DNA of 64,000 nt from Psychrobacillus sp. FSL H8-0483 (GTDB taxonomy: Bacteria; Bacillota; Bacilli; Bacillales_A; Planococcaceae). The notes beneath the pieces were generated by a model. It did no database searches. It was not told where the DNA came from and saw nothing but the letters and a program-made list of their open reading frames with translations. The number at the start of each line of letters is the position of its first letter. Position 1 is the first letter of the stretch. The stretch covers positions 603,501 through 667,500 of the forward strand of contig NZ_CP152052.1 of the NCBI RefSeq assembly GCF_038637725.1, given 5' to 3'. The position numbers were made by a program, and so were the translations under genes. Below, one piece after another: positions 1 to 64,000 of the stretch.

Positions 1-322
1 GATAGAGACCAGTTGTTCCTAAAGGTCTTTCCACTGTGTCTTCAACTTCTTCTAACACTAGCAAAGGGGTATGTCCATCAGCAGTTAGCGTAACTTTACT
101 TTGCTCTTCCGTTAAAATATCAAAGCCGATTACTTGTTGATAAAATGCAGAGATTTTATCAAGATCAGAAACAATCAGGTGTACTCCTTCCAATCTAGAA
201 GGAGAGTCAGTGTTATATGTTTCATAGGTTGTAACATTCTTTTTAAACAGGAAAAAAAGTGAGATGAGCACCACCACTAAGACGATACCAACGATAATAA
301 TTCGTTTGTTTTTCATTTGCAT
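1..322 (-). CDS. Membrane-anchored VOC/glyoxalase-fold protein (partial, C-terminus beyond window)
   Basis: Reading the minus strand from 322 gives an open frame running off the left edge. It begins with a basic stretch and one hydrophobic segment (about residues 8-26), then a soluble part with the glyoxalase/bleomycin-resistance (VOC) pattern: LEGVHLIVSDLDKISAFYQQ, then VIGFDILTE and a segment ending TPLLVLEE. VOC proteins are often dioxygenases, isomerases or thiol-dependent detoxification enzymes; the substrate cannot be told. An in-frame ATG at 316 has better spacing from the AGGAG and is an alternative start. A BlaI-type palindrome sits just upstream, suggesting co-regulation with the divergent repressor gene. 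Confidence 0.75.
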   Translation of the reverse strand, partial: MQMKNKRIIIVGIVLVVVLISLFFLFKKNVTTYETYNTDSPSRLEGVHLIVSDLDKISAFYQQVIGFDILTEEQSKVTLTADGHTPLLVLEEVEDTVERPLGTTGLY

Positions 323-344
323 AAATCTCCTTTTTCATATAAAC

Positions 345-360
345 TACACTACGTAGTGTA
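345..360. promoter_or_regulatory. Candidate BlaI-family operator 1, perfect 16-bp palindrome
   Basis: TACACTACGTAGTGTA is a perfect palindrome about 30 bp upstream of the minus-strand glyoxalase-fold gene, where its -10 region should lie (a TTGCAT-like -35 is about 16 bp away on the minus strand). BlaI/MecI repressors bind ACTACA/TGTAGT dyads. Related dyads at 450-474 and 1769-1783 make this a likely operator of the repressor encoded at 486. Confidence 0.7.
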
Positions 361-433
361 ACAGGAGATGCAAGAAAATACAGCTATAAGATTTTAAAAA
401 ATGTTTATTTCATCATTTTTCGATTAACAAATC

Positions 434-474
434 TTGACTGGAAAAGTTACTCACACTACAATGAGTAATGTGAG
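434..474 (+). promoter_or_regulatory. Autoregulated promoter of the blaI-like gene with operator 2
   Basis: A sigma-A type promoter is visible: TTGACT at 434-439, 17-bp spacer, TACAAT at 457-462. An inverted repeat CTCACACTAC / GTAATGTGAG (arms 450-459 and 465-474, one mismatch) covers the -10 box, so a bound dimer would block RNA polymerase. This is the layout expected for an autoregulated BlaI-type repressor. A GAGGTGATT ribosome binding site follows. Confidence 0.75.
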
Positions 475-485
475 GTGATTAAACC

Positions 486-899
486 ATGTTGATTCGAAAA
501 TTTAAAATAAACGAAAGTGGATTGAATCGCTTTTTCGGACCACTTGAAGCAAAGATTATGGATATCTTATGGAACGATGTGGAAATGACCATAAAAGATG
601 TTCAGCAAGTCCTTGACCTGGAAAAAGTGACGAATTTTAACACAGTTATGACCGTCATGAACCGATTAGTCGAAAAGGGAATTCTTCAAAAGAGGGTAGA
701 AGGTAGATCCTCCCTTTATAAACCAGTTCAATCTAGAGCTGAGTTTTTGAGTGCGCAGTCAAAAGAAATGACAAATGAATTGATGGATGAATTCGGAAAC
801 GTTGTTGTCAGCCATATGTTAGATGCGCTTGAAGACGTGGATGATGATCTTGTCGCAAAACTCGAGCAAAAAATAAAAGAATTGAAAAAGGATATGTAG
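486..899 (+). CDS. BlaI/MecI-family transcriptional repressor
   Basis: 137 aa, the usual size of BlaI/MecI/CopY-type regulators. The N-terminal two thirds is the family winged helix (GPLEAKIMDILW, then a TVMTVMNRLVEKGIL recognition-helix region); the C-terminal third is a charged dimerisation helix ending KLEQKIKELKKDM. Such repressors bind palindromic operators as dimers and are inactivated by cleavage by a partner M56 protease, here the next gene 3 bp downstream. No beta-lactamase or PBP2a gene is nearby. The flanking operators point to the glyoxalase-fold gene, itself and the bdbD-bdbC-resA block as targets (inference). Confidence 0.9.
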   Translation: MLIRKFKINESGLNRFFGPLEAKIMDILWNDVEMTIKDVQQVLDLEKVTNFNTVMTVMNRLVEKGILQKRVEGRSSLYKPVQSRAEFLSAQSKEMTNELMDEFGNVVVSHMLDALEDVDDDLVAKLEQKIKELKKDM

Positions 900-902
900 C
901 AT

Positions 903-1751
903 ATGACAAAACGTCAATCATCGCTAATGTTTATTGTTTCTCTTGTCATTTCAGGAACAATTTTTCTACAGATGGCTTTATACGTCATCTCCATGTTGGC
1001 AGGCTGGAACGTCAAATTTAACATCGTTGAAGTTTGTCATAGTACGCTAAAAGCATTCGGTTTGTCATCCCTAGAATATGTTCTAGATGCGCTAGTCATC
1101 TATACGCTACTATTTTCACTATGGAAACTGGTATCTCAATTGATTTATGCTACACGAATGAAAAAACGATTTCAGCAATATAAAGAGAAAGTGCTGACAA
1201 TCGAAATGAATGAGACATATGAGAGTAAAAATGAGGATTTTTTAGTCATTTCCTATCCTGGAACATTTGCGATAACTATGGGCTTTATTCATCCTAAAAT
1301 CATCGTAACAACTGGTTTGATAAGCCTATTAACGGAAGATGAATTAAATGCGGTCATAGCGCACGAGAACTATCATAAAGTAAATCGGGATCCATTAAAA
1401 ATCTTTTTGTTATCACTTTTTTCTTCTACGTTGGGCTATATTCCCATTCTGAAGTGGTTTAACCAAAAATATAGAATCATTCAGGAAGTGTTAGCAGACG
1501 AATTTGCAATTGAAAAACAAGAGACATCTGTGAATTTAGGCAGTGCACTTTTGAAAATGTTAAAAGTAGGAAAGTTAGAAAAAATGCCTTTTGCTTATGC
1601 CTCATTTGCGGATACATCCGTAAATTATCGGATTGAATATATGTTAAACCCATTGACGGATGTTCAGTGGAAGATTCCATTGAAAGACGCATTTTTGTCG
1701 TTCGCAATTTTTATCTTAATTTGTATCTTTTTTATTTACGCGCTAGCGTAA
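903..1751 (+). CDS. M56-family membrane metallopeptidase, BlaR1-like without a sensor domain
   Basis: 282 aa with hydrophobic segments near residues 8-30 and 52-78 and one at the C-terminus (DAFLSFAIFILICIFFIYALA region). The zinc site HENYH (HExxH) is at about residues 154-158, and a downstream EVLADEFA supplies the usual third-ligand region. BlaR1/MecR1 are about 600 aa and carry an extracellular penicillin-binding domain; here the protein stops after the last membrane span. It is presumably the protease that cleaves the BlaI-like repressor, but its trigger cannot be a beta-lactam bound by a PBP-like domain. Given the next genes, an envelope redox or stress cue is possible (inference). Confidence 0.85.
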   Translation: MTKRQSSLMFIVSLVISGTIFLQMALYVISMLAGWNVKFNIVEVCHSTLKAFGLSSLEYVLDALVIYTLLFSLWKLVSQLIYATRMKKRFQQYKEKVLTIEMNETYESKNEDFLVISYPGTFAITMGFIHPKIIVTTGLISLLTEDELNAVIAHENYHKVNRDPLKIFLLSLFSSTLGYIPILKWFNQKYRIIQEVLADEFAIEKQETSVNLGSALLKMLKVGKLEKMPFAYASFADTSVNYRIEYMLNPLTDVQWKIPLKDAFLSFAIFILICIFFIYALA

Positions 1752-1768
1752 ATTTTTTATTCCATTAC

Positions 1769-1783
1769 ACTACATAATGTAGT
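1769..1783. promoter_or_regulatory. Candidate BlaI-family operator 3, upstream of bdbD
   Basis: ACTACATAATGTAGT is a perfect 15-bp dyad around one central base, embedded in TTACACTACATAATGTAGTT, and shares ACACTAC with the other two operators. It lies between the protease gene and bdbD, so the thiol-disulfide genes may belong to the same regulon. No clear -35/-10 pair could be assigned. Confidence 0.6.
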
Positions 1784-1788
1784 TGAAG

Positions 1789-1953
1789 CTTTATTCAGCA
1801 GATATTTTTTTGCGACGAGTTTACGCAGGAGCAGTACAAAGCCTGCTGAATAAAGTTGTAGCCTCCGGCGGATGTACAGATTTTGTAAAGGAGTTTATCC
1901 GGCAAGCGGGATACAAAATCTGAGCACAAATTCGCCAAGGTAAATATGATAAT
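1789..1953 (+). repeat. Start-proximal dispersed element, copy 1 (before bdbD)
   Basis: Begins with a perfect 13-bp inverted repeat, CTTTATTCAGCAG (1789-1801) / CTGCTGAATAAAG (1843-1855). Then come GCCTCCGGCGGATGT, an ACAGATTTTGTA / TACAAAATCTGA stem, and TTCGCCAAGGTAAATATGAT directly before the AGGAGTG of bdbD. Related copies precede ywgA, the 52-aa gene at 57990 and pyrG. Confidence 0.75.
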
Positions 1954-1966
1954 AGGAGTGTTTTAT

Positions 1967-2611
1967 TTGTCTAAGAAAATATTTTGGATAATCGGTATTG
2001 TGGCTGTAGCCCTTATTGCAATTGTAATGCTAAGCGATGCTAAGGAAGAGTCAGTAGTGATAGATTACGAAGGTCAACCATTTTTAGGGGAAGAATCAGC
2101 ACCTGTTGAAATAGTTGAATTTGGGGATTACAAATGTCCTCACTGTGGAGATTTCAACAACAGTCTTTTTCCTATCATCAACCAGGAATTAGTTGAAACG
2201 GGGAAAGCGAAGTTTTACTTTATGAACTATTCATTTATTGCTCCCGATTCAACGACTTCTGCACAATTTGCGGAAACAGTTTATAAGGAACTAGGGAATG
2301 AAAAGTTCTGGGAATTCCATCACTTATTGTTTGCAAACCAAAATTCGGAATCCGGACAAGCGAATTTAATGACAGAGGAATTTTTAAAAGCAGTATTATC
2401 AGAGGTTGCAACTCCTGAAGAAACAGAAAAAGTTATGCTAGCTTTCGGTGAAGGTAAAGGGAAGGAAGCTTGGGATAAAGATATGAGTACAGCAAATAAT
2501 CTTGGTGTCAACTCAACGCCAACGATCTATATTGGTGGAAAAGAATTCACTGGAAGTACAATGGATGATATGATAAAAATGGTGGAAGAGGCGGATACGA
2601 GTGGTAAATAA
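1967..2611 (+). CDS. bdbD: BdbD-type (DsbA-like) membrane-anchored thiol-disulfide oxidoreductase
   Basis: A TTG start at 1967 is chosen because AGGAGTG lies 6-7 bp upstream; an ATG at 1946 lacks such a site. The 214-aa product has an N-terminal signal anchor (about residues 4-23), then a thioredoxin/DsbA fold with FGDYKCPHCGDF: catalytic CPHC at about residues 57-60 and a cis-proline loop NSTPT near residue 183. In B. subtilis BdbD introduces disulfides into exported proteins and is reoxidised by BdbC, encoded next with an 11-bp overlap. Overall similarity to BdbD, including the VEFGDYKCP core, is strong. Confidence 0.9.
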   Translation: MSKKIFWIIGIVAVALIAIVMLSDAKEESVVIDYEGQPFLGEESAPVEIVEFGDYKCPHCGDFNNSLFPIINQELVETGKAKFYFMNYSFIAPDSTTSAQFAETVYKELGNEKFWEFHHLLFANQNSESGQANLMTEEFLKAVLSEVATPEETEKVMLAFGEGKGKEAWDKDMSTANNLGVNSTPTIYIGGKEFTGSTMDDMIKMVEEADTSGK

Positions 2612-3005
2612 ACCCCTTCTCCTTGCGTGGATAGCGTCTATTATAGCAATGGTGGGAAGTTTGTTTTTTAGCGAGCGAATGGGTTTTATTCCATGTACTC
2701 TTTGTTGGTATCAACGAATTTTGATGTATCCACTTGTTATGTTCCTAGGTATTGCTTTTTATCGAAATGATCGAACTATTTATAAATACATTTTACCGAT
2801 GTCTGTGCTCGGTATGGGTATTTCAAGTTATCATTATGCGCTGCAAAAGATTCCTTCCATGCATGAATTCAGTTCATGTACGAGTGGGGTTCCATGCTCA
2901 GGCCAATATATTAACTGGTTAGGTTTTGTAACAATCCCATTTTTAGCGCTCATCGCATTTACGTTCATTACAGTAATGATGCTGATACTTTGGAAACGCA
3001 AATAA
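2601..3005 (+). CDS. bdbC: BdbC/DsbB-type disulfide bond formation membrane protein
   Basis: 134 aa with four hydrophobic segments and the two DsbB-family cysteine pairs: CTLC at about residues 32-35 (in PCTLCWYQR) and CTSGVPC at about residues 93-99. The protein reoxidises BdbD and passes electrons to quinone in the membrane. GTG start; the coding region overlaps the end of bdbD by 11 bp, implying translational coupling. Length matches B. subtilis BdbC (about 138 aa). Confidence 0.92.
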   Translation: MVNKPLLLAWIASIIAMVGSLFFSERMGFIPCTLCWYQRILMYPLVMFLGIAFYRNDRTIYKYILPMSVLGMGISSYHYALQKIPSMHEFSSCTSGVPCSGQYINWLGFVTIPFLALIAFTFITVMMLILWKRK

Positions 3006-3054
3006 CTTAACTTTCTCAAATATTCCTTCTAGGGAAGAAAGGACAATCGCAGCT

Positions 3055-3591
3055 GTGGATAATAAAAAGAAAAAACGCTTTTACATTCGACTGATCATTT
3101 TGGCAATAATGGTTGGAGCAATCGTCTTCACTATTTATTCCAATGTAACGAAAGAGAGAACAGCGATATTGCAGGTAGGAGATGATGCTCCTGACTTTGC
3201 ACTTGTTGATATGAATGGAGAAAAGCATCAATTATCGGAATATAAAGGACAAGGTGTCTTTTTGAACTTTTGGGGAACTTGGTGTAAACCATGTGAAAGA
3301 GAATTCCCTCTAATGGACAAACAATATCAAGAATATAAAGACCAAGGTCTTCAAATATTAGCTGTAAACGTAGGTGAATCTGATTTTGTTGTGCAAAAAT
3401 TTATCGATCGAAAAGGCTTAACTTTTCCAGTTTTAATTGATGACAATAAAAGTGTAATGGAGACTTACAATATCAATCCTTTACCAACAACTTTACTTAT
3501 TAACCCTGAAGGTAAAATAGAGAAAATAATTACAGGGGAAATGAATGAAGAAATGATTAAGAATTATATGGAGCAAATTATGCCAATTTAA
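3055..3591 (+). CDS. resA: ResA-type membrane-anchored thiol-disulfide oxidoreductase
   Basis: 178 aa with one N-terminal membrane anchor (about residues 12-29) and an extracytoplasmic thioredoxin-like domain of the TlpA/ResA group: NFWGTWCKPCEREFP with CKPC at about residues 77-80, and the cis-proline loop NPLPTT. ResA reduces apocytochrome c CxxCH cysteines before haem attachment. The usual partners resB and resC are not adjacent, so this copy may instead be a reductive counterpart of BdbCD. GTG start at 3055 with AAAGGA upstream; the gap after bdbC is 49 bp. Confidence 0.85.
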   Translation: MDNKKKKRFYIRLIILAIMVGAIVFTIYSNVTKERTAILQVGDDAPDFALVDMNGEKHQLSEYKGQGVFLNFWGTWCKPCEREFPLMDKQYQEYKDQGLQILAVNVGESDFVVQKFIDRKGLTFPVLIDDNKSVMETYNINPLPTTLLINPEGKIEKIITGEMNEEMIKNYMEQIMPI

Positions 3592-3636
3592 TCTTTTAAT
3601 TATGAAATTGATTCAGATAGATATAATAAACTAACA

Positions 3637-3689
3637 GGCGTTCATTAAGTTACAACAGTATCTTAATGAACGCCATTTTATATTGTTTT
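3637..3689 (+). terminator. Intrinsic terminator after resA
   Basis: Perfect 13-bp stem GGCGTTCATTAAG (3637-3649) / CTTAATGAACGCC (3662-3674) followed by a T-rich stretch. It closes the bdbD-bdbC-resA block. Confidence 0.85.
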
Positions 3690-3836
3690 GAGTATATGGA
3701 ACTATTACAAACATAGAAATGCAAATCTCATTTTGAATCTTATTTCTCATATTTCTTATGACTATAGTTAGTTGGATTATTCTGACAAAATGATAGAATG
3801 ATATATAGGAGAACTTTATAGATGGAGGTGAACGAT

Positions 3837-4523
3837 ATGAGTTTAGTAAAATCTACAGGCAACGGTATGTCCAATAGTGTTTCGAACTTCGAGGAAAGGA
3901 AGCGTGCTCTGCAGCGTAAAGATGCTGGAGAAGCATATCGGAAACAAGCGGAATATTTCCAACCAAAAATGCCTTCTTTAGGTGAACTAGAAGATCTACT
4001 GCTCGGAAATAAAGAAAAAGAACAAGACACACCTGAATTAAGTGCGGCTGTTAGAGAGTATCAGCAAATAGAGCAAAATAATAGACCCCAAAATATGTTG
4101 GATATAAAAGGACCTAGCACTCCTGTGCAAACATTAGGTGGGCCAACGCTCGAAAAAACGATTGAGCTTTTAGAGAAGGTAAGAAGTTCTGCACTTGCAC
4201 CAAAAGAACCAACTCCACAAGACTTGCGTGTTGCTGCCAGTGCAACTGCAAAAATACAAAGAGTTCAATCTCAAATTACGTTAAATCAAGAAGCATCTCG
4301 TCAAATTACATTAGAAGCTAAAAGACAAATAGAAGATGAAGCAGCTGTATTCAATCGCTCGATCCAATCAGATTTTCAATCTCCCAAATCAATAGAAGAA
4401 GATATGGAGAACTTACAAAAAAGACGATTAAAAGAACAAGCGATTGCCAAATATTCATATCAAGTACATTTGAAGCGCTATGGTTTTACCGACCTACAAC
4501 CTAGCTTCTTCCGTATAGCTTAG
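3837..4523 (+). CDS. Uncharacterised 228-aa hydrophilic protein
   Basis: An ideal GGAGGTG lies just before the ATG at 3837 (MSLVKSTGNGMSNSVSNFEE), so this start is preferred to the ATG at 3822, which overlaps the ribosome binding site. The product is charged and glutamine-rich with no signal peptide or membrane span. Residues about 150-215 (AKIQRVQSQITLNQEASRQI and the following region) look helical and possibly coiled-coil. I do not recognise a family. Codon use resembles its neighbours. It sits 12 bp upstream of the YbaK-type deacylase gene and may be co-transcribed with it. Confidence 0.8.
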   Translation: MSLVKSTGNGMSNSVSNFEERKRALQRKDAGEAYRKQAEYFQPKMPSLGELEDLLLGNKEKEQDTPELSAAVREYQQIEQNNRPQNMLDIKGPSTPVQTLGGPTLEKTIELLEKVRSSALAPKEPTPQDLRVAASATAKIQRVQSQITLNQEASRQITLEAKRQIEDEAAVFNRSIQSDFQSPKSIEEDMENLQKRRLKEQAIAKYSYQVHLKRYGFTDLQPSFFRIA

Positions 4524-4535
4524 GAGAATAAATAA

Positions 4536-5018
4536 ATGGTGAAAAAGCAAAAAACCAATGCGGTTCGATTGTTGGAACAGCAAAAGATACCATTTGAATT
4601 AATTGAATATGAGCTCACAGGTGATCAAGTAGACGGGGTAACCGTAGCGAAAAAAATAGGCTACTCTGTAACTGTTGTGTATAAAACACTACTAATCACG
4701 GCAGGTTCCAATAAATATTGTGTATGCATTATCCCAGTAAGTAACGAATTAAATTTAAAGCACGTTGCAAAAGTAATCGGAGAGAAAAAGGTAGAATTAC
4801 TTCCCCTGAAGGATTTACTAACAACTACTGGCTATATTCGTGGAGGATGCTCTCCTATTGGGATGAAAAAGTTATTTCCTACAATAGTGGATGATAGCGC
4901 GCAAAATCTTGATTTTATTATTGTGAGTGGAGGAAGAATAGGACTTCAGGTAAAGCTTTCTTTATCAGATTTACTTATGATGACTAAGGGGCAAGTTGCT
5001 ACTATTAGTAAAATTTAA
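4536..5018 (+). CDS. ybaK: YbaK/EbsC-family Cys-tRNA(Pro) deacylase
   Basis: 160 aa, the full length of the YbaK family (related to the ProRS editing domain), which hydrolyses cysteine mischarged onto tRNA(Pro). Diagnostic stretches are [20 protein letters not shown] at the N-terminus, VYKTLLIT (catalytic lysine region), and [14 protein letters not shown], the family glycine-rich substrate loop. Cytoplasmic quality control of translation. An AGGAG overlaps the end of the preceding gene. Confidence 0.9.
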
Positions 5019-5072
5019 AAATGGTTAGCATTTTAGCTCATACAGGCTATAATGAACTTAATAGAATTTATT

Positions 5073-5106
5073 CCATTCCAACATTGTTGCGAATGGATTT
5101 TTTTCG
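5073..5106 (+). terminator. Intrinsic terminator after ybaK
   Basis: Short hairpin CCATTC / GAATGG (arms 5073-5078 and 5091-5096) followed by ATTTTTTTC. Confidence 0.7.
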
Positions 5107-5129
5107 GTTATAGAAAGTAGGATAAAAAA

Positions 5130-5777
5130 ATGAAACAATTAGTTTGGCGCTGGGTATTTTTTGTAGTTGGTATTATGTCTATGTCTTTAGGTATTTCCAT
5201 GACGATAATAGGGCAACGTTTTGGTGTAGGACCGTGGGATGTTTTACATGTGGGCCTCTTTCGTCATTTAGGTTTATCCATTGGTACTTGGGCTATTTTA
5301 ACAGGTTTAGTTATTGTCCTCGTAACCATAATCGGAACTAAGAAATTGCCACAGCTGGGTACTTGGTTGAATATACTTTTCCTTGGATCTTTTATTGATA
5401 TGTTTAACTGGCTATTGCCGGATGTAACGAGCTTCTTAGGTCAATTGATTTGTTTCATATTTGGAATTGTTGTCACGGCAATTGGGGTTGGTGTCTATGT
5501 ATCACCGAATGTTGGAGCGGGACCTCGTGATTCTCTTATGCTATTAATCATGAAGAAAAAGGGTTGGAGTATTAAAAAAGTTCGTACTGGAATAGAGGTT
5601 ATTGCAGGCCTTGCTGGTTGGGCACTTGGAGGACCAGTAGGATTAGGTACAGTACTTATTGCGGTTTTATTAGGACAATTAGTTCATTACACTTTGCCCA
5701 TGGCTCAAAAGTTATTATTTAAAATCTGTGGGTACTCATTACCATTTACAAATAAGAGCGCTGAAAATCAGAAATGA
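5130..5777 (+). CDS. YczE-type integral membrane protein
   Basis: 215 aa and very hydrophobic, with about five or six membrane spans. It carries the two family signatures FGVGPWDVLHVG and NVGAGPRDSLML, which form an internal repeat (G-x-GPxD). B. subtilis YczE has the same length and is reported to affect lipopeptide production; the molecular function of the family is unknown. Transport or regulation of an exported process is a guess. It is monocistronic, ending in its own terminator. Confidence 0.82.
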   Translation: MKQLVWRWVFFVVGIMSMSLGISMTIIGQRFGVGPWDVLHVGLFRHLGLSIGTWAILTGLVIVLVTIIGTKKLPQLGTWLNILFLGSFIDMFNWLLPDVTSFLGQLICFIFGIVVTAIGVGVYVSPNVGAGPRDSLMLLIMKKKGWSIKKVRTGIEVIAGLAGWALGGPVGLGTVLIAVLLGQLVHYTLPMAQKLLFKICGYSLPFTNKSAENQK

Positions 5778-5795
5778 TTTTTAGGGCTTTTTTTC
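5757..5795 (+). terminator. Intrinsic terminator overlapping the yczE-like stop codon
   Basis: AGCGCTGAAAATCA / TGATTTTTAGGGCT hairpin with a GAAA loop, then seven T. The left arm lies inside the last codons of the yczE-like gene. Confidence 0.8.
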
Positions 5796-5805
5796 ATGCT
5801 CAAAT

Positions 5806-6041
5806 AAATTAGGTTGTTGTTTTTTAGGAAAATATATTTTATGACGAAAATCCGTGAGACTCCTGCGGAAAAACGGGCTGCCAAGACCCCATAGCGGGGC
5901 TATTGGAACAAATCCTAAGTTCGCCACATCCATGTGGCAAGGGATTCGTGACCAACAATCTGTTGGCCCGAAGAGGCTTGGCAGTTCTTCCCTGGATAGC
6001 GAGCGGATTTTCGGCAGATAACAGCATAATCGTTTAACAGA
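5806..6041. repeat. GC-rich mosaic intergenic element 1 (fills the 333-bp gap 5778-6110)
   Basis: The termini are AAATTAGGTTGTTG on the left and GGCAGATAACAGC plus CGTTTAACAGA on the right. The core contains GTGAGACTCCTGCGGAAAAA and CCAAGACCCCATAGCGGGGC, a module repeated near 12560, 12700, 8650, 26650 and 35200, plus ACCAACAATCTGTTGGCCC, which is shared with the start-proximal elements. The core is much richer in GC than its flanks. No transposase. A 48-bp version with the same two ends but no core is at 48870-48917. Confidence 0.8.
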
Positions 6042-6110
6042 TCCTGATTCATATAAATGTGTTCGTTCACATATATTATCCACTGAACGAATTATAGAAA
6101 GGGTGACAAT

Positions 6111-7172
6111 TTGAACGGAACAATTACGCACTATATGGGGAAGTCGTATACAGGTCAAGGTGTTAAAAACTTCTACAAGGAAATCATTCAAGAAGCAAAA
6201 AGGGTCTACTTTTTCAAAGGACCGACAACCTATCGATTATCAGAGATATTAAAAGAAATAGGATACGCAGCGATTCGAAGAGGAAAAAATATGGAATGGT
6301 TTTATGATCCACTGCACGAAGAAGTAGTAGAGGGAATATACATTATTGATACAAAAACACTTTATTTACAGACGGACGCAGTAGATCCTTCTTATTATGG
6401 GGCAGGGCATGAGTGGGTACCTTATTATAATGCATACAAGGAAAATAGACTGAAAGATATAGGTCCTCTAATTCGTGATAAGCAAATTGCAAATGATGTT
6501 TGGTTAACCAAAGGGCTTCTTTCACTATCTCGTGCAAAGGTTATTCATGATGATTGGGAACAGCTGATACAGCCAGCAATTAATTGGGATGGAATAAATG
6601 CGCTATTAGAGGAATTAAAAAAGAAAGACATAGGCAACATTCAGCTTCAAAAGAATGCAAAAGTGACGCATCGTCTAATGGGTTCTCTTACGCCATATGG
6701 AGCAAAGGATACACTAAGCTCCATTTCTAAAAATTTGAAATCAAGACTTTATATAAAAGGCTTACCTGGTAGTGGAAAGTCTTCCTTTATGAAAAAGTTT
6801 GGAGAAGAAGCAAAGACGCATGGTTTAGATGTTCGTTTCATTTGGTGCGGATTGGATGCGAATAGTGTAGATGGCATTGTTGTTCCGGAGCTACAATTAT
6901 GTTTAGTAGATGCGACAAGTCCGCATGTCTACGAGCCGGAACGGGAGGGAGATGAAATAGTCGATTTCTTTCCTTATATCGATCAGACTTTGCTGGATGA
7001 AGAGGCAATAGCAAAAGTACATGAAGCGTATTCCAATGAAATGGAAATTGCTCAAAATTATCTTTCTACGTATGCGGCAGAATCAAAAGTGATTAGAACT
7101 CTTTACGATTCTGCTATAGATGAAGAAGAGTGGAGTGCGCTGCACGATAAAATGATCGAAACTTTAGGGTGA
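6111..7172 (+). CDS. Two-half P-loop ATPase of the PRK06851 type
   Basis: 353 aa, TTG start preceded by GAAAGGGTG. Two nucleotide-binding-like halves are recognisable. The C-terminal one has an intact Walker A (LYIKGLPGSGKSSFMKKFGE, near residue 220) and the family motif with YEPEREGDEIVDFF. The N-terminal half aligns by context (VYFFKGPTTYRLSEILKEIG) but lacks the GxGKS/T loop. I recognise the family as an uncharacterised ATPase set common in spore-forming Firmicutes; the substrate is unknown. It stands alone between a repeat and a terminator. Confidence 0.75.
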   Translation: MNGTITHYMGKSYTGQGVKNFYKEIIQEAKRVYFFKGPTTYRLSEILKEIGYAAIRRGKNMEWFYDPLHEEVVEGIYIIDTKTLYLQTDAVDPSYYGAGHEWVPYYNAYKENRLKDIGPLIRDKQIANDVWLTKGLLSLSRAKVIHDDWEQLIQPAINWDGINALLEELKKKDIGNIQLQKNAKVTHRLMGSLTPYGAKDTLSSISKNLKSRLYIKGLPGSGKSSFMKKFGEEAKTHGLDVRFIWCGLDANSVDGIVVPELQLCLVDATSPHVYEPEREGDEIVDFFPYIDQTLLDEEAIAKVHEAYSNEMEIAQNYLSTYAAESKVIRTLYDSAIDEEEWSALHDKMIETLG

Positions 7173-7203
7173 GTAGGGGAAACTCCTACTCGCTTTTTTT
7201 TTT
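7171..7203 (+). terminator. Intrinsic terminator after the P-loop ATPase gene
   Basis: GAGTAGGGG / CTCCTACTC hairpin with an AAA loop, then GC and a long T run. The left arm touches the stop codon. Confidence 0.88.
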
Positions 7204-7243
7204 CGTATTTTGACCCATTCATGATAAGATAGAGGAGACTATT

Positions 7244-8455
7244 TTGTTTGAAAGGAAGATGACTTTGTCTAACATATTAAATAATTTTTTAACAGAAAAC
7301 TTAAATGCATTAAAAAGCCAAGGTTTATATAACGAAATCGACCCTGTGGAAGGACCAAATGGAGCGAAGATAAATGTTCGCGGCTCTGAGCTTATCAATT
7401 TATCTTCCAACAACTACTTAGGACTAGCAACTAATCCAGAACTTAAGCGTATTGCAAAAGAAGCAGTGGACAAGTACGGAGTTGGAGCAGGAGCGGTTCG
7501 TACGATTAATGGCACACTGGACCTTCATATCAAACTAGAAGAAAAATTGGCAGAATTTAAAGGAACAGAAGCTGCCATTTCTTATCAATCCGGATTCAAC
7601 TGTAACATGGCAGCAATCTCTGCGGTTATGGATAAAAACGATGCGATTTTATCAGATCAATTAAATCATGCATCTATTATTGATGGGTGCCGTCTTTCTA
7701 AAGCAAAAATTATCCCGTTCAACCACTCCGATATGGAAGATTTACGTGCTAAAGCAAAACAAGCAACAGAATCAGGCCAGTATAATAAAGTAATGGTTAT
7801 TACAGATGGCGTATTCTCAATGGATGGAGATATTGCTAAGCTTCCTGAAATCGTAGAAATCGCAAAAGAATTTGACTTAATCACATATGTAGATGATGCA
7901 CATGGTTCAGGTGTTACTGGAAAAGGAAAAGGAACTGTGAAACACTTTGGCTTGGAAAAAGAAATCGACTTCCAAATCGGTACTTTATCAAAAGCTATTG
8001 GTGTTGTAGGCGGATACGTTGCAGGGAAAAAGGACTTAATCGACTGGTTAAAAGTTCGCTCACGTCCATTTTTATTCTCAACAGCTCTACCACCAGGTGA
8101 TGTAGCAGCAATTACAGCAGCAGTTCAGATCATTATCGACTCAACAGAGCTTCACGATAAGCTATGGGAAAATGGTGATTATTTGAAAGCTGGACTTGCC
8201 AAACTAGGCTTTAACATCGGTGCATCGGAAACACCAATTACACCATGTATCATCGGAGAAGAAAAGCTAACACAGCAATTCTCTAAACGACTATTTGAAG
8301 AGGGCGTTTACGCAAAATCCATCGTCTTCCCAACCGTACAAAAAGGAACTGGCCGCGTTCGTAACATGCCAACAGCAGCCCACACAAAAGAAATGCTAGA
8401 CGAAGCACTAGCTATTTACGAAAAAGTTGGTAAAGAGCTTGGGGTAATTTCATAA
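7244..8455 (+). CDS. kbl: Glycine C-acetyltransferase (2-amino-3-ketobutyrate CoA ligase)
   Basis: About 400 aa, class II PLP-dependent alpha-oxoamine synthase. Recognisable parts: N-terminal [32 protein letters not shown], the DGVFSMDGD and [10 protein letters not shown] loops, and the PLP-lysine motif [12 protein letters not shown]. It converts 2-amino-3-oxobutyrate plus CoA to glycine and acetyl-CoA, the second step of threonine breakdown. The start is ambiguous: TTG 7244 has AGAGGAG seven bases upstream; ATG 7259 and TTG 7265 are in frame. The matching dehydrogenase gene is about 1.2 kb downstream. Confidence 0.93.
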
Positions 8456-8464
8456 TATAAAGAA

Positions 8465-8713
8465 ACATCCGAAGTCATTGCGACTCCGAATGTTTTAGAC
8501 TGTAGGCCCACTCGAAGAAATTCGAGTGGGCCTACAGTTTTTTTAATAAATATAGATAAATCAGACCGGTGATTGCCACTGCGAGCTGGCGCTTTCCGCG
8601 GGCCGAGCCGCTTCCCTCGCGGCGTCCAGTACATGGTCTCGACTGTCCGGCTTTTCCCGCAGGAGTCGACACTCTCATACATCCGAAGTCATTGAGGCTT
8701 GGATGTTTTTTAC
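8465..8713. repeat. GC-rich mosaic element 2 flanked by a 16-bp direct repeat
   Basis: ACATCCGAAGTCATTG occurs at 8465-8480 and again at 8679-8694, where GGATGTTTTTT follows and completes a terminator-like hairpin. Between the copies lie the kbl terminator and a GC-rich stretch (about 8570-8670) whose minus strand reads GTCGACTCCTGCGGGAAAAG and CCGCGGAAAGCG, matching the mosaic modules elsewhere. This accounts for most of the gene-free interval 8456-8841. Confidence 0.75.
8500..8544 (+). terminator. Strong intrinsic terminator after kbl
   Basis: Perfect 17-bp stem with a GAAA loop (arms 8500-8516 and 8521-8537) and seven T. The stem begins CTGTAGGCCCACTCGAA. Confidence 0.92.
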
Positions 8714-8841
8714 AATACAAGATTTCGCTATAATTGTTGTACTTCAAAAAAACTAAACAGTTTTCAGTGGCTAACAATTTATTATTGTTCAACTATAGAA
8801 AAGAGCTAGAGTGGTCAGTAAAAGCTACAAAACCTAAAAAT

Positions 8842-9486
8842 TCATGACTTTTTAGTATAGTTATTCTCCATATTCTTAAATGCATATACATTCATGAACT
8901 TCTGAATGCCCCGCGAGTGTTCGATGCTAGCATCAGCTTCTTTACGATATGTATGCATATCTCCTTTTGTTTGAGCAATTATTGCTTCGATTGCATGATG
9001 CATCCAGTCGACAGTTAGATATCCTGTTAAAGTACGGGCTTCCTCGAAGTTTCCTTTTAATGCTTCTGCATATGCTATGTAATACGTTCGAATGGGCAAC
9101 TTACTAATTTGTTTCGCATGCTGTTCTAATTTAGAAACATTACGTTCGTATAAAGCTAAATTTGTTTTATACACTTCTTGTATGGAAGCTTGTTTATGCT
9201 TGGTTAAAATGCGTTGAACGGACTCAATAATTTTATCGTGATCACCAGATTTAACGGCAAGCGCGTAGGCCGGTATCGGCTTATGTTTATTTTGTTCTAA
9301 GTAGCGTTCTATTTTTTTGAGATTATTAGATTTGTAGAGAGTATACATATGTGGGGCAACAAACAACACTAGCGACACAAAGAGCATGCTTACATAGATT
9401 AGCCAAAAAGGAACCTCCAAAAACAATAGAATAATTGTTAGCGCTATCCCAAGCATAAAGATAACTGTATATTTAAGTATTTTCAT
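8842..9486 (-). CDS. Uncharacterised membrane-anchored protein, 214 aa
   Basis: Two hydrophobic segments at the N-terminus (about residues 5-22 and 27-47) are followed by a soluble, helix-rich domain of about 165 aa with TPR-like alternation (RYLEQNKHKPIPAYALAVKS; YIAYAEALKGNFEEARTLTG). No enzyme motif is visible. GGAGTGTCAAATG provides the start at 9486. It is transcribed against its neighbours and separates kbl from the threonine dehydrogenase gene. Confidence 0.75.
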   Translation of the reverse strand: MKILKYTVIFMLGIALTIILLFLEVPFWLIYVSMLFVSLVLFVAPHMYTLYKSNNLKKIERYLEQNKHKPIPAYALAVKSGDHDKIIESVQRILTKHKQASIQEVYKTNLALYERNVSKLEQHAKQISKLPIRTYYIAYAEALKGNFEEARTLTGYLTVDWMHHAIEAIIAQTKGDMHTYRKEADASIEHSRGIQKFMNVYAFKNMENNYTKKS

Positions 9487-9657
9487 TTGACACTCCTTTA
9501 ATTTTCTATTATATCAAAAACTTCCATCTTCTCATTGTTGTATTTTACCACAGAACATCGTATAATGATAAAAATGTAAATATTGTTATATCAACGTTTT
9601 GTAAGTTTTAATTGTACTCTTGAAAAATACAAATGTTTTTAGATGGGGGAAGGTATC

Positions 9658-10599
9658 ATGAAAAAAATTATGGTTACTGGAGCATTAGGACAAATAGGAT
9701 CTGAATTAATCACGAAACTTCGAAAAGAGTATGGTGCAGATAACGTATTAGCAACAGATATTCGACATATTTCATCTCCAATAACAGAAAATGGTCCGTT
9801 TGAGATTCTCGATGTAACGGATGGTGAAAAAATGCATCAGCTTGCGAGTGATTTTCAAGCAGATACAATGATACATATGGCGGCTCTTTTATCGGCGACT
9901 GCAGAAGCAAAACCGCTATTAGCATGGAATTTAAATATGGGTGGATTGGTGAATGCACTAGAAGCTTCCCGTGAATTAGGTATGCAGTTTTTCACACCAA
10001 GCTCTATTGGTGCTTTTGGACCTTCTACACCTAAAAAAAATACACCACAAGACACGCTGCAACGACCAACAACAATGTATGGTGTAAACAAGGTATCTGG
10101 AGAATTACTTTGTGATTATTATTTCCAAAAATTTGGTTTAGACACTCGTGGCGTACGTTTTCCAGGCTTGATTTCTAATGAAACATTACCAGGTGGGGGA
10201 ACGACGGATTATGCAGTGGATATTTACTATAAAGCATTAGAAGAAGGAAAATATACGTCTTACATCGCAGAAGGAACATTTATGGATATGATGTATATGC
10301 CAGATGCGCTACAAGCAATTGTAGATTTAATGGAGGCAGATCCTTCAAAATTAATTCACCGAAATGCATTTAACGTGACGGCTATGAGTTTCGAGCCAGA
10401 GCAAATTGCTGCATCTATCAAAAAAGTGATTCCAACCTTTACACTAGACTATGATGTGGATCCTGTACGCCAAGCAATTGCAAATAGTTGGCCAGATTCT
10501 ATTGACGCTACTGCTGCAAAAGAAGAGTGGGGCTTCCAAGCGAAGTATGACCTCGATTCTATGACGATAGATATGTTGGAGAAATTAAAAGCAAAATAA
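9658..10599 (+). CDS. tdh: SDR-type L-threonine 3-dehydrogenase
   Basis: 313 aa extended short-chain dehydrogenase; the ATG at 9658 is preferred because GGGGGAAGG lies just upstream. The NAD site is [12 protein letters not shown], followed by ATDIRH; the catalytic Y-x3-K is in [10 protein letters not shown], with SSIGAFGP before it. [20 protein letters not shown] is characteristic of the threonine dehydrogenase branch of this NDP-sugar-epimerase-like fold. The product, 2-amino-3-oxobutyrate, is the substrate of Kbl encoded at 7244, which supports the assignment. Confidence 0.88.
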
Positions 10600-10610
10600 G
10601 GATTTTAAAT

Positions 10611-10646
10611 AAAAGTCGACTTACCAATTGGTGAGTCGACTTTTTA
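10611..10646 (+). terminator. Intrinsic terminator after tdh
   Basis: AAAGTCGACTTACC / GGTGAGTCGACTTT hairpin followed by TTATT. Confidence 0.85.
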
Positions 10647-10754
10647 TTGGAAATTAATACAAAAATACTGGTAGCTCTTACAATAAAACTTAAGTACAAT
10701 ATTAATGTAAGAATATTCTACAAATTCTAATTATTAATTGGAGGATGAGAAGAT

Positions 10755-12371
10755 ATGATGCAAACGCCACTTTTATTAACGGACTTCTTAAAGAGAGCAG
10801 AAAGGTATTTTCCTAATAAGCTAATTATTTCTAGAACAGGAGAAAACTCGATTCATCGCATTCCTTATAAGGAGTATGTGAAACGCACTCGAAAACTAGC
10901 AGATGCACTCACAAAACTTGGGATGAGCCGTGGGATGAAAGTCGGGTCTTTTGCATGGAATCATCATCGCCATTTAGAAGCATATTTTGCAGTACCTTGT
11001 GCTGGATCTGTGCTGCATATGATCAATATTCGATTATCCCCTGAGCATATTGTGTATATAATAAATCATGCGGAAGATGAGATTTTACTAGTTGATGCGG
11101 ATTTATTTCCACTTATAGAGAAGATTGCTCCGATGTTAAAAACTGTTAAGCATTATGTCATTATGAAGGATGGAACGGATTTACCTGAGACGAGTTTAGA
11201 AAATGTCTATTCATATGAACAGTTGTTAAAAGAGGCATCACATACGTATGAGTTCCCAGAGGATTTAGATGAGAATATGGCAGCAGGAATGTGCTACACA
11301 TCTGCTACAACGGGAAATCCAAAAGGTGTAGTGTATACGCATCGTGGACTCGTGCTTCATAGTTATGCACTTGGTCTTGCGGATTCGCTTGGAGTACGTG
11401 AAAGCGATATTGCGATGGCGGTAGTACCAATGTTCCATGTGAATGCATGGGGGCTTCCTTTTGCAGCGGTGAACTTTGGAACGACGCAAGTAATGCCAGG
11501 GCCAGGTTTTAACCCTGCTTTGTTGCTCGATTTAATTGAACAAGAGAAAGTGACGCTCACTGCTGGTGTACCTACTATTTGGATGGGTGTTTTGAATGAA
11601 CAAGATCAAAGGCCAAGAGATCTATCGTCATTACGCGTAATTGTTTGTGGAGGATCTGCTTCTCCGAAAGGACTTATTCGTGCTTTTGAGGAGAAATACA
11701 ATGTGCCATTTATTGTTGGTTATGGCATGACGGAAACGACGCCAATTGTGAGTTTATCCACTTTTACTTCCTCGATGGATAATTTAACGATGGATGAGCG
11801 AATTGACATGCGTGCACTACAAGGGCTGACTGTCTCTGGTATAGAAACTCGTGTTGTGAATGAACAAGGTGAGGTGCCATGGGATGGCAAGACGATGGGC
11901 GAATTAACAGTTCGAGGTCCTTGGATTGCAAGTGAATACTACAAGGATGAACGAACGCAAGAGGCATTCAAAGACGGTTGGCTATATACAGGTGATATTG
12001 CTGTCATGACAGAAAATGGTTATCTTAAAATTACAGATCGTACAAAAGATTTGATAAAGAGCGGTGGCGAATGGATTTCGTCTGTCGACTTAGAGAATTC
12101 ATTGATGACACATGAAGCAGTAGCTGAAGCAGCAGTAATTGCTATTCCAGATGAGAAGTGGCAGGAGCGTCCGTTAGCTTGTGTAGTATTACGACCAGGA
12201 TTTGAGAATCGAGTTACGAAAGCAGACTTGTTAACCTACTTAGAAGGGGAATTTGCAAAATGGTGGGTACCAGACGATGTTGTCTTCCTAAATGAAATCC
12301 CTAAAACTTCTGTAGGGAAATTCTTAAAAGCTACCCTTCGAAATGAATTGAGTAAAGCGTATCAAAAATAA
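10755..12371 (+). CDS. Fatty-acid (medium/long-chain) acyl-CoA synthetase
   Basis: 538 aa member of the adenylate-forming family. The AMP-binding P-loop is YTSATTGNPKGVVYTHRG; further core motifs are GYGMTETTP, YTGDIAVM and ITDRTKDLIKSGGEWISS, with the C-terminal lysine in PKTSVGKFLKATLR. It activates a carboxylic acid to its acyl-CoA. The sequence resembles the medium/long-chain fatty-acid ligase group, but chain length cannot be decided. TTGGAGGATGAG precedes the ATG pair at 10755/10758. It is separate from the fad genes at 46-54 kb, though functionally it could feed them. Confidence 0.87.
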   Translation: MMQTPLLLTDFLKRAERYFPNKLIISRTGENSIHRIPYKEYVKRTRKLADALTKLGMSRGMKVGSFAWNHHRHLEAYFAVPCAGSVLHMINIRLSPEHIVYIINHAEDEILLVDADLFPLIEKIAPMLKTVKHYVIMKDGTDLPETSLENVYSYEQLLKEASHTYEFPEDLDENMAAGMCYTSATTGNPKGVVYTHRGLVLHSYALGLADSLGVRESDIAMAVVPMFHVNAWGLPFAAVNFGTTQVMPGPGFNPALLLDLIEQEKVTLTAGVPTIWMGVLNEQDQRPRDLSSLRVIVCGGSASPKGLIRAFEEKYNVPFIVGYGMTETTPIVSLSTFTSSMDNLTMDERIDMRALQGLTVSGIETRVVNEQGEVPWDGKTMGELTVRGPWIASEYYKDERTQEAFKDGWLYTGDIAVMTENGYLKITDRTKDLIKSGGEWISSVDLENSLMTHEAVAEAAVIAIPDEKWQERPLACVVLRPGFENRVTKADLLTYLEGEFAKWWVPDDVVFLNEIPKTSVGKFLKATLRNELSKAYQK

Positions 12372-12379
12372 TTGTTTGG

Positions 12380-12407
12380 AAGCGGCCACTAGTGCCGCTT
12401 TTCTTTT
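12380..12407 (+). terminator. Intrinsic terminator after the acyl-CoA synthetase gene
   Basis: GCGGCCACT / AGTGCCGC stem followed by TTTTCTTTT. Confidence 0.82.
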
Positions 12408-12544
12408 ATGAGAATGACCTGTTTTTATCATTCCTTTGAACGTAGCTCGTATAACCTAGTTACTTTCAATAGATTGTGGACAATGGCCGTAATGCACAAC
12501 TACTATTTTTTATATAGGTTCATTTAAAGTGTCGCTATTTTATT

Positions 12545-12875
12545 GTTTGAAGAAGCAAGCGCGAGACTCCTGCGGAAAAACGGACTGTCGAGACCCCGTA
12601 GTGAGGCGTGTGAGGGCACTGAAAAACTCTATTACAGAATTCTTTATGATAAATATTTGATGTGACGATACTGTGTACTATAGGATTTAGCACGGCGGCG
12701 TGAGACTCCTGTGGGAAAGCGAGACAGCCGAGACCCCGCACGAAGCGCTAAAGAGAAGGAAGGCTAAGAGCGCCTCGTCCTGAGGCAACGCCTTCATGGC
12801 CAACATCGTGTTTACCCGAGGTGGCTTGGCGCTCGCCCACGGAAAGCGAACAGAGCCGTGCTAAATCCAATTAGC
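12545..12875. repeat. GC-rich mosaic element 3, two tandem modules plus a GCAACGCC module (gap 12408-12914)
   Basis: Two related copies stand in tandem: GCGAGACTCCTGCGGAAAAA ... GTCGAGACCCCGTAGTGAGG (about 12560-12607) and GTGAGACTCCTGTGGGAAAG ... GCCGAGACCCCGCACGAAGC (about 12700-12749). They are followed by CGTCCTGAGGCAACGCCTTC, CCAACATCGTGT and CCCACGGAAAGCG. The first copy begins inside TTTATTGTTTGAAGAAGCAA. No gene-like reading frame; the AT-rich parts between the modules show nothing else. Confidence 0.8.
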
Positions 12876-12914
12876 GGATATTTATTATGGACGCTTGTGC
12901 TTTTCTTAAATTGC

Positions 12915-12950
12915 CATAAAAAAGAAGCCTTCAGACGAAGGCTTCTTTCA
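12915..12950 (-). terminator. Intrinsic terminator after yjiH
   Basis: AAAGAAGCCTTC / GAAGGCTTCTTT with an AGAC loop (plus strand). On the minus strand it ends in a T run directly after the yjiH stop. Confidence 0.85.
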
Positions 12951-12954
12951 ATAG

Positions 12955-14307
12955 TTAAAATAATAGATGTGCAACCAATGCAATAATTGGGAAGGAAATA
13001 AGAGTACGTAGCAAGAAAATAATGATTAAATCTTTAATATTTACCGGGATTTTCGAACCTAGTAACAATCCACCAACTTCCGACATATAGATCAACTGTG
13101 TCACAGACATTGTCGCGATAAAGAAACGAGTCATTTCAGATTCAATGGACCCACCTAAAATAGAAGGTAAGAACATGTCGGCGAACCCAACAACCAATGT
13201 TTGAGCCGCAGCAGCAGCTTCTGGAATTCCAAATAACATTAATAATGGTTCAAATGGTTTTCCTAAAATGACAAAGACAGAAGTGTATTCTGCAAGCATT
13301 AAAGCAATTGTTCCAAATGCTAGTACTACTGGTGTAACGCCAATGTACATATCAATCACATTTTTAAATCCATCTGAGAATAATTTAGAAACAGATCTGT
13401 TTTTATCGGCCATTTCAAGTGCTTTTTCAAGGCCATGTGTAACGGCATTATAGTTTTCAGGATATTTTTCTGCGTCTAAATCTAATGGACGACCGTCAAT
13501 ATGCTTGTCCTCTTTATTAGCAAGTGGATAAATTCTAGGCATAATAAATGCTAGAACAATCCCACAAAGTAAAACCGTTAAATAATAAGGCACAAAGTAT
13601 GTACCTAATCCAACTTCTTCAAGCACAACGATACAGAAGGTAATAGAAACAACGGAAAAAGTAGAACCAATAATCGCTGCTTCTTTTTTCGTGTAATAAC
13701 CTTCCTCGTACTGTCTACTAGTTAGGAGTACTCCGATTGTTCCATCACCAACCCAAGAGGTAAGTGCGTCTACAGCAGAACGTCCAGGAAGCTTGAATAA
13801 CGGACGCATTACTTTGACCATCATCGTTCCAAAAAACTCAAGTAAACCGAAGTTTAACAAAAGAGGTAATAACAAACCTGCGAATAAGAAAAGTGAAAAT
13901 AGAGAAGATACTAAGCCATCTGGGCTTAATAATAATGCCCCTGTATTATCACTCCAAATAGCCTCTGGACCAAATTGGAAAATAATTAAAACGGCAAAAG
14001 TCGCCCCAACAACACGAGTAATTGTCCAAAAAATTGATACTTTAAATAAGTTGTTAACAAAAGTATTCTTTTTAGGTATGAATAAGTATACAAGTGAACC
14101 AATTGCTGCAATTAGCAATGTAGCCAGTGAAATCCATTGCACGACCGGTTCTAGTGTTTTAGAAAGTTCTTTTGCTAACCACGCAATTGGAATTTGCGAG
14201 CTACCAGCAATTGGCATTGGGATCATAAAAAGAGTAACTCCTACTATTGATGGTAGGAGGAATAAAAGCCAGGTGGATAAGGAAAACTTTTTCAAGTTCA
14301 AGACCAA
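12955..14307 (-). CDS. yjiH: YjiH-family membrane protein (nucleoside-recognition Gate domain)
   Basis: 450 aa, strongly hydrophobic with about 10-11 spans. It has the duplicated Gate-domain organisation of the YjiH/nucleoside-recognition family, including LPGRSAVDALTSWVGDGTIG in the first half and ADMFLPSILGG in the second. The proteins are probably transporters, but the substrate is not established. A cytoplasmic loop with charged residues (KEDKHIDGRPLDLDAEKYPE) separates the halves. No partner gene; a terminator follows. The 94 bp before the gene hold no recognisable regulatory site. Confidence 0.8.
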   Translation of the reverse strand: MVLNLKKFSLSTWLLFLLPSIVGVTLFMIPMPIAGSSQIPIAWLAKELSKTLEPVVQWISLATLLIAAIGSLVYLFIPKKNTFVNNLFKVSIFWTITRVVGATFAVLIIFQFGPEAIWSDNTGALLLSPDGLVSSLFSLFLFAGLLLPLLLNFGLLEFFGTMMVKVMRPLFKLPGRSAVDALTSWVGDGTIGVLLTSRQYEEGYYTKKEAAIIGSTFSVVSITFCIVVLEEVGLGTYFVPYYLTVLLCGIVLAFIMPRIYPLANKEDKHIDGRPLDLDAEKYPENYNAVTHGLEKALEMADKNRSVSKLFSDGFKNVIDMYIGVTPVVLAFGTIALMLAEYTSVFVILGKPFEPLLMLFGIPEAAAAAQTLVVGFADMFLPSILGGSIESEMTRFFIATMSVTQLIYMSEVGGLLLGSKIPVNIKDLIIIFLLRTLISFPIIALVAHLLF

Positions 14308-14401
14308 CTTTCTATATTTGAATAATTATGCGTATACAAGAGATATTGATACATAATAATTCAATTAGAAAGGGAAGTCTATAGCAATAGTTTATGTTCT
14401 A

Positions 14402-15088
14402 TTATTCGAAATCTTTGTTGAAATCATAAGTGTAGAATCGTTCAAAATGGAGCCAATTTTCTGCTTCTGGTTCACCATCTGCTAAACGTTTATCCATTTC
14501 TTCTAACATCCATGCAGTTTGTGATATATGCGCTCGCATAGAGCCCATTTTTTCTTCTTTTGCATCTTTAATATTATGAACCACGTCTGGCTCTCCCAAA
14601 TCTGTTTTGGAATTATTTGAAAAAGCTAAAGCATAAATAGTTGGGCGCGTTTCTTCAGGCATGCGACGAATAGCACGAATCATAGCACGGCCAGTTGCGT
14701 CGTGGTCAGGATGTACCGCATAGTTTGGATAAAAGGTAATTACTAGAGATGGATTGGTATCTGCTATTAATTGTTCCATCATACCTACCATTTTTTCGTC
14801 GTCCTCAAATTCAATCGTTTTGTCGCGAAGGCCCATCATTCGAAGATCGGTTACCCCCATTGCTTCCGCAGAAGCAAGCAACTCCTGTTTACGAACTTGA
14901 GGTAGTGTCTCGCGTGTAGCAAAAGGAGGATTTCCTAGATTTCTTCCCATTTCTCCTAATGTTAAGCATGCATATGTTACTGGAATTCCTTGTTTTATAT
15001 AAGTAGCAATCGTGCCAGAAACACCGAAAGCCTCATCATCTGGGTGAGGGAATACGACTAATACATGTCGTTCCATTGGTAAAGTCAT
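14402..15088 (-). CDS. bshB2: Bacillithiol biosynthesis deacetylase BshB2
   Basis: 228 aa zinc-dependent LmbE-like deacetylase. The metal motif is VVFPHPDDEAFG, with a second ligand region in YAVHPDHDATGRAM; GEMGRNLGNPPFATRETLPQ is characteristic of the BshB2 group. It removes the acetyl group from GlcNAc-malate in bacillithiol synthesis and may also act on bacillithiol conjugates. It follows yojF by 12 bp, the same pairing as yojG-yojF in B. subtilis. AAGGAGGAAG precedes the ATG at 15088. Confidence 0.92.
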   Translation of the reverse strand: MTLPMERHVLVVFPHPDDEAFGVSGTIATYIKQGIPVTYACLTLGEMGRNLGNPPFATRETLPQVRKQELLASAEAMGVTDLRMMGLRDKTIEFEDDEKMVGMMEQLIADTNPSLVITFYPNYAVHPDHDATGRAMIRAIRRMPEETRPTIYALAFSNNSKTDLGEPDVVHNIKDAKEEKMGSMRAHISQTAWMLEEMDKRLADGEPEAENWLHFERFYTYDFNKDFE

Positions 15089-15100
15089 TTTTCTTCCTCC

Positions 15101-15451
15101 TTAATAGGTAAAAGGTGTTTTGCTTATTTGAAGTGCAACTGCAAGTTTTCCACTTTGATCATGACCAGCCATTAATAAACGATCGTGCTCATCTAATTCA
15201 AAATGCGTAATGCCTTGTGCATATACCCATCCGTGTGGGAGCTTAAGTCCTACTCGATGTGGAGCTTCTCCTGCTATTTTTCCAAGCTCATAGCGTAGCA
15301 TCACATTTCGGATAAAGGCTCCGGCATTGAATACACTTTCGTTAAAGTGGGATGCATAAGCTCCATTTGTAGTCTCTAAATGTATATAAACATCTTCATT
15401 TGCAAAGTTATTCAAAAGCTCTTGTAATCTTTCCACATTCACAAGTTCCAT
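15101..15451 (-). CDS. yojF: YojF-family protein (DUF1806)
   Basis: 116 aa starting MELVNVERLQELLNNFANED. This ATG is preferred because CTAGGAGGC stands 8 bp upstream; the upstream extension of the frame crosses the pdxK terminator and is not coding. Conserved stretches include HLETTNGAYASHF, NAGAFIRNV and LPHGWVYAQGITHFE. The function is unknown; the tight link to bshB2 is conserved in Bacillales and suggests a role around bacillithiol (inference). Confidence 0.87.
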   Translation of the reverse strand: MELVNVERLQELLNNFANEDVYIHLETTNGAYASHFNESVFNAGAFIRNVMLRYELGKIAGEAPHRVGLKLPHGWVYAQGITHFELDEHDRLLMAGHDQSGKLAVALQISKTPFTY

Positions 15452-15527
15452 CTTATATTGCCTCCTAGCATACTGTCTGTTATTAGTATAAAGAAAAAAA
15501 GTCCATGAAGCGAATGATTGAACTATT

Positions 15528-15566
15528 GAAAAAAACTCGCAAAGTCGGAATTGACTTTGCAAGTTG
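15528..15566 (-). terminator. Intrinsic terminator after pdxK
   Basis: AACTCGCAAAGTC / GACTTTGCAAGTT stem on the plus strand; the minus-strand transcript ends in seven T. It lies between pdxK and yojF. Confidence 0.82.
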
Positions 15567-15579
15567 AATGTAATATTTA

Positions 15580-16413
15580 TTAAACGATTGTTGTAGTTAC
15601 TGTTGGTGCACCAAATTTTCCTTTTGCTCCGTGAAGAACTGGTCCAACGTATTGATTTAACTTCCATCCGTGTGCGATTGCAGCGGAAACAAATTCTTTC
15701 GCTTCAAATACCGAATCAGCCACTGTGAATCCATTAGCTAAGTTAGCAGTAACAGCAGCCGCGAACGTACAACCAGCACCGTGGTTATAAGTTGTATCTG
15801 TTTTTTCTGTTTCAAGTAGGGTATGTACTTGTCCGTCAAAGAATAAATCTACAGCTTTTTCATGTTTTAATTGCTTTCCGCCTTTGATAACAACATTTTT
15901 AGCACCAAGTGCATGAATTTTTTCAGCAGCAGCCTTCATATCTTCAATTGTTTTAAGTGCCCCAAGCCCAGAAAGTTGTCCAGCTTCAAAAAGATTTGGA
16001 GTAACGACTAATGCACGAGGAAGTAAGTAAGCAATCATAGCATCTACTGTACCAGGGTTAAGTACTTCATCTTCTCCTTTGCATACCATAACAGGGTCAA
16101 TTACTACACTTGTAACTCCAGACTCTTTAATGATATTACCTGCAGTTTCAATAATTTCTTCTGTACTTAGCATACCTGTTTTAATCGCATCTACATTGGT
16201 AGATAACGCCGTTTTAGCTTGTCGTTTAATCTCATCTACAGGTAAAGAAAACACGCCGTGGCTCCAACCATTGTCGGGATCCATTGTTGCAACAACAGTA
16301 AGAACATTCATGCCGTAAGTTCCGTGTTCTTGGAATGTTTTTAAATCTGCTTGTATTCCAGCTCCACCTGAAGTATCAGAGCCTGCAATTGTTAATGTTT
16401 TTTTAATAGACAT
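15580..16413 (-). CDS. pdxK: Pyridoxine/pyridoxal/pyridoxamine kinase (ThiD-like)
   Basis: 277 aa ribokinase-fold enzyme. The N-terminus has SIKKTLTIAGSDTSGGAGIQ followed by ADLKTFQEHGTYGMNVLT, the centre VVIDPVMVCKGEDEVLNP, and the C-terminal anion hole THGAGCTF-type sequence appears as YNHGAGCTFAAAVTANLA. The closest pattern I recall is B. subtilis PdxK (formerly annotated ThiD), including VVIKGGKQLKHEKAVD. It phosphorylates B6 vitamers and possibly hydroxymethylpyrimidine. GGAGATC lies upstream of the ATG. Confidence 0.9.
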   Translation of the reverse strand: MSIKKTLTIAGSDTSGGAGIQADLKTFQEHGTYGMNVLTVVATMDPDNGWSHGVFSLPVDEIKRQAKTALSTNVDAIKTGMLSTEEIIETAGNIIKESGVTSVVIDPVMVCKGEDEVLNPGTVDAMIAYLLPRALVVTPNLFEAGQLSGLGALKTIEDMKAAAEKIHALGAKNVVIKGGKQLKHEKAVDLFFDGQVHTLLETEKTDTTYNHGAGCTFAAAVTANLANGFTVADSVFEAKEFVSAAIAHGWKLNQYVGPVLHGAKGKFGAPTVTTTIV

Positions 16414-16480
16414 TTCAAAGATCTCCTTTTATATAGAAATTAATCTCAACTAATTGTATCAGATAGATGCAAATTTTCAA

Positions 16481-16738
16481 TCAAGGAAGCTTTGGTGCAG
16501 CCAAGAGTTTTATTAAAATAAAGATGAAAAAAATGGCGACAATAAATGACAAAATAGAACCAATAATAAGACCATTTATAAAGAGTGAAATACCTAAAAA
16601 AATGACGAATCCTATGAATATAAGAGTCCCTAATGAGAAGCAGCCCATTCCAATGTTCTTAGCTTTATCTGAAACCTGATTTGAACTAGCTGCTTTTTCA
16701 ATACTTCTCAACTTTTCACGATAATGTAAATCAGCCAT
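16481..16738 (-). CDS. Small membrane protein, 85 aa, unknown function
   Basis: An N-terminal amphipathic, charged region (MADLHYREKLRSIEKAASSN) precedes two adjacent hydrophobic segments (about residues 30-53 and 57-80), a topology typical of small DUF-type membrane proteins. AAAGGAGATATGCACAATGG gives a good start. Codon use is like its neighbours. No function can be proposed. Confidence 0.7.
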   Translation of the reverse strand: MADLHYREKLRSIEKAASSNQVSDKAKNIGMGCFSLGTLIFIGFVIFLGISLFINGLIIGSILSFIVAIFFIFILIKLLAAPKLP

Positions 16739-16843
16739 TGTGCATATCTCCTTTTTTTCATCGTACCACGTAGGGAATAGTTGTTAATAGCGAAACTTTT
16801 CGTTACTCTTAACTTAATAGAATGAGAGGAAAAGAGGGATAAT

Positions 16844-17596
16844 ATGCGAAAAGATGACAAAATCCGCGAATTGGAAAAGCTTTTGGAAGAACTAAAAGCC
16901 CAAAATGAAACAGCTGCAACAATTGTCGAAAGTCCCGCTAGACGAGGCTTCGGTTCTTGGAAGTTGCCCCTATTTTTATTCAAGTTTGGCCCTAAGTCAT
17001 TCTTCCTTGTGATTGGATTAGTCGTTCTTCTATTAATAGCAGCCTTGCCATTTGCCGCTTTTTGGGCAATTAAAGGTAGTACTTTTACAGAAACGAAAGG
17101 TTCGTTTGTTGAACAAGTTCAAGCTTTAAATGAACTTTCGACAGCACAGGCCTACACAAAAGTAATTATTGAACGACAAGATAATACGTTATTCGGAAAA
17201 GAAATTGGGGTTGATTTACCAGGGACAAAAAGACAGCTACTAGTTGTTGTACCTGGATCCGTCAAAGCAGGGGTAGATTTTTCGCAAGTGACAGAGTCAG
17301 ATATTATAGTAGATGAAGACAATAAAACTGCTAAGCTAACATTACCTAAGCCACAATTTTTAGGTGGGCCAGAGATACTGTTTGATCAAGTAGAAGTATT
17401 TTCATATGAAGGATTGTTCCGGGAAAAAGCAGATATCGAGGAAGCGTATGAACTTGCAGAGACAGCTAAGAAAATGATGATCGAAGAAACAACTGGACAA
17501 GGTATTCTTCAATTAGCAGAAGAGAATGCAGCAAAATCTGTGAAAGAAATGTTCCAATTAGTCGATTATGACGTGCAAGTAGAGTTTAAGGAGTGA
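16844..17596 (+). CDS. DUF4230-domain membrane-anchored protein
   Basis: 250 aa. A short coiled N-terminus ([17 protein letters not shown]) precedes a membrane span at about residues 52-76 and an exported or peripheral domain. The region from about residue 95 ([20 protein letters not shown], then [20 protein letters not shown]) matches DUF4230. The function is unknown. The stop overlaps the GTG start of ung by 4 bp, so the two are translationally coupled. Confidence 0.8.
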
Positions 17597-18255
17597 CAGC
17601 GTTGACAAGCTGGAAAGAAGTTTTAGCCGAAGAAATGAAGAAGCCGTATTTTGTAGAACTACAATCATTTTTAGATATGGAATATGCTAAACATACGATA
17701 TACCCAGATCGAAATGATATTGGAAGTGCATTTCAATTCACTCCATTTAATGAAGTGAAGGTGGTCATTTTGGGGCAAGACCCATATCACGGCCCTGGAC
17801 AAGCCCATGGAATGAGCTTTTCTGTAAAGCCTGGAGTTGCGATTCCACCAAGCTTACGCAATATGTTTAAGGAATTGGCGGAGGATATTGGTTGTTCCAT
17901 TCCAATGAGTGGCTATTTAGAAAACTGGGCAGAGCAAGGGGTTTTATTGCTAAACACGGTTTTAACGGTCCGTGCAGGGGAAGCGAACTCACATAAAGGG
18001 GTGGGCTGGGAAACATTGACGGATGCAGTAATTCAAAAATTATCGGAACGAGAAAAACCAGTTATTTTTGTACTTTGGGGAAAGCCAGCACAATCGAAAA
18101 TGAAACTAATCGATACGACAAAACATCTGATTTTACAAGCTCCTCATCCAAGTCCGTTGAGCGCGCATAGAGGATTTTTCGGAAGTAAACCATATTCCAA
18201 AATAAATGCTCAGCTCATCTCGTGGGGCGATAAGCCAATCGATTTTTCCTTGTGA
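17593..18255 (+). CDS. ung: Uracil-DNA glycosylase
   Basis: 220 aa family 1 UDG. The water-activating loop is [20 protein letters not shown], and the DNA-intercalation motif is [13 protein letters not shown]. It excises uracil from DNA as the first step of base-excision repair. GTG start at 17593 overlaps the previous stop; a TTG at 17602 is an in-frame alternative. The gene order ung-ywdI-ywdK-gerQ is the B. subtilis order. Confidence 0.97.
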
Positions 18256-18292
18256 TTATGCTACGATAACAAGTGGAAAGTGGGGAGAATAC

Positions 18293-18472
18293 ATGGCAGT
18301 TAACTGTTTTAAATGCCGACACTTTTATACTACATGGGATGCAAGTCATCCACGTGGCTGTAAGGCTTACGGGTTTAAAACGAAAGAGCTCCCATCCGCA
18401 TTGGTAAAACGTACCTCTGGCATGGAATGCTTAAAATTTGAACCGAAGCAAGAGGAGGGGCCAAATCGATGA
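18293..18472 (+). CDS. Small cysteine-rich protein, 59 aa
   Basis: Starts MAVNCFKCRHFYTTWDASHP with GGGGAG upstream; the frame to the left is non-coding overlap with ung. Four cysteines (C5, C8, C22 and C46, the first two as CxxC) suggest a small metal-binding protein. The function is unknown. It overlaps the next gene by 4 bp. Confidence 0.8.
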   Translation: MAVNCFKCRHFYTTWDASHPRGCKAYGFKTKELPSALVKRTSGMECLKFEPKQEEGPNR

Positions 18473-18714
18473 TATCGAATGAACAAATCTTGATGCAAAT
18501 AGAAAAACAACTTTATCAAGCAAAAATGATGGACAATGAACAATCTGTAAGAGAGTCATTAGCTGCAATTAGGGCTTTATGTGATGTTGCATTAGATTCG
18601 TCACCATCTCCGGCACCAGTGAGCCGCGATTTGTCTAAGGTGCAAATTAGTCCTGCACAACCAATAGCATTGAAGGAAGACGATGCAAATGGAGAGTCAT
18701 TATTTGATTTTTAA
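18469..18714 (+). CDS. ywdI: YwdI-family protein
   Basis: 81 aa. An N-terminal helical region MISNEQILMQIEKQLYQAKM and ALCDVALDS are followed by a proline-rich linker and a conserved acidic-aromatic C-terminus GESLFDF. These features and the position between ung and ywdK match B. subtilis YwdI. The function is unknown. It is translationally coupled to the preceding cysteine-rich gene through an ATGA overlap. Confidence 0.82.
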   Translation: MISNEQILMQIEKQLYQAKMMDNEQSVRESLAAIRALCDVALDSSPSPAPVSRDLSKVQISPAQPIALKEDDANGESLFDF

Positions 18715-18733
18715 TAGAAGGTAGGAAAATTAC

Positions 18734-19114
18734 ATGAAATTTTTTATTATAGCAGGTGCTATTAATGGATTTCTAGCCGTTGCACTAGGTGCATTTGGCG
18801 CACACGCACTAGAAGGAAGAATTGCCGACAAATATTTATCGACATGGGATACAGCGGTTCAATATCAAATGTTTCATGCATTGGCTTTAGTGGCAATCGG
18901 CATACTAATGAGCAGTAAATTATTGGGACATGTTTCTTCTTTAAATACAGCAGGGTACTTAATTCTTGCTGGAATTATTATATTCTCAGGAAGCTTGTAC
19001 GTACTTAGTTTAACGGGTATTAGCATTCTAGGAGCAATAACGCCAATCGGTGGTGTAGCCTTTTTAGTAGGCTGGATTATGCTAATCGTGGCAACAGTGA
19101 AGTATGCAAATTAA
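18734..19114 (+). CDS. ywdK: YwdK/DUF423-family membrane protein
   Basis: 126 aa with four hydrophobic segments. The family signature is the N-terminal [10 protein letters not shown], then [23 protein letters not shown]423 proteins are small inner-membrane proteins of unknown function found across bacteria. AGAAGGTAGG precedes the ATG. Last gene of the ung operon; a terminator follows. Confidence 0.9.
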
Positions 19115-19122
19115 TTAAGGGA

Positions 19123-19159
19123 GAGGCCAAATCTTTAATAGGATTTGGCTTTTTTTTTG
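19123..19159 (+). terminator. Intrinsic terminator after ywdK
   Basis: GCCAAATC / GATTTGGC stem followed by nine T. Confidence 0.88.
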
Positions 19160-19198
19160 ATTTGTGCAGAAGGTGGGGTTAGTGCCAGTTCGTTTGGT

Positions 19199-19360
19199 GG
19201 AATTATTATACATTAATAGTTAGAATATGGCTTACCGCAACCAGTTGCTGCATAACTGAGACCAATTCAGCCAGAATCGCAACCAATTCTCGAAAACCGA
19301 GACCAATTACCCCATAACCGAGACCAAATCTCATAATAAAGAGCTTTCTCTACGCGAGAT
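19199..19360 (-). repeat. 21-bp-period element A, five units plus tail and hairpin end
   Basis: Five units, each with GAGACCAATT or GCAACCAATT on the plus strand, begin (at the A of ACCAA or its equivalent) at 19240, 19261, 19282, 19302 and 19323, a spacing of 21, 21, 20 and 21 bp. On the minus strand the array is followed by the tail AAGCCATATTCTAACTATTA then ATGTATAATAATTCC (to 19199). Its other end, ATCTCGCGTAGAGAAAGCTC, matches the element starts at 45985 and 46181. A second tail fragment, ACATTGTTAGTTAGAATGCG, sits near 19393. It lies between the convergent genes ywdK and gerQ. Confidence 0.85.
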
Positions 19361-19444
19361 ATTACTAATGATAGTAATATGACTTCTCATACATTGTTAG
19401 TTAGAATGCGACTGAAAGCGACTAAGCCCTAAACCCTTCCAAAC

Positions 19445-19478
19445 AAAAAAAGGCCTATCCTCATAATCGAATAAGCCC
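19445..19478 (-). terminator. Possible weak terminator after gerQ
   Basis: On the minus strand an imperfect GGGCTTATTC / GAGGATAGGCC hairpin is followed by seven T. Confidence 0.5.
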
Positions 19479-19486
19479 ATTCTTCC

Positions 19487-19819
19487 TTATATATTATAGT
19501 TTATCTCTTCATCAAACGTTGCATAATCAAAATAAATCATAAGCATTAAGTATCTCTTACCATTTTGATCACTCAGAATAATGTGATCTCGACCAGCTGC
19601 TTCTACGTAACCTGTAATTATTACAGAATTATGCACTTTACTAGCCTCAAATGTAAAATAGAATGTGCCTAGTTTTCCTTTATTCATTCTTAAAATGTTT
19701 TCGATGTAGGACTCTTCTTGTAGACGAGCAGTTGCGGGTATCTGTGGTGGAGTCATTTGTTGTTGCTGTTGTAGCTGCTGTTGTGGATAGCCTCCAGGGT
19801 ACCAATAATATTGAACCAT
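19487..19819 (-). CDS. gerQ: Spore coat/germination protein GerQ
   Basis: 110 aa with a tyrosine- and glutamine-rich N-terminus (YYWYPGGYPQQQLQQQQQ) and the conserved C-terminal domain ESYIENILRMNKGKLGTFYF ... GYVEAAGRDHIILSD. GerQ is a coat protein crosslinked by transglutaminase and needed in B. subtilis for localisation of the cortex-lytic enzyme CwlJ. The gene upstream, in the cwlJ position, is broken here, so GerQ may be left without its usual partner. Confidence 0.92.
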   Translation of the reverse strand: MVQYYWYPGGYPQQQLQQQQQMTPPQIPATARLQEESYIENILRMNKGKLGTFYFTFEASKVHNSVIITGYVEAAGRDHIILSDQNGKRYLMLMIYFDYATFDEEINYNI

Positions 19820-19836
19820 TCATACATCCTTTCTTT

Positions 19837-20257
19837 TTAGAGTTCTGGGCAATCTGCTGTTGAAGGGGAGAAGAAGCGATGTGCTTTAAAGCGGCCAGTG
19901 TTCCATTGGTTATACCACTAAGCTGGGCAATCGCCAGATGGGTCAAAAAACCATAATGAGCGTGTTGCTGGATAAAAGCGTTCGCCGTTAATAACCCGCC
20001 TTGCTAATCTTTTATCAACCTCCCGTGCGCGTTGATAAAAATACGATTTCTGCGTTGCTTCAAATCCACCGGGGCTTTGAAAACCATCTGTTCCAAATTT
20101 AGGATATCATTGAAGTAAGTCTAAGCAAGCAGCACGACCTCGGTTCACACCAACATTCCACCATAAGCATTCCAAGCTCGCCTTCACCTTCAGCTTCAGC
20201 ACGCATTAGCCTTGCAAGTGGATCCAATTCTTTTGCCGTAGAACGAACTACTGCCAA
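19837..20257 (-). pseudogene. cwlJ: Decayed cwlJ (cortex-lytic cell wall hydrolase)
   Basis: On the minus strand a TTG start (20257) behind TAGGAGGTGAT opens MAVVRSTAKELDPLARLMRA then EAEGEGELGMLMV, a clear CwlJ/SleB N-terminus. The frame is then lost: two bases are missing where GNVGVNRGRA is expected. Further shifts occur around FNDI and MVF, and the C-terminal part QSPGGFEATQKSYFYQRARE ... DPSGDCPA is in another frame. An in-frame TAG replaces the glutamine codon before WYNQWNTGRFKAHRFF. At least three frame changes and one nonsense codon indicate gene decay rather than one sequencing error, unless this region is poorly assembled. Confidence 0.85.
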
Positions 20258-20317
20258 TGCATCACCTCCTACATTACACTATGCAAATAAATAGCCAATC
20301 ATGCCAAATTTTGCGTT

Positions 20318-20350
20318 CGAAAAAAGGCTACATAAGCTGTAGCCTTTCTC
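20318..20350 (-). terminator. Intrinsic terminator after hemQ
   Basis: AAAGGCTACA / TGTAGCCTTT stem (20323-20332 and 20338-20347); the minus-strand transcript ends in six T. Confidence 0.85.
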
Positions 20351-20355
20351 ATAAA

Positions 20356-21105
20356 TTAAATATTAAAAAATGTTTCGCGTTTCTCAGCTTCAAGGATTGT
20401 ACCGGTGAAGAAAGAACCGAATTCAGCATAACGTGCGCTAACTTCGTCAAAACGCATTTCGTAAATTAATTTTTTAAATTGAAGAACATCATCTGAGAAT
20501 AAAGTTACGCCCCATTCGAAATCGTCGAAACCAACAGAACCAGAGATGATTTGTTTTACTTTACCAGCATAACTGCGACCAATTAAACCATGGCTGCGCA
20601 TTAAATTCTTACGCTCTTCCATTGGAAGCATGTACCAGTTGTCGTTTCCATCGCGACGTTTGTCCATTGGGTAGAAGCAAATGTACTGTGAACGTTGAAG
20701 TTCTGGATATAAACGAGCACGTACATGTGGGTTTTGGTATGGATCTTCGTTTGATTCACCAGCTAGGTAGTTAGATAATTCTACTACTGACACATAAGAA
20801 TAAGCAGGAATAGTAAAGTCTGCAATAGTTAATTTATTAAATTTCGCTTCTAATTCTTGAAGCTCATCCATTGTTGGACGTAATGTCATCAACATAAAGT
20901 CTGCTTTTTGACCAACGATTGTGTAAAAAGCATGCGCTCCTGTTTTAGCGTCGTCTGCTTGTTGTAATTCATCTAAAAATGCTACGAATTCATCTGTTGC
21001 TTGTTTACGAAGTTCTGGATCGACTTGCTTCCATGATGCCCAGTCCATTTGGCGGAAATCATGTAAAACGTACCAACCATCTAATGTAATTGCTGCTTCA
21101 TTCAT
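20356..21105 (-). CDS. hemQ: Coproheme decarboxylase HemQ
   Basis: 249 aa chlorite-dismutase-like fold. Start at the ATG of [20 protein letters not shown]; a GTG 12 bp upstream lies inside the AAGGAGTG ribosome binding site and is rejected. Active-site region: [20 protein letters not shown], with the tyrosine and lysine of the YPMxK motif, and [11 protein letters not shown] with the haem-ligand histidine. It oxidatively decarboxylates coproheme III to haem b in the coproporphyrin-dependent Gram-positive pathway. The neighbour pta is divergent, as in B. subtilis. Confidence 0.95.
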
Positions 21106-21256
21106 TATATAAGACACTCCTTTGAATAAAAATTTCGCATCTTCAGTGTATCATACAACCTCCAATATTTCCCCTTTTGCCACGATTAACACATGACAAT
21201 CTGTGACAAACTCGTGTATGCTTAACATAATAAAAACAAGGATAGGTGGCGGCAAA

Positions 21257-22201
21257 ATGGCTGATTTATTTCAAGAAATCAAAGACAAGTTGCGGGGTGC
21301 GAATATATCCATCGTATTACCAGAAGGCAACGATGAAAGAATTATTGCAGCTGCTTTAAAACTCCAAAAAGAAGGTATTATTACACCGATTGTCATTGGA
21401 TCCGAAAAAGAGGTCCCGAGCAATTTGACTGTTATAAATCCCGAGACTTTTGAAGAAATGGACGAGCTTGTAGAAGCATTTGTTGAGCGTCGCAAAGGAA
21501 AAGTAACATCAGAAGAAGCAAGAGAAATTTTAAAAAATGTTAATTATTTTGGTACCATGCTCGTGTATACAATGCGAGCAAATGGATTAGTAAGCGGAGC
21601 AGTACATACGACGGCTGAAACCGTTCGACCTGCACTACAAATCATCAAAACAAAGCCGGGTATCTCCAAAACAAGCGGTGCATTTCTTATGGTAAAAGAT
21701 GAACTTCGCTATGTGTTTGCAGATTGCGCTATAACGATCGCTCCAACTAGTGAGGATTTAGCAGAAATAGCAGTGGAAAGTGCAAAAACAGCAGCAGCCT
21801 TTGGAATAAAACCAAAAGTCTCTATGCTTTCCTTCTCTACAAAGGGCTCTGCACAATCAAAGGAAACAGAAAAAGTGGTACAAGCAACTAAACTTGCAAA
21901 ACAGTTATCACCTGAAATAGCGATTGAAGGGGAACTCCAATTTGATGCTAGTATCGTTCCTGCAATTGCTGCAAAGAAGGCACCTGGAGCAGTTGTGCAA
22001 GGGGATGCCAATGTTTTTGTGTTCCCATCACTTGAAGCAGGAAATATCGGCTATAAAATTGCAGAACGCTTAGGTGGGTTCGAAGCAATTGGCCCAATTT
22101 TACAAGGATTGTATGCACCAGTAAATGATTTATCTCGTGGCTGTTCGGCTGAGGATGTCTATAAACTTTCCTATATTACAGCTGCACAAGCGTTAGAATA
22201 A
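21257..22201 (+). CDS. pta: Phosphate acetyltransferase
   Basis: 314 aa. GGTGGCGG precedes the ATG of MADLFQEIKDKLRGANISIV. Family motifs are VLPEGNDERIIAAALKLQ, VSGAVHTTAETVRPALQI and the C-terminal VFPSLEAGNIGYKIAERLGG. It interconverts acetyl-CoA and acetyl phosphate in overflow metabolism, in the cytoplasm. It is followed by lipL at 48 bp, the B. subtilis arrangement. Confidence 0.96.
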   Translation: MADLFQEIKDKLRGANISIVLPEGNDERIIAAALKLQKEGIITPIVIGSEKEVPSNLTVINPETFEEMDELVEAFVERRKGKVTSEEAREILKNVNYFGTMLVYTMRANGLVSGAVHTTAETVRPALQIIKTKPGISKTSGAFLMVKDELRYVFADCAITIAPTSEDLAEIAVESAKTAAAFGIKPKVSMLSFSTKGSAQSKETEKVVQATKLAKQLSPEIAIEGELQFDASIVPAIAAKKAPGAVVQGDANVFVFPSLEAGNIGYKIAERLGGFEAIGPILQGLYAPVNDLSRGCSAEDVYKLSYITAAQALE

Positions 22202-22249
22202 AGAGTATTCTCAGGATTGTCGACAGACTGAGACTAAGGAGTATATTGC

Positions 22250-23092
22250 ATGTCAGATATAGATGTTTTATTACAGCAAGAAACGTGGCGATTTTGGGAT
22301 CAATCGCTTAGTGGTAAGAGTCGTTCAGCATTAGAATCCTTTGCGGCGGATGACTTGCTTTGCCAGTTAGTTGGGCAGGGCCAATCTCCCGCAACCGTTC
22401 GAACTTGGGTACATAGTCAGACGATAGTATTAGGAATTCAAGATCATCGACTTCCATTCGTAGAAGATGCGCAGGATTTCTTACGTACACAAAGCTATAC
22501 GCCAATCGTGCGAAATTCTGGTGGACTTGCAGTTGTGTTAGATGATGGAGTACTCAATCTATCGATTGTTTTGTCCGAAATTCAACAATCTATTGATATT
22601 CCAACAGGATATGAAGTGATGCTTGCTTTCATACAGCTTTTATTCCCAGAAGCGGAAGGGAAAATAGAAGCTTATGAAATTGTAGGGTCGTACTGCCCAG
22701 GTTCGTATGATTTAAGTATTAACGGTAAAAAATTCGCTGGCATTTCGCAACGCAGACTTCGACAAGGTATCGCTGTGCAGGTGTATTTATGTGTGGAGGG
22801 TAGTGGAAGTGAGCGAGCAGAATTAATTCGTCAGTTTTATGAAATCGGTGTGCAAGGGGAAGAGACCAAATTTAGCTATCCAGAAATAAAACCAGAAGTA
22901 ATGGCCTCTTTAAATGAGTTGCTAAATGCTTCCTTTGCAGTGGAAGATATTGTTATACGCATTCAACAGTTGTTGCAACAGCTGTCTACTAATGTAGTAT
23001 CCCAATCTGTCACGCAAGATGAGATGGATCTCTACCAATTTTATATGCAGCGCGTAGTAGATAGAAATAAAAAGATGCTAAATGAAAAATAA
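22250..23092 (+). CDS. lipL: Octanoyl-[GcvH]:protein N-octanoyltransferase LipL
   Basis: 280 aa lipoyl-ligase-fold protein. NSGGLAVVLDDGVLNLS and GSYCPGSYDLSINGKKFAGI are LipL hallmarks, with the catalytic cysteine at about residue 149 (Cys150 in B. subtilis) and the conserved lysine in GKKFAG. It transfers octanoyl groups from GcvH to the E2 subunits of oxoacid dehydrogenases by amidotransfer. Downstream of pta, as in B. subtilis. Confidence 0.93.
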   Translation: MSDIDVLLQQETWRFWDQSLSGKSRSALESFAADDLLCQLVGQGQSPATVRTWVHSQTIVLGIQDHRLPFVEDAQDFLRTQSYTPIVRNSGGLAVVLDDGVLNLSIVLSEIQQSIDIPTGYEVMLAFIQLLFPEAEGKIEAYEIVGSYCPGSYDLSINGKKFAGISQRRLRQGIAVQVYLCVEGSGSERAELIRQFYEIGVQGEETKFSYPEIKPEVMASLNELLNASFAVEDIVIRIQQLLQQLSTNVVSQSVTQDEMDLYQFYMQRVVDRNKKMLNEK

Positions 23093-23130
23093 AAAAAAAC
23101 CACCAATCCATTAGACGGTTGGTGGTTCTT
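23090..23130. terminator. Bidirectional terminator between lipL and rsfA
   Basis: AACCACCAA / TTGGTGGTT stem, with a long A run on the left and TCTTT on the right, serving the convergent genes. Confidence 0.82.
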
Positions 23131-23737
23131 TAGATACGAGATTACCGTTCTTCTCCATTTGGAAAACAGGAACAGTCGGTAAATCTTCGTCATTTAATGT
23201 TACGAGACGTCTTGCACGGTTCATGATCTGCACAAATTGCTCGTAGTCTTGTTTAATTGCAGCATTTTCTTTTTCTAGTTTAGCAAGTTCACTTTCTAAT
23301 TTACGAATTTTTTCTGTTGAGATCGTTGCTAAGTGACGATACCTAGTAATATCGGAATCACTATGCTGTAGTCTTACGAGATACGCAATAATAATATCAA
23401 TGGATAATGCTGAAACAGGGATCGAAGAAGTACGTTCTCCTCCTTCTTCTTGAGGCTTGGCTAAATAAATACCGTTTCCTCTTCGACGATAGTCTTTCCC
23501 TAGTATACGAAGCTTTTCTTTCCGTTCTTTTTTTGCTTCTTTTAATTCTGTTTCATATTGATGACGAACGACCGCATTCCATCGAAAGCCACATGCCGCA
23601 GCAGTTCGATTTAATTCATCACCTGCTTCTTCAAACGCATTTAACTGGGTACTTCCTTCACGAACGTGCCTAAGCACCATTTCTGCTAACATCTCATCAT
23701 TTTCATTCATCCATGCATCTTGCCTAATTTTTACCAT
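23111..23737 (-). CDS. rsfA: RsfA-family prespore-specific transcriptional regulator
   Basis: 208 aa from [20 protein letters not shown], with GTAGGAGGAC upstream; the longer frame to 23794 lacks a ribosome binding site. It has a Myb/SANT-like N-terminal DNA-binding region ([20 protein letters not shown], then [14 protein letters not shown]) and a C-terminal coiled coil ([20 protein letters not shown]). B. subtilis RsfA modulates sigma-F-dependent forespore genes. Location after lipL is conserved. Confidence 0.9.
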
Positions 23738-23894
23738 GTTTGTCCTCCTACCATGTTCATAGTTTCGTTGTTCTATTAACATGATGGTCAACATATCGCT
23801 CTTTTATTCACGTAAAATACACTTGATAGCAATATAAACTTTAAGATACAATGACCTGTAGACAATTACTATTTATAGAAAGGGTTGTGGACAG

Positions 23895-24122
23895 ATGGCA
23901 AACCATTTTCGAGTTTGCGATGAGTGTCAGGCCGTTAATTTAAAAACATTAATTCCAAAGCTAAAAGCGATTGATCCAGAGGCAGAAATTGAAGTAAAAG
24001 AATGTCAATCATACTGCGGACCAGGACGAAAGAAGACGTTTGCTTTTATTAATAATCGTCCAGTGGCAGCTTTATCAGAAGACGAATTAATGGAAAAAGT
24101 ACGCGCCAAGCTAGAAGACTAA
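23895..24122 (+). CDS. DUF1450-family small protein
   Basis: 75 aa with four cysteines: [11 protein letters not shown] near the start and [20 protein letters not shown] in the middle, the DUF1450 signature. The arrangement resembles a thioredoxin-like [2Fe-2S] or disulfide module. The function is not known. AGAAAGGGTTGTGG precedes the ATG. Confidence 0.85.
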
Positions 24123-24251
24123 AAATAGCGCAAGGCGCCCATCTAATAGGAATACAGTCGAAGATGATGAAATTTGACCTCATCGACTGACTTCTGAAGA
24201 CTAGAAAGTTACTAGATCGAAAAGTTATACTTGCATATCTTTCAAAAAAAT

Positions 24252-24280
24252 GCCGCCTTTCCAGAAGCGGCTTTTTTCTT
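24252..24280 (+). terminator. Intrinsic terminator after the DUF1450 gene
   Basis: GCCGC / GCGGC stem with a 10-base loop, then TTTTTTCTTT. The 130 bp before it contain no other feature I can name. Confidence 0.78.
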
Positions 24281-24391
24281 TATACTGAAAATAAAATGTA
24301 CACTATTTAGTTGAATTTATATTTAGCTTTAGCGTCTTCTTTGTCTGGAGATTGAAATGAGCTAAAGCTATAACATTATGGGGGTGGGAAA

Positions 24392-25687
24392 ATGAGCTAT
24401 GCTACGCAGAAGCTAGCAGAAGAAAAAGTGTTTAAAGACCCGGTTCACCGTTATATTCATGTTCGTGATCAAGTTATTTGGGATGTTATTGGATCAAAAG
24501 AATTTCAACGACTTCGCCGCATTAAACAGCTTGGAACTGCCTATCTAGTTTTTCATGGTGCAGAACATAGCCGTTTCAATCACTCGTTAGGAGTATATGA
24601 AATTGTTCGTCGAATCGTAGATGATAGTTTTAAGGAGCGTCCGCAATGGGATGCTTCAGAGAGACTAGTAGTATTATGTGCGGCTCTTCTTCATGATTTA
24701 GGACATGGACCATTTTCACATGCTTTCGAGAATGTATTTGATTTAGACCATGAAGAATTTACGAGAGCGATATTACTTGGGGAAACGGAAGTAAATGAAA
24801 TCTTAAAAAGGGTAAGCAAGGATTTCCCTCAAAAAGTAGCGGATGTAATCGCAAAAACGTACCCAAACAAACAAGTAGTAAGTTTAATTTCTAGTCAAAT
24901 TGATGCCGATCGCATGGATTATTTACAAAGAGATGCTTATTTTACGGGAGTTAGCTATGGTCATTTTGATATGGAGCGAATATTGCGTGTTATGCGTCCT
25001 CTAGAGGATCAAGTGGTGATTAAATCGAGTGGAATGCATGCAGTAGAAGACTACATTATGAGTAGATACCAAATGTATTGGCAGGTGTATTTCCATCCTG
25101 TGTCGCGCAGTGCAGAAGTTATCCTAACAAAAATTTTACATCGTGCGAAAGCATTAAGCGAAATAGGATATCACTTTGAACAACAACCAACTCATTTTCT
25201 AGGATTTTTTGATGGAACATTTACACTAAAAGATTATCTTGCCTTAGACGAAGGGGTTTTATTGACCTATTTTCAGCTTTGGATGTCTGAAGAAGATCCG
25301 ATTTTAGCTGATTTATCTAGTCGATTTGTTAATCGTAAATTATTTCAATATATTGAGTTCGATTTAGCGAAGGACTACGTAAAAATGAAAGAACTCGAAC
25401 AATTATTCAAAAGAGCAGGTATCGATCCTGAGTATTATTTAGTGTTCGATTCGTCATCGGATTTACCATACGATTTTTATCGACCTGGAGAAGAGGGAGA
25501 ACGAATCCCAATTCATTTACAAATGCCTTCCGGAGAAATTAGAGAGTTATCACGAGAATCAGATGTAGTAGAAGCGATATCTGGAAAACGCCGAACTGAT
25601 CATAAATTGTATTTCCCTGAAGATTTCTTAACAGCAGACGGCAAAAAGAAAGCATTGAAAAAACAAATACTGGAATTGTTAACTTGA
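24392..25687 (+). CDS. ywfO: HD-domain phosphohydrolase YwfO
   Basis: 431 aa with a complete HD metal site: H in AEHSRFNHSLGVYE, the HD pair in ALLHDLGHGPFSHAFE and a later D in SSQIDADRMDYLQRDAYFTG. This is the dNTP-triphosphohydrolase-like branch (SAMHD1-like); YwfO homologues are reported to hydrolyse (d)NTPs and some related alarmones. GGGGGTGGG precedes the ATG. Likely involved in nucleotide-pool control. Confidence 0.92.
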   Translation: MSYATQKLAEEKVFKDPVHRYIHVRDQVIWDVIGSKEFQRLRRIKQLGTAYLVFHGAEHSRFNHSLGVYEIVRRIVDDSFKERPQWDASERLVVLCAALLHDLGHGPFSHAFENVFDLDHEEFTRAILLGETEVNEILKRVSKDFPQKVADVIAKTYPNKQVVSLISSQIDADRMDYLQRDAYFTGVSYGHFDMERILRVMRPLEDQVVIKSSGMHAVEDYIMSRYQMYWQVYFHPVSRSAEVILTKILHRAKALSEIGYHFEQQPTHFLGFFDGTFTLKDYLALDEGVLLTYFQLWMSEEDPILADLSSRFVNRKLFQYIEFDLAKDYVKMKELEQLFKRAGIDPEYYLVFDSSSDLPYDFYRPGEEGERIPIHLQMPSGEIRELSRESDVVEAISGKRRTDHKLYFPEDFLTADGKKKALKKQILELLT

Positions 25688-25915
25688 TTCCGTATGAGGC
25701 GTCCTGCAGCAACGTCTAAGTAACCGACATCCTGTTGGCCCTAGCCTCAGGCAAATGTCACAGATTCTGTATGGAGTTAACCTGGCAAGCTAGGTTAACT
25801 GTTTTCTACGATGAGCTTGCGAAGGAACAATTATTTTCTGTCGAACTGAGCGAAGTGAAGCGGAAGTAAAATCTGGACGGCAAATATGCCAAAGCGAATT
25901 TGATAGTAGAGGTGG
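25688..25915 (+). repeat. Start-proximal dispersed element, copy 2 (before ywgA)
   Basis: Contains GCGTCCTGCAGCAACGTC, TAACCGACATCCTGTTGGCC, CTAGCCTCAGGCAAATGTCA with CAGATTCTG, then a private insert with an AGTTAACCT / AGGTTAACT hairpin, and the closing AAAATCTGGACGGCAAATAT and GCGAATTTGATAG. The AGAGGTGGG of ywgA follows directly. Confidence 0.75.
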
Positions 25916-25922
25916 GTTTATA

Positions 25923-26441
25923 TTGCTAGAAGAACATGCAAAACTTGTACAATTTATTGGAGCAGCTGACGGTGGTATCACCGGAAGAAAAAAACTACAA
26001 AAAATGGTTTACATCGCAAAAAAGTTGCAGTTTCCTTATAAAGAAAAATACGAATTTCATATTTATGGTCCTTATTCTCATGAGCTAACATTGCGAGTAG
26101 ATGAGCTTTGCAGCATGGGTTTTTTGTACGAAGAAAGACAAGACAAAGGCTCTTATGTACAGTATAAATATCAAATGACAGATGCAGGTGAGCATTTTAC
26201 GCAGATGGCCCAAGTGCCAGTGGCAAGTCGTGCATTACAAGCGTGCATTGAACAAATGAAAGATAAAAGCTCCCGCTTTTTAGAGTTAGTTTCGACACTG
26301 TTATATTTCGACCATTTGCCAAAAGAAGAGCAAATTGAAAAGCTTCATGTGGTAAAAGGAAAACTAAATTTTACAAAGTCCGAAATTGACGAAGCCTTTT
26401 TATTTGTCATGAATTTAATGAATGAAAGAGCTATCCAATAA
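25923..26441 (+). CDS. ywgA: YwgA-family protein
   Basis: 172 aa, TTG start preceded by AGAGGTGGG. It begins MLEEHAKLVQFIGAADGGIT, followed by GRKKLQKMVYIAK and FHIYGPYSHELTLRVDELCS, which give a winged-helix-like pattern (the same layout as type II toxin-antitoxin/phage GepA-like domains). The function is unknown. Position after ywfO is conserved. The stop codon lies inside a terminator-like hairpin. Confidence 0.85.
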   Translation: MLEEHAKLVQFIGAADGGITGRKKLQKMVYIAKKLQFPYKEKYEFHIYGPYSHELTLRVDELCSMGFLYEERQDKGSYVQYKYQMTDAGEHFTQMAQVPVASRALQACIEQMKDKSSRFLELVSTLLYFDHLPKEEQIEKLHVVKGKLNFTKSEIDEAFLFVMNLMNERAIQ

Positions 26442-26821
26442 GGACAGCTCTCAGAATGTAGACAAACTCAATTTTGGGTGCATAGAGTTGAATGTAAATT
26501 CGGCAAGGACCACCACTTCGCTTTCCGTGGGCTTGGCTTCAGCCTCGGGCCAACACGAGGTTGGTCATGAAGGCGTTGCCGCAGGACGCGGCGTTCTTAG
26601 CCTTCGATCCTTTGTGCGTTCCTGTGGGGTCTTCTGCTCAAGCTGTTCCCACAGGAGTCTTCGTGGTGGTCCTTACCTTATAAACAATTCCTTATAGATA
26701 TGCACTATCCTTACTTTTAATTATATAAAGCAACCACTTTAGGAGTATTTATTATTATTCATAACCGTTTAAAAAAATACTTTTGTCGTTAAGCTGAGAG
26801 CTATCCAATAAGGACAGCTCT
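26427..26821. repeat. GC-rich mosaic element 4 flanked by an exact 25-bp duplication of the ywgA terminator hairpin
   Basis: The hairpin AGAGCTATCC-AATAA-GGACAGCTCT occurs at 26427-26451, overlapping the ywgA stop codon, and again, identical, at 26797-26821, where the T run of a working terminator follows. Between them: AGAATGTAGACAAACTC, then a GC-rich core (about 26500-26690) with CCGTGGGCTTGGC, GGCCAACACGAGGTTGGTCA, GCGTTGCCGCAGGACGCGGC and CCCACAGGAGTCTTCGT (mosaic modules on the minus strand), then AT-rich sequence. Confidence 0.85.
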
Positions 26822-27113
26822 TTCTTTTTTTAAAATAAGAAAGCCTACTAAGAACTCAGTGTTATGGTTGGTATAAATACATGTAAGAAAAGTATTTCTC
26901 CCTAGTTTATGATACTTGTAAACAGAGCAAACGACAGAAAAATAGATAGCATTTATCTTATAAATCGGTACTAGAGCTCCCGAAGTTGCATCTTCGGGAG
27001 CCTCCAACATGAGTAAGAAAGTATTTATTCTCTCGTTATCAAAAACAGCACTAACAAATCTGTTTTCTAAAGTTGCAGGAGGGCGACGGAAGGGAAAAGC
27101 CACAAGATTACCG
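26822..27113. other. Gene-free interval, no function assigned
   Basis: T-rich terminator tail, then AT-rich sequence with one notable hairpin, GCTCCCGAAG / CTTCGGGAGC (about 26975-27001). A 100-codon open frame on the minus strand is not convincing as a gene. Confidence 0.5.
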
Positions 27114-27160
27114 AAAAAGGAGAGGAGGATCGTGACTAGTCACAATCCTCCTCTCCTAAA
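27114..27160 (-). terminator. Very strong hairpin, probable terminator of the tautomerase gene
   Basis: Arms GGAGAGGAGGAT (27119-27130) and ATCCTCCTCTCC (27145-27156) enclose a second perfect dyad GTGACTAGTCAC. The minus-strand transcript ends in five T. It lies about 110 bp beyond the tautomerase stop. Confidence 0.72.
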
Positions 27161-27266
27161 AATCGCTCGGTGATGGTGTAGCTAGTGTCCATTCCAATGC
27201 AATCCGGAAACGTCTGAAACAGGTATTGCTCTTAAAGTGCGCGATTAGTGGCTTTTCTTACAAATA

Positions 27267-27452
27267 TTACTTATCACTGAAACGTGTGCCAGCTACTGCG
27301 TAATGATTTTTAGGCATTTCTTCGATGAATACTACGACATTTTCAATTGGAGCATTAGTCGTTTCTACTACTGCTGCAGTCACTTTCTCAACTAAGGCTT
27401 TTTTTTGCTCTTCAGTACGGCCTTCTAACATTTTTACTGTTACGTATGGCAT
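27267..27452 (-). CDS. 4-oxalocrotonate tautomerase family protein
   Basis: 61 aa, MPYVTVKMLEGRTEEQKKAL, the full length of the small tautomerase family; Pro1 after methionine removal is the catalytic base, and the conserved arginine is in GRTEEQK. EMPKNHYAVAGTRFSDK matches the YwhB-type C-terminus. The physiological substrate is uncertain. The neighbouring ywhD is divergent, as in B. subtilis. Confidence 0.92.
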   Translation of the reverse strand: MPYVTVKMLEGRTEEQKKALVEKVTAAVVETTNAPIENVVVFIEEMPKNHYAVAGTRFSDK

Positions 27453-27519
27453 TTCATTTCCTCCTTTAGTGAAATTATCTGTATACTAGATATCATAACA
27501 GAACGGAGGGAACAATCGA

Positions 27520-28038
27520 ATGACAAATGAAGAAAAACCGAAACAAAAAATGGGATTCACCATAATAAAAAATGATCCGACGGACGGACACAAAGGCTTT
27601 GGCATTGGAGCTTTATCTCTAGAGAACGTGTCTCCAGTCATTATTGATATAGAAGAAGGTATTGCAAAAGTAGAGATTGGTGCGATGCATGCAAGAAGTG
27701 ATACAGAGCGTGGCATTAAATTTACTACGAACCGAGAAGATTCAGAAGGTGGAAAACCTTATTGGCTCGTTTGGGTGACAATTGACCACAAGGTAGATGG
27801 TCCTTACTATGCGGGCGTTACTGCTTGTGAAATGGTCGTAAATCGAGAAAAACGTCGAGGCTTTAAAATACTTGCGGATCATGTAAATCGAATGGACAAA
27901 TCAATGAAGCGTCAAATTTTAGTTGATTTTATGGACGAACGTTCTAAAAATATTTTAAGTGATTTTCTGCAATCTCATAATCGAGAAATGTGGGCTAGAA
28001 GCGACGAGAAGCTACATAATGACTTGAATGCTAAATAA
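27520..28038 (+). CDS. ywhD: YwhD-family protein
   Basis: 172 aa, MTNEEKPKQKMGFTIIKNDP with CGGAGGGAAC upstream. Conserved segments include GHKGFGIGALSLENVSPVII, AMHARSDTERGIKF and WLVWVTIDH. The function is unknown; it is a conserved soluble protein of Bacillales, near the tautomerase gene as in B. subtilis. Confidence 0.9.
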   Translation: MTNEEKPKQKMGFTIIKNDPTDGHKGFGIGALSLENVSPVIIDIEEGIAKVEIGAMHARSDTERGIKFTTNREDSEGGKPYWLVWVTIDHKVDGPYYAGVTACEMVVNREKRRGFKILADHVNRMDKSMKRQILVDFMDERSKNILSDFLQSHNREMWARSDEKLHNDLNAK

Positions 28039-28226
28039 AAAAATAGCCATAACTCAATATAGTCTGTTTAAGTGGTTGAATTAATCTTTAAAAGAAAGTA
28101 CAATTTACTTAAAGCTTACTTCACAGTAATGCTAGGACACTTAGTTAAACAAGTAAGTAGAGATGTGGAAGAATTGCGACAACCCAATCCAATAATTGCA
28201 TACTTTTTGCAGAACGCGACACTAAG

Positions 28227-28272
28227 AAAAAGCTTTCTATTACCTAATTTAGGTACTAGAAAGCTTTTTATA
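28227..28272. terminator. Bidirectional terminator between ywhD and pbpG
   Basis: AAAAAGCTTTCTA / TAGAAAGCTTTTT with an inner TACCTAA / TTAGGTA extension. The 28039-28226 interval before it holds no convincing gene. Confidence 0.85.
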
Positions 28273-28297
28273 TTATGGAAAAAATTGATTTTTGAAT

Positions 28298-28411
28298 TTG
28301 GTCTCGGTTTGACGGGAGTTGGTCTTGCTTTCAGACGAATTGGTCTCGGTTTCCAAGGAATTAGTCTCGATTGACGCTAATTTGGTCTCATTCATCCATT
28401 TATTGGAATGC
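28298..28411 (+). repeat. 21-bp-period element B, five units
   Basis: Units begin at 28298, 28319, 28340, 28361 and 28382, exactly 21 bp apart: TTGGTCTCGGTT, TTGGTCTTGCTT, TTGGTCTCGGTT, TTAGTCTCGATT, TTGGTCTCATTC, each followed by about nine variable bases. The tail CATCCATTTATTGGAATGCA differs from that of other elements but resembles CATCCATTTACTGGGGGAGG near 32751. It lies between the convergent genes ywhD and pbpG. Confidence 0.85.
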
Positions 28412-28454
28412 AAATGGAGAGTTTTACCGCGCGAAAAGCGCATTCTTCCAATAT

Positions 28455-30524
28455 TTATTCTCCAAAGAACGAGAACGGGAAAATGGACCAATTATCTTCT
28501 TCGGGATCGCTTTCTTCAAATGTGTGCTGCTTTAAGCTTGGATCTGTGCACAGTTTTGTAGGGACATCTTTTTCTTTTAAATATATTAGACGCTGTTTTT
28601 CGCAAGCAGAGGTAGCTATTCCACCTGTTTTAATATCGACAATGACTCCACGAACGCCAGGTGGGGCAATAAATGGTTCTACAGGCAAACCTCGATGAAC
28701 AGATTCCATAAATTCAATCCATACTTGCTTCGTCACTTGCTTTGCTTCCGCATCACTCACTTGTTTTCCTTGGTCATACCCGTTCCAAACACCTGCAGTC
28801 AGCTGAGGAGAGAATCCAACTAAATATTGATCGGAAATAGTAGTCCCAGATTTTGCAGCATATGGTCGTGTTTGTTTGGCACGAATACTAATTCCAGTTG
28901 AAGGGGAATAGTCATTGAAAATTGGATCAAACATGCCAGTAAGCAAATGAGACAACAAAAAGGCATCTTGTTCCTGCATTACCACTTTATCTTTCACTTT
29001 TTCTTTCTGCACATCATACAAGGTATTGCCGTCATTATCTGTAATTTTCGTAATATAAGTTGGTTTTTTCTGAATTCCTTTTGCAGAAATCGTATTGTAT
29101 GCTTTTGTCATGTCAAAAAGGGAAACTTCTGATGTGCCAAGTGCTGTCGCAGGCGTATCATCAATTTTCATTTTAATATCAAATCGTTCAATGAGTTGTT
29201 GAAACGGTTTGTATCCAATATGTTCTAATGTTTTGACTGCATAAATATTATCCGAAATTGCAAGGGCTTGTGCCATCGAGATCGGATTTTCAGCAAATTC
29301 TCCGTTTACATTTTTTGGTTCATATTCTCTCCGCCCATTATCATAAGTGAAAATAGTTCGTTCGCTTTTCAAATACGTAAGGGGAGAGAATCCATTTTCC
29401 AGTGCTGCGCCATATAACAATGGTTTTATGATAGATCCTGGCTGCCTTTTTGCTTGAGTCACACGATTAAATGGACTTGTAGAGAAATCTCTACCACCAA
29501 CCATTGCTGTCACATAGCCCGTTCTCGGTTCCATACTGATAAAACCAATTTGTAACTCTCCTTCTGGCATCCATTTTTGAATGGTTTCTTCTGCAGCCTG
29601 CTGATGCTTTTTATTTAAAGTAGTGGTAATTGTCCAACCACCTTCTTCAATTCGATGACCTTTTTCTTTAATGATTTGCGATGCTTCTTTCCATACCTCT
29701 TCTAAAAAATATGGAGCTGTTTTTTTCGTTACAACAGAATCTTCCGTTTTTAATACGAAATTTTCCTCCATTGCACGTTCCTTCTGCTCGGCGGTTATAA
29801 ATTGTTGATTGTTCATTAATGTCAAAATTAATTGTTGACGATTTTTTGCTTTTTCTTCATTCACTAATGGAGAATAATGAGTAGGTCCTTTAGGAATTCC
29901 CATTAGTAATGCTGATTCCGCTAGAGTAAGAGATTTCGCGCTCTTACCATAATAAAACCTACTTGCTGCTTCGACTCCGTACATTCCGTGTCCGAAGTAA
30001 ACTGTATTTAAATATCCTTCTAGTAATTCCTCCTTTTCATAAAAAATTTCTAACCGGTAAGCGTACAATGCTTCATTTAATTTTCGAGTCCAAGTCTTAT
30101 CATGTGTTAAAAATAGATTCCGAGCGTATTGCTGTGTAATTGTACTTGCACCCTCTACTTTTTTTCCTGCTTTTACATCCTTTAAAAGTGCAGAAGCGAT
30201 TCGGGTGTAATCAAATCCATGATGTTCATAAAATTCCTGGTCTTCTACTGCAATTGTGGCCTGCGGTATGAATGGTGAGATTTCGTCTAGAGATACCCAA
30301 TAGCGTCGCTGCTCCTCAAATCGGTCACCGATGACATTCCCTTGATTATCTAAAAATACAGAGGAGATGGGTACCTGTATAATAGGCGCACCAACGATTT
30401 GTGCATATATGCGAAGCGTTACAAACGCACTAAAAAAGGCACAGCTAGCAACAATACTTAGTAGAAAAACCCTTTTCATGCGTTTGGATCGTGTGGTTTT
30501 TTTTCTGTATTGTGCGCGCCTCAT
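28455..30524 (-). CDS. pbpG: Class A penicillin-binding protein (YwhE/PbpG type)
   Basis: 689 aa. A short basic cytoplasmic tail and one membrane anchor (about residues 18-40) are followed by a GT51 glycosyltransferase domain (AVEDQEFYEHHGFDYTRIAS; EGASTITQQYARNLF) and a transpeptidase domain with SxxK in RQPGSIIKPLLY, SDN in ALAISDNIYAVK and KSGTT. It polymerises and crosslinks peptidoglycan. B. subtilis pbpG is a sporulation-expressed class A PBP in the same neighbourhood. The start is preceded by GGGGAGATATT. Confidence 0.92.
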   Translation of the reverse strand: MRRAQYRKKTTRSKRMKRVFLLSIVASCAFFSAFVTLRIYAQIVGAPIIQVPISSVFLDNQGNVIGDRFEEQRRYWVSLDEISPFIPQATIAVEDQEFYEHHGFDYTRIASALLKDVKAGKKVEGASTITQQYARNLFLTHDKTWTRKLNEALYAYRLEIFYEKEELLEGYLNTVYFGHGMYGVEAASRFYYGKSAKSLTLAESALLMGIPKGPTHYSPLVNEEKAKNRQQLILTLMNNQQFITAEQKERAMEENFVLKTEDSVVTKKTAPYFLEEVWKEASQIIKEKGHRIEEGGWTITTTLNKKHQQAAEETIQKWMPEGELQIGFISMEPRTGYVTAMVGGRDFSTSPFNRVTQAKRQPGSIIKPLLYGAALENGFSPLTYLKSERTIFTYDNGRREYEPKNVNGEFAENPISMAQALAISDNIYAVKTLEHIGYKPFQQLIERFDIKMKIDDTPATALGTSEVSLFDMTKAYNTISAKGIQKKPTYITKITDNDGNTLYDVQKEKVKDKVVMQEQDAFLLSHLLTGMFDPIFNDYSPSTGISIRAKQTRPYAAKSGTTISDQYLVGFSPQLTAGVWNGYDQGKQVSDAEAKQVTKQVWIEFMESVHRGLPVEPFIAPPGVRGVIVDIKTGGIATSACEKQRLIYLKEKDVPTKLCTDPSLKQHTFEESDPEEDNWSIFPFSFFGE

Positions 30525-30693
30525 AATATCTCCCCAGTTCTAATTGATGTTTTCATTAGTATGAGAACAATAGATTCAAATTAAACGGAAAAAGAAAAAA
30601 CTATTGCACTTTCGTCAAAAACCTCTATACTTTCTTTGTATTTAATTTTTTGATACATTACACTTAAATCATATTGGTAAGGGAGATAGATAC

Positions 30694-31527
30694 ATGGCTG
30701 GGTTTTGGTTTACGGAAAAACAAACCGAGAATTTTGGCATCACAATGAAGGTAAATCGTACACTTCATACAGAGCAAACGGATTTTCAACTGTTAGAAAT
30801 GGCAGAAACAGAAGAGTGGGGGAATATGCTCTTTTTAGACGGAATGGTAATGACGTCACAAAAAGATGAGTTTGTGTACCATGAAATGGTTGCGCACGTT
30901 CCTTTATTTACACATCCAAATCCTGAGAACGTTTTAGTTGTTGGTGGAGGAGACGGTGGAGTAATTCGTGAGATTATGAAGCATCCAAAAGTGAAAAAAG
31001 CAACACTTGTTGACATAGATGGAAAAGTTATCGAGTATTCGAAGATTTATTTACCAGAAATTGCATGTGAGTTAGAAAACCCACGTGTGGACGTTCAAGT
31101 TGGCGACGGCTTCATGCATATCGCACAGTCAGAAAACGAATACGATGTAATCATGGTAGACTCTACTGAACCAGTTGGACCAGCTGTGAATTTATTTACA
31201 AAAGGTTTCTATGCTGGAATTTCAAAAGCATTAAAAGAAGATGGTATCTTCGTTGCACAATCGGACAACCCTTGGTTCAAAGCAGATTTAATCCGCCAAG
31301 TACAAAAGGACGTAAAAGAAATTTTCCCAATTACAAATATGTACTTGGCTAATATTCCAACGTATCCAAGTGGACTTTGGTGCTTCACGATTGGTTCGAA
31401 AAAATACGATCCACTTCAAGTTCCGGACGAGCAATTCTTTGATATTGAAACAAAATATTATACAAAAGAGCTTCACAAAGCTGCATTCGTATTACCGAAA
31501 TTTGTGAAAGACTTAGCAGGAGAATAG
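30694..31527 (+). CDS. speE: Spermidine synthase
   Basis: 277 aa aminopropyltransferase. The MTA/decarboxy-SAM site is [20 protein letters not shown], with catalytic [10 protein letters not shown] and the N-terminal gate [16 protein letters not shown]. It makes spermidine from putrescine and decarboxylated SAM. Co-transcribed with speB 4 bp downstream; the pair is the B. subtilis speE-speB operon. TAAGGGAG precedes the ATG. Confidence 0.97.
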
Positions 31528-31531
31528 GCCG

Positions 31532-32404
31532 ATGAGATTTGATGAAGCTTATTCAGGAAATGTATTTATTAAAAGCAAGCAAAATTACGAAGAAGCACAA
31601 GCGGTGATTTACGGTATGCCAATGGACTGGACAGTAAGCTATCGTCCAGGTTCACGCTTTGGCCCGCAGCGCATTCGTGAAGTATCAATTGGTTTAGAGG
31701 AATATAGCCCGTATTTAGACCGCGAGCTAGATGATGTGAACTATTTTGATGCTGGTGATATTCCGCTTCCTTTTGGTAATGCATCAAAAAGTTTGGATGT
31801 AATTGCAGATTTTATTCGTCAATTGATGCAAGATGGGAAAATTCCTGTTGGTATGGGTGGCGAACACTTAGTGTCTTGGCCTGTTATGAAAACAGTGGCA
31901 GACAACTATAAAGATCTTGCGATTATTCATATGGATGCGCATACGGATTTACGCGTGGAATACGAAGGAGAGCCGCTTTCTCACTCCACTCCGATTCGTA
32001 AAATTGCCGAATACATTGGTCCGAAAAACGTCTATTCATTCGGAATTCGTTCTGGAATGAAAGAAGAGTTTGACTGGGCAAAAGAAAACGGTATGCAAAT
32101 TGCCAAATTTGAAGTATTGGAGCCTTTGAAAGAAGTGCTTCCAACTCTAGCAGGTCGACCAGTTTATGTCACAATCGACATCGACGTGTTAGATCCTGCA
32201 CATGCACCTGGAACTGGAACAGTAGACTGTGGCGGTATTACAAGCCGTGAACTACTAGCTTCTATCCATGCAATCGCAAACTCGGGAGTAAACGTTGTTG
32301 GCTTCGACTTAGTCGAAGTTGCACCAATTTATGATTCATCTGAACAGACTGCTAATACAGCTAGCAAATTGCTTAGAGAAATGATACTTGGTTGGGTTAA
32401 ATAA
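31532..32404 (+). CDS. speB: Agmatinase
   Basis: 290 aa ureohydrolase with the binuclear Mn ligands in GMGGEHLVSWP, IIHMDAHTDLRVEY and TIDIDVLDPAHAPGTGT. It hydrolyses agmatine to putrescine and urea, supplying SpeE. Its start sits 4 bp after the speE stop, so the pair is translationally linked. Confidence 0.97.
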   Translation: MRFDEAYSGNVFIKSKQNYEEAQAVIYGMPMDWTVSYRPGSRFGPQRIREVSIGLEEYSPYLDRELDDVNYFDAGDIPLPFGNASKSLDVIADFIRQLMQDGKIPVGMGGEHLVSWPVMKTVADNYKDLAIIHMDAHTDLRVEYEGEPLSHSTPIRKIAEYIGPKNVYSFGIRSGMKEEFDWAKENGMQIAKFEVLEPLKEVLPTLAGRPVYVTIDIDVLDPAHAPGTGTVDCGGITSRELLASIHAIANSGVNVVGFDLVEVAPIYDSSEQTANTASKLLREMILGWVK

Positions 32405-32406
32405 TA

Positions 32407-32445
32407 AGCGTGATGTCCTTAAATGGGCATTACGTTTTTTTGTTT
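32407..32445 (+). terminator. Intrinsic terminator after speB
   Basis: GCGTGATGTCC / GGGCATTACG hairpin followed by TTTTTTTGTTTTT. Confidence 0.83.
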
Positions 32446-32580
32446 TTCAGGATCCAGTCAGAAAAGCCGCTGTAGGATAGTCTCTAAATGCTCTCGCATA
32501 GCTGTAGATTCCTCTCGTATGCACTAAATTACTCTTAAAACCAAGGTATCTCACTTCAAGTAAACTTATTAATGTGAAAT

Positions 32581-32711
32581 TTGGTCTCGGTTATGGCGAA
32601 ATTGGTCTCGCTTGTCGAAAAATGGTTGCGGTTAGGATTGAAATGGTCTCTGTTAGCATAAAAATAGTCTCATTAAGACGTATCTTAACTAATAATGTAT
32701 AATAATTCCAA
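32581..32711 (+). repeat. 21-bp-period element C, five units plus conserved tail
   Basis: Units TTGGTCTCGGTT (32581), TTGGTCTCGCTT, ATGGTTGCGGTT, ATGGTCTCTGTT and ATAGTCTCATTA are spaced 21, 20, 21 and 21 bp. The tail TAAGACGTATCTTAACTAAT and AATGTATAATAATTCC matches elements A, D and E. No hairpin end is recognisable here. It lies between speB and ywiB. Confidence 0.83.
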
Positions 32712-32972
32712 ATTATAAATAACCAAAAAGAGTAAAATCATTTCGTCCATCCATTTACTGGGGGAGGATTGCAATGTTATAATAGATTCCTTTTTGATTA
32801 GTTGTCACACAAGCAAACTTTAAGATATAATGTGAAGGTTATAGTAAAACACGGTGAAAAATTGTTATATATTCATGCACCATATAAAAAAGTGCTTACT
32901 AATCGTTTATTATTAACGATTATTTTTTAATGACGTAAATTAACTATGAAAATGCTCTAAAGGGTGAAGTCA
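32712..32972 (+). other. AT-rich leader region before ywiB
   Basis: Contains TTTAAGATATAATG (possible -10 at about 32824-32832) and a weak AATCGTT / AACGATT hairpin with a T run (32901-32928). Nothing else is recognisable. Confidence 0.4.
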
Positions 32973-33392
32973 ATGTCTCAACCACTAAAGAAATCAGTCA
33001 ATGTTCGTTTATTATCAACAATAAAACATCCAGACATTGCAAAAGAATCATTTGATATGCAAACGACAGGTGTTCTAACTTTAAAAGGAGAGCAGCCTTA
33101 TTTAGTTTATGAAGAAGTGCAAAATGAGAAGGCAGTTCGAACAACCGTAAAGTTAGATAATAATTCCGCTTTAATCTTACGCAGCGGTGGAGTGAAAATG
33201 CGTTTGCCATTTCAACTAGGTGAGCTTCAAACAGGAAGCTATGACACGGGATATGGCACAATGATGATTACAACAAATACAACGCAACTGCAATTCGAAG
33301 ATGGCCATTTTCAAGTGGAATACGAATTGCTTATAAACGAAGAAGTTGCTGGTACATATACATTAGAACTAATTTATACGGAGGCGAAGTAA
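32973..33392 (+). CDS. ywiB: YwiB-family protein (DUF1934)
   Basis: 139 aa. The ATG at 32973 is preferred (AAAGGGTG upstream); a GTG 9 bp earlier lies in the ribosome binding site. It is a beta-rich, lipocalin-like DUF1934 protein: KSVNVRLLSTIKHPD, YLVYEEVQNEKAVRTTVKLD and GSYDTGYGTMMITTNT. The function is unknown. The stop is directly followed by the argS start, as in B. subtilis. Confidence 0.88.
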   Translation: MSQPLKKSVNVRLLSTIKHPDIAKESFDMQTTGVLTLKGEQPYLVYEEVQNEKAVRTTVKLDNNSALILRSGGVKMRLPFQLGELQTGSYDTGYGTMMITTNTTQLQFEDGHFQVEYELLINEEVAGTYTLELIYTEAK

Positions 33393-35060
33393 ATGAACGC
33401 AGTAGAAAAAGTACAACAATCGATTAAAACAGCTTTACAACAAGCTGTTTTAAAGGCGGAACTTGTAACAGAAGAGCAAATTCCTTCTATCCATTTAGAA
33501 ACACCGAAAGATAAAGCAAACGGTGACTATGCAACTAATATTGCGATGCAGCTGACTAAGCTTGCGAGAAAAAATCCTCGTCAAATCGCGGAAGCAATTG
33601 TAGCAACCCTTGATATGTCAGGAACAATGATGGAGAAAATTGACATCGCAGGACCTGGATTTATGAATATTACCGTTCGTAAAGATTATTTACAAGAAGT
33701 AATTAAAGCCGTACTAACAGAAGAAGAAAAATACGGACGTACGAACTCAGGAGAAGGAGAAAAAATTCAAGTAGAGTTTGTTTCTGCCAATCCAACTGGT
33801 GATTTACATTTAGGGCATGCACGCGGGGCATCTGTTGGGGATTCATTATGTAACGTCTTGGACTTTGCTGGATACGACGTAGCTCGTGAATATTATATAA
33901 ATGATGCTGGTAATCAAATCCACAATTTAGCTGTTTCGATTGAAGTACGCTATTTTGAAGCATTAGGTTTAGAAAAAGAAATGCCAGAAGACGGATACCG
34001 TGGGCAAGATATTATCGATATCGCAGCAAATCTTGTAAAAGAGCATGGCGATAAATTTGTTCAAGTGTCGGATGAAGAGCGTTACAAAGCATTCCGTGCA
34101 CATGGGTTAAAAGTTGAGCTTGCGAAGCTACAAAAAGACTTAGCGGATTTCCGTGTTGGCTTTGATAACTGGTTTTCTGAAACTTCATTATACGAAGATG
34201 GTAAAATCGATGTAGCATTAAATAAATTGCGTGCGAATGGTCATATCTTTGAAGAAGAGGGGGCAACATGGTTCCGTTCTACTACTTTTGGCGATGACAA
34301 AGACCGTGTATTGATCAAAGGCGACGGCTCTTTCACTTATTTATTACCAGACATCGCTTACCATGAAGATAAATTAGTTCGTGGTTTCGACCAATTGATC
34401 AATATTTGGGGAGCAGACCACCACGGGTATATCCCACGTATGAAAGCTGCTATTGAAGCACTTGGATACGAGCGTGAGAAATTAGAAGTATCCGTTATTC
34501 AAATGGTTCAATTGTATAAAGACGGCGAAAAAATGAAAATGAGTAAACGTACAGGGAAAGCTGTTACGATGCGCGAGCTTGTAGAGGAAGTTGGACTGGA
34601 TGCAGTTCGTTATTTCTTCGGTATGCGTTCGGGCGATTCACATATGGACTTTGATTTAGATTTAGCGGTTTCTCAGTCAAATGAAAACCCTGTGTATTAT
34701 GCACAATATGCCCATGCACGTATTTGCTCAATTCTACGTTCTGCTGAAACACAAGAGTTGAAAGCTTCAACGGATTCACTTGAGCTATTACAAAGTGAAA
34801 AAGAATTAGACTTATTGAAAAAAATCGGTGATTTCCCACAAGTCGTGGCAGATGCTGCAAAACTTCGTGCACCTCACCGTGTAGCAACTTATATTCAAGA
34901 ATTAGCTGCAACATTCCATAGCTTCTATAATGCGGATAAAGTTTTAGATGCAGAAAACGTAGCTCTAACAGAAGCGCGTCTTGCATTAGTTACATCTGCT
35001 CGTCAAACAATTGCAAACGCACTTCGTTTAATTGGTGTAAATGCTCCAGAGAAAATGTAA
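33393..35060 (+). CDS. argS: Arginyl-tRNA synthetase
   Basis: 555 aa class I synthetase. HIGH-type signature in [25 protein letters not shown]-type [12 protein letters not shown], and the C-terminal anticodon-binding domain with the DALR-like [12 protein letters not shown]. It charges tRNA(Arg). Directly coupled to ywiB (0 bp gap, GGAGGCG upstream of the ATG). Confidence 0.97.
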
Positions 35061-35104
35061 TATGTAGTATTAAAGGAGCTGTCCAATAAGCCCATAAATT
35101 GAAG

Positions 35105-35145
35105 CAGGTGTAGAAAAACGAGTCTTTTTCTACACCTGTTTTTTG
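35105..35145 (+). terminator. Intrinsic terminator after argS
   Basis: CAGGTGTAGAAAAA / TTTTTCTACACCTG stem, then TTTTTTG. Confidence 0.9.
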
Positions 35146-35179
35146 TATACTTTTTATTAAACTACTATTTTTGTTGGCA

Positions 35180-35355
35180 ATTGATTGTAGTGGAAGACGG
35201 CGACTCCAGCGGGAATAGCGTGAGCTGAAGGCCCCGCAGGAGCGAAAGCGACGAGGAGACTGAAGCCATGCCCGCGGAAAGCGTCCGTCTGGAACGGAAT
35301 CAATACATTGGAAAAGGGACAGTCTCTCAGTCACTATATGACTTTAGGGACAGCC
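35180..35355. repeat. GC-rich mosaic element 5 after argS
   Basis: Core GGCGACTCCAGCGGGAATAG, GGCCCCGCAGGAGCGAAAGC and GCCCGCGGAAAGCGTCCGTC. GAGCTGTCCAATAAG stands upstream (35075) and GGGACAGCCC plus eight T downstream (35341-35358), as if the element separated the arms of a terminator like the one at 26797. Confidence 0.75.
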
Positions 35356-35411
35356 CTTTTTTTTCTCGATGATGGCTTATAATAAAAAAGTTTCTCCATA
35401 ACATAGATGTG

Positions 35412-35478
35412 AATCGGTCGAATAACATCGCAATTTGGTCGAATAGTATTAATTATCGGTCAAATAATATAAAAACCT
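35412..35478 (+). repeat. Three-unit 21-bp-period variant (element H)
   Basis: ATCGGTCGAATA, TTTGGTCGAATA and ATCGGTCAAATA have their GGTC at 35416, 35437 and 35458, exactly 21 bp apart. Same geometry as elements A-G but a different conserved core (GGTCGAATA). It ends just before the B12-operon promoter. Confidence 0.7.
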
Positions 35479-35481
35479 CTG

Positions 35482-35508
35482 TCGACAACCATTAATTTAA
35501 GGTATAAT
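35482..35508 (+). promoter_or_regulatory. Probable promoter of the B12 salvage operon
   Basis: TCGACA (35482-35487), a 15-bp spacer and TATAAT (35503-35508). The -10 is perfect; the -35 and spacing are weak. Confidence 0.55.
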
Positions 35509-35529
35509 AAGTGCAATGCACAATACATA

Positions 35530-35700
35530 TTTTATTGCATAGAGGTGCTCAAGTTACGGATTACTTGAGTTAAAAGGGAAGCTGGTTAAAGTCCAGCGCG
35601 GTCCCGCCACTGTAAATGATACGGTTGTATCATGAGTCAGAAAACCTGCCTTTATGAAATTACACCCATTGCCTACGAGGATAGGTTTGGTGTAGATCGG
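35530..35700 (+). ncRNA. Cobalamin (adenosylcobalamin-type) riboswitch
   Basis: Class-defining conserved bases are present in order: AGAGGTGC, GGGAAGCTGG then AAAGTCCAGCGCGGTCCCGC, CACTGTAAATG, and the B12 box AGTCAGAAAACCTGCC (35635-35650). Further stems follow, including TACACC / GGTGTA. Binding of coenzyme B12 should repress the downstream operon. The paired terminator at 35739-35769 indicates transcriptional control. Confidence 0.95.
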
Positions 35701-35738
35701 CTTGGCCATTTTTTCCTCGCAGATTTATACCTATATCT

Positions 35739-35769
35739 ATCTCTCATTCTATGGATGGGAGATTTTTTG
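35739..35769 (+). terminator. Riboswitch expression-platform terminator
   Basis: ATCTCTCAT (35739-35747) pairs with ATGGGAGAT (35755-35763), followed by TTTTTTG. It lies between the aptamer and the btuF ribosome binding site (TTAGGAGGAATG). Confidence 0.85.
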
Positions 35770-35795
35770 TTGCAAAGAATTAGGAGGAATGACAA

Positions 35796-36764
35796 ATGAA
35801 GAAGTTATGGCAATTATGGATGGCATCCGCATTAGCAGTTTTACTATTAGTAGGATGTGGACAAGAAGAAGCAAAACCTGTTGAAAACAATGAAAGTCCA
35901 CAAGTAGAAACTGCAGTAGAAGAAACAGAATTCCCGATCACAATCACAGATGCAGTTGGCAATGATATTACACTAGAAGAAGCACCAAAAACAATCGTTT
36001 CAATGATGCCAAGCAATACAGAAATTTTGTTTGCACTTGGATTAAATGAGGAAATTATTGGTGTAAATGATTACGATAACTATCCAGAAGAAGCACTTGA
36101 AAAAGAGAAAATCGGCGGGCAAGAATTCAATGTGGAGAAAATCGTATCCATGAATCCGGACATCGTATTCGCACATGAGTCAAGCCTTGGAATGGGCGAA
36201 GCAGGATTACAACAAATCCGTGACGCTGGTGTGAAAGTTTTCGTTGTAAAAAATGCAGCAGATTTCAATGAAACTTATACAACAATCGAACAAATTGGTC
36301 GTGCTACTGGTAAATTAGCAGAAGCACAAAAAATTGTAGAAGATATGAAAGCAAAAGTAGAAGAAGTAAAAGAGAAAGTTGCAAAAGTAGAAACGAAGAA
36401 AACAGTATTCGTAGAAACATCGGATGTTCCTGAAATTTACACACCTGGTAAAGGAACATTTATGCAAGAGATTTTAGATATGGTGAATGCTGAAAATATT
36501 GCAGCAGATCAAGAAGGTTGGTTCAAAATTGAGCCAGAAGAAATTGTAAGCCGCAATCCGGATGTGATTATTGTTATGTATAGCTACGTACCTGGAATTG
36601 TAGAGAGCGTAAAAGCTCGTGATGGATTCGCTTCTATTACTGCTGTGAAAAATGATGCAGTTGTTCAAGTAGATGAAAACTTAACTAGTCGTACAGGTCC
36701 ACGTCTTGCAGAAGGATTAGAAGAAGTAGCAAAAGCTATTTATCCAGAGGCATTTGGTGAGTAA
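35796..36764 (+). CDS. btuF: Cobalamin/cobinamide ABC transporter substrate-binding lipoprotein
   Basis: 322 aa. Lipoprotein signal with lipobox LLVGC (Cys at about residue 21), an acidic linker, then a class III periplasmic-binding fold: ITDAVGNDITLEEAPKTIVS, SNTEILFALGLNEEIIGVND and a central long helix (AEAQKIVEDMKAKVEEVKEK). It captures corrinoids outside the cell for BtuC-BtuD. First gene after the cobalamin riboswitch, which decides B12 over iron-siderophore as ligand. Confidence 0.92.
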   Translation: MKKLWQLWMASALAVLLLVGCGQEEAKPVENNESPQVETAVEETEFPITITDAVGNDITLEEAPKTIVSMMPSNTEILFALGLNEEIIGVNDYDNYPEEALEKEKIGGQEFNVEKIVSMNPDIVFAHESSLGMGEAGLQQIRDAGVKVFVVKNAADFNETYTTIEQIGRATGKLAEAQKIVEDMKAKVEEVKEKVAKVETKKTVFVETSDVPEIYTPGKGTFMQEILDMVNAENIAADQEGWFKIEPEEIVSRNPDVIIVMYSYVPGIVESVKARDGFASITAVKNDAVVQVDENLTSRTGPRLAEGLEEVAKAIYPEAFGE

Positions 36765-36768
36765 AGTC

Positions 36769-37752
36769 ATGATCGGCTACATCCTGTCGATTGCTGCTCT
36801 ATTAGTAGCAATTTGGCTCGGTGTATCGGTCGGATCCGTTCAGGTACCGATCAGCACATTATGGAATACGGGAGCAGATGAAATCGCGACCAATATAGTT
36901 TGGAAAATTCGTATGCCACGGGTTGTACTTGCAGGGCTAGTTGGTGCATCACTAGCCATTGCAGGTGCCGCGTTTCAAGGTTTATTAAAAAACCCGCTTG
37001 CAGATCCTTATACGTTAGGAGTGTCGTCCGGTGCCTCAGTAGGTGCCGTGGCTACGCTCTTTTTCGGTATTTCGGTACCCTTTTTAGGAATATACACATT
37101 ACCTGTTTTTAGTATGATTGGTGCATTTCTTACGATGCTCCTTGTTATTACATTTGCTAAACTAGTCGACCGTTCCATGAAGATGGAGACCATTATTTTA
37201 ACTGGGATTATTGTTAGTTCCTTTTTAGGCTCCGTTATTTCCTTGATGATTGCACTAACTGGGGAAGAGCTTCGCCAAATTATTGGATGGCTGCTTGGTA
37301 GTGTATCGATGCGTGGGTGGGATTTTGTGCAAATGGCTTTACCGTTTGTTGTGATTGGCTCGGCTTTATTAGCATGGAACAGAAGAGAATTAAATGCGAT
37401 GCTATTTGGAGAAGAGCGTGCAAAGCATTTAGGAGTAGATGTGAAAAAGCGAAAAATGATGATACTAATCGGAGGATCGATGCTAACGGGAACGGCGGTT
37501 GCTGTGTCTGGAACAATAGGATTTGTGGGACTTGTCGTTCCGCATATGACAAGGCTTTTATTTGGTTCAGATAACAGACATGTGTTACCGTTGAGTTTCA
37601 TTAATGGAGCATCGTTATTAATCATTTGTGATTTAGTGTCTCGCACCATTATTTCGCCAACCGAGTTGCCGATTGGTGTCATAACAGCATTTATTGGTGC
37701 ACCAGTTTTTGCATTTATTTTCTTTAGACAACGGAAAAAAGGAGGCGTTTAA
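36769..37752 (+). CDS. btuC: Cobalamin ABC transporter permease
   Basis: 327 aa FecCD/BtuC-family permease with about ten spans. Conserved WKIRMPRVVLAGLVGASLAI then GAAFQGLLKNPLADPYTLGV, and GLVVPHMTRLLFG near the C-terminus. The ATG at 36769 has GGTGAG upstream; an in-frame GTG at 36754 overlapping the btuF stop is an alternative. The stop is 1 bp from the btuD start. Confidence 0.93.
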   Translation: MIGYILSIAALLVAIWLGVSVGSVQVPISTLWNTGADEIATNIVWKIRMPRVVLAGLVGASLAIAGAAFQGLLKNPLADPYTLGVSSGASVGAVATLFFGISVPFLGIYTLPVFSMIGAFLTMLLVITFAKLVDRSMKMETIILTGIIVSSFLGSVISLMIALTGEELRQIIGWLLGSVSMRGWDFVQMALPFVVIGSALLAWNRRELNAMLFGEERAKHLGVDVKKRKMMILIGGSMLTGTAVAVSGTIGFVGLVVPHMTRLLFGSDNRHVLPLSFINGASLLIICDLVSRTIISPTELPIGVITAFIGAPVFAFIFFRQRKKGGV

Positions 37753-37753
37753 T

Positions 37754-39223
37754 ATGTTGAAAATAAAAGAGCTATCTGGTGGTTACGAACACCAACTAAT
37801 CGTTAAAAACGTCTCCTTCGAAGTTGAAAAAGGAGAAATGCTAGGCATCCTAGGACCTAACGGAAGCGGGAAATCCACTTTACTGAAAGTGATGAGTGGA
37901 ATTTTACCGATGAAATCAGGAGAAGTTCTGATCGACGAGAAATCTCTCCAATCTTATTCTTCCAAAGAACTAGCTAAGAAAATGGCGGTTCTTCCACAAT
38001 TACATAGTCATGCATTTTCACATACAGTTAGAGATACCATTTCACTCGGGAGGTATCCTCATCAAAGTGGCTGGTTTTCCTCGTGGTCGGGTGAAGATGA
38101 AGCGGCAGTTGCCGAGGCAATGAAACTGACCGCAATAGAAAGATATGAGCATCAGTTGTTAGACCTATTGTCAGGAGGGGAGCAACAGCGCGTATTTGTT
38201 GCCCAAGCACTTGCACAACAAGCTCCTATTTTATTGCTAGATGAACCGACGAATCATTTAGACATTGCGCACCAAAAGCAATTACTCGATACGATTAAAA
38301 CGCAAGCTATTGAAAAAGGCATCACGATTATTAGTGTCTTTCATGATATAAATCTTGCCTCTCTATACTGTGATCGATTGTTATTAATGGATCAAGGGGA
38401 AATAAAAGCAATCGGTGAGCCACATGAAGTAGTAAAGAAAAGTCAGGTTGAAACTGTGTACAAAGCTAGAGTTAGCACAAATCCACATCCTGAGCGACCA
38501 AAACCACAAATTACAATTCTTCCAGACGTGAAGGAACTGAAGGATGAACAACTCATTACAACAGAAAACTTTCAAGTCACGGGAGAGTTGGTCGTATTTC
38601 AAGCGGAAACGCAGCTAAAAACATGGTCCTCTGCCGTAATAAATGCGGGAAGTGGCTGGTATAGAAACTTCGTCAATCGAAGAGTGGATGCTAATTATGC
38701 TTGCGACAATGTGCAAGAAGAAATGTTAGCGTACTTAGCTGATAAGGGGTTTTCGGAAGCAGATACCATTGGAATGATGACTGCGGTCCAAACAAAAGAC
38801 GCAGTAATAAAAGAATATGACACGCCATTTGGAAGTATTGTCATCATGGTTACTGCCGGAGTCGGAAATGCGGTAGATGTTTCAAGAGCACATGAAGTTG
38901 AGATGTTGCCTGCTATCGGTACGATTAATACATGGATTATTATCAACGGAGAACTTTCCGATGAAGCATTTATCCAGTCTGTTATTACTGCAACGGAAGC
39001 AAAAACGAAAGCGCTAGCTTTTGAAGGAGTAAAAGATCCACGGACAGGTACAATTGCAACTGGAACATCCACGGATAGTGTTTTAGTTGCTGCGACTCAA
39101 AAAGGAACGCATATTCCATACGCTGGTCCAATTACGGAAATCGGTAAAAAAATTGGATTAGGCGTATATGAGTGCACAGTAGAAGCAATTCAAATATACA
39201 AAATAGCAAAAGGTTGGGTGTAG
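37754..39223 (+). CDS. btuD: BtuD-CbiZ fusion: B12 ABC ATPase plus adenosylcobinamide amidohydrolase
   Basis: 489 aa. Residues about 1-255 form an ABC ATPase (Walker A GPNGSGKST, signature LSGGEQQR, Walker B LLLDEPTNHLD). From about residue 270 there is a CbiZ domain (SSAVINAGSGWYRNFVNRRV; NAVDVSRAHEVEM; GTINTWIIINGELSDEAF; GTGTSTDS-like ATGTSTDSVLVAAT). CbiZ removes the aminopropanol arm of adenosylcobinamides, yielding adenosylcobyric acid for rebuilding by CbiB and CobD. Such BtuD-CbiZ fusions are known from some Bacillales. The fusion couples import and remodelling in one polypeptide. Confidence 0.93.
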   Translation: MLKIKELSGGYEHQLIVKNVSFEVEKGEMLGILGPNGSGKSTLLKVMSGILPMKSGEVLIDEKSLQSYSSKELAKKMAVLPQLHSHAFSHTVRDTISLGRYPHQSGWFSSWSGEDEAAVAEAMKLTAIERYEHQLLDLLSGGEQQRVFVAQALAQQAPILLLDEPTNHLDIAHQKQLLDTIKTQAIEKGITIISVFHDINLASLYCDRLLLMDQGEIKAIGEPHEVVKKSQVETVYKARVSTNPHPERPKPQITILPDVKELKDEQLITTENFQVTGELVVFQAETQLKTWSSAVINAGSGWYRNFVNRRVDANYACDNVQEEMLAYLADKGFSEADTIGMMTAVQTKDAVIKEYDTPFGSIVIMVTAGVGNAVDVSRAHEVEMLPAIGTINTWIIINGELSDEAFIQSVITATEAKTKALAFEGVKDPRTGTIATGTSTDSVLVAATQKGTHIPYAGPITEIGKKIGLGVYECTVEAIQIYKIAKGWV

Positions 39224-39224
39224 G

Positions 39225-40184
39225 ATGGGTCCGCATATTATTGCCATAGCAATTGGCCTATTACTGGACCGAATCATCGGAGACCCGCCGAATTGGCCGC
39301 ATCCAGTCCGATGGATCGGATCGCTTATTTTAAAGCTAACTGCTCGGTTGAATAAAGGAAGAGCAAGGAAATCAAAGGGATTTCTACTAGTTTTTATTGT
39401 AGTCGGTATCACATTTTTCGCTATATTAGCCATTTTAATTGGAGCTTATTCGATTCATATGGGCGTTGGAATTGCTGTGGAAAGTATTCTCATCGCATCA
39501 GGACTTGCTCAAAAAAGCTTACAGGATGCGGCAATGGATGTGTATAGACCTTTAATCAAGAAAGATTTACCTGCTGCGAGACAAAAACTATCGTGGATTG
39601 TTGGACGAGATACAGAAAAACTAGACGAAAAAGAGATTACGAGAGGTGTCGTGGAAACGGTATCTGAAAATATTAGTGACGGGATTACTGCTCCACTTTT
39701 CTATGCATTTCTTTTAGCAGGTGCACCTGGGTTGTGGCTTTATAAAGCCATTAACACGCTCGATTCAATGGTTGGCTACAAAAACGAGAAATATGAAGAA
39801 TTTGGCTATGCATCTGCAAAGCTGGATGACATTGCAAATTACATTCCGAGCCGTTTGACGGGCTATATTATTATGCTATGGGGCAAGAAAGAAAGTGTAT
39901 TACCTTTTGGACAGCGAATGAAAGGCTGGTGGCTTGATGCGAAAAAGCACCCAAGTCCAAATAGCGGCTACTTAGAAGCTGCTACAGCCTATCAGCTAGG
40001 TATACAACTCGGTGGAATCAATACATATAAAGGAATCGTATCCAATCGAGCTTTAATGGGAGTTGGAGAAGTTCCACTAAATCCTAGCCATATTTTAGGG
40101 GCCATCTCCCATCTAAAAACAGCTGTATTTCTATTTTGGCTTTGGATGATGGTGATCGGAGGAGTTTTATTTGTCATTACCTAA
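39225..40184 (+). CDS. cbiB: Adenosylcobinamide-phosphate synthase CbiB
   Basis: 319 aa membrane protein. GLLLDRIIGDPPNWPHPVRW is the family N-terminal signature; SENISDGITAPLFYAFLLAG and KLDDIANYIPSRLTG follow, with hydrophobic segments at both ends. It condenses adenosylcobyric acid with aminopropanol phosphate (made by CobD). One base separates it from btuD, and it overlaps cobD by 14 bp. Confidence 0.95.
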   Translation: MGPHIIAIAIGLLLDRIIGDPPNWPHPVRWIGSLILKLTARLNKGRARKSKGFLLVFIVVGITFFAILAILIGAYSIHMGVGIAVESILIASGLAQKSLQDAAMDVYRPLIKKDLPAARQKLSWIVGRDTEKLDEKEITRGVVETVSENISDGITAPLFYAFLLAGAPGLWLYKAINTLDSMVGYKNEKYEEFGYASAKLDDIANYIPSRLTGYIIMLWGKKESVLPFGQRMKGWWLDAKKHPSPNSGYLEAATAYQLGIQLGGINTYKGIVSNRALMGVGEVPLNPSHILGAISHLKTAVFLFWLWMMVIGGVLFVIT

Positions 40185-41247
40185 TCATGGGGCAAACGCG
40201 CATCACGTATATGAACGTCTAGGTATGAAAATACCAGAAATGGTGATTGATTTTAGTGAAAATGTCAATCCATTAGGGCCGCCTGCATTTGTAAATGAAA
40301 GATGGTCCACATATGCAGAGTTAATAACTAAATATCCAGATCCGCATGGAGGACCATTTTTATCTGCAGCTGGACAATACCATCAAGTGGATGTCAATCA
40401 GGTGATCGTTGGAAATGGTGCAGCAGAAATATTCGCAAGCCTTGCAAAACGATATGAAAACAAGCGGGCTGTGTTGATTCACCCAACTTTTTCGGAATAC
40501 GCAGCCACGCTTGCACCTTATCATGTGTACATAAAAGAAATAATTGCACCACAAGCTCTTCCCTTGGACGAAGTGTTAGATGAAGTAGAATTTGCAGAAG
40601 TTATTTATATATGCAGACCGAATAATCCAACCGGCTACCTGATTCCATTAGAAGAAATATTACAAATTGCAGAGTATGCAAGAAGATATAAATGTGAAGT
40701 TATTTTAGACGAAGCGTTTCTTGATTTTATTGATGAAAGCGAATCATTTATACCGTATTTAAAGGATTTCCCGAATGTCATTGTCGTACGTTCGATGACA
40801 AAAATGTATGCGATTCCTGGTTTGCGACTTGGATATGCTATTGCAGACGAGCAAATCATTCAAGAAATTCGTAGCAGAATGCCGCACTGGAATAGTAATG
40901 CTATTGCAACGACGATTGGTGCCGATTGCTTAAAGGAAGAAGAATATCGAATACAGACAATTACCTTTGCGAAAGAAATGAGAGAGCAAATCACAGTGTT
41001 TCTTGAAAGGTGGAACTGTACTGTTCTTCCATCTCAGACGAATTTTATTTGTTTTCAGCTTCCTAATCCTGCGCGATCGAAAGGGTTTTTCGAATATTTA
41101 TTAGCAAAGGGTTGTGTCCTTCGTCATACCGAAAATTTTAAAGGTTTAGACGGGAAATGGTTTCGTGTTGGCATGAAAGAGAAGCTGCAAATGGAGCAAT
41201 TGCAAAAGGAGATGACCGCATGGTTCGAGGAAAACTTGTCTTCATAA
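40171..41247 (+). CDS. cobD: L-threonine-O-3-phosphate decarboxylase CobD (PLP)
   Basis: 358 aa fold-type I PLP enzyme resembling HisC. PNHGANAHHVYERLGMKIPE and DFSENVNPLGPP are CobD-specific; RPNNPTGYLIP, DEAFLDFIDE and SMTKMYAIPGLRLGY contain the PLP-binding residues (lysine in TKMYA). It makes (R)-1-amino-2-propanol phosphate for CbiB. TTG start with GGAGGAG upstream; overlaps cbiB and cobU. An unlinked histidinol-phosphate aminotransferase is the alternative, unlikely in this operon. Confidence 0.9.
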   Translation: MSLPNHGANAHHVYERLGMKIPEMVIDFSENVNPLGPPAFVNERWSTYAELITKYPDPHGGPFLSAAGQYHQVDVNQVIVGNGAAEIFASLAKRYENKRAVLIHPTFSEYAATLAPYHVYIKEIIAPQALPLDEVLDEVEFAEVIYICRPNNPTGYLIPLEEILQIAEYARRYKCEVILDEAFLDFIDESESFIPYLKDFPNVIVVRSMTKMYAIPGLRLGYAIADEQIIQEIRSRMPHWNSNAIATTIGADCLKEEEYRIQTITFAKEMREQITVFLERWNCTVLPSQTNFICFQLPNPARSKGFFEYLLAKGCVLRHTENFKGLDGKWFRVGMKEKLQMEQLQKEMTAWFEENLSS

Positions 41248-41750
41248 CGGGTGGTGTGCGGAGTGGAAAAAGTAGCTTCGCCGAACATTATTTGATGAAC
41301 GAGCAAGCAAGAAGAAATGTGTATGTCGCTTCTGGAGTTGCAGTAGATGGTGAAATGGCGAAACGAATTGAAAGACATCAGGAGGATCGTGAAAATTATC
41401 CGGTCGAATGGATGACGATCGAGCAGTCACGACACTTCGAACAAATCGTTTCGCAAATTCAAGAAGGGGACGGCATCCTTTGGGATTGTGTTACTACATG
41501 GCTTGCCAACGAACTTTACGAAAGCAATATGGTAGAAGTGGAAAAACAACTTTACCATGCAATCGATCAATTAATAGAAAAAGCAAAGGTAGTCGTCATC
41601 GTTTCGAATGAAGTGCTTGATGAACCATTGTCTACCTATGAAAGTGTCGTACTCTATCAAAAGTGGATTGGCCGAATTCATCAGCAGCTTGTGGCAAAAG
41701 CAGATTACGCATTTGAAATGGAATACGGCATAAGCCATCAGTGGAAATGA
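41220..41750 (+). CDS. cobU: Adenosylcobinamide kinase / guanylyltransferase CobU
   Basis: 176 aa from MVRGKLVFITGGVRSGKSSF; AAGGAGATGACC precedes this ATG. P-loop GGVRSGKS, the RIERHQEDR region with the histidine that carries GMP in CobU, and WDCVTTWLANEL. The usual NEVGxGIVP segment is changed to SNEVLDEPLSTYESV. It phosphorylates adenosylcobinamide and adds GMP. A second CobU-like protein at 43857 keeps the segment that is altered here, so the two may divide or share the activity. Confidence 0.85.
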   Translation: MVRGKLVFITGGVRSGKSSFAEHYLMNEQARRNVYVASGVAVDGEMAKRIERHQEDRENYPVEWMTIEQSRHFEQIVSQIQEGDGILWDCVTTWLANELYESNMVEVEKQLYHAIDQLIEKAKVVVIVSNEVLDEPLSTYESVVLYQKWIGRIHQQLVAKADYAFEMEYGISHQWK

Positions 41751-41759
41751 GGGATATAC

Positions 41760-42590
41760 GTGAAAGGATTAATGGTGCAAGGAACCGCTTCTAGTGTAGG
41801 GAAAAGCTTGGTCTGTACGGCTATTTGCCGACTGCTTGCGAATGAAGAAAAAAGTGTGGCACCTTTTAAATCACAAAATATGTCCAGCTTAAGCATTCAT
41901 ACAGCAGAAGGCTTTGAGGTTAGTGTTTCACAAGCATTGCAGGCTAGAGCTGCCAAAACTCCCTATTTAGCGGACATGAATCCGATATTATTAAAACCTT
42001 CTGGGAATATGGAAACAGACCTAATTATCCTTGGGAAAAAAGAAAATAGAATGAATGGAATGCGCTATCGCGAACAGTTTTTTGAAGAAGGCCAACAGCT
42101 TATAATAAGCAGTTTAAGGAAGCTATCCGATTCCTATGAATACCTCATTTTAGAGGGTGCAGGCAGTCCTGTTGAAATGAATTTAAAAGATCGAGAATTA
42201 GTCAATATGCGGGTTGCCGATTTGGCAGATGTTCCGGTTATATTAGTAGCAAATATCGAATATGGTGGTGTGTTTGCATCCATCGTTGGTACCCTTGCCC
42301 TACTGCCAGAGGCACAGAGAGACCGAGTGAAGGGGATTATTATTAATAAGTTTCAAGGAGATATCTCGCTATTCCAAGACGGCATTGACTACATCGAATC
42401 GTATACAGGAGTCGACGTATTAGGAGTTGTCCCTTACTTTCCGAATGAACTGGAGGAAGAAGACGGCGTTGCAAAAGATACTAAAGCTTCCACCGATGAA
42501 CAAATAAATAATTGGGCAAATCATTTTAAAAAGCACGTAAAGTGGGAAGAAATAGTAGCTATTTTAGAGTGCGATGAGGAAAATAAATGA
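41760..42590 (+). CDS. cobQ: Cobyric acid synthase CobQ, N-terminal synthetase domain only
   Basis: 276 aa, GTG start. MVQGTASSVGKSLVCTAICR (P-loop), VAPFKSQNMSS, DMNPILLKPSGNMETDLI, LEGAGSPVEMNLKDRELVNM and VANIEYGGVFASIVGTLALL are CobQ/CbiP synthetase signatures. The family is normally about 500 aa with a C-terminal class I glutaminase domain, absent here; the frame ends naturally and overlaps cobS by 4 bp, so this is not an obvious frameshift. It would need free ammonia, a separate glutaminase, or have another role. CbiZ already supplies cobyric acid in this operon. Confidence 0.85.
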   Translation: MKGLMVQGTASSVGKSLVCTAICRLLANEEKSVAPFKSQNMSSLSIHTAEGFEVSVSQALQARAAKTPYLADMNPILLKPSGNMETDLIILGKKENRMNGMRYREQFFEEGQQLIISSLRKLSDSYEYLILEGAGSPVEMNLKDRELVNMRVADLADVPVILVANIEYGGVFASIVGTLALLPEAQRDRVKGIIINKFQGDISLFQDGIDYIESYTGVDVLGVVPYFPNELEEEDGVAKDTKASTDEQINNWANHFKKHVKWEEIVAILECDEENK

Positions 42591-43336
42591 CAAGCCTTTT
42601 ACTAGCACTTCAATTTTTCACCATCGTTCCTGTTCATAAAAATTTACCAATGGAAAACCGACAAATTACAGGCATGTACAGTTTTTTTCCATGGATAGGT
42701 GCTAGCATAGGGGCTATTACTTGTGCACTGCTCTACTTCGAATGGAGTCCATTAATGACGGGATTCGGCATTGTACTTCTAGGGATACTCTTTTCTGGAG
42801 GTCTTCATATGGATGGGTTTATTGATACATCGGATGCGTTCTTTTCCTACCGAGATCGAGTGAAACGATTTGAAATTTTAGACGATCCACGAGTTGGAGC
42901 TTTTGGTGTGATGGCAGTGGTTTTATTAATCGTAGGTAAAGTAATTATTGTAGCGGAAGTGCTGGCAACTGACACGTTTCATTGGGTTTTTGTATTACTT
43001 ATTCCTTTTTTCTCTAGGGCTACACTGGTAATGCTATTTGGGTTAACTAGAAGTGCAAAAGACAGTGGCTTGGCATATTTTTTTAAACAGAAGATGCATG
43101 CGAACATAGTCATACTAGCAACTGCATGTAATTTATTTGTCGGTCTCTTCGTACTAGGATGGCTGACAAATGGGATGATTGCACTTACTTTTTCGGTCGT
43201 CTTCGTATTATTTATTTGTGTATTCCGCAATTGGGTCATGAAAAACTTCGGTGGTGTTTCAGGTGATCTGCTTGGTGCGAGTGTGGAAGTTTCGGAGGTG
43301 GCACTATGGCTGACGCTTTTATTATTACTCTCATAA
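42587..43336 (+). CDS. cobS: Cobalamin synthase CobS
   Basis: 249 aa, six or seven spans. LALQFFTIVPVHKN, GGLHMDGFIDTSDAFFS and DDPRVGAFGVMAVVLL are the CobS signatures (metal-binding D/E region). It joins adenosylcobinamide-GDP with alpha-ribazole or its phosphate in the membrane. Overlaps cobQ by 4 bp and cobC by 31 bp. Confidence 0.94.
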   Translation: MTSLLLALQFFTIVPVHKNLPMENRQITGMYSFFPWIGASIGAITCALLYFEWSPLMTGFGIVLLGILFSGGLHMDGFIDTSDAFFSYRDRVKRFEILDDPRVGAFGVMAVVLLIVGKVIIVAEVLATDTFHWVFVLLIPFFSRATLVMLFGLTRSAKDSGLAYFFKQKMHANIVILATACNLFVGLFVLGWLTNGMIALTFSVVFVLFICVFRNWVMKNFGGVSGDLLGASVEVSEVALWLTLLLLLS

Positions 43337-43905
43337 GGCACTTGCCGACACAAGGAAATCGTGAGAAAAAGTATATTGGCTGGACTGATGAACCGATCAT
43401 TTCTGGAATAAAAACCAAATTCCTTTCACAGGAAATGAAACAAGTTATCGGCAGTGATCTGCTACGTTGTAGGCAAACGGCAAAACAGATATTCAAAGAG
43501 GTTCCTTATTTTCCAAATAGACAACTGCGAGAATGCTCCTTTGGTGATTGGGAAGAAAAAACATATAATGAATTAAAAGAAGTTCCTTTATATAAGGAAT
43601 GGCTAAATGACTTTCGAGCAGTGGTACCTCCAAACGGAGAGTCACTAGTCGACATGGAAGAGCGAGTATTACAGGCTTTTTATGATGTGGTGAAAGATTT
43701 TGAACAGCCAATTATGGTTACACATGGTGGACCCATTCGCTTTTTATTAACAAAATTTGCACCTATTGAAAAGAATTTTTGGGATTGGGAAGTTCCCCAT
43801 GGTAGTAGCTACAAGCTGCAATGGGCAGATAAAAAAGACGTACTGGAGGGGAAACGGTGCACGTCATTTTCGGTGGAGCATTTAATGGAAAACGAGCGTA
43901 TGTAG
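43306..43905 (+). CDS. cobC: Histidine phosphatase, likely alpha-ribazole phosphatase CobC
   Basis: 199 aa. The catalytic histidine motif is present as LIRHLPTQGN (RHG is RHL here), with DLLRCRQTAKQI, RECSFGDWEEKTYNEL and THGGPIRFLL as the other active-site segments. In this context it would dephosphorylate alpha-ribazole 5'-phosphate or cobalamin 5'-phosphate. GGAGGTGGC precedes the ATG inside cobS. Confidence 0.87.
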   Translation: MADAFIITLIRHLPTQGNREKKYIGWTDEPIISGIKTKFLSQEMKQVIGSDLLRCRQTAKQIFKEVPYFPNRQLRECSFGDWEEKTYNELKEVPLYKEWLNDFRAVVPPNGESLVDMEERVLQAFYDVVKDFEQPIMVTHGGPIRFLLTKFAPIEKNFWDWEVPHGSSYKLQWADKKDVLEGKRCTSFSVEHLMENERM

Positions 43906-44267
43906 AAAAGTATGTTCGGAGGCGAAGCGTGCAGTGGGTTGATGCTGCAGCAGATGCCGTTGTTTTATTGCCAGCAACGGAAGTAATCGTTGTTTTTGGA
44001 GTGGAGAACCTTTTGGAACCAGCTCTCAGTAAGTTACATGAACAATTAGAACAGTGGAACAAAACAGTAGAAGTAATAGTCATTGCAACAGAAATTGGTC
44101 GTGGCATAGTCCCCATGGAAGCAAGCACGCGCAAATTGCGAGATGACGTCGGAAGATTTTATCAAAAGCTTTTTACAAGGGCAGACCATGTAACACGGAT
44201 TTGGTACGGAATTCCACAAACGATAAAGGGAGATGATTGGAATGAAGATTTACACAAAAACGGGTGA
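43857..44267 (+). CDS. Second, short CobU-like protein
   Basis: 136 aa, GTG start (GGAGGGGAAAC upstream). The N-terminus MHVIFGGAFNGKRAYVEKYV looks like a worn P-loop. The C-terminal half, IATEIGRGIVPMEASTRKLR then DDVGRFYQKLFTRADHVTRI, is the CobU NEVGxGIVPE...FRDxxGRxNQ motif. The central histidine region of CobU is missing. It is probably a subfunctionalised or accessory CobU paralogue; it could also be an inactive binding subunit. Overlaps both neighbours (49 and 26 bp), so it is surely translated in the operon. Confidence 0.72.
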   Translation: MHVIFGGAFNGKRAYVEKYVRRRSVQWVDAAADAVVLLPATEVIVVFGVENLLEPALSKLHEQLEQWNKTVEVIVIATEIGRGIVPMEASTRKLRDDVGRFYQKLFTRADHVTRIWYGIPQTIKGDDWNEDLHKNG

Positions 44268-44832
44268 CAAAGGGCAAACAGGATTAATAGGTGGAAGAAC
44301 AGACAAAGATGATATTCGCGTAGAAACGTACGGAACGATTGATGAAGTAAATTCATTTATCGGAAAAGCAGTGACCGAACTAGATCCAGCCATCTTCGCG
44401 GATATGTTAGCAGATTTAGAAACGATTCAACACGAATTATTCGACTGCGGTGGAGATTTAGCAAACGTATCCAATCGTCGAGTGTATAAAATGACGGACG
44501 AACCAATTGAAGCGATGGAAAAACGTATTGATGTGCTGGTAGAAGAAGGCCCGTTACTAGAACGCTTCATCTTACCCGGTGGAACACCAGCAGCGGCAAC
44601 CCTTCATATTGCGCGTACGATTACAAGACGTGCAGAGCGACAAATGGTGACATTGATGAAAACGGAAGAAGATGTTCCTGCAGTTGTGCAGCGCTATTTG
44701 AATCGCTTATCCGACTATTTATTCGCAGCAGCACGCGTAGCAAATTCACGTGAAAATGTGTCAGATGTAGAATACGTACGCAGTGCAAAAGTATTTAAAA
44801 ACGTAGGAAGTGTGAAGAAAGAGGGGGAGTAA
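44242..44832 (+). CDS. pduO: PduO-type ATP:cob(I)alamin adenosyltransferase
   Basis: 196 aa from MKIYTKTGDKGQTGLIGGRT; GGGAGATGATTGG precedes this ATG. YGTIDEVNSFIGKA, FILPGGTPAAATLHIARTIT and RRAER with YLNRLSDYLFAAARVAN are the signatures of the PduO/MMAB family. It attaches the adenosyl group to cob(I)alamin/cobinamide, making coenzyme B12 as needed by IcmF encoded at 54244. Confidence 0.95.
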   Translation: MKIYTKTGDKGQTGLIGGRTDKDDIRVETYGTIDEVNSFIGKAVTELDPAIFADMLADLETIQHELFDCGGDLANVSNRRVYKMTDEPIEAMEKRIDVLVEEGPLLERFILPGGTPAAATLHIARTITRRAERQMVTLMKTEEDVPAVVQRYLNRLSDYLFAAARVANSRENVSDVEYVRSAKVFKNVGSVKKEGE

Positions 44833-44837
44833 GAACG

Positions 44838-45320
44838 ATGAAGCTTCGTTTACTAACACTCGCAGCAATGTTTGCAGCACTTTGTGCAATCGGCGCATTC
44901 GTTAAAATTCCAGTTGGTATTGGAAGCGCGGCACTTGATACGGTGCCAGCACTTGTTTCAGGCGCATTCTTACCCCCTGTTTATGCAGGGGCAGCATCTT
45001 TAATCGGTCATTTATCATCATCTCTTTATGTAGGGTTCCCACTTGGACCGCTGCATATCATCATTGCGGTGGAAATGTTTATTATATTATTCGTATTTAC
45101 GAAGCTTCATCAAGCAGGACGTAAAGTGCTGAAGTGGGTATTTTTCATTTTTGCGAACAGTGTTCTTGCAACACTTCCGTTTTACTGGATTATCTCGCCA
45201 GCATTTTTCGTAGGAGCACTACCAGGAATTACGATTGCAACTGTTTTGAATGCGGGAATCGCAATGATTGTTTCACCAATGGTCGAGCGAGTAATGGAGC
45301 GTGTAAAAATCCATGCGTAA
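44838..45320 (+). CDS. cblT: ECF transporter S component, probable alpha-ribazole transporter CblT
   Basis: 160 aa, five or six spans, RLLTLAAMFAALCAIGAFVK at the N-terminus and ALDTVPALVSGAFLPPVYAG then HLSSSLYVGFPLGPLHIIIA, a typical ECF substrate-binding (S) component. The following gene looks like the alpha-ribazole kinase CblS, its known partner in Listeria and Geobacillus, which supports CblT. The ECF energising module must be elsewhere. 5 bp after pduO, 8-bp overlap with cblS. Confidence 0.75.
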   Translation: MKLRLLTLAAMFAALCAIGAFVKIPVGIGSAALDTVPALVSGAFLPPVYAGAASLIGHLSSSLYVGFPLGPLHIIIAVEMFIILFVFTKLHQAGRKVLKWVFFIFANSVLATLPFYWIISPAFFVGALPGITIATVLNAGIAMIVSPMVERVMERVKIHA

Positions 45321-45975
45321 TGCAGTTTTGTTGCCAAATGGATTTGTATTAACAACGGATAATTCTGCTGGTATCGGTGAAAAAGAACATGATATCGTTC
45401 CTGCTGCTGATGACATAGTTTCCTATTTCGCAGCTCGAGTAACGTTGCTAGAGCAGTGGGCAGCCCTTGCATATCCATCTTCCATTATTGTGCATAATTT
45501 TTCTGGTAATAAAAGCTGGGACCAGTATATTGCAGGCATAGAGAGATTATTTCAAGAGATTGAGGTAGAGTGTCCAGTCATTACGGGGAGTAGCGAAACC
45601 AACATGGAAACGATGCAATCAGCAATGGCCGTCACGATGATCGGTGAGAGACGAGAAGAACGACTCGATTCATACGACTGGTTTATCTATGGGAAACCTT
45701 GTGTTGGCAATGAAGTTCTCGAGGAAACAGAGAAAATTGCTAACATGAAAAAAATATGGAATGCCATAAACAACGGACTAGTCCATCGTGTTTGGCCAGT
45801 CGGCTCTACTGGAATATTGGAGGAATGCCATCGACTAGGATTGCTCGGAGAAGTAGATGGATGGGACTTAGGGAAATCTGCGGGACCAGCAACCTCTGTT
45901 TTACTAGGCATCCCACTAGATCGAAAAGAAGAAGCAAAAATGCACTTTGGGAAATATTTTGAAGCAATAAAGTAA
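45313..45975 (+). CDS. cblS: Probable alpha-ribazole kinase CblS (PurM/AIR-synthase-like)
   Basis: 220 aa. Segments LTTDNSAGIGEKEHDIVPAA, VHNFSGNKSWDQYIAGIERL, ITGSSETNMETMQSAMAVTM and VDGWDLGKSAGPATSVLLGI give the metal/ATP-binding pattern of PurM/ThiL-like kinases, as described for CblS. It would phosphorylate salvaged alpha-ribazole for CobS, replacing the missing CobT route. I first considered a free-standing CbiZ, but the D-N-S-x-GIGEKE pattern argues against it. Last gene of the operon. Confidence 0.78.
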   Translation: MRNAVLLPNGFVLTTDNSAGIGEKEHDIVPAADDIVSYFAARVTLLEQWAALAYPSSIIVHNFSGNKSWDQYIAGIERLFQEIEVECPVITGSSETNMETMQSAMAVTMIGERREERLDSYDWFIYGKPCVGNEVLEETEKIANMKKIWNAINNGLVHRVWPVGSTGILEECHRLGLLGEVDGWDLGKSAGPATSVLLGIPLDRKEEAKMHFGKYFEAIK

Positions 45976-45984
45976 GGAATTGGG

Positions 45985-46150
45985 GCTAGCTCGCATAGAG
46001 ATAGCTCTTTATTGTGGGAACTGGTCTCGGTTTCAGGTAAATTAGTCTCGGTTCATGTACAACTAGTTGCGGTTGTGAGTAAACTGGTTGCGATTCCGAG
46101 CGAATTGGTCTCGTTAAGCCGTATTCTAACTAATTATGTATAATAATTCC
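45985..46150 (+). repeat. 21-bp-period element D, complete
   Basis: Starts with CTAGCTCGCATAGAGATAGC and TCTTTATTGTGGGAA. Five units are centred on CTGGTCTCGGTT (46021), TTAGTCTCGGTT, CTAGTTGCGGTT, CTGGTTGCGATT and TTGGTCTCGTTA, exactly 21 bp apart. The tail AAGCCGTATTCTAACTAATT and ATGTATAATAATTCC ends at 46150. It follows the cblS stop and its hairpin may serve as terminator. Confidence 0.88.
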
Positions 46151-46175
46151 ATCTCAAAATTAATATACTAATGAA

Positions 46176-46347
46176 TAAAGAGTTATCTCGCATAGAGATA
46201 GCTCTTTATTGTGAGAAATGGACTCGGTTTCAGGTGAAATAGTCTCGGTTCATGGACAACTACTTGCGGTTCCGACTAAATTGGTTGCGATTTCAGACGA
46301 ATTGGTCTCGTTAAGCCGTATTCTAACTAATTATGTATAATAATTCC
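46176..46347 (+). repeat. 21-bp-period element E, tandem copy of D
   Basis: Begins AAGAGTTATCTCGCATAGAG / ATAGCTCTTTATTGTGAGAA, a terminator-like hairpin (AGAGTTATCTC / GAGATAGCTCT). Units ATGGACTCGGTT, ATAGTCTCGGTT, CTACTTGCGGTT, TTGGTTGCGATT and TTGGTCTCGTTA are again 21 bp apart, and the same tail ends at 46347. About 195 bp downstream of and parallel to element D. Confidence 0.88.
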
Positions 46348-46373
46348 ATCTGAAAAATTGATATGCTAATGAA

Positions 46374-46455
46374 AAAAGAATTATCTACAAAAGAAATAAC
46401 TCTTTATTGTGAGATGACATCTCGGTTAACATCCTGCTGTTCTCGATAACCTGCA
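46374..46455 (+). repeat. Element F, degenerate third tandem copy
   Basis: GAATTATCTACAAAAGAAAT with AACTCTTTATTGTGAGA keeps the left end; the repeat part is worn (ATCTCGGTTAACATCCTGCT, GTTCTCGATAACCTGCAAAG) and the tail is gone. Confidence 0.65.
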
Positions 46456-46565
46456 AAGTGATCACATCTTCTCCTTTAACCTCTTTACCCCTCAACCTAA
46501 TTAATAAAAGAAAATAAGTTTCAGTTCTAATGAAATAAAATTCTAGCAATTCCAATAAATAATTG

Positions 46566-46594
46566 TTGACTGAATGCTCACTCAGTTCTAATAT
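46566..46594 (+). promoter_or_regulatory. fadF promoter with TetR/FadR-type operator
   Basis: TTGACT (46566-46571), 17-bp spacer, TAATAT (46589-46594). The spacer is filled by ACTGAATGCTCACTCAGT (46569-46586), an imperfect dyad close to the FadR (YsiA) consensus of Bacillus (TGAATGANTANTCATTCA). A related site lies upstream of the thiolase gene. Confidence 0.75.
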
Positions 46595-46675
46595 TATAGT
46601 TAATTCTTATAATTCTATTTATATAATGGTATTCTATCCATATCATCATTTTACATCTTAGAGGGGGAGAATAAG

Positions 46676-48838
46676 ATGGGTCCATTGTTAATAGCAAACT
46701 GGGTAATGTTTATAGCAGTTACTTTGTATGCAATTGGTTTATTCGCATATTTGTTAAAAACGAGGTATGCATATATTAAATTAGGGAAAAAAGTTGAATT
46801 TGAAGACAATGTGAAGGAAAGACTTCGCAAAATTTGGGTGTATGTATTCGGACAAAAGAAACTTTTAAAAGATAAGAAAAGTGGAACAATCCACGTTATG
46901 TTTTTTTATGGGTTCTTACTTGTCCAACTTGGGGCAATCGATTTTATTTGGAAAGGATTAGCACCGGATTCGCATTTACCGCTTGGGCCGCTATATCCGG
47001 CATTTACATTCTTCCAAGAAATCGTGACATTAATTATTTTGGTAGCAGTTGTATGGGCATTCTATCGCCGCTACGTAGAGAAGTTAGTTCGTTTAAAACG
47101 AGGATGGAAAAATGGGCTTGTGCTTATTTTCATCGGTGGATTAATGGTTTCTGTATTAGTTGGTAACGGTATGGGAATGATTTGGCATGGCCATGAAGCA
47201 GTTTGGACGGAGCCGATTGCATCTTCTATTGCAACTATTTTTGGATTCTTACCAGACACGGCGGCAGTAGCTGTATTCTATATCATGTGGTGGGCGCATT
47301 TATTATTCCTACTCACATTCTTAGTGTATGTACCACAATCCAAGCATTTCCACTTAATCACTGGTCCAGCAAACGTATATTTCCATCGTTTAGACAATGT
47401 TGGTAAACTGCGTCCGATCAATTTTGAAGAGGCAGAAGATGAAGACGCGGATGAAGAAGAAATGCCTTCATTTGGTGTAGGTCGCATTCAAGACTTTACA
47501 CAAGCGCAAATGATCGACTTTTACGCATGTGTAGAATGTGGACGTTGTACAAATATGTGTCCTGCAACGGGAACAGGTAAAATGCTGTCACCGATGGACT
47601 TGATTGTTAAACTTCGTGATCATTTAACAATGACTGGAGCAGTTGAAACGAAGAAAAAGCCTTGGGTACCTGCACTTGCTTTCCAAGGAACAAAGGGGAA
47701 CCAGCTTGCGATGGCTGCTGGAGCAGAAGGAGCAGTAATCGAAGATATTTATAGCCCTTCATTAATTGGCGATGTTATCACAGAAGAAGAAATTTGGGCA
47801 TGTACGACTTGCCGTAACTGTGAAGACCAATGTCCAGTAATGAATGAGCATGTCGATAAAATTATTGACCTTCGTCGTTACTTAGTAATGACAGAAGGAA
47901 AAGTAAACCCGGATGCACAGCGCGCAATGACAAACATTGAACGTCAAGGAAATCCATGGGGCTTGAACCGTAAGGAGAAAGAGAACTGGAGAGATGCTCG
48001 TCCAGAGGTCCATATTCCTACAGTGAAAGAAGTATCTAAGGCTGGAGAAGAGTTTGAATACCTATTCTGGGTAGGTTCGATGGGATCGTTTGATAGTCGA
48101 TCACAAAAAATCGCCTTATCCTTTGCAAACTTAATGAACAAGGCGGGAGTGAAATTTGCGATTCTTGGAAATAAAGAAAAAAACTCTGGAGACACACCAC
48201 GTCGCCTAGGAAATGAGTTTTTATTCCAAGAGCTGGCTACTGCAAATATTTCCGAATTTGAAAAAACTGGCGTAACAAAAATAGTAACAATTGACCCACA
48301 TGCATACAATATCTTTAAAAATGAATACAGTGATTTTGGCTGGAATGGCGAAGTGCTTCACCATACAGAAATGCTATACGATTTAGTAAAATCAGGTCGC
48401 TTGAAACCACAATATGCGGTGGAAGAAACAATTACGTTCCACGATTCCTGTTACTTAGGTCGATACAATGATGTATACGATGCACCACGTGAAGTACTGA
48501 AAGCAATACCTGGCGTTAAGCTAGTGGAAATGAACCGTAACCGTGAATCAGGGATGTGCTGTGGAGCAGGTGGGGGACTAATGTGGATGGAAGAGCATGT
48601 AGGAAACCGTGTTAACGTTGCTCGAACTGAACAAGCATTAGAAGTAAATCCAACCGTTATATCTTCTGGATGTCCATACTGTTTAACTATGCTATCCGAT
48701 GGTACGAAAGCAAAAGAAGTAGAGGATACCGTTGGAACATACGATATCGCAGAACTACTAGAGAAATCTATTTTTGGAGAACAAACTCCACCAGTAGAAG
48801 AGGCAGTAGAAGAGCAAATCGAGGCAAACGTACAATAA
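46676..48838 (+). CDS. fadF: FadF-type membrane Fe-S oxidoreductase
   Basis: 720 aa. Five or six N-terminal spans (about residues 1-220) resemble a NarI-like haem/quinone module. Then two [4Fe-4S] ferredoxin clusters (CVECGRCTNMCP near residue 284, CTTCRNCEDQCP near residue 375) and C-terminal CCG domains (HDSCYLGRYND; GMCCGAGGGLMW; SSGCPYCLTM). It probably carries electrons from acyl-CoA dehydrogenases/ETF to quinone. The gene heads the fatty-acid oxidation cluster, as fadF (ywjF) does near acdA in B. subtilis. GAGGGGGAG precedes the ATG. Confidence 0.92.
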   Translation: MGPLLIANWVMFIAVTLYAIGLFAYLLKTRYAYIKLGKKVEFEDNVKERLRKIWVYVFGQKKLLKDKKSGTIHVMFFYGFLLVQLGAIDFIWKGLAPDSHLPLGPLYPAFTFFQEIVTLIILVAVVWAFYRRYVEKLVRLKRGWKNGLVLIFIGGLMVSVLVGNGMGMIWHGHEAVWTEPIASSIATIFGFLPDTAAVAVFYIMWWAHLLFLLTFLVYVPQSKHFHLITGPANVYFHRLDNVGKLRPINFEEAEDEDADEEEMPSFGVGRIQDFTQAQMIDFYACVECGRCTNMCPATGTGKMLSPMDLIVKLRDHLTMTGAVETKKKPWVPALAFQGTKGNQLAMAAGAEGAVIEDIYSPSLIGDVITEEEIWACTTCRNCEDQCPVMNEHVDKIIDLRRYLVMTEGKVNPDAQRAMTNIERQGNPWGLNRKEKENWRDARPEVHIPTVKEVSKAGEEFEYLFWVGSMGSFDSRSQKIALSFANLMNKAGVKFAILGNKEKNSGDTPRRLGNEFLFQELATANISEFEKTGVTKIVTIDPHAYNIFKNEYSDFGWNGEVLHHTEMLYDLVKSGRLKPQYAVEETITFHDSCYLGRYNDVYDAPREVLKAIPGVKLVEMNRNRESGMCCGAGGGLMWMEEHVGNRVNVARTEQALEVNPTVISSGCPYCLTMLSDGTKAKEVEDTVGTYDIAELLEKSIFGEQTPPVEEAVEEQIEANVQ

Positions 48839-48869
48839 ATAGACGTATCTCTATTGACTAGGCTTTGAT

Positions 48870-48917
48870 AAATTAGGTTGTTGATTTTGGCAGGTAACAA
48901 TCTTTTCGTTTAACAGA
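48870..48917. repeat. 48-bp core-less copy of mosaic element 1
   Basis: AAATTAGGTTGTTGATTTTG is joined directly to GCAGGTAACAATC and TCGTTTAACAGA, the same termini as the 236-bp element at 5806-6041 but without its GC-rich core. It lies between the fadF stop and its terminator. Confidence 0.75.
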
Positions 48918-48969
48918 GAGGGCTATTGATTAAAAAAAGAACATTCAGTAAACTAGAAGTAACAAGAGA

Positions 48970-48992
48970 GGGAGTAAAAGTACTCCCTTTTT
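48970..48992 (+). terminator. Intrinsic terminator after fadF
   Basis: GGGAGTA / TACTCCC stem with an AAAG loop, then five T. Confidence 0.85.
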
Positions 48993-49007
48993 CTAACAAG
49001 TGAAGTC

Positions 49008-49023
49008 GAGCGAGCGTTCAGTC
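49008..49023. promoter_or_regulatory. Second TetR/FadR-type operator, before the thiolase gene
   Basis: GAGCGAGCGTTCAGTC; its reverse complement GACTGAACGCTCGCTC matches the fadF operator at most positions (ACTGAAYGCTCRCTC). It lies about 60 bp upstream of the thiolase start. Confidence 0.65.
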
Positions 49024-49080
49024 AATTAGATTTTTTTATTTTACAACCAATGAAAGCGTATACAAAATAAAGGGGTGGCT

Positions 49081-50292
49081 GTGTTGAAAAAGACAGTAAT
49101 TTTGGATGGGGCACGTACAGCTTTTGGTAAGTTCGGTGGAGCATTTAGTAGTTTAACAGCTTCGGATCTTGGTGGGGTAGCAATAAAAGAAGCATTAAAT
49201 CGTGCAGGCGTACTAGCTAATCAGGTGGACGAAGTAATTATGGGGACAGTTTTACAAGCAGGGCAAGGTCAGATTCCTTCTAGACAGGCGGCAACAAAAG
49301 CAGGGATTCCTTGGTCAGTGAAAACAGAAACGATCAATAAAGTGTGCGCTTCTGGAATGCGAAGTGTCACGTTGGCTGATCAATTAATTCGCCTTGGGGA
49401 TGAAGAAATCATTGTTGCAGGTGGAATGGAATCGATGTCAAATGCTCCTTATTATTTACCTAAAGGTAGATTTGGACTTCGAATGGGAGATGCCCAAATG
49501 GTAGACGGGATGGTATATGACGGGCTTTCTTGTTCATTCCATCCAAAACATGTGCATATGGGGACATACGGAAATTCTACTGCTGAGGCGTTCCAGTTAT
49601 CACGTGAAAAGCAGGATGAATGGTCGTATAGAAGTCATGATCGTGCGTTAAAAGCAATTGATAACGGTATTTTTGCAGAGGAAATCATCTCAGTGGAGAT
49701 ACCTCAGCGAAAAGGCGATCCAATCATTGTAAATCAAGATGAAGCACCTCGCCGTGATACTTCTGTCGAATCACTTGCAAAGCTAAAGCCTGCATTCGGA
49801 AATGATGGGACGATTACAGCAGGGAATGCACCTGGTATTAATGACGGAGCTTGCGCAATCGTTTTAACCAATGAAGAAAGAGCAAAAGAACTTGGTAAAG
49901 AGCCACTTGCTTATGTTTTGGGTCATGCTGAAATTGCAATTGAGCCGGAAAACTTCCCTCAAACACCCGGTATAGTAATTAATAAATTGCTTGATAAAAC
50001 AGGGAAAACACTTGCAGATATTGATTTATTTGAAATTAATGAAGCTTTTGCAGCTGTAGCACTGGTGAGTAGCCAGATTGCAGGGTTAGAAGAGGAAAAG
50101 GTGAATGTAAATGGCGGAGCAGTAGCGCTAGGTCATCCAATTGGGGCCTCTGGAGCCCGTCTTATTTTAACGCTTGCATATGAATTGAAACGCCGTGGCG
50201 GTGGGATTGGAGTAGCAGCAATTTGTTCAGGTGGCGGGCAAGGCGACGCTATTATGATTGAAGTTCCAAAAACAGGGGGAAGTAACGTATGA
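49081..50292 (+). CDS. Acetyl-CoA acetyltransferase (thiolase)
   Basis: About 403 aa. The GTG at 49081 (or the TTG at 49084) fits AAAGGGGTGG better than the GTG at 49075, which is part of the ribosome binding site. The catalytic cysteine is in [11 protein letters not shown] (near residue 90), with [17 protein letters not shown] and [11 protein letters not shown] at the C-terminus. It cleaves 3-ketoacyl-CoA or condenses acetyl-CoA. It overlaps the next gene by 4 bp. Whether it acts on short (MmgA-like) or long chains cannot be told. Confidence 0.94.
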
Positions 50293-51140
50293 CAATCCAA
50301 AAAGTAATGGTAATCGGAGCAGGACAGATGGGCTCAGGAATTGCACAGGTCTGTGCACAAGCAGGATATACAGTAAAGTTAAATGACCGGGAAGAACAAT
50401 TTTACGATCGCGGAATTCAAACAATCACCAAAAACCTTTCGCGCCAAGTGGAAAAAGGTCGTATGACAGAAGATGAAAAACAAGCAGTACTAAACAATAT
50501 TACAATGTCACTGTCAATCGAAGATGCGAATGATGTAGACATCGTCATTGAAGCTGCTATTGAAAATATGGAAATCAAGCAATCTATCTTTAAACAACTA
50601 GATGAAATTACACCAAAGCATACGATTCTAGCAACCAATACATCATCGCTTCCAATTACAGAAATTGCCGCTGCCACAAATCGTCCAGCGCAAGTAATTG
50701 GAATGCATTTCATGAACCCGGTTCCAGTAATGAAGCTAGTGGAAATCATCCGCGGATTAGCAACATCCGACGAAGTGTATACATCAGTTGAAGACATGAC
50801 GAAAAAATTGAGCAAAGTACCAGTGGAGGTAAACGATTTTCCTGGATTTGTTTCTAACCGTATATTGATGCCGATGATCAATGAAGCCATTTATACGCTT
50901 TATGAAGGGGTCGCAACAAAAGAAGCAATTGATGATGTGATGAAACTAGGAATGAACCATCCAATGGGACCACTTCAGTTAGCAGATTTTATCGGTTTAG
51001 ATACCTGCTTATACATTATGGAAATCCTACATGAAGGATTTGGAGACAGTAAATATCGTCCGTGTCCACTACTTAGAAAATATGTAAAGGCTGGTTGGAT
51101 GGGGAAAAAATCAGGTCGAGGATTTTACAGCTACGAATAA
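50289..51140 (+). CDS. 3-hydroxybutyryl-CoA dehydrogenase
   Basis: 283 aa. The NAD site is [20 protein letters not shown]; catalytic residues are in [15 protein letters not shown] and [17 protein letters not shown]; the C-terminal domain holds ANHP-type sequence ([20 protein letters not shown]). It oxidises short-chain 3-hydroxyacyl-CoA (Hbd/MmgB type). ATGA overlap with the thiolase gene. Confidence 0.95.
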
Positions 51141-51190
51141 ACCGAATTTAGTCGGCCAGACCGTTAATACGGGATAAAGGGGTAATTAAG

Positions 51191-52327
51191 ATGGAATTGA
51201 AATTCACCGAAGAACAACTAATGATGCGCAATATGGTTAGAGACTTTGCTAAAACAGAAATTGAACCATTTATTGAACGAATGGAACAAGGGGAGTTCCC
51301 CCGTGAAATTATTAATAAAATGGGCGAACTTGGGTTAATGGGAATTACAGTTCCGGAACAATATGGCGGTTCTGAGATGGATTTTACAAGCTATGTTATC
51401 GCGATTAACGAACTGTCAAAAGTGAGTGCAGTTATCGGTGTCATTCTATCAGTTCATACATCTGTTGGAACAAATCCAATTCTTTATTTTGGGAATGATA
51501 AACAAAAAAATAAATACCTACCAAAGCTAGCTTCAGGCGAATATTTAGGAGCATTTTGCTTAACGGAACCGTCAGCAGGATCAGATGCGGCTGCATTGAA
51601 AACAAAAGCCGTTAAACAAGGTGATCATTATATACTGAACGGCTCCAAAGTATTTATTACAAATGGTGGTGAAGCAGATGTGAATATAGTCTTTGCTTCT
51701 ACGGATGCATCACAAGGATCTAAAGGGATTTCTGCTTTTATTGTGGAGAAAGACACACCGGGTTTTATTATCGGAAAAGATGAACATAAAATGGGCTTAC
51801 ACGGCTCGAGAACTGTGCAAATGACATTTGAAGATATGAAAATTCCAGTTGAAAACCTTCTTGGAGAAGAAGGAGAGGGCTTTAAAATAGCGATGGCCAA
51901 CTTAAATACAGGTCGTATTGGAATTGCTACGCAGGCGCTAGGCATTGCAGAGGCGGCGTTTGAGGCGGCAGTTGCATATGCAAAAGAGCGTGAGCAATTC
52001 GGTAAGCCTATTGCTGCAAATCAAGGGGTCGGCTTCAAGCTTGCAGATATGGGCACAGCGGTAGAAGCAGCACGACTACTTATTTACCGTGCAGCTAGCC
52101 TACGAGATCAGGGAATTCCATGTGGAAAAGAAGCGTCGATGGCAAAGCTATTTGCTTCGAAGACTGCTGTAGACGTTGCAATTGAAGCAGTTCAAGTATT
52201 TGGAGGATATGGTTATACAGAAGATTATCCAGTAGAACGTTATTTCCGAGACGCTAAAATTACGGAAATCTACGAAGGAACAAGCGAAATACAACGAATC
52301 GTTATAAGCAAGCATTTGATCAAATAA
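51191..52327 (+). CDS. Acyl-CoA dehydrogenase, copy 1
   Basis: 378 aa flavoprotein. FCLTEPSAGSDAAALKTKAV (FAD/substrate), GSKVFITNGGEADVNIVFAS, the catalytic glutamate region in RDAKITEIYEGTSEIQRIVI, and [20 protein letters not shown]. It introduces the alpha-beta double bond into a short- or branched-chain acyl-CoA and passes electrons to ETF. AAAGGGGTAATT precedes the ATG. Confidence 0.94.
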   Translation: MELKFTEEQLMMRNMVRDFAKTEIEPFIERMEQGEFPREIINKMGELGLMGITVPEQYGGSEMDFTSYVIAINELSKVSAVIGVILSVHTSVGTNPILYFGNDKQKNKYLPKLASGEYLGAFCLTEPSAGSDAAALKTKAVKQGDHYILNGSKVFITNGGEADVNIVFASTDASQGSKGISAFIVEKDTPGFIIGKDEHKMGLHGSRTVQMTFEDMKIPVENLLGEEGEGFKIAMANLNTGRIGIATQALGIAEAAFEAAVAYAKEREQFGKPIAANQGVGFKLADMGTAVEAARLLIYRAASLRDQGIPCGKEASMAKLFASKTAVDVAIEAVQVFGGYGYTEDYPVERYFRDAKITEIYEGTSEIQRIVISKHLIK

Positions 52328-52441
52328 ATTTCCAATAAATGGCTAAGAGTAACGAAATCGACTCAATAAGAGAGTAATCAAAATTCATCCGAGAACAAGC
52401 GACAAACCAATACACTACTACCAAAAAAGGCGGGATAAACA

Positions 52442-53581
52442 ATGAACTTTCAACTATCAGAAGAACATGAAATGATTCGGAAAATGGTACGTGACTTTGC
52501 AGAAAAGGAAGTAGGTCCAACAGCTGCTGAGCGTGACGAAGAAGAACGCTTTGACCGTGAGATTTTTGACAAAATGGCAGAGCTAGGTTTAACAGGTATT
52601 CCTTGGCCAGAAGAATACGGTGGAATCGGTTCCGATTATCTTGCGTATTGCATCGCAGTAGAAGAACTATCTCGGGTTTGTGCGTCAACTGGCGTAACAC
52701 TTTCTGCGCACACATCACTTGCTGGATGGCCAATTTTTAAATATGGCAATGAAGAGCAAAAACAAAAATACCTTCGTCCAATGGCAGAGGGAACAAAAAT
52801 TGGTGGATATGGTTTAACAGAAGCGGGATCAGGATCGGATGCAGGTGGAATGAAAACAACTGCTAAATTAGATGGTGATCACTACGTATTAAACGGCTCT
52901 AAGATTTTCATTACAAATGGTGGGATTGCTGACATCTATGTAGTGTTTGCAGTAACAGATCCAGAATCAAAACATAAGGGTACAAGTGCATTTATCGTAG
53001 AAGCAGATTTTGCAGGATTCTCTGTTGGGAAAAAAGAAAAGAAACTAGGAATTCGTTCTTCACCAACTACAGAAATTATTTTTGATAACTGCCGAATTCC
53101 AAAAGAAAACCTTCTTGGGGAAGAAGGAGAAGGCTTTATTATCGCAATGAAAACATTAGATGGCGGACGTAACGGGATTGCTGCGCAAGCAGTAGGAATT
53201 GCGCAAGGTGCACTGGATGCATCTGTGACTTATGCAAAAGATCGTGTCCAATTTGGAAAACCAATCGTTGCAAACCAAGGGGTATCCTTCAAACTAGCGG
53301 ATATGGCAACTTCTATAGAAGCATCTCGTTTACTGACATATCAAGCTGCATGGCTGGAGTCAAATGGACTTCCATATGGAAAAGAATCTGCCATGGCAAA
53401 ACTAATGGCTGGAGATACTGCGATGAAGGTGACAACAGAGGCAGTGCAAGTATTTGGTGGATACGGATATACAAAAGATTACCCAGTAGAGCGTTATATG
53501 CGCGATGCAAAAATAACGCAAATTTACGAGGGAACACAAGAAATTCAACGTCTTGTTATTTCTCGTATGCTGACAAAATAA
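52442..53581 (+). CDS. acdA: Acyl-CoA dehydrogenase, copy 2 (AcdA type)
   Basis: 379 aa, clearly paralogous to the upstream gene: [61 protein letters not shown]. subtilis acdA lies in the corresponding place between fadF and rpoE. The 114-bp gap from copy 1 holds nothing notable. Two paralogues in tandem suggest different chain types, for example isobutyryl- and butyryl-CoA, fitting IcmF downstream (inference). Confidence 0.93.
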
Positions 53582-53584
53582 TAG

Positions 53585-54211
53585 ATGCATATGGACAAAA
53601 AGCATGAAGTACTGACTACTGTAAAAGATGGAAATCTCATTGAAAAAAGACGTCAGCAAATGATTCAAGCAGCTGTTTCACTATTTAAGGAAAAAGGCTT
53701 TCACCGAGCGACAACAAGAGAAATTGCAAAGGAAGCTGGCTTTAGCATTGGGACACTCTATGAATATATTCGTACAAAGGAAGATGTCCTCTATTTAGTT
53801 TGCGATAGTATCTACAATGAAGTACACACAAAACTATCAGAATTTACACCTGAAAATGGGACAATAGAGGACTTGGAAAATGCAGTACGTCATTATTACG
53901 GTGTAATTGATGACATGTCTGATGAGTTTGTTGTGATGTACCAAGAATCTAAGTCCTTACCGAAAAACGCACTTGAATATGTACTAAAAAAAGAACTAGA
54001 AATGGTTGAGATCTTTCATAAAATTCTCGTTGGTTGTATACAAGCTGGGGAACTTGAGCTAACGGAGGCACAAGCTAAACTCTATGCTCATACACTTGTC
54101 GTTCAAGGACAAATGTGGGCATTTAGAAGATGGGCTTTGAGCAAGGAATATTCAATCGAACAATTTACAGAACTACAAATACAAGTATTACTCAATGGGA
54201 TGAAGAAATAG
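53585..54211 (+). CDS. fadR: TetR-family regulator, FadR-like
   Basis: 208 aa. N-terminal Tet[24 protein letters not shown] followed by [20 protein letters not shown]. The C-terminal ligand domain is helical. Bacillus FadR represses beta-oxidation genes and is released by long-chain acyl-CoA. Its place 3 bp after acdA and the two matching operators (46569-46586, 49008-49023) indicate local control. No good ribosome binding site is visible; translation may rely on coupling to acdA. Confidence 0.85.
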
Positions 54212-54243
54212 TTTCGATTGCTAACAAACAAAGGGGGAACAAC

Positions 54244-57200
54244 ATGTCTAAGATAGAAGTATATCGTCCAACAAATCATGTTCGTTTTGTAACTGCATCC
54301 AGTCTTTTTGACGGACATGATGCGTCAATAAATATTATGCGTCGTATTTTACAGGCAAGTGGTGCAGAAGTTATTCACTTAGGACACAATCGTTCCGTAG
54401 AAGAAGTGGTAAACGCTGCTATTCAAGAGGATGTACAAGGGATCGCAATATCTTCCTATCAAGGAGGGCATGTTGAGTATTTTAAATATATGAAGGATTT
54501 ACTGGTAGAACGGGGTGCACCACATATTCGCATATATGGGGGAGGCGGCGGAGTAATCATTCCGAAAGAAATAAAAGAACTGCAAGATTACGGTGTTTCA
54601 GGAATCTTCTCGCCGGAAGACGGCCGTAAACTTGGGCTTCAAGGTATGATTAATCAAATACTAATGGAATGTGATGTGCCAACGATATCGTCGGGAGCGG
54701 GGGATGAGATTGCTCATGTTTCCACCGAAAATCCAGAGAAGTTAGCACATTTAATTACGTTAGCGGAAGAGGCACTTCAAACTGGAGATGCGGAAACAAA
54801 AGCCATGATCGAACAAGCGAAAAGCTTGTCGAAAGGCACACCTGTCCTTGGAATTACTGGTACGGGAGGAGCAGGGAAAAGCTCCTTAACAGATGAATTA
54901 ATTCGCCGTTTCTTACAGGAGCTACCAGACAAAAAAATCGCGGTTCTTTCGATCGATCCTACGAAGCAAAAAACAGGTGGAGCATTGCTAGGTGACCGTA
55001 TTCGTATGAATGCTATTTTTAACAAGCGTGTATTCATGCGGAGTTTAGCAACACGTGGATCTCGTACGGAATTATCTGGTGCGCTTGCTGATGTACTAGA
55101 TGTAGTCAAAGTAGCAGGATACGATTTAATTATGGTTGAAACAAGTGGTATCGGGCAAGGGGACGCGGAAATTACCAATGTATCGGACGTTTCGATGTAT
55201 GTAATGACAAGCGAGTTCGGTGCGCCATCTCAACTAGAAAAAATAGATATGATTGACTACGCAGACTTAATTGTGATTAATAAATTCGAACGAAAAGGCT
55301 CAGAAGACGCACTTCGCCAAGTGCAAAAGCAATATCAACGTAGCCGTGAACTTTGGCATGATGAGTTGGATACGATGCCTGTTTACGGAACGATTGCTAG
55401 TCAATTTAATGATAAAGGAACAAATTCTTTATTTGCAGCGTTAGTTGCTGTGTTGAATAAAAAGACGGGGTCTGACTGGAAAACATCATACGAAAAATTT
55501 GTCAAAACACAAAAGCAAAACGTCATTATTCCGAATGACCGACGCTATTATCTGCGTGAAATAACAGATGCGGTTCGTGGGTATCATCGTAAATCTGAAG
55601 AGCAGGTCGGCTTTGCAAGAAGGCTGTTCCAATTAGAGGGCGCGATGGAAGCAGTGAAAGAAAAAGCAGCTGATGACGCTTTAGTACAATCATTGGAATC
55701 CTTAGCAAGTGGAGTTAGAGACGAATTAACTGCAGAATCAAAGCGCATACTGGAGAACTGGGCTGCTTTAAAAGAAGCATATGCTGGAGATGAGTTCATC
55801 ACGAAAATACGCGATAAAGAAATTCGTACGATCCTTCGTACAGAAAGTCTTTCAGGGTTGAAAATACCGAAAGTAGTACTTCCTAAATTCGTTGATTATG
55901 GCGAAATTTTAAGATGGGTGTACAAAGAAAATATACCTGGTTCATTCCCATACACTGCAGGTGTATTTCCGTTTAAACGAGAAGGGGAAGATCCAAAACG
56001 TCAATTTGCTGGAGAAGGAACGCCAGAACGTACCAATCGACGGTTCCACTATTTATCGAAAGATGACGATGCAAAACGTCTCTCTACCGCATTTGACTCG
56101 GTAACCTTGTACGGAGAAGATCCAGATTATCGACCGGACATTTACGGGAAAGTTGGGGAGTCTGGGGTAAGCATCTGTACACTGGATGATATGAAAAAGC
56201 TGTATGCAGGGTTTGATTTATGTGCAGCCTCTACGTCTGTATCTATGACCATTAACGGACCTGCTCCCATTATATTAGCGATGTTCATGAATACGGCCAT
56301 TGATCAGCAAGTACGTCTGCAGGAAGAGAAGCTTGGACGCATACTTACAATAGAAGAATATACAGAAGTAAAGGCTACCACCTTACAAGTTGTGAGAGGG
56401 ACCGTGCAGGCAGATATATTGAAAGAAGATCAAGGTCAAAATACATGCATTTTCTCAACCGAATTTGCACTACGTATGATGGGCGATATTCAACAATATT
56501 TTATTGACCAAAAGGTTCGCAATTATTATTCAGTTTCCATTTCTGGTTATCATATTGCAGAAGCTGGTGCTAACCCAATTTCGCAACTTGCATTCACGCT
56601 TTCAAATGGCTTCACTTATGTGGAGTACTATCTGAGCCGCGGTATGCATATAGATGATTTTGCACCAAACTTATCATTCTTCTTCTCTAATGGCTTGGAT
56701 CCAGAATATACCGTAATTGGTAGAGTGGCTCGTCGTATTTGGGCCGTTGTCATGCGTGATAAATATGGCGCAAATGATCGCAGTCAAAAACTGAAATACC
56801 ATGTGCAAACATCAGGAAGAAGTCTACATGCACAAGAAATTGACTTTAATGATATTCGCACAACACTTCAAGCATTAATGGCATTACAAGATAACTGTAA
56901 CTCGCTTCATACAAATGCATACGATGAAGCAATTACAACTCCAACCGAGGAATCTGTACGCCGTGCAATGGCGATTCAAATGATTATTACAAAAGAACAC
57001 GGACTATCAAAAAATGAAAATCCGCTACAAGGGGCTTTTATAATAGAAGAAATGACAGACCTAGTGGAAGAGGCAGTGCTTTCTGAGTTTGATCGTATTA
57101 ACGATCGTGGCGGAGTACTTGGTGCAATGGAAACACAGTATCAGCGTGGTAAAATTCAAGAAGAATCGATGTTCTACGAAATGAAAAAACACACGGGAGA

Positions 57201-57501
57201 ACTACCAATTATCGGTGTGAATACCTATTTAAATCCAACACCTGCTTCTGCAGAAGACATTGACAATATGGAAATTGCACGTGCAACGAAGGAAGAAAAA
57301 GAAACACAAATTATGAATCTACAAAGCTTCCAAGCTAAGCATAAGTCAGAAACAACCGAAGCACTCAATCGTTTGAAACAAGTTGCCGTAACAGGTGGTA
57401 ACATCTTTGAAGAATTAATGTTCACGGTTCAAAAAGCAAGTCTTGGGCAAATTACGAATGCCTTATACGAAGTTGGCGGACAATATAGACGAAACATGTA
57501 A
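54244..57501 (+). CDS. icmF: Fused isobutyryl-CoA mutase IcmF (adenosylcobalamin-dependent)
   Basis: 1085 aa. The ATG of [20 protein letters not shown] is chosen (AAAGGGGG upstream); the frame to 54130 overlaps fadR. Order: N-terminal B12-binding domain with DGHD (His at about residue 25) and SSYQGGH; a MeaB-like G-protein chaperone domain with P-loop [10 protein letters not shown] near residue 205; then the mutase barrel ([48 protein letters not shown]). It interconverts isobutyryl- and n-butyryl-CoA and feeds branched-chain carbon into beta-oxidation. It needs coenzyme B12, provided by the operon at 35-46 kb. Confidence 0.96.
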
Positions 57502-57830
57502 AAAAAGGCACTTCTATTACAAGTAGCTACGGAGAGTGACGAACGACTACCACACCATTATCGAAAAAATACGGAGGGATGCGACTTTGTCACATCCCTT
57601 TCGCATCAAGAAATTCAGGTAATGGTGTAGAACTCGTTTAGTTTTAAGCACTCCAAAGCATCTATACATAGAGTGCTTACTGTGTTATCACCATTTTAAT
57701 AAGCAATTTACAGGGTGCTTTTGGTTAATCAACACGTGTGTTAAAAAATAGAAAAGAAATACTTTAAAAAAAATCTGTGTCTCCATGTAAAAATGGGACA
57801 CTTTTTTCCTAATTTTTTGTATAATGAAAC
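57502..57830 (+). other. Gene-free interval with nested hairpins after icmF
   Basis: ACACCATTA / TAATGGTGT (about 57552 and 57618) encloses GGGATG / CATCCC (about 57575-57598). AAGCACTC / GAGTGCTT follows (57647-57680). One of these probably ends the icmF transcript, though none has a strong T run. No gene seen. Confidence 0.5.
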
Positions 57831-57975
57831 TAACCTTATTCACCAGAAGTCCCAACTTTTGCTGAATATGGTTAGTGCCACCGGCGGATGTCACAGATTT
57901 TGGACAGGAATTGATTGAGTATACTCATTCCAAAATCTGGACGGAAATACGCCCAGGCGAATTTGATTATGTATT
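57831..57975 (+). repeat. Start-proximal dispersed element, copy 3 (before the 52-aa gene)
   Basis: An imperfect inverted repeat TAACCTTATTCACCAGAAGT / ACTTTTGCTGAATATGGTTA is followed by GCCACCGGCGGATGTCACAG, ATTTTGG...CCAAAATCTGGACG and TACGCCCAGGCGAATTTGAT, then AAAGGAGC of the next gene. Confidence 0.78.
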
Positions 57976-57989
57976 AAAGGAGCAATGGC

Positions 57990-58148
57990 ATGAAAAAATC
58001 AATTCACATAATGGTCATTATAATACTCCTACTACTGGCCACTTTTCTGTATAATAGAAGACTGGCATCTATTCCATTACTCCTGCTATCTTTTTATTTA
58101 TTTTCAATAGTAGGTATGAAAATTTCTCTTTTCAAAAAGAATAAATGA
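57990..58148 (+). CDS. Small membrane protein, 52 aa
   Basis: ATG at 57990 behind AAAGGAGCAATGGC. The product MKKSIHIMVIIILLLLATFL continues with YNRRLASIPLLLLSFYLFSI and ends in a basic tail FKKNK: two short hydrophobic segments in a hairpin. The function is unknown. It has a good ribosome binding site and is preceded by a start-proximal element. Confidence 0.65.
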   Translation: MKKSIHIMVIIILLLLATFLYNRRLASIPLLLLSFYLFSIVGMKISLFKKNK

Positions 58149-58220
58149 ATGTAGCATATTACATAATTGTTTGTATATAATGGTAAGTATGCAAACGGAC
58201 ATAGAAAGGACGTGCACGAT

Positions 58221-58769
58221 TTGAATTTTCGTGAAATGACAACAGCACAACTACAAGAAGAATCGTTAATAGATATCGGATTTGCGATTTTAGAAGATAA
58301 GAAAAACTCACTAACATTAACAGAACTATTTGATGAAATTCAAAATTTAAACGGATTTACAGATGAAGAAATGGCGTCCCGCAAACCTCAATTTTATACA
58401 GATATGAATATCGATGGTCGCTTTTTAGCGATTGCAGAAAACCAATGGGGGCTAAGAGAATGGTACCCAGTGGAACAAATCGAAGAAGAATCAGCTCCTA
58501 CGGTGAAGGTACGTAAAAAGAAAGCTAAAGTCGTAGATGACGAGCTAGATGATCTTGATGAGGATGAAATCATTTTCGAAGAAGAATTTGATGAATTTAT
58601 TGATGAAGACGACGACGAAGACGAAGATGACGAAGATGAAGCAGTCATTGACTTTGTTGGAGCAGAAATCGATGAAGTAATTGAAGAAGACTTAATCGAC
58701 GAAGATGAGGATGAATTTGAAATTATTGATGAAGATTTGGACGATGAAGATTTAGAAGACGAAGAATAA
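58221..58769 (+). CDS. rpoE: RNA polymerase delta subunit
   Basis: 182 aa, TTG start (GAAAGGACGTGC upstream). The N-terminal HARE-HTH domain (about residues 5-90) includes MTTAQLQEESLIDIGFAILE and FYTDMNIDGRFLAIAENQWG; the C-terminal half is an almost purely acidic tail (DEDDDEDEDDEDE and similar). Delta raises transcription specificity and recycling in Gram-positives. It precedes pyrG as in B. subtilis. Confidence 0.95.
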   Translation: MNFREMTTAQLQEESLIDIGFAILEDKKNSLTLTELFDEIQNLNGFTDEEMASRKPQFYTDMNIDGRFLAIAENQWGLREWYPVEQIEEESAPTVKVRKKKAKVVDDELDDLDEDEIIFEEEFDEFIDEDDDEDEDDEDEAVIDFVGAEIDEVIEEDLIDEDEDEFEIIDEDLDDEDLEDEE

Positions 58770-58772
58770 TTC

Positions 58773-58879
58773 TTGACTTCTAAATCTAAACGCTATAAGA
58801 TTTTATTGGGCTCTTTTTAAAGAGACATTACTTATGTGCATATGCGCTCCCCTGCAAAACAGCAGGAGGAGCGCTTTTT
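58773..58879 (+). promoter_or_regulatory. pyrG promoter and CTP-sensing attenuator
   Basis: TTGACT (58773-58778), 17-bp spacer, TAAGAT (58796-58801), and a start point seven bases on at GGGC (58808-58811). About 35 nt later the hairpin GCGCTCCCCTGC / GCAGGAGGAGCGC plus five T (58844-58879) forms a terminator. In B. subtilis pyrG, low CTP causes repeated G addition at the GGGC start, and the poly-G pairs with the C/U-rich terminator arm; all parts of that device are here. The hairpin also ends rpoE. Confidence 0.75.
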
Positions 58880-58892
58880 GTTATTGCTTAAC

Positions 58893-59188
58893 CTTATTCA
58901 GCAAAAGGTTTTTGCTATGAAAGTGAAACAATAGAAGCAGTTGTATTTTTGGAAGGAACTTGAGTAGGAGCAAAAGTTTCCCACTTTTATAAGTGGTAAG
59001 ATGAAGGCAAATGATTCATCCTATTGTGTACACACAACTATCTGCTGAATCGTAGAACTCTGGCTAAGATCGCCGTGTCCTGCGGCAACACCATAGTAAC
59101 CAACATCCTGTTGGCCCAAGCCTCTGGCGGATGCCATAGATTTTGTAAATCTGGACGCAATATGCCAAGGTGAATTTGATAATACATT
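58893..59188 (+). repeat. Start-proximal dispersed element, copy 4 (before pyrG)
   Basis: CTTATTCAGCAAAAGG (58895) and TGCTGAAT (59043) recall the terminal inverted repeat. Then CGCCGTGTCCTGCGGCAACA, ACCAACATCCTGTTGGCCCA, AGCCTCTGGCGGATGCCATA, GATTTTG...AATCTGGACGC and CCAAGGTGAATTTGATAATA. TTAGGAGGAAC of pyrG follows at once. Confidence 0.75.
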
Positions 59189-59190
59189 AG

Positions 59191-60798
<1,608 letters not shown>

Positions 60799-60804
60799 AT
60801 AGTG

Positions 60805-60838
60805 AAAAGCAGTTCGACTCGTCGAGCTGCTTTTTCTT
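60805..60838 (+). terminator. Intrinsic terminator after pyrG
   Basis: AAAGCAGTTCGAC / GTCGAGCTGCTTT stem, then TTCTTT. Confidence 0.85.
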
Positions 60839-60902
60839 TATGTTTTATAAGAGAATAAATGACCGATTGATACTGGACAGGCTGGGCGAGATAGGTTGGA
60901 TT

Positions 60903-61052
60903 GTATAATAATAAATAACTGTAATTATTATTCATAATAAGTTAGAAAGTGGCTAAACGAGACCAATTCACTTGCGACCGCAATCAATTCGCAAACAACC
61001 GAGACAAATTCGCAAGCAACCGAGACCAATTCGCAAACAACCGCAACCAAAT
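60903..61052 (-). repeat. 21-bp-period element G, five units plus tail
   Basis: On the plus strand ACCAA/ATCAA/ACAAA/ACCAA/ACCAA begin at 60962, 60983, 61004, 61025 and 61046, exactly 21 bp apart. Read on the minus strand: TTGGTTGCGGTT, TTGGTCTCGGTT, TTTGTCTCGGTT, TTGATTGCGGTC, TTGGTCTCGTTT, then the tail AGCCACTTTCTAACTTATTA. The spacers here are nearly constant (GTTTGCGAA), so this copy is the most regular. It lies between the convergent genes pyrG and ywjG. Confidence 0.87.
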
Positions 61053-61053
61053 C

Positions 61054-61094
61054 AAAAAAGCACAAGGAAATTTCAAATTTCCTTGTGCTTTTTT
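61054..61094. terminator. Bidirectional terminator between pyrG and ywjG
   Basis: Perfect stem AAAAAAGCACAAGGAAATTT / AAATTTCCTTGTGCTTTTTT around a single C. Confidence 0.9.
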
Positions 61095-61104
61095 GACTTT
61101 CTCT

Positions 61105-61623
61105 TTATTCTTCACCAAAAAGTATTTCGTCGAGCTTCATTTTCACAGCTTCATAAACGAACATCGCACTCAATGCGTACGGCAAGACAATCCGAGAACC
61201 ATCTTCAGCAGGAAGTAACCCCTTCGTTAGTTTTAGTGAAATATATGTATAAGCAAGGGTTGAAAGCTTATTTTCTTCACTAGCAGGCTCGCTTGCAAGC
61301 ACGCTAAATGGAATGAAGTCGGCCGCTAACTTTTCTGCTAAAGTAATGGCTTCTGAGTTTGCAGAAGATCTAGTTATTATCCAAATACGATCGGCACTAG
61401 TTAGTTGTACATCTGATGTCCACATCTGAAAACTCGGAAATGGTTCTGCAGCAAATTGAGCATTAATAGAAATACTTTTCATTTCTCCAAACGCTGCGAA
61501 ATAAATATTCCCTTGGCCTGCAGCAGCTTGCGCTAGCAGTCGAGCTGTTTCTTCCATATTTTCTTCTTCTGAAGTTGCGATACGTTGTAATAGTCCAGAA
61601 AGTTGTGTTGTTAGCATTTTCAA
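61105..61623 (-). CDS. ywjG: YwjG-family protein (DUF2529)
   Basis: 172 aa. The TTG at 61623 is favoured by GAGGTGAATTT 7 bp upstream; an ATG 6 bp later is possible. It has a SIS-like alpha/beta pattern: MLTTQLSGLLQRIATSEEEN, GNIYFAAFGEMKSISINA and RIWIITRSSANSEAITLAEK. DUF2529 proteins are uncharacterised; the place between pyrG and spo0F is conserved in Bacillus. Confidence 0.88.
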   Translation of the reverse strand: MKMLTTQLSGLLQRIATSEEENMEETARLLAQAAAGQGNIYFAAFGEMKSISINAQFAAEPFPSFQMWTSDVQLTSADRIWIITRSSANSEAITLAEKLAADFIPFSVLASEPASEENKLSTLAYTYISLKLTKGLLPAEDGSRIVLPYALSAMFVYEAVKMKLDEILFGEE

Positions 61624-61761
61624 AGTAAATTCACCTCGGTATTATTATATAAGAAAGTTCAATATATACATAGTTACTAGTGAGTATTACGTAAGATAGT
61701 CCCTGATAAACGGAATAATTATCTCTAAATATTTATAAATGGAAAATAATTCGAATTTTTA

Positions 61762-61790
61762 GCAGGAATGTGAAGGGGAGTATAGAATAG
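61762..61790 (+). promoter_or_regulatory. Probable sigma-H promoter of spo0F
   Basis: GCAGGAATG (61762-61770) and ATAGAATAG (61782-61790) match the sigma-H -35 (RNAGGAWWW) and -10 (RNNGAAT) elements at usual spacing. spo0F has a sigma-H promoter in B. subtilis. No certain 0A box is seen. Confidence 0.7.
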
Positions 61791-61841
61791 ATATAGTAGT
61801 AGGGATATATGGGGAAAAATTTAAAAAGGGGTTTGTTCATC

Positions 61842-62198
61842 ATGAAGCACATTTTAATTGTAGACGACCAGCTTGGCATACGAATGCTCTTAAAGGAAGT
61901 TTTTTCGCAGGAAGGATACGAAGTCAGTCTAGCTTCAAATGGGTTTGAAGCATTAGAAATTGTAAATGAAAGAGAGATTGGCGGAGTTTTATTGGATATG
62001 AAAATTCCAGGCATGGATGGGATTCAAATTTTAACTAAGCTAAAAATAAGTCATCCCGATTTACCAGTCATGATGATGACGGCATATGGAGAACTCAATT
62101 TAATCCAAGAAGCAATGAATTTAGGTGCCAGTCATTATTTTACAAAACCATTTGATATCTTTGAAGTGCGGGATGCTGTGAATAATTTAATAAAATAA
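61842..62198 (+). CDS. spo0F: Sporulation phosphorelay response regulator Spo0F
   Basis: 118 aa from MKHILIVDDQLGIRMLLKEV; the upstream frame is leader. Single receiver domain: acidic pair D8-D9, phospho-acceptor Asp52 in LLDMKIPGMDG, Thr80 in MMTAYGE and Lys102 in YFTKPFD. No output domain, as expected. It passes phosphate from sporulation kinases to Spo0B. AAAAAGGGG lies upstream. Confidence 0.96.
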   Translation: MKHILIVDDQLGIRMLLKEVFSQEGYEVSLASNGFEALEIVNEREIGGVLLDMKIPGMDGIQILTKLKISHPDLPVMMMTAYGELNLIQEAMNLGASHYFTKPFDIFEVRDAVNNLIK

Positions 62199-62305
62199 GT
62201 ACCTCGTAAGCAGGCAGTGGAAAACATCGCCTGTTTTTGTTATGATAAGAGAGGTATAAAAGGAAAATAAATGAGTGAAAAAGTGAATAGAGGAGGTCCA
62301 TTTGA

Positions 62306-63163
62306 ATGGCTTTAGTATCTATGAAAGAAATGCTTGAAAAAGGGAAAAAAGAAGGCTATGCAGTAGGACAATTCAACATTAACAATTTAGAATTTACACA
62401 AGCTATATTACAAGCTGCTGAAGAAGAAAAATCACCTGTAATTCTAGGAGTTTCTGAAGGTGCAGCAAAATATATGGGTGGTTTCACAACAGTTGTACAT
62501 ATGGTAAAGGGTTTGATGGAAGACTATCAAACGACTGTGCCAGTGGCAATTCACTTAGACCATGGCTCTAGCTTTGAAAAATGTAAAGCTGCAATTGACG
62601 CAGGATTTACCTCTGTTATGATTGACGCTTCTCATCATCCATTTGAAGAAAACGTAGAAATTACGTCTAAAGTTGTAGAATATGCACATGCACGCAATGT
62701 ATCAGTGGAAGCTGAACTTGGAACTGTTGGCGGACAAGAAGATGATGTAATTGCTGATGGTGTTATATATGCAGATCCAGCAGAATGTGCCGAACTAGTA
62801 AAACGCACAGCTATTGATTGCTTAGCGCCAGCACTAGGCTCTGTTCATGGGCCATACAAAGGTGAACCAAACTTAGGATTTAAAGAAATGGAAGAAATCT
62901 CTCAATTAGCGGATCTTCCACTAGTACTACATGGTGGTACAGGAATTCCAACGCATGATATTACACGTGCTATTTCTCTAGGTACAGCTAAAATTAATGT
63001 AAACACTGAAAACCAAATTGCTGCGACAAATGCAATTCGTGCGTATTTAGCGGAAAATGAACACCAATATGATCCACGCAAATATCTAATCCCAGCACGT
63101 GATGCAATTAAAGCAACTGTTATGGGCAAAATGCGTGAATTTGGAAGTTCGAATAGAGCATAA
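62306..63163 (+). CDS. fbaA: Class II fructose-bisphosphate aldolase
   Basis: 285 aa. Zinc ligands in [25 protein letters not shown] in [14 protein letters not shown] and [14 protein letters not shown]. It interconverts fructose 1,6-bisphosphate and triose phosphates. AGAGGAGGTCC upstream. Order spo0F-fbaA-tal as in B. subtilis. Confidence 0.97.
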
Positions 63164-63181
63164 TGCAATATAAATAGATAC

Positions 63182-63416
63182 AAGGAGAAGTGTTTTAATT
63201 AAACCTTCTTCTTAGAATATAGACAAATATTACTTCGAATGTGCCAATTTAGACTGTCTTGAAAACGCTTGGCAGTCGAGGTAACCTAAGTTAAAGAAAT
63301 TCTTGTGGGAACTTTTACCGTTTTTCTGTGAAGAGCTTTGCGCAAGAGTACATTTAAAACATATTTATCAACAGTCTTAGGAGAAGTGTTCAGTTTAGAA
63401 CCTTCTCCTGTTTTTC
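63182..63416 (+). terminator. Duplicated terminator hairpin after fbaA, second copy functional
   Basis: AAGGAGAAGTGTT...AACCTTCTTCTT (63182-63213) lacks a T run, whereas AGGAGAAGTGTT...GAACCTTCTCCT (63379-63409) is followed by GTTTTT. The copies share GGAGAAGTGTT. The 165 bp between them begin AGAATATAGACAAATA, like the start of mosaic element 4, and have no gene. Confidence 0.7.
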
Positions 63417-63440
63417 CATTATGAGGAGGATATTATTAAT

Positions 63441-64000
63441 ATGAAATTTTTTATCGATACGGCTAACTTTGAAGAAATAAAAGAAGCACACGCTTGGGGT
63501 ATTTTATCAGGTGTAACGACAAATCCATCACTTGTTGCGAAAGAAAACATTTCATTTCATGATCGCCTTCGCGAAATTACAGCACTAGTAGATGGTTCTG
63601 TCAGCGCAGAAGTAATTGCATTAGACGCTGAAGGCATGATTAAAGAAGGTAGAGAGCTTGCTGCAATTGCACCAAACATTACAGTTAAACTCCCGATGAC
63701 ACCAGAAGGCCTGAAAGCATGTTCAGTATTCCGTTCAGAAGGCATTAAAACAAATGTCACACTTATTTTTAGTGCAAACCAAGCGCTACTTGCAGCCCGT
63801 GCAGGTGCAACATATGTATCTCCTTTCTTAGGACGCCTAGACGATATTGGTCATGATGGAATGGAATTGATTGCAAAAATTGCTCAAATCTTTGATATCC
63901 ACCAAATCGATACAGAAATTATTGCCGCTTCAATTAGACATCCTCAACATATTACAGATGCAGCACTAAATGGTGCGCATATTTCTACAACACCATTTAA
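63441..64000 (+). CDS. tal: Transaldolase, TalC/YwjH type (partial, C-terminus beyond window)
   Basis: 186 codons are visible, from [20 protein letters not shown]. Signatures: [36 protein letters not shown] (Schiff-base lysine), [20 protein letters not shown] and ISTTPF. Small (about 215 aa) transaldolase/fructose-6-phosphate aldolase subfamily. GAGGAGGATATT precedes the ATG. Cut by the window edge. Confidence 0.93.

Follow-up and report, generated by a model that had tools for sequence, protein, structure and literature searches.

The window analyzed here is a 64,000-nucleotide stretch of DNA (genome positions 603501-667500) from a chromosome of 4.14 Mb assembled as a single contig. It opens on a locus with the gene order: a divergent VOC/glyoxalase-fold gene, BlaI, M56 protease, BdbD, BdbC, and ResA. 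In window coordinates, the genes and the residue central to our proposal are as follows.

1..322, minus strand: 5' part of the divergent VOC/glyoxalase-fold gene (315 aa), which extends past the window start (genome C1:602875-603822)
486..899, plus strand: blaI, BlaI-family repressor of 137 aa (PF03965)
903..1751, plus strand: M56 protease gene, BlaR1-like membrane protein of 282 aa without the penicillin sensor
1035..1037, plus strand: Cys45 codon, in the loop equivalent to BlaR1 EL1; proposed sensor residue
1967..2611, plus strand: bdbD, DsbA-like with CPHC, membrane-anchored thiol oxidase; start inferred from relatives
2601..3005, plus strand: bdbC, DsbB-like with CTLC and CTSGVPC motifs
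3055..3591, plus strand: resA-like gene, thiol-disulfide oxidoreductase with CKPC (PRK03147, 259 bits)

Profile matches bear out the identities that an earlier note on this DNA had assigned to bdbD, bdbC, and resA. One gene start is corrected: the bdbD start common to relatives is the TTG at 1967. The VOC product matches PF00903 at 67.6 bits and carries a membrane anchor at its N-terminus; several relatives have the same gene at this place, together with an operator. The repressor belongs to Pfam Penicillinase_R (PF03965, 93.2 bits against a curated cut-off of 22.6), and its best NCBIfam match, CopY_TcrY (TIGR02698), falls below the cut-off (51.4 vs 121.95 bits). It lacks any cysteine; any thiol signal would therefore have to arrive via the protease or another protein. 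No other gene in the genome is a clear member of either the BlaI or the M56 family. Three weak matches were dismissed by eye: for BlaI, a replication-initiator-like protein and a MarR-type protein encoded next to a nitroreductase-like gene; for M56, an M48-like protease with ankyrin-like repeats.

The earlier note placed three related dyads around these genes, and all three are present at its positions: 345-360, with perfect arms TACACTAC/GTAGTGTA; 450-474, with arms that are 90% complementary; and 1769-1783, with arms ACTACAT/ATGTAGT. It also had the second dyad overlapping the -10 element of blaI, as it does. The register conserved across species is ACTACA-N3-TGTAGT. In this register, the predicted BlaI sites and the transcription signals near them are as follows.

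343..357, no strand: operator 1, ACTACA CTA CGTAGT, 1 mismatch; in the VOC promoter region, overlapping palindrome 345-360
434..462, plus strand: blaI promoter, TTGACT-N17-TACAAT, with its -10 inside operator 2
450..474, no strand: operator 2, core 455-469 ACTACA ATG AGTAAT, 2 mismatches
1734..1758, plus strand: terminator-like hairpin and T run, ATTTACGC-N4-GCGTAAAT, overlapping the M56 stop codon
1769..1783, no strand: operator 3, ACTACA TAA TGTAGT, 0 mismatches; before bdbD

The number of motif matches is not significant: at up to 2 mismatches, the 64 kb hold 3 where chance predicts 2.2. All three fall within the two intergenic gaps of the locus (Poisson p about 3e-7). Because the motif count alone is weak, we take the operators as real on the strength of their conservation across species. 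In a sample of 80 named loci, nearly all from Bacillales, an operator lies at blaI in 80/80, as a dyad on the -10 element where BlaI is predicted to bind, and in the gap between M56 and target in 62/80; the background is 12 sites in 676 kb of DNA flanking these loci. Relatives with a divergent VOC gene have an extra site at its promoter, and one locus (L107) likewise has one before a divergent DoxX gene. Of the 13 genomes in the genus that have the pair, 10 contain exact sites; the six without M56 contain none. A scan of the chromosome itself at up to 1 mismatch (about 150 sites would be expected by chance at 2) finds five sites outside the locus, all of them intragenic or in the lysS terminator, so the predicted regulon in this genome, comprising VOC, blaI-M56, and bdbDC(-resA), looks local. 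To the operator-linked unit drawn in the earlier note, the VOC gene belongs only in a subset of relatives, and resA often, not always.

The blaI promoter is itself conserved, as the pattern TTGAC-N-(16-18)-TACAAT is found in 75/80 relatives. The hairpin at the end of the M56 gene also occurs in most bdb-linked relatives; since it covers the stop codon, the protein end and the RNA structure occupy the same bases. At operator 3, no consensus promoter was found, and the hexamers there are unconvincing. Transcription of bdbDC could come either from read-through with a roadblock or from a weak promoter. Most relatives have the operator a few tens of bases ahead of bdbD; in this strain operator 3 and bdbD are separated by an inserted dispersed repeat (1790-1940), which has 26 matches across the chromosome.

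The M56 protein scores 42.9 bits with PF05569 (cut-off 31). As the earlier note had read from the sequence, it contains HENYH (residues 154-158), and at 282 aa it ends without a penicillin-binding domain. Further motifs are E195xxAD199, SF at 234-235, and R243; in 71 sequences H154, E155, H158, E195, D199, and R243 are invariant, and F235 is nearly so. An AlphaFold model of the protein (pLDDT 88.9) finds its best fold match in solved BlaR1 (VIA-align Z 14.4), and BlaR1 is also the top solved structure by sequence profile. Model residues 1-242 align with BlaR1 32-290, which means that the protein lacks the first helix and the whole sensor domain. The sensor_BlaR1 model gives 30.5 bits against a cut-off of 1200, and the protein stops after its last helix. 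The missing sensor domain sets the pair outside the BlaR1/MecR1 beta-lactam systems.

The inferred topology has the N-terminus inside and residues about 34-56 outside, equivalent to EL1 of BlaR1, a loop whose displacement has been proposed as the signaling event for penicillin (PMC9834060). BlaR1 cleaves itself at Ser283-Phe284 and has a conserved Arg294 (PMC9834060). Compared by order and spacing, with no residue-level alignment, Ser234-Phe235...Arg243 resembles this arrangement. In the repressor, the position aligned with the classical Asn-Phe cleavage site of BlaI reads His-Met in this clade and Gln-Phe in two distant pairs. H110-M111 is a candidate cleavage site, and since Met replaces the classical P1' Phe there, cleavage of this BlaI is not guaranteed.

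In the host family, 20 genomes carry this M56, and 19 of them have blaI, M56, bdbD, and bdbC in one uninterrupted row; the twentieth (L061) has aa3 quinol oxidase genes behind the pair, and there too an operator is present. The linked bdbC, called at 75% identity or more (observed 75-99%), is present in 19/20 family genomes with the M56 and 0/71 without it (Fisher p 1e-18, uncorrected for relatedness); the 71 have only a more distant bdbC. The linked genes are therefore an accessory second pair for disulfide formation, one that moves together with its own regulator. Across the wider Bacilli, the pair precedes DoxX, DoxX together with BdbD/BdbC, or CcdA with a ResA-like thioredoxin. Of 66 dereplicated loci in which the pair has a co-directional neighbor, the gene directly after the pair is DsbA-like in 27, DoxX in 19, AhpC-TSA/ResA in 3, and CcdA-like in 2.

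Independence was checked on an M56 tree, built by a quick method and with several long branches. Its well-supported branches require a minimum of 3 changes each for Bdb and DoxX and of 2 for CcdA-ResA, which argues that the link to these targets is recurrent rather than a single inherited accident. The Fisher tests used here ignore relatedness, and the association statistics are inflated by it. The link of the regulator to a disulfide/DoxX regulon is nonetheless well supported by sequence comparison. As far as conserved operators and linked genes go, the earlier idea that BlaR1-like proteolysis may be wired to disulfide formation is strongly upheld.

About a quarter of relatives have other neighbors (YceI, DUF2231, qox, or none). 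Paenibacillus loci (L145 5894-6622, L155 5909-6580, L144 5822-6430, L146 6659-7366) have YceI, DUF2231, or DoxX with a pirin gene further on, possibly reflecting a wider set of quinone- or isoprenoid-linked targets. In L096 5001-5846 (Sporosarcina sp. D27) the M56 gene has an in-frame stop, and in L120 at about 4965-5806 (S. aquimarina) it is frameshifted; both retain blaI, the operator, and bdbDC, and either decay or assembly error could account for the disruptions. A locus labeled Arthrobacter beigongshangensis (L095) falls with Viridibacillus/Sporosarcina on the M56 tree, through contamination, a mislabeled assembly, or transfer.

Absent from the earlier note is a cysteine in the outward-facing loop; for the redox idea, this residue is a concrete candidate for the sensor. 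Cys45 is invariant in an alignment of 14 diverse relatives; among 75 dereplicated M56 proteins, two of them from disrupted genes read by eye, 69 have it. None of the six proteins without it (L197, L199-L202, L212) has a thiol/DoxX target. Such a target accompanies 51/69 proteins with Cys45 and 0/6 without (Fisher p 7e-4, uncorrected for relatedness). From its place in the EL1-equivalent loop, Cys45 may serve as a replacement sensor; a conserved cysteine can also be a structural residue, a metal site, or a lipid site.

We propose that the BlaI repressor and the M56 protease probably form a self-regulating switch, which governs an inducible module for thiol redox outside the cytoplasm. From the gene association, conserved operators, fold, catalytic residues, and Cys45, all of them computed, we infer repression, cleavage, the signal, and its sensing by Cys45. 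BlaI would bind ACTACA-N3-TGTAGT in three places, namely its own promoter and the regions ahead of bdbD-bdbC-resA and of the divergent VOC gene, and would keep these genes low, a repression suggested by the conserved operators. Modification of Cys45 at the outer membrane face, whether by oxidation, disulfide formation, or S-alkylation by quinones/electrophiles, would shift the M56 protease into its active state. The active protease would then cut BlaI, with H110-M111 as the candidate site. Loss of BlaI would release ResA, the VOC enzyme, and a dedicated second BdbD/BdbC pair, and these would bring envelope thiols and quinones back into balance. Other Bacilli may use this switch to drive DoxX, CcdA-ResA, or DoxX and Bdb both. 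A sensor on the outside would suit the targets, all of which work in the membrane or beyond it. More tentatively, we consider it possible that sensorless M56 proteins form a widespread class in which one extracytoplasmic loop cysteine at the EL1 position senses thiol/quinone status and repressor proteolysis controls disulfide formation, DoxX, and electrophile detoxification.

Other signals are conceivable. A copper switch, in which the sensor loop binds copper and BdbDC, DoxX, and VOC limit copper-driven thiol damage, draws on the place of BlaI in the CopY family (the subthreshold CopY_TcrY match), on the match of DoxX to the HvfX copper-peptide maturation model (also below cut-off), on multicopper oxidases that adjoin some distant pairs, and on the capacity of a cysteine to bind Cu(I). 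We consider it unlikely: no copper ATPase, CopZ, or metallochaperone is seen in operons of the close clade, the residue after Cys45 is His mainly in the Bdb-linked clade and variable elsewhere, and the distant pair that adjoins a P-type ATPase (L201) is one that lost Cys45. Similarly improbable, in our judgment, is a sensor of respiration in which the redox state of the quinone pool is read within the membrane rather than by thiol chemistry at Cys45. DsbB-type BdbC passes electrons to quinones, and the quinol oxidase genes in L061 lie behind the pair and an operator. In M. tuberculosis, the promoters bound by BlaI include those of cytochrome bd and ATP synthase (PMC5473688). However, a respiratory oxidase is the target in one relative only, and the near-invariance of Cys45 is explained more simply by thiol chemistry.

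The least likely rival, and an improbable one, is a cell-wall or beta-lactam response as in M. tuberculosis, with the disulfide genes as targets for envelope repair. By sequence, the closest solved BlaI-like structure is 2g9w, which we take to be M. tuberculosis BlaI, and a transpeptidase-domain gene comes next after the pair in one distant relative (L204). In M. tuberculosis, too, the pair is sensorless (PMC5473688). The earlier note saw no beta-lactamase nearby, which is correct for the locus; yet the genome has an unlinked class A beta-lactamase-like gene (G000:C1:4044905-4045570), by eye without a signal peptide, besides seven transpeptidase-domain matches. Upstream of the beta-lactamase-like gene there is no operator even at up to 3 mismatches, and genome-wide at up to 1 mismatch none lies at any PBP promoter. 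An unlinked beta-lactamase or PBP gene as the only regulated target, the case named in the earlier note as speaking against a redox role, thus has no site in the scan at up to 1 mismatch. Thiol/DoxX genes, not wall genes, are the targets across Bacilli. Beta-lactam sensing via a separate sensor protein was likewise put aside, since the locus has no linked PBP-like gene.

The preferred reading, a thiol-redox switch, would matter beyond this locus. It is as switches for penicillin resistance that BlaI/M56 pairs have been named and studied, though many lack a penicillin sensor. A conserved target set and one testable residue now allow us to ask directly what sensorless BlaR proteins sense. If the proposal is true, the pair is a transmembrane regulator of Gram-positive disulfide-bond formation that acts via repressor proteolysis, and regulated repressor proteolysis becomes a transmembrane readout of envelope redox state. 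In a limited set of open-access papers we found no description of the disulfide/DoxX regulon or of the loop cysteine.

Known systems share parts of this arrangement. Like BlaR1-BlaI and MecR1-MecI of S. aureus, the pair joins a winged-helix repressor and an M56 protease in one operon, with an operator (here a predicted one) over the repressor's own promoter; with S. aureus BlaR1 the protease shares its fold (the Z of 14.4), an HExxH...E...D active site, and Ser-Phe before a conserved Arg. Unlike BlaR1/MecR1, it has no penicillin-binding sensor and no first helix, and it has a cysteine in the EL1-equivalent loop; the targets are disulfide/DoxX genes, not beta-lactamase or PBP2a, and the repressor differs from S. 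aureus BlaI by Met for Phe at the aligned cleavage position. The M. tuberculosis BlaI-BlaR pair (Rv1846c-Rv1845c), the nearest case that has been studied, is similar in having a partner BlaI, an M56 protein without an extracellular sensor, and targets linked to respiration and redox (PMC5473688). In contrast to the present pair, M. tuberculosis BlaI represses blaC, and the excerpted account describes no link to a bdbDC/DoxX operon and states that the signal of the sensorless BlaR is unknown (PMC5473688). CopY/TcrY belong to the same repressor family and use similar short dyad operators; unlike them, the BlaI described here falls below the NCBIfam cut-off, has no cysteine metal site, and is paired with a protease.

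The catDE operon offers a further comparison; CatD is a DoxX-type protein. In B. subtilis, YodB and CatR control catDE, which includes a catechol dioxygenase, and respond to catechols, quinones, and diamide (PMC6212828, PMC6943732). As in our proposal, thiol chemistry lifts their repression; unlike it, these MarR/DUF24 proteins are cytoplasmic one-component thiol repressors with neither protease nor extracytoplasmic sensor, whereas the BlaI at this locus is a cysteine-free Penicillinase_R protein. For M. tuberculosis, joint action of a DoxX-domain protein with SodA and a thiol oxidoreductase has been proposed (PMC10943396). By analogy, these cases suggest that the same kind of stress may be read here by a membrane protease.
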